Shown: one piece after another, positions 1-10,707 of the stretch | How the letters are laid out: each line of letters starts with the position of its first letter | How positions within the stretch are numbered: position 1 is the stretch's first letter | Origin: Capsulimonas sp. | GTDB lineage: Bacteria; Armatimonadota; Armatimonadia; Armatimonadales; Capsulimonadaceae | Reading direction: 5' to 3' | Length of the DNA stretch: 10,707 bases | Assembly: GCA_025963815.1 (NCBI GenBank) | Contig: JAOQAA010000697.1 | Location: forward strand, 1-10,707 | Notes under the pieces: generated by a model | What the model was told of the DNA's origin: nothing | The model's input: only the letters and a program-made list of their open reading frames with translations | Database searches by the model: none | Made by a program: the position numbers and the translations under genes

Positions 1-1032
1 ATGCTGGGCATGCACGGAACGGCCTACGCGAACTATGCCGTCAGCGAGTGCGACCTGCTGATCGCGGTCGGCGCGCGCTTCGATGACCGTGTGACCGGCA
101 AGGTCGCCGAATGGGTTCCGAACGCCAAGATCATCCATATTGACATCGACCCGGCGGAGATCGGCAAGGTTCTGCTGGCCGACGTTCCGATTGTCGGAGA
201 CGTCAAGGCGATCCTGCTCGAGCTGAACAAGGTTGTGAAGGCCAAGATGCATCCGGAATGGGTGGGGCAGATCAACAAGCTGAAGCAGGACTTCCCGCTG
301 CACTACCCGAACGATGGCGTGCTGCACGGCCAGTATGTGATCGAACAGATCGGCGAAGTGAGCGATCATAAGGCGATTTGCGTGACGGATGTCGGCCAGC
401 ACCAGATGTGGGCGGCCCAGTTCTTCAAGTGCGAAATGCCCCGCCAGTTCGTGACCTCCGGTGGCCTGGGAACGATGGGATTCGGCCTTCCCGCCGCCAT
501 CGGCGCGCAGTTTGGCGCTCCCGATAAGACGGTCTTCTTGGTGACGGGCGACGGCTCGATCCAGATGTGTATCCAGGAGCTGATGGTCGCGACCATCTAC
601 AAGCTGCCGATCAAGATCTGTATCCTGAACAACCAGTTCCTGGGCATGGTGCGCCAGTGGCAGGAGCTGTTCCAGGGGAACCGATACTCCTCCGTGGACA
701 TGGAAGCGGCGCCGGACTTCGTCAAACTCGCCGAAGCCTACGGGGCGCATGCGATCCGCTGCTTCAACCCATCGGGCGTCCGCGCCGCGCTGGAAGAGGC
801 GATGAGCATTACCGACCGGCCGACCGTGCTGGACTTCCGCATCTCGAAAGAAGAGAATGTCTACCCGATGATCCCGAGCGGCGGCACGATCCACCAGATG
901 GTCGTGCAGCGCTCGCCGGACATGGTTCCGCTGGACAGCTACATGGCCAGCGAGACTTATATGGGTGAAGACGATCAAGCAGCGCCCGCAGAAGAAGAAA
1001 AGGAGACCGTGCCCGTTCCGCGCGCACAGTAG
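1..1032 (+). CDS. ilvB: Acetolactate synthase large (catalytic) subunit, 5'-truncated by window edge
   Basis: This is the C-terminal 343 residues of the ThDP-dependent enzyme that condenses two pyruvates to acetolactate, or pyruvate with 2-oxobutyrate to acetohydroxybutyrate. It is the first common step of Val/Leu/Ile synthesis. The Met at position 1 is internal: family members read through 'MLGMHG' in the middle of a protein of about 570 residues, so the N-terminal ThDP (PYR) domain lies upstream of the window. Visible are the end of the central FAD-linked domain ('[11 protein letters not shown]', about residues 24-34) and the C-terminal ThDP domain with the GDG...NN cofactor motif (GDG at 183-185, NN at 210-211). 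'[10 protein letters not shown]' follows at about 215-224. The last 20-odd residues form an acidic, Pro-rich tail beyond the usual family end. The TAG stop is followed 46 nt later by ilvN, so the two subunits are probably cotranscribed. The identification is secure. Confidence 0.97.
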
Positions 1033-1078
1033 CGCCCAGAACGGCTGTCTCTTGTATCAAGAGCGGACCGGAAAAGTC

Positions 1079-1498
1079 ATGACGCAAACACAGCAACATA
1101 CCATCAGCGTTCTCGTGGAGAACAAGCCCGGCGTCCTCGCGCGCGTCGCTCTTCTCTTTTCGCGCCGAGGCTACAATATCGAAAGCCTCGCGGTCAGCAT
1201 TACCGAGAACCCGAAGATCTCGCGCATGACCGTCGTCGTCAACGGCGACGAGCAGGAAGTCGAACAGATCACCAAGCAACTGCACAAGCTGATCGACGTG
1301 AGCAAGGTGCAAGATTACATCGACGTTCCGATCATCGCCCGTGAACTGGCCCTGATCAAAGTAAACGCCGAGGTTAACAACCGCACCGCGATTCTGCAAT
1401 TGGTTGAGATCTTCCGGGGCCGCGTGATCGACATGTCGGACAAAACGTTCGTCATCGAAGTAACAGGCGGCAACGACAAGATCGACGCCTTTGAGTAG
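1079..1498 (+). CDS. ilvN: Acetolactate synthase small (regulatory) subunit, C-terminally shortened by an amber codon
   Basis: This is the regulatory subunit of acetohydroxyacid synthase; it activates IlvB and normally carries valine feedback inhibition. The 139-residue product has an N-terminal ACT domain (about residues 8-80, with '[26 protein letters not shown]' features at 14-39) and most of the IlvN C-terminal domain (about 85-139, including 'RELALIKV' at 88-95). Family members are usually about 157-175 residues. Translation stops at TAG 1496-1498 directly after 'DKIDAFE', where homologues continue with '(I/E)(L/M)L(R/K)PYGI'. The same reading frame stays open after the stop and encodes that tail (see 1499-1576). 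The ATG at 1079 is chosen because the ACT domain begins just after it; an in-frame upstream ATG at 965 would add 38 basic, non-homologous residues overlapping ilvB. The ribosome site is weak (GGA-rich, about 1066-1074). Confidence 0.9.
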
Positions 1499-1576
1499 AT
1501 GCTGGTGCCGTATGGCATCCTCGTACTGGTCCGCACGGGCCGCTTCGCGATGGCTCTCGTGATCGGGGGCATGTAG
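1499..1576 (+). pseudogene. Detached IlvN C-terminal tail, in frame after the amber stop
   Basis: The 25 codons after ilvN's TAG, read in the same frame, give 'MLVPYGILVLVRTGRFAM' and then seven more residues before TAG 1574-1576. This matches the conserved end of IlvN proteins (consensus of the type L-L-[KR]-P-Y-G-I-x-E-[IVL]-[AV]-R-T-G-x-x-A). Frame and alignment position are preserved, so a single substitution (for example GAG to TAG) explains the break. Three normally charged or conserved positions differ (Val where R/K is usual, Val where Glu is usual, Phe in RTGxxA), and the usual R-G end is replaced by 'LVIGGM'. That pattern suggests drift after loss of translation. A sequencing error or stop readthrough remains possible. 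Confidence 0.75.
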
Positions 1577-1591
1577 TCGTTCGGTAACTTT

Positions 1592-1707
1592 CACTGGGTG
1601 CCATGCCTGTAGCCCTGGACAGGCATGTTCCACGAATGAGAAGTAACGAACGTTCCACTTCGTACGCAATGCATGCCTTTCCAGGGCTACAGGCATGGCA
1701 CCCAGTG
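1592..1707. repeat. REP/BIME-like inverted repeat, 36-bp arms
   Basis: Arms 1592-1627 and 1672-1707 are reverse complements at 35 of 36 positions (the mismatch is C1620 against the position pairing with T1679). They flank a 44-nt spacer. Each arm is also a palindrome: CATGCCTG (1602-1609) pairs with CAGGCATG (1620-1627), and CATGCCT (1672-1678) with AGGCATG (1691-1697). The element can therefore fold as one very long hairpin or as two separate facing hairpins, the layout of a bacterial interspersed mosaic element. The spacer holds a small GAAGT/ACTTC hairpin (1640-1661). There is no T-tract, so it is not an ordinary intrinsic terminator. It sits between the ilvN remnant and the next gene. I see no clear target-site duplication and no other copy in this window. 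Confidence 0.85.
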
Positions 1708-1740
1708 GCGATTGCTGAGAGAAGCGCATTCGGAGGTTGA

Positions 1741-2073
1741 TTGAAAGAGCTGATCACGATCCACCAGGCGAATCTGCTGATGCTGGCGCTGCTGATTGCA
1801 GCGCCGGTGATCGGCGTGATGTGGGGCTCGTTTACCCGTAAAGTTCCGCGCGGCGCGCTGATCGGCCTCGCGGTCGGGGGTGGCAACTACGCGCTCTGGA
1901 CGGTTTACAACGCTCTCACGGATCGTCTGGGATTGGATACGGTCAAGAACCTCGCGATCAATCTCGTGCTCTTTATTGTCGTAGGCGCGGCGGCGGGGTT
2001 TGCCGCTGCGAAGTTCGCTCGTCCATCCACAGACGCCGAACCCAAAATTTCGCAAGATAATTCGGACGTTTGA
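1741..2073 (+). CDS. Small three-helix membrane protein, function unknown
   Basis: This is a 110-residue protein that I do not recognise. It has three hydrophobic segments likely to span the membrane: about residues 11-28, 39-57 (Gly-rich, with 'GLAVGGGNYALW') and 71-92 (Ala/Gly-rich). A polar, acidic tail follows from about 93. A basic loop ('FTRKVPRG', 31-38) between helices 1 and 2 suggests that loop faces the cytoplasm. The start is TTG at 1741, preceded by a strong GGAGG (1732-1736) at a short 4-nt spacing; no in-frame ATG sits closer to an equally good site before the first helix. The gene ends 27 nt before ilvC, so cotranscription with ilvC is likely. Nothing in the sequence ties it directly to BCAA chemistry. 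A transport, anchoring or unrelated role is equally possible. Confidence 0.72.
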   Translation: MKELITIHQANLLMLALLIAAPVIGVMWGSFTRKVPRGALIGLAVGGGNYALWTVYNALTDRLGLDTVKNLAINLVLFIVVGAAAGFAAAKFARPSTDAEPKISQDNSDV

Positions 2074-2100
2074 CGAATTTCACTAGGAGAACACAGAAAC

Positions 2101-3120
2101 ATGGCCGCCAAGGTTTATTACGAGAACGATGCTGACTCGACACTTTTAAACGGCAAGAAGATCGCCGTCATCGGCTACGGTTCGCAGGGACACGCGCATT
2201 CGCTGAACCTGAAGGACAGCGGGTTCGACGTGCGCGTCGGACTTCGTGAGGGCTCTAAGTCCTGGGCGAAGGCAACTGAGGCCGGTCTGTCGGTGAAGAC
2301 AGTCGAGGAAGCCTCCAAGGAAGCCGACATCATTATGATCCTCATCAACGATGAGTATCAGGGCGATGTCTACCGCGAGAGCATCGCGCCGTATGTCGAA
2401 GAAGGCAACGCGCTGGTCTTCGGCCACGGCTTCAACATCCACTTCGGCCAGATCAAGGCTCCCAAGGGCGTGGATGTCTTCATGGTCGCCCCGAAGGGCC
2501 CCGGACATTTGGTCCGCCGCACCTACCAGGAAGGCAAGGGTGTCCCGGCGCTGATCGCTGTCCACCAGGACGCGACCGGCAAAGCGCGCGATCTGGCGCT
2601 GGCGTGGGCGAAGGGCATCGGCGGCACGCGCGGCGGCGTCCTTGAGACGACGTTCCGCGAAGAGACCGAAACCGACCTCTTCGGCGAGCAGGCCGTTCTT
2701 TGCGGCGGCGCGACCGCGCTGGTCAAAGCCGGCTTCGAGACTCTGGTGAACGCCGGCTACCAGCCGGAGATCGCTTACTTCGAGTGCCTGCACGAGCTGA
2801 AGCTAATCGTCGACCTGCTGTACGAAGCGGGCATCGCCGGCATGCGCTACTCGATCTCGGACACCGCCCAGTACGGCGACATGACCCGCGGCCCACGCAT
2901 CGTCACCGATGACACCAAGGCCGAGATGGTCAAGATCCTCAAGGAAATCCAGACCGGGCAGTTCGCCAAGGAATGGATCCTGGAGAACAAGGCCAACCGC
3001 CCGATGTTCAACGCGCTGGCGGCGATCGATCAAGAGTCCCAGCTGGAAGCCGTCGGCAAGCAGCTGCGCGGCCTGATGTCGTGGGTCAAGAAGACGGACG
3101 TCGTGGAAGCGACGGAGTAG
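2101..3120 (+). CDS. ilvC: Ketol-acid reductoisomerase, class I (short form)
   Basis: The enzyme isomerises and reduces acetolactate (or acetohydroxybutyrate) to the dihydroxy acid in the Val/Leu/Ile pathway. At 339 residues it is a standard class I KARI. The Rossmann motif is GYGSQG (25-30). The cofactor loop 'GLREGSKSW' (47-55) has Arg49, Ser52 and Ser54, the pattern typical of NADPH preference. Catalytic and metal residues are present at the expected spacing: His109, Lys132, Asp192 and Glu196 ('[13 protein letters not shown]'), Glu228 and Glu232, and Ser253. The knotted C-terminal domain follows from about 185. AGGAG (2085-2089) lies 11 nt before the ATG. The gene is followed by a palindrome-rich 247-nt gap before leuA. 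The identification is secure. Confidence 0.98.
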
Positions 3121-3138
3121 GGGAGACCCTATCCCCCA

Positions 3139-3164
3139 CCGGCCGTTCTCGCTTAAACGGCCGG
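3139..3164 (+). other. Short GC-rich hairpin just after ilvC
   Basis: CCGGCCGTT (3139-3147) is the exact reverse complement of AACGGCCGG (3156-3164), leaving an 8-nt loop. It begins 18 nt after the ilvC stop. No T-run follows, so Rho-independent termination is not supported; protection of the mRNA 3' end or a role with the adjoining palindrome is possible. Its last 5 nt overlap the next repeat, so the two folds compete. Confidence 0.5.
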
Positions 3165-3309
3165 CGGTTGAAACCGCGCCTACGAGAGCGCCAAAACCCG
3201 CCTTCGCGGGTTAAATGCCTTTGTTCGATCATCAAGACGTTCGAAAAACAGCATTGAGTCCACGCAGGTGGACTTTGGCGCACTTCTAGGCGCGGTTTCA
3301 ACCGCCGGC
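3160..3309. repeat. 150-bp structured palindromic element (MITE/REP-like)
   Basis: The outer arms 3160-3182 and 3287-3309 are perfect 23-bp reverse complements. After a short mismatched stretch, 'GCGCCAAA' also matches between the two halves. Each half then carries its own small hairpin: AACCCGC/GCGGGTT (3195-3212, loop CTTC) and AGTCCAC/GTGGACT (3257-3274, loop GCAG). The centre can also pair (AATGC 3214-3218 with GCATT 3251-3255). Inside the arms, GCGGT-TGAA-ACCGC (3164-3177) forms a further hairpin. The layout is a nested, branching palindrome with no coding capacity. It resembles dispersed palindromic repeats mobilised in trans, and its sequence is unrelated to the element at 1592-1707. 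No obvious target duplication is visible. Confidence 0.8.
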
Positions 3310-3367
3310 TATTCTGCGATTTGGCCGAGGGGGATGGGGCGCATTTTCAGCAAAGGCAAGAGATTCG

Positions 3368-4933
3368 ATGGCAAACAACCAAGTCCAAATTTTCGATACG
3401 ACGCTGCGCGACGGGGAACAGTCGCCCGGCGCTTCGCTCAATATTGACGAGAAGGTGGAGATCGCCCGCCAACTCGAGCGGCTAGGTGTGGACATCATCG
3501 AAGCCGGATTCCCGATTTCCAGCCCCGGCGATTTCGAGGCCGTCCGCCGCGTCGCGGCGACGGTGAGCGATCGCATCACGATTTGCGGTCTGACGCGTGC
3601 GGTGCCGAAGGATATCGACGTGGCCTGGGACGCCTTAAAAGGCGCCAAGCGGCCGCGCATCCATACGGGACTGGGCGTCAGTGACAACCATTTGCAGCAC
3701 AAGCTGAAGAAGACGCGCGAGCAGGCGATGGAGATCGGCGTTGCCGCCGTCAAGTACGCCAAGTCGCTCGGCTGTCAGGACATTGAATATTTTACGGAAG
3801 ACAGCGGCCGCGCGGACAAAGAGTATCTGTATCGCGTCATTGAAGCCGTGATCAAGGCCGGAGCAACGGTGATCAATATCCCGGATACGACGGGCTATAT
3901 GTCTCCCGAGGAGTACGGCGCGCTGTTTTCCGGCGTCCTGAACCATGTGCCCGGCTCGGAGAATATCATTCTTTCGGCGCATTGTCATAATGATCTTGGC
4001 ATGGCGACCGCCAACTCGCTCGCGGCGGTGAAGGCTGGCGCGCGGCAGGTGGAGTGTACGGTCAACGGCATCGGCGAGCGTGCAGGAAATACGTCGCTGG
4101 AAGAAGTCGTCATGGCGATCTATACGCGCGGCGATATCTACCAGGTACAGACGAATATCACTACGACGGAGATTTACAAGACCTCGCGTTTGGTGTCTTC
4201 GCTCACGGGGATTTTAGTCCAGCCCAATAAGGCGATTGTCGGCGCGAACGCCTTCGCGCACTCGTCGGGCATCCACCAGGACGGCATCCTCAAGCAGCGC
4301 GACACGTATGAGATCATCGATCCCGCGACCGTCGGCATCAGCGAAAGCAAGATCATTCTTTCGGCGCGCTCCGGCCGCCACGCACTGCGCGATCGTCTGT
4401 CCAAACTTGGCCATACGTTTGACGTGGACACCGAGTTCGAGCGCGTGTACGCACGCTTCCTGAATGTGGCCGACAGCAAGAAAGTCGTGTACGACGAGGA
4501 TTTGGACGCAATCGTCGCAGACGAGCACACCACGGTGGCGCAGGCGTTCGAGCTGGTCCAGGTGCAGGTTTCGTGCGGCGATCACGCAATCCCGACCGCG
4601 ACTGTCAAGCTGCGCAACGCCGACAAGGCGATCCTGCTCGACGCTGACACCGGCAACGGTCCCGTCGACGCCATTTACCGTGCGGTCAACCGTATCGTGA
4701 AGGTCCCGAACGACTTGATCGAGTACACCGTGCAGAGCGTCACCGAAGGCATCGACGCGATGGCCGACGTGACCATTCGGATCAAAGCCGAAGGCGACAT
4801 GATCTACACGGGGCATGCCGCGCACACGGATATCTTCGTGGCAAGCACCAAGGCGTATTTGCAGGCGCTGAACAAGCAGATCGCGCGCGTCTCCGGACGC
4901 CAGCAGGAAGAGCGCATTCTGGAGCACGTGTAA
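3368..4933 (+). CDS. leuA: 2-isopropylmalate synthase
   Basis: The enzyme condenses acetyl-CoA with 2-oxoisovalerate, the committed step of leucine synthesis. The 521-residue product is a full-length bacterial LeuA. The TIM-barrel catalytic domain starts with 'DTTLRDGEQSPG' (10-21, with Arg14 and Asp15). The metal ligands His205 and His207 are in 'SAHCHNDLG', and Asn241 is in 'GERAGNTSLEE'. The linker subdomain carries 'HSSGIHQDG' (298-306). The C-terminal LeuA dimer (leucine-sensing) domain runs from about 390 to 515 and includes 'GNGPVDAIYRAV' (429-440) and 'ASTKAYLQALN' (492-502), so feedback inhibition by leucine is expected. The ATG at 3368 is supported by the N-terminal family alignment and a weak AAAGG at 3352-3356. 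The next gene begins 3 nt after its TAA. Confidence 0.97.
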   Translation: MANNQVQIFDTTLRDGEQSPGASLNIDEKVEIARQLERLGVDIIEAGFPISSPGDFEAVRRVAATVSDRITICGLTRAVPKDIDVAWDALKGAKRPRIHTGLGVSDNHLQHKLKKTREQAMEIGVAAVKYAKSLGCQDIEYFTEDSGRADKEYLYRVIEAVIKAGATVINIPDTTGYMSPEEYGALFSGVLNHVPGSENIILSAHCHNDLGMATANSLAAVKAGARQVECTVNGIGERAGNTSLEEVVMAIYTRGDIYQVQTNITTTEIYKTSRLVSSLTGILVQPNKAIVGANAFAHSSGIHQDGILKQRDTYEIIDPATVGISESKIILSARSGRHALRDRLSKLGHTFDVDTEFERVYARFLNVADSKKVVYDEDLDAIVADEHTTVAQAFELVQVQVSCGDHAIPTATVKLRNADKAILLDADTGNGPVDAIYRAVNRIVKVPNDLIEYTVQSVTEGIDAMADVTIRIKAEGDMIYTGHAAHTDIFVASTKAYLQALNKQIARVSGRQQEERILEHV

Positions 4934-4936
4934 GTT

Positions 4937-5425
4937 ATGGAGGAGACGATAGTCCGGGCCGCCGTTCGCGACGACATTCCGACGATCGTCTCCCTCTGGC
5001 GCGTCCTCCAAGAAACCAACGCCCTGCACGATCCTTACTTAACGCCCGGACCCGGCTCCGAAGACTGGTTCCGTGAGTATCTCAAGGCGCGCATTGACGG
5101 GGAGATCGGTATCTTTGTCGCCGTTTGCGCCGGTGAGGTCGTGGGTTATACCTTCGGCCAGATCGTCCAGCGACCGACCCTCGCCGCCGGTGAGTGTGGG
5201 TACATCGCCGACCTTTGTGTCCGGCCGGACTCGCGCGGCCATGGGACCGGACGGCGTTTGTACGAGCGCCTGCGCATCTGGTTCATCGACAACGATGTCC
5301 ACAACATCGAAGTGCAGGTCGTGCGCGCCAATCCGGCGTCGCAGGCGTTCTGGCGCAAAATGGGCTTCGGCGAATTTTTGAAAACGCTTCGAACCGAAAT
5401 TTCAATCAATCAAGGAAACGCATAG
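4937..5425 (+). CDS. GNAT-family N-acetyltransferase embedded between leuA and leuB
   Basis: This is a 162-residue single-domain Gcn5-related acetyltransferase, predicted cytosolic; the substrate is unknown. The acetyl-CoA pyrophosphate-binding motif A is clear: '[21 protein letters not shown]' has the R-G-x-G-x-G core at residues 100-105. Motif B is also typical, with '[13 protein letters not shown]' at 132-144. The N-terminal part (1-50) has the usual '[16 protein letters not shown]' opening. The start lies 3 nt after the leuA stop, and the stop lies 2 nt before the leuB ATG. Such tight packing implies one transcript and probable translational coupling. Its ribosome site would be GGAG inside the end of leuA (4921-4924). 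An amino-acid, antibiotic or protein acetylation role cannot be chosen from sequence. Confidence 0.92.
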
Positions 5426-5427
5426 AT

Positions 5428-6498
5428 ATGGCGAAGATAGCAGTTTTGGCGGGCGACGGAATCGGCCCGGAGATCATTGCCGAGGGATTGAAGGTCCTCA
5501 AGGCCGTTGCGCCGCAGCAAGGCCTGAACCTTGAGTTCACCGAAGCTCTCGTGGGCGGCGCCGCCTACGACGCCACTGGACACCCGCTCCCCCCGGATAC
5601 ACTCGAACTCGTGCAGAACTCCGACGCCATCTTCTTCGGCGCCGTCGGCGGCCCGCAGTATGACGTCATCCCGGACCCGAACCTGCGCCCCGAGCGCGGC
5701 GCCCTGCTGCCCCTGCGCAAAAAGCTCGGACTCTACGCTAACCTGCGCCCCTGCATTCTCTACTCGGCTCTGTCTTCGGCCTGTCCGCTGCGCGCGGACT
5801 TGGTTCAGGGCGGCTTCGACATTCTCGTCGTCCGCGAACTTACCGGCGGCCTTTACTTCGGTCAGCCGAAAAGCTGGGAAGGCGACAACGCCATCGACAC
5901 CTGCCTTTACAGCCGCGAAGAAATCACCCGAATTCTCCATGTCGCCTTTAAGGCCGCCCAAAAGCGCCCGACAAAGCGTGTCGTCAGCGTCGATAAAGCC
6001 AACGTCATGGAAACCTCGCGCCTCTGGCGCGACACCGCCACCAAAGTCGCCGCCGAGTACCCGGACGTCGAACTCACCCACCAGCTCGTTGACGCGACCG
6101 CCATGGACCTCGTCCGCCGCCCGCAGTCGTTTGACGTCATCGTGACCGAAAACCTCTTCGGCGACATCCTGAGCGACGAAGCCGCCCAGCTCACCGGTTC
6201 TTTAGGAATGCTCCCCTCCGCCTCCCTGGGCCAGGGAACCTTCGGCCTCTACGAACCCAGCCACGGCAGCGCCCCCGACATCGCCGGCACCGGAAAAGCC
6301 AATCCCCTCGCCACAATCCTCAGCGCCGCCCTGCTCCTGCGCTACTCCCTCGGCGCCGAAGCCGCCGCCCTGCAAATTGAGAAAGCAGTAGAGAGCGTCC
6401 TGAACGCCGGCCACCGGACGGGCGACATCGCCGAAACGCCGGACACGAAGATTGTCACCTGTACCGAAATGGGTGATCTGGTCGTCGCGGCGCTGTAA
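5428..6498 (+). CDS. leuB: 3-isopropylmalate dehydrogenase
   Basis: The enzyme performs NAD-dependent oxidative decarboxylation of 3-isopropylmalate in leucine synthesis; in organisms with CimA the same enzyme type can act on 3-methylmalate. The product has 356 residues, normal for the family. Substrate-binding arginines are at 97, 107 and 136, Tyr143 and Lys190 are in the expected places, and the Mg ligands are Asp222, Asp246 and Asp250 ('[17 protein letters not shown]'). The NAD-binding segment is '[15 protein letters not shown]' (279-293). The ATG at 5428 is right because the family N-terminus '[13 protein letters not shown]' starts there; an open stretch back to 5194 only overlaps the GNAT gene. 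AAGGA (5412-5416) lies 11 nt upstream, inside the GNAT gene. Codon third positions are markedly C-rich compared with neighbouring genes. Confidence 0.97.
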
Positions 6499-6867
<369 letters not shown>

Positions 6868-6883
6868 TGTGGTTTTGAGAGAT

Positions 6884-6949
6884 ATGCAATATCTTCTGAT
6901 TGAGATCGCGATTTTCGCGGGCTTCACCATTATGAGCCCGGTCGGGTGA
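6884..6949 (+). CDS. Putative BCAA-rich leader peptide of cimA
   Basis: This is a 21-codon ORF with ATG at 6884 and TGA at 6947. Seven residues are branched-chain: Leu4, Leu5, Ile6, Ile8, Ile10, Ile16 and Val20. A possible GTG start at 6869 in the same frame would add another Val and a Leu. It lies between glnB and a terminator hairpin and upstream of an isoleucine-pathway gene, which is where an attenuation leader peptide would be. Its weak point is initiation: GAGAG (6877-6881) is too close to the ATG for an ideal site. The hydrophobic composition could also be chance; a tiny membrane peptide is a less likely alternative. Confidence 0.5.
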   Translation: MQYLLIEIAIFAGFTIMSPVG

Positions 6950-6954
6950 CACGC

Positions 6955-7007
6955 TGCGCGCGCCTCCCCGGCCGGGACTTCGGCTTGTGGCGGTGCGCAT
7001 TTTTTTT
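6955..7007 (+). terminator. Intrinsic terminator between glnB and cimA
   Basis: TGCGC (6955-6959) pairs with GCGCA (6995-6999). After a 1/2-nt internal bulge, CGCC (6961-6964) pairs with GGCG (6989-6992). An inner GCCG/CGGC stem (6971-6974 with 6981-6984) extends it. Eight Ts follow directly (7000-7007). It could end the leu-glnB transcript or serve as the conditional stop of a cimA leader. The cimA start codon lies 26 nt after the T-run. Confidence 0.75.
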
Positions 7008-7033
7008 GTTATACACCCGAAAAGGAAGAACCA

Positions 7034-8632
7034 ATGACGGCAGCCTCCTCTCGAAAAATCGATATCTATGACACGACCCTGCGCGACGGATCGCAGGGCG
7101 AAGGCATCTCGTTTAGCGTCGAAGACAAGGTCAAGATCGCCAAGCGACTCGACGCGTTTGGCGTGGACTACATCGAAGGCGGATGGCCTGGGAGCAATCC
7201 CAAGGACATCGAGTTCTTCGACCGTATGAAGTCGATCCCCCTGAAGCACGCGAAGCTCGCCGCCTTCGGCAGCACGCGCCGGCCAACGACGACGGCCGAG
7301 ACCGACCCCATGCTTCAGCAGCTTTTGGACGCGCAGACGCCCGTCATCACGTTTGTCGGCAAGAGCTGGGATTTTCACGTCACGGAAGCGCTGCGTATTC
7401 CTTTGGAGACCAACTTGGAGATGATCGCGGACACCACGCGATATTTGAAGTCCAAGGGCAAGGAAGTCATCTACGACGCCGAGCACTTCTTTGACGGTTA
7501 CAAGCGTAATCCCGAATATACATCCAAGTGCGTCGCGGCTGCGCTGGACGCCGGCTGCGATGTGGTGGCGCTTTGCGATACGAATGGCGGCACGCTGCCG
7601 AATGAGATTTCGAAGATCGTTTCTGAGATCGGCGCGCGGTTCCCGAACGGCAAGTTCGCGATCCACACGCACAACGACGCCGAGTGCGGCGTGGCGAACA
7701 GCCTCGCGGCGATCGAAGTCGGCGCCATTCAGGTGCAGGGTACGATCAATGGGCTGGGTGAGCGGACGGGCAATGCAAATCTTACGAGTATCGTCCCAAG
7801 CCTTGGACTGAAGCTGGGCTACGAACTTGCTTGCCAGTCCCGCATGAAAGAGCTTTCCGATCTTTCCAATTTCATTGATGAGATTGCGAACATTCCGCCG
7901 AAGATGTCGGCGGCGTATGTCGGCCGCAGCGCTTTCGCCCATAAGGCTGGCCTGCATGTGGACGCGATGCGCAAGAACTCCGAGACATATGAGCATATTG
8001 ATCCGACGCTCGTCGGCAACGAGCGCCGTATTTTGGTGAGTGAGCATAGCGGGGCCTCGACGATCTTGGAGAAAGTCCAGCGCGACAATTCTGACCTGCG
8101 CAAGGACAGTCCCGAGACGAAAGAGATTTTGAAGCAAGTCGCTCGGCTGGAGCACGAGGGTTACTCCTTCGAAGGCGCGGAGGCGAGCTTCGAACTGCTG
8201 GTGAAGAAGGCGACGGGTCAGTATCGATCGCTGTTCGAACTCACGGGGTACCGGGTTATTGTGGAGCGACGCGGGGGCGATCAAGAGGCGCTGACCGAAG
8301 CGACCGTAAAGCTGCGCGTTCACGGTCAAGAAGTGCTCACGGTCGCCGAAGGCGACGGTCCGGTGAACGCGCTCGACAGCGCGCTGCGCAAGGCGCTCAC
8401 GGAGCATTATCCCGACCTCGCGGATATTCGATTGACCGACTTCAAGGTCCGCGTCGTGAATGCCCGTGAAGGCGCCGCCGCCAAAGTGCGCGCCATCGTG
8501 GACAGCGCCGACGTCTCCGACAGCTGGAGCACCATCGGTGTCTCCACCAATATTATCGACGCCAGCTGGCACGCGCTGGTGGACAGCGTCGAATATGGTC
8601 TGCTTCGAGGGAACGAGGGTTCGGGCGGATAA
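7034..8632 (+). CDS. cimA: (R)-citramalate synthase
   Basis: The enzyme condenses pyruvate with acetyl-CoA to citramalate, the entry to threonine-independent 2-oxobutyrate and isoleucine synthesis. The 532-residue product is a LeuA-superfamily protein of the Geobacter-type CimA group, not a second LeuA: the opening motif is 'DTTLRDGSQGEGISFS' (13-28), where LeuA has 'DGEQSPG', and 'EGGWPGSNPKD' (48-58) is characteristic of this group. Arg17, Asp18, metal ligands His211 and His213 ('HTHNDAECG') and Asn247 are present, as is 'FAHKAGLHVDA' (301-311). The C-terminal regulatory domain (about 395-525), with 'EGDGPVNALDSAL' at 439-451, suggests isoleucine feedback. AGGAAG (7023-7028) precedes the ATG. 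Homocitrate synthase is an alternative of low likelihood given the motif and neighbours. Confidence 0.93.
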   Translation: MTAASSRKIDIYDTTLRDGSQGEGISFSVEDKVKIAKRLDAFGVDYIEGGWPGSNPKDIEFFDRMKSIPLKHAKLAAFGSTRRPTTTAETDPMLQQLLDAQTPVITFVGKSWDFHVTEALRIPLETNLEMIADTTRYLKSKGKEVIYDAEHFFDGYKRNPEYTSKCVAAALDAGCDVVALCDTNGGTLPNEISKIVSEIGARFPNGKFAIHTHNDAECGVANSLAAIEVGAIQVQGTINGLGERTGNANLTSIVPSLGLKLGYELACQSRMKELSDLSNFIDEIANIPPKMSAAYVGRSAFAHKAGLHVDAMRKNSETYEHIDPTLVGNERRILVSEHSGASTILEKVQRDNSDLRKDSPETKEILKQVARLEHEGYSFEGAEASFELLVKKATGQYRSLFELTGYRVIVERRGGDQEALTEATVKLRVHGQEVLTVAEGDGPVNALDSALRKALTEHYPDLADIRLTDFKVRVVNAREGAAAKVRAIVDSADVSDSWSTIGVSTNIIDASWHALVDSVEYGLLRGNEGSGG

Positions 8633-8650
8633 ATCGCCGAATTTGCTATC

Positions 8651-8680
8651 AGCCCCATGGATTTATTCATGGGGCTTTTT
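8651..8680 (+). terminator. Intrinsic terminator after cimA
   Basis: AGCCCCATG (8651-8659) pairs perfectly with CATGGGGCT (8668-8676) over an 8-nt loop. The 9-bp stem runs into TTTTT (8676-8680). It lies 18 nt after the cimA stop and is the clearest terminator in the window, marking the end of the BCAA transcript. Confidence 0.92.
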
Positions 8681-8708
8681 CGTATTGGTAATGAGATCGG
8701 AAAACACA

Positions 8709-9521
8709 ATGAGCAAAGATTCACTGGGCGATCGGATGAAGGGCTACTACGAGAACAGGACGCGGGTGTATTTGCCACGCCGCACATATACTCTTCTTCG
8801 CATTGACGGCAAGAGTTTCCACACCTATACGCGCGACTGCGAACGTCCCTTCGATGTGAACCTTATGGAGGATATGGACCAGACAGCCATGGCGCTCTGC
8901 AAGGGGATTGAAGGCGCACAGTTCGCTTACGTGCAGTCGGATGAGATTAGTATTCTGGTGACTGACTTTGGGCAATTGCAGACGCAGGCGTGGTTCGACG
9001 GCAATGTGCAGAAGCTGGTCTCGATCTCGGCGTCTATGGCGGCGGCGCATTTCAACGCCGCGCGCTGGCGTCGTCTGGCGGCAAAGGGCGAGAGCAATTC
9101 ACTCGACGACGCCCCGATTGCGTTCTTCGACAGCCGAGCGTTTACCATCCCCGATCCTGTCGAAGTTGCGAACTACTTCATCTGGCGAGGGCAGGACGCC
9201 ACACGCAATTCGATCTCGATGACCGCGCACGCGCATTTCGAGCACGATCTGCTCCAGGGCAAGACATCGGACGAGATGCAGGAACTGCTCTGGATGCATA
9301 AGGGGATTAATTGGAATGATATGCCGGGCGGGTTCAAGCGGGGACGGTGCATTGTCAATAACCGCACCGTGGGCGATGTCGCGTTTACCGACAAGCGCAC
9401 TGGCGATATGCATCTGGCCCTCAATGTCGAGCGTAATGTGTGGGAAATCGAGATCCCTCCGATCTTCAGTCAGGACCGAAACTGGCTGGAAGGGCATATT
9501 CCGAAATATTCGGGAAACTGA
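8709..9521 (+). CDS. Thg1-like protein (tRNAHis guanylyltransferase family 3'-5' polymerase)
   Basis: This is a 270-residue member of the Thg1 family, which adds nucleotides to RNA 5' ends in the reverse (3'-5') direction. Eukaryotic Thg1 adds G-1 to tRNAHis. Bacterial Thg1-like proteins (TLPs) prefer template-directed repair of 5'-truncated tRNAs in vitro, and their cellular role is largely unsettled. The metal-binding palm residues are visible: 'RIDGKSFHTYTR' (31-42, Asp33) and 'QSDEISIL' (76-83, Asp78). 'FFDSRAF' (139-145) and 'EVANYFIWRGQDATRNSIS' (152-170) match the TLP form, where eukaryotic Thg1 has a 'HINNLYN' motif. I favour ATG 8709, with GGA 7 nt upstream; an in-frame ATG at 8691 is possible. 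The start lies only 28 nt beyond the cimA terminator. A tRNA-Arg gene follows. Confidence 0.92.
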   Translation: MSKDSLGDRMKGYYENRTRVYLPRRTYTLLRIDGKSFHTYTRDCERPFDVNLMEDMDQTAMALCKGIEGAQFAYVQSDEISILVTDFGQLQTQAWFDGNVQKLVSISASMAAAHFNAARWRRLAAKGESNSLDDAPIAFFDSRAFTIPDPVEVANYFIWRGQDATRNSISMTAHAHFEHDLLQGKTSDEMQELLWMHKGINWNDMPGGFKRGRCIVNNRTVGDVAFTDKRTGDMHLALNVERNVWEIEIPPIFSQDRNWLEGHIPKYSGN

Positions 9522-9599
9522 TCCGGTTCAGTAGAGGGGCCTAGCAATAAAATCCGCAGGTTAATCGTTTATAAATTATTTTTCAAGCGGTCATATCGT

Positions 9600-9628
9600 T
9601 TGACATCACATGTTCGGTATGCTATAAT
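9600..9628 (+). promoter_or_regulatory. Consensus sigma70-type promoter for tRNA-Arg
   Basis: TTGACA (9600-9605) and TATAAT (9623-9628) both match the consensus at every base, with an ideal 17-bp spacer. Transcription should start near 9635, giving a tRNA precursor with a leader of about 24 nt. The leader includes a small TCCAC/GTGGA hairpin. The surrounding 9540-9630 stretch is AT-rich compared with the rest of the window. Confidence 0.88.
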
Positions 9629-9658
9629 TATGCGATCCACAACTGTGGACCGCTTCGT

Positions 9659-9734
9659 GCGCCGGTAGCTCAGTGGATAGAGCATCAGTCTTCGGAACTG
9701 AGGGCCGGGGGTTCGAATCCCTCCCGGCGCACCA
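9659..9734 (+). tRNA. tRNA-Arg (anticodon UCG)
   Basis: This is a complete 76-nt cloverleaf with encoded CCA. The acceptor stem is GCGCCGG (9659-9665) with CCGGCGC (9724-9730). The D-arm is GCTC/GAGC (9668-9671, 9680-9683) with loop AGTGGATA containing the A20 typical of arginine tRNAs. The anticodon stem is TCAGT/ACTGA (9685-9689, 9697-9701) with loop CTTCGGA, placing anticodon TCG at 9692-9694. The variable loop is 5 nt. The T-arm is GGGGG/CCCTC (one G-U pair) with loop TTCGAAT. The discriminator base is A9731 and CCA is 9732-9734. It reads CGA and probably other CGN codons. Confidence 0.96.
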
Positions 9735-10075
9735 ACTTTCCTGTAACGATCGACCTCGGCCCCGCAACGCTGTGGTTGGCGCTGCAAGAAGCGCGGGGTG
9801 GTCGCCCCCTAGTCTCAAGACGATCTTTGCTCTCTATTAGGTCTGTCTATAACGGAGACAATGCGCGATCGAATATTTCCATACGAATAAATTGACTTGC
9901 GTTGACAGAACAGTCATAAACTTCTATAATTGGACGTGTATTGCGCCTTACGGTATCTTTCCCGTCACCCTGATCACCAGAGACAATATGTCTCGCACAG
10001 ATATTCATTAGCTGTCAGCCTCGGTCGTAAGTATCATATTTGCGACTAATTCAAATCAGGAGCCGATCGAAAACT
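9735..10075. other. Gene-free interval between tRNA-Arg and the lipoprotein gene
   Basis: I see no convincing gene in these 341 nt. A GC-rich hairpin, CCCCGC (9760-9765) with GCGGGG (9793-9798), follows the tRNA but has no T-run. A consensus promoter lies at 9902-9930. The predicted leader of about 140 nt downstream carries two modest hairpins: GAGAC/GTCTC (9980-9994, loop AATAT) and GTCGTAA/TTGCGAC (10024-10046, one G-U pair). These might protect the message or regulate it; I do not recognise a known riboswitch. AGGAG at 10058-10062 is the ribosome site of the next gene. Confidence 0.6.
9902..9930 (+). promoter_or_regulatory. Consensus sigma70-type promoter for the substrate-binding lipoprotein
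   Basis: TTGACA (9902-9907) and TATAAT (9925-9930) match the consensus fully with a 17-bp spacer. Transcription should begin near 9937, leaving a leader of about 140 nt before the ATG at 10076. A second TTGACT (9892-9897) sits 10 bp upstream of the -35, so the -35 region is partly duplicated. CGAATA occurs twice just upstream (about 9870-9889), but I cannot claim an operator. Confidence 0.85.
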
Positions 10076-10707
10076 ATGTTTTGGGACAAAAAACACACCG
10101 CGATGGTGTTCGCAGGATCGATGGCGTTAGCAGTTCTCGCCGGTTGTAACGATAAGGACGACAAACCCGGCACAACCACGACGGTCACAACGACCACCCC
10201 GGGTACGACGCCGCCGCCTGCCGGTGGACAGGTCCCGCTGGCGTTCGTTACGAACAATGCGTCTGACTACTGGACGATCGCTCACAAGGGCGTCGACGCC
10301 GCCGTAAAGGAACTGCCGAACGTCAGTGTGCAGTTTGTCATGCCGTCGGATGGCACCGCCGCCACCCAGAAGAGCAATGTCGACGATCAGCTCGCCAAGG
10401 GCGTCAAGGGAATCGCGATCAGCCCGGTCGATCCGAAGAACCAGACCCAGATGCTAAACGATGTCGCGAAGAAGACCATCCTGATCACCCAGGACAGCGA
10501 CGCCGCTGACAGCGACCGCATGTGCTATATCGGCACCGACAACCACGCCGCCGGTCTGATGGCGGGCGAAGAGATCAAGAAGGCCCTGCCGCAGGGCGGC
10601 AAGATCATGATGTTCGTCGGCGTCCGCGACGCGCAGAACGCCAAGGACCGTGAGAACGGCATCCGAGACGCTCTGAAAGGCACTAACATCACGGTCCTTG
10701 ATGTTCG
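10076..10707 (+). CDS. Sugar-type ABC transporter substrate-binding lipoprotein, 3'-truncated by window edge
   Basis: The 210 codons visible run off the window end. The protein starts with a lipoprotein signal peptide: a short basic N-terminus ('MFWDKKHT'), a hydrophobic core, and lipobox L-A-G-C with lipidated Cys24. A Thr/Pro-rich linker follows (about residues 32-52). From about 53 the sequence is a type I periplasmic-binding fold of the ribose-binding class: 'VPLAFVTNNASDYWTIAHKG' (53-72), 'DDQLAKGVKGIAISPVDP' (103-120), 'YIGTDNHAAGLMAGE' (151-165) and 'NAKDRENGIRDAL' (188-200). It likely captures a sugar for an ABC importer whose permease and ATPase would lie downstream; the ligand cannot be inferred. 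ATG 10076 is 13 nt after AGGAG (10058-10062), a long spacing, but it is the only start giving a complete signal peptide. Confidence 0.9.
   Translation, partial: MFWDKKHTAMVFAGSMALAVLAGCNDKDDKPGTTTTVTTTTPGTTPPPAGGQVPLAFVTNNASDYWTIAHKGVDAAVKELPNVSVQFVMPSDGTAATQKSNVDDQLAKGVKGIAISPVDPKNQTQMLNDVAKKTILITQDSDAADSDRMCYIGTDNHAAGLMAGEEIKKALPQGGKIMMFVGVRDAQNAKDRENGIRDALKGTNITVLDV

Follow-up and report, generated by a model that had tools for sequence, protein, structure and literature searches.

How is the isoleucine branch adjusted to its supply when the gene for its entry enzyme lies within a row of other branched-chain amino acid (BCAA) genes? Citramalate synthase, the product of cimA, catalyses the entry step of the citramalate pathway towards isoleucine. 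The stretch of Capsulimonas DNA analysed here (10,707 nucleotides, called the window) is such a BCAA gene row, in the order ilvB, ilvN, a small ORF, ilvC, leuA, a GNAT acetyltransferase gene, leuB, a PII gene, cimA, a Thg1-like gene and a tRNA gene. The protein-coding genes were assigned by Pfam and NCBIfam profile matches, except for ilvB, which is truncated by the contig end, and ilvN, both of which we take from their sequences to be these genes; the small ORF between ilvN and ilvC has no Pfam match. cimA (7034..8632, forward strand like the PII gene and the leader elements) scores 735.6 bits with the equivalog TIGR00977 against a cut-off of 450, and by this match its product is clearly a citramalate synthase. 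The PII (glnB-like) gene upstream of it (6529..6867; Pfam P-II, 118.7 bits) matches the NCBIfam PII equivalogs under their cut-offs.

Several neighbouring features deserve mention in their own right. A PII gene adjoins cimA or lies within a few kb of it at 8 of 20 phylum loci checked (PII-near-cimA loci: the window, 6529-6867, and L112, L113, L114, L116, L117, L126, L127 and L129), and a nitrogen link to isoleucine synthesis is possible. The Thg1-like tRNA-His guanylyltransferase gene (8712-9521; Pfam, 92.9 bits) stands between cimA and the tRNA gene, likewise in another genome of the same genus, G001. By eye, inverted repeats of the GGTTGAAACC type, REP- or MITE-like, occupy the gap between ilvC and leuA (3155-3310) and are also found upstream of the leader of a further family genome, G004 (L113).

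An earlier note on this DNA had proposed that the gap between glnB and cimA holds a transcription attenuator governed by leucine and isoleucine codons, and all of its element coordinates were reproduced: a short leader ORF, a 10-bp helix, two terminator arms, a T8 tract and, by eye, a back-pairing. On our best reading of the sequence, the region is very probably a ribosome-mediated transcription attenuator in which isoleucine supply sets cimA expression. The antiterminator 5' arm (6937..6946) lies in the last leader codons and ends directly before the stop codon; it forms 10 bp, one of them G-U, with a 3' arm (6967..6976) inside the terminator. The terminator 5' arm (6955..6964) is located in the antiterminator loop and the 3' arm (6989..6999; sequence and fold) precedes the T8 tract (7000..7007), while the inner stem predicted by folding (6970..6985; 6970-6975 with 6980-6985) overlaps the antiterminator 3' arm. 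A possible protector hairpin (6918..6940; 6918-6923 with 6935-6940) corresponds to the back-pairing; by eye it recurs in G001, where A-U replaces a U-A pair, and was not seen in the relatives G004, G005 and G003.

Taken alone, the window is only partly above chance. A helix as long at that place arises in 28 of 2000 dinucleotide shuffles, the region folds with z = -1.83, and 12 of 200 shuffles fold equally well. A simple terminator scan, which covers loops of 3-8 bases only, lists no terminator. These values are suggestive only, and it is the comparison with relatives that carries the case.

For this comparison, cimA upstream regions were drawn from the family, the order and the phylum. The arrangement precedes cimA in five of seven family genomes and four of five genera: besides the window, G001, G004, G005 and G003 have a short ORF ending in P-x-G-stop followed by two helices. 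The common ORF, helix, terminator and spacing in these five genomes support the proposed attenuator before cimA. Among the other two, G006 has no cimA match, and G002 lacks the whole element, with 11 bases from the glnB stop to the cimA start; no leader was seen by eye between its leuB and glnB either. The earlier note had named, as a pattern that would speak against it, relatives that lose the ORF or its BCAA codons and keep the terminator; of the six genomes with cimA, five have the complete element and G002 has lost all of it. The cimA tree (16 rows, midpoint root as drawn) places six family members together (95/90) and G002 beside the genus of the window (95/88). Since G002 is thus grouped within the family and lacks the element, one gain at the family base plus one loss would be the simplest account, and the tree fits vertical inheritance.

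Trained on the five family elements, a covariance model scores 71.7-97 bits on these source sequences, as expected by construction, and at most 31.1 bits elsewhere in 251 phylum genomes. Under stricter filters, 14 of these genomes reach E <= 0.5, the five carriers at no more than 3.2e-15 and nine others at 5.4e-4 to 0.495. The nine (best G089, 31.1 bits) were dropped as weak, so that no convincing place beyond the five carriers was found in the 251 Armatimonadota genomes; the three of them that were inspected, L143, L144 and L145, have no gene of the window's set within about 1.5 kb. The model has no match in G002 or G006, and in G003 it scores one further place weakly (20.2 bits, E 0.43).

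Which amino acid would such a leader read? Starting at the ATG proposed earlier, the ORF spans 6884..6949 with 21 sense codons, including 4 Ile, 2 Leu and 1 Val, and the stop TGA at 6947-6949. The ORF itself stands, and its start can also be placed at an in-frame GTG one base past the glnB stop (6869..6949; MVLRDMQYLLIEIAIFAGFTIMSPVG), which gives 26 codons and coincides with the ATG of the likewise 26-codon ORF in G001. The leader is probably translated in this genus through coupling to the end of glnB, and this coupling may offset its weak ribosome site. Isoleucine codons number 4 of 26 in the window, 6 of 26 in G001, 5 of 19 in G004, 6 of 26 in G005 and 5 of 17 in G003, so that every short ORF carries 4-6 codons of the relevant amino acid. 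Codons -16, -14, -12 and -6 from the stop all encode Ile in the window, G001 and G005; position -6 is Ile in all five leaders and -12 in four. Counts as high are reached in 18, 59, 228 and 232 of 5000 shuffles for G001, G004, G005 and G003, an enrichment that is clear in the first two and weaker in the others; the count of the window leader by itself does not exceed chance (779 of 5000 dinucleotide shuffles). Leucine was dropped as the signal: with the window in its 26-codon reading, the same leaders (window, G001, G004, G005, G003) hold 3, 1, 1, 2 and 0 Leu codons versus 4, 6, 5, 6 and 5 Ile codons, and 2, 1, 0, 0 and 0 Val codons. Of the Leu/Ile signal first proposed, the isoleucine half is therefore retained and the leucine half, at 0-3 codons per leader, is not; as read from the codons, the common signal is isoleucine.

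The antiterminator keeps a nearly constant position relative to the leader. Relative to the first nucleotide of the stop codon, its 5' arm runs from -11/-10 to -2/-1 and its 3' arm from +20/+21 to +29/+30 in all five genomes, with helices of 10, 10, 11, 10 and 9 bp in the window, G001, G004, G005 and G003. When the 5' arm end was confined to the seven positions from -4 to +2 of that base and spacings to 12-44, helices as long appeared in 31, 7, 15 and 61 of 2000 shuffles for G001, G004, G005 and G003. Across the five-sequence alignment, 96% of the antiterminator cells are paired; for the whole structure the figure is 87.2%, and no slid version exceeds 46.4%. Compensatory changes, which the earlier note had suggested looking for in the helices, are present in the antiterminator, where 2 of 10 pairs are changed on both sides; in G005 and G003 the arms of the terminator are poorly aligned. 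Of 500 column shuffles, 23 reach the observed number of paired cells, 34 that of cells with double changes, 143 that of double-change pairs, 151 the covariation score, and all 500 the number of further pair types. Covariation in the element is thus present but modest, and the sample is small at five sequences.

How could these parts work as a switch? With ample Ile-tRNA, the ribosome would reach the leader stop and occupy the antiterminator 5' arm; the terminator would then fold and transcription would end at the T8 tract. With scarce Ile-tRNA, the ribosome would stall at Ile codon -16, -14 or -12 and leave that arm free. The free arm would pair with the 3' arm once the latter is made and deprive the terminator of bases, so that RNA polymerase would continue into cimA. 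By eye, the arms follow the order A5'-T5'-A3'-T3' (A, antiterminator; T, terminator) in the window, G001, G004 and G005, and therefore both helices cannot form nested there; in G003, the antiterminator 3' arm itself is the terminator 5' arm. By their pairing, all five elements accordingly have two mutually exclusive helices, one of them a predicted intrinsic terminator, with a poor T tract in G004 (ATTGTCTCC).

Folding calculations bear on each state of this scheme. When a ribosome at the stop is modelled by freeing only the RNA that begins 8 or 11 bases past the first base of the stop, the best fold is a hairpin with the terminator 3' arm in all five genomes, in a shifted register in G005 at 11 bases. 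The earlier worry that a terminating ribosome would also reach the terminator 5' arm looks minor, as the RNA free from +11 still forms a terminator of -27.3 kcal/mol. If the 5' arm is left free, only G005 has the antiterminator as its most stable full-length structure; the window, G001 and G004 favour the terminator form, and G003 favours a third fold in which the 5' arm pairs with the terminator 3' arm. The choice would thus have to be kinetic, and we assume that it is, because the antiterminator hairpins, at -21.7 to -29.7 kcal/mol alone, are complete before the terminator 3' arm is made. A stall at -6, the best conserved Ile codon, covers part of the antiterminator, and the terminator remains the best fold in the window, G001, G004 and G005. 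When the RNA is folded from the ORF start with no ribosome, the antiterminator forms in the window, G001 and G005 and the terminator in G004 and G003; a leader that is not translated would therefore not necessarily terminate transcription.

Could a simpler device leave the same traces? A plain intergenic terminator might end the ilv-leu-glnB transcript while cimA uses its own promoter and the ORF is incidental. Such a terminator would account for the GC-rich hairpin with its T8 tract and sits well with the chance-level Ile content of the window leader, but it leaves unexplained the second, exclusive helix at a constant place to the leader stop in five of five genomes. A sigma-70 consensus scan, which leaves room for other promoter types, lists no site in 6400-7200. 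Moreover, the element goes with cimA and not with glnB, because in G003 it follows leuB on a 3600-base locus where no PII gene was found, and in G004 some 800 bases separate it from the PII gene. A terminator of this kind is therefore quite unlikely as the explanation.

Two other accounts accept the switch and move the sensor elsewhere. It is highly improbable that a protein- or ligand-sensing RNA switches both helices with the ORF as a by-product of conserved sequence: most of the primary sequence around the stop codon is indeed conserved in four of five genomes, yet the loop of G003 has diverged with its ORF, Ile codons and helix kept, and Rfam 15 gives no family match at 6869-7033 up to E = 5. 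Arrest of the ribosome by the leader peptide, with arrest and not Ile starvation setting the switch, draws on the fact that all five leaders end in P-(V/A/T)-G-stop; since the P-x-G codons are also the antiterminator 5' arm, the RNA helix alone explains their conservation, and the Ile enrichment would be left over, which makes this account extremely improbable. Attenuation by a ribosome that stalls at isoleucine codons is the reading retained below.

How do other members of the phylum control cimA? The survey covered 78 upstream regions from 82 genomes with cimA, omitting the window and G012, G014 and G069, where the cimA start is missing; the regions of G034 (52 bases) and G018 (19 bases) are short, and those of G057, G029 and G025 are below the full 606. 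The T-box core pattern precedes cimA in G027 and G029 only, and the T-box model scores there, 64.3 and 34.5 bits respectively, are both below the Rfam cut-off of 93. These T-box-like leaders belong to two other families and read AUC (Ile), the specifier register having been calibrated on T-boxes before genes that we take from their sequences to be valS (GUC) and pheS (UUC). The specifier is CUC (Leu) in the T-boxes before ilvB of G001 (L132:8324-8578, 101.3 bits), G002, G004, G005 and G006 (L133, L136, L157 and L159 besides L132), although the reading is less regular in G004 and G005. As a separate observation, L227 and L230 have T-boxes before thrC-like genes; the specifier there is Met-like (AUG) and, in L227, irregular.

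The T-box of G001 heads the gene row that carries the attenuator. In G004 the T-box shares contig and strand with the attenuator and precedes ilvB in a longer and looser row, and in G005 the T-box and cimA are on different contigs; both devices are thus found in one gene row in G001 and G004 only. The T-box model has no match in the assembly of the window (G000; 69% complete, the contig beginning inside ilvB), and no T-box was found between glnB and cimA in the window. From these gene orders we tentatively sketch a BCAA operon in which a Leu T-box before ilvB would govern the whole operon and the Ile attenuator would trim the cimA step only, where other families use an Ile T-box, with the leader coupled to PII so that translation of the nitrogen regulator would feed the Ile sensor; this composite is possible, though we would not bet on it. 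The idea that cimA is the sole source of 2-ketobutyrate was dropped, as a profile search finds threonine deaminase above cut-off in G000, G001, G003 and G005; it is not above cut-off in G002, G004 and G006, draft assemblies in which absence weighs little.

A search of the 78 regions for an Ile leader with a terminator recovers G001, G003 and G005 (plus the window); the criterion was drawn up after leaders had been seen and misses G004 because of its T tract. A looser list holds further short ORFs with at least 3 Ile codons before cimA. Those of G057, G044, G035, G031 and G016 were rejected by eye, having no hairpin and T tract behind them. In G007 (L122), about 100-170 bases 5' of cimA, a short ORF MNFFHRSGGIAQITPRPHR was noticed by eye; a TATAAC-like box precedes it and a GC-rich stretch with TTTTGTTTT follows it, and this region is possibly a divergent attenuator.

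Is cimA preceded by such leaders outside the phylum? Among 80 cimA loci elsewhere, none has a T-box core within 400 bases of cimA, and one, L076 (labelled Deltaproteobacteria), passed a first filter. Around this genome (34 genomes with cimA, 30 loci scored, ten shuffles each, criterion set after seeing leaders), an Ile leader and terminator precede cimA at 16 of 30 loci, with 0.4 expected from shuffles: L231, L233-L235, L238, L241, L245, L247-L249, L251, L252 and L256-L259. The leaders are Ile-rich, several with an II(I)RP stretch. At all 13 positives checked (L247, L248 and L252 were left out), a helix of 8-14 bp is possible between the leader end or spacer and the terminator 5' arm, a count without shuffle control. 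These leaders suggest that cimA attenuation is wider than one family. Their descent from the family leader was dropped as an explanation: model R1, whose reach is limited to close relatives, matched none of 25 loci besides the window, and common descent is unsupported because the model does not recognise them. Around a Prosthecobacter genome, different Ile-containing short ORFs (MG....IRI..G....), similar among themselves, stand before some cimA genes (L101, L263-L266, L268-L270), and their ends can form a hairpin.

Searches of the open-licence PMC literature found no description of a cimA attenuator, and none appears in the available text of PMC1262725, PMC10272879, PMC12452182 and PMC10411014. 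Short, BCAA-rich uORFs are known before BCAA genes in the ilvB-II, ilvB-OMG and ilvB motifs (PMC10272879) and in actinobacterial ilvB leaders (PMC1262725), and attenuation has been proposed or tested for such uORFs (PMC10272879, PMC1262725). As described in the available text of these sources, they precede ilvB, and the cimA leader has no Rfam match. In a lineage that has received little study, the element described here offers a concrete and testable candidate for the sensor that serves the citramalate route to isoleucine. One gene, cimA, appears to be controlled by an Ile T-box in some families and by an Ile leader peptide in one other.

The attenuation mechanism itself is classical and already known. 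Enterobacterial ilvL and leuL are ribosome-mediated attenuators of ilv and leu genes, and the cimA leader shares with them a leader ORF rich in codons for the end product, an exclusive antiterminator and terminator, and a terminator before the structural gene. It differs in that the target is cimA and the signal Ile, in the arm order A5'-T5'-A3'-T3' of four of five elements, G003 alone having the classical build, and, in the genus of the window, in its position inside a gene row after glnB. The T-box-like leaders of G027 and G029 serve the same gene and the same amino acid (specifier AUC), but are of a tRNA-binding RNA type without leader peptide. A known parallel to a row with both devices is the rtpA (at) operon of Bacillus subtilis, which combines a T-box with a Trp leader peptide; T-box and leader-peptide sensing within one operon are common to both, whereas a single amino acid and a translational effect are involved there, and Leu and Ile at two places here.
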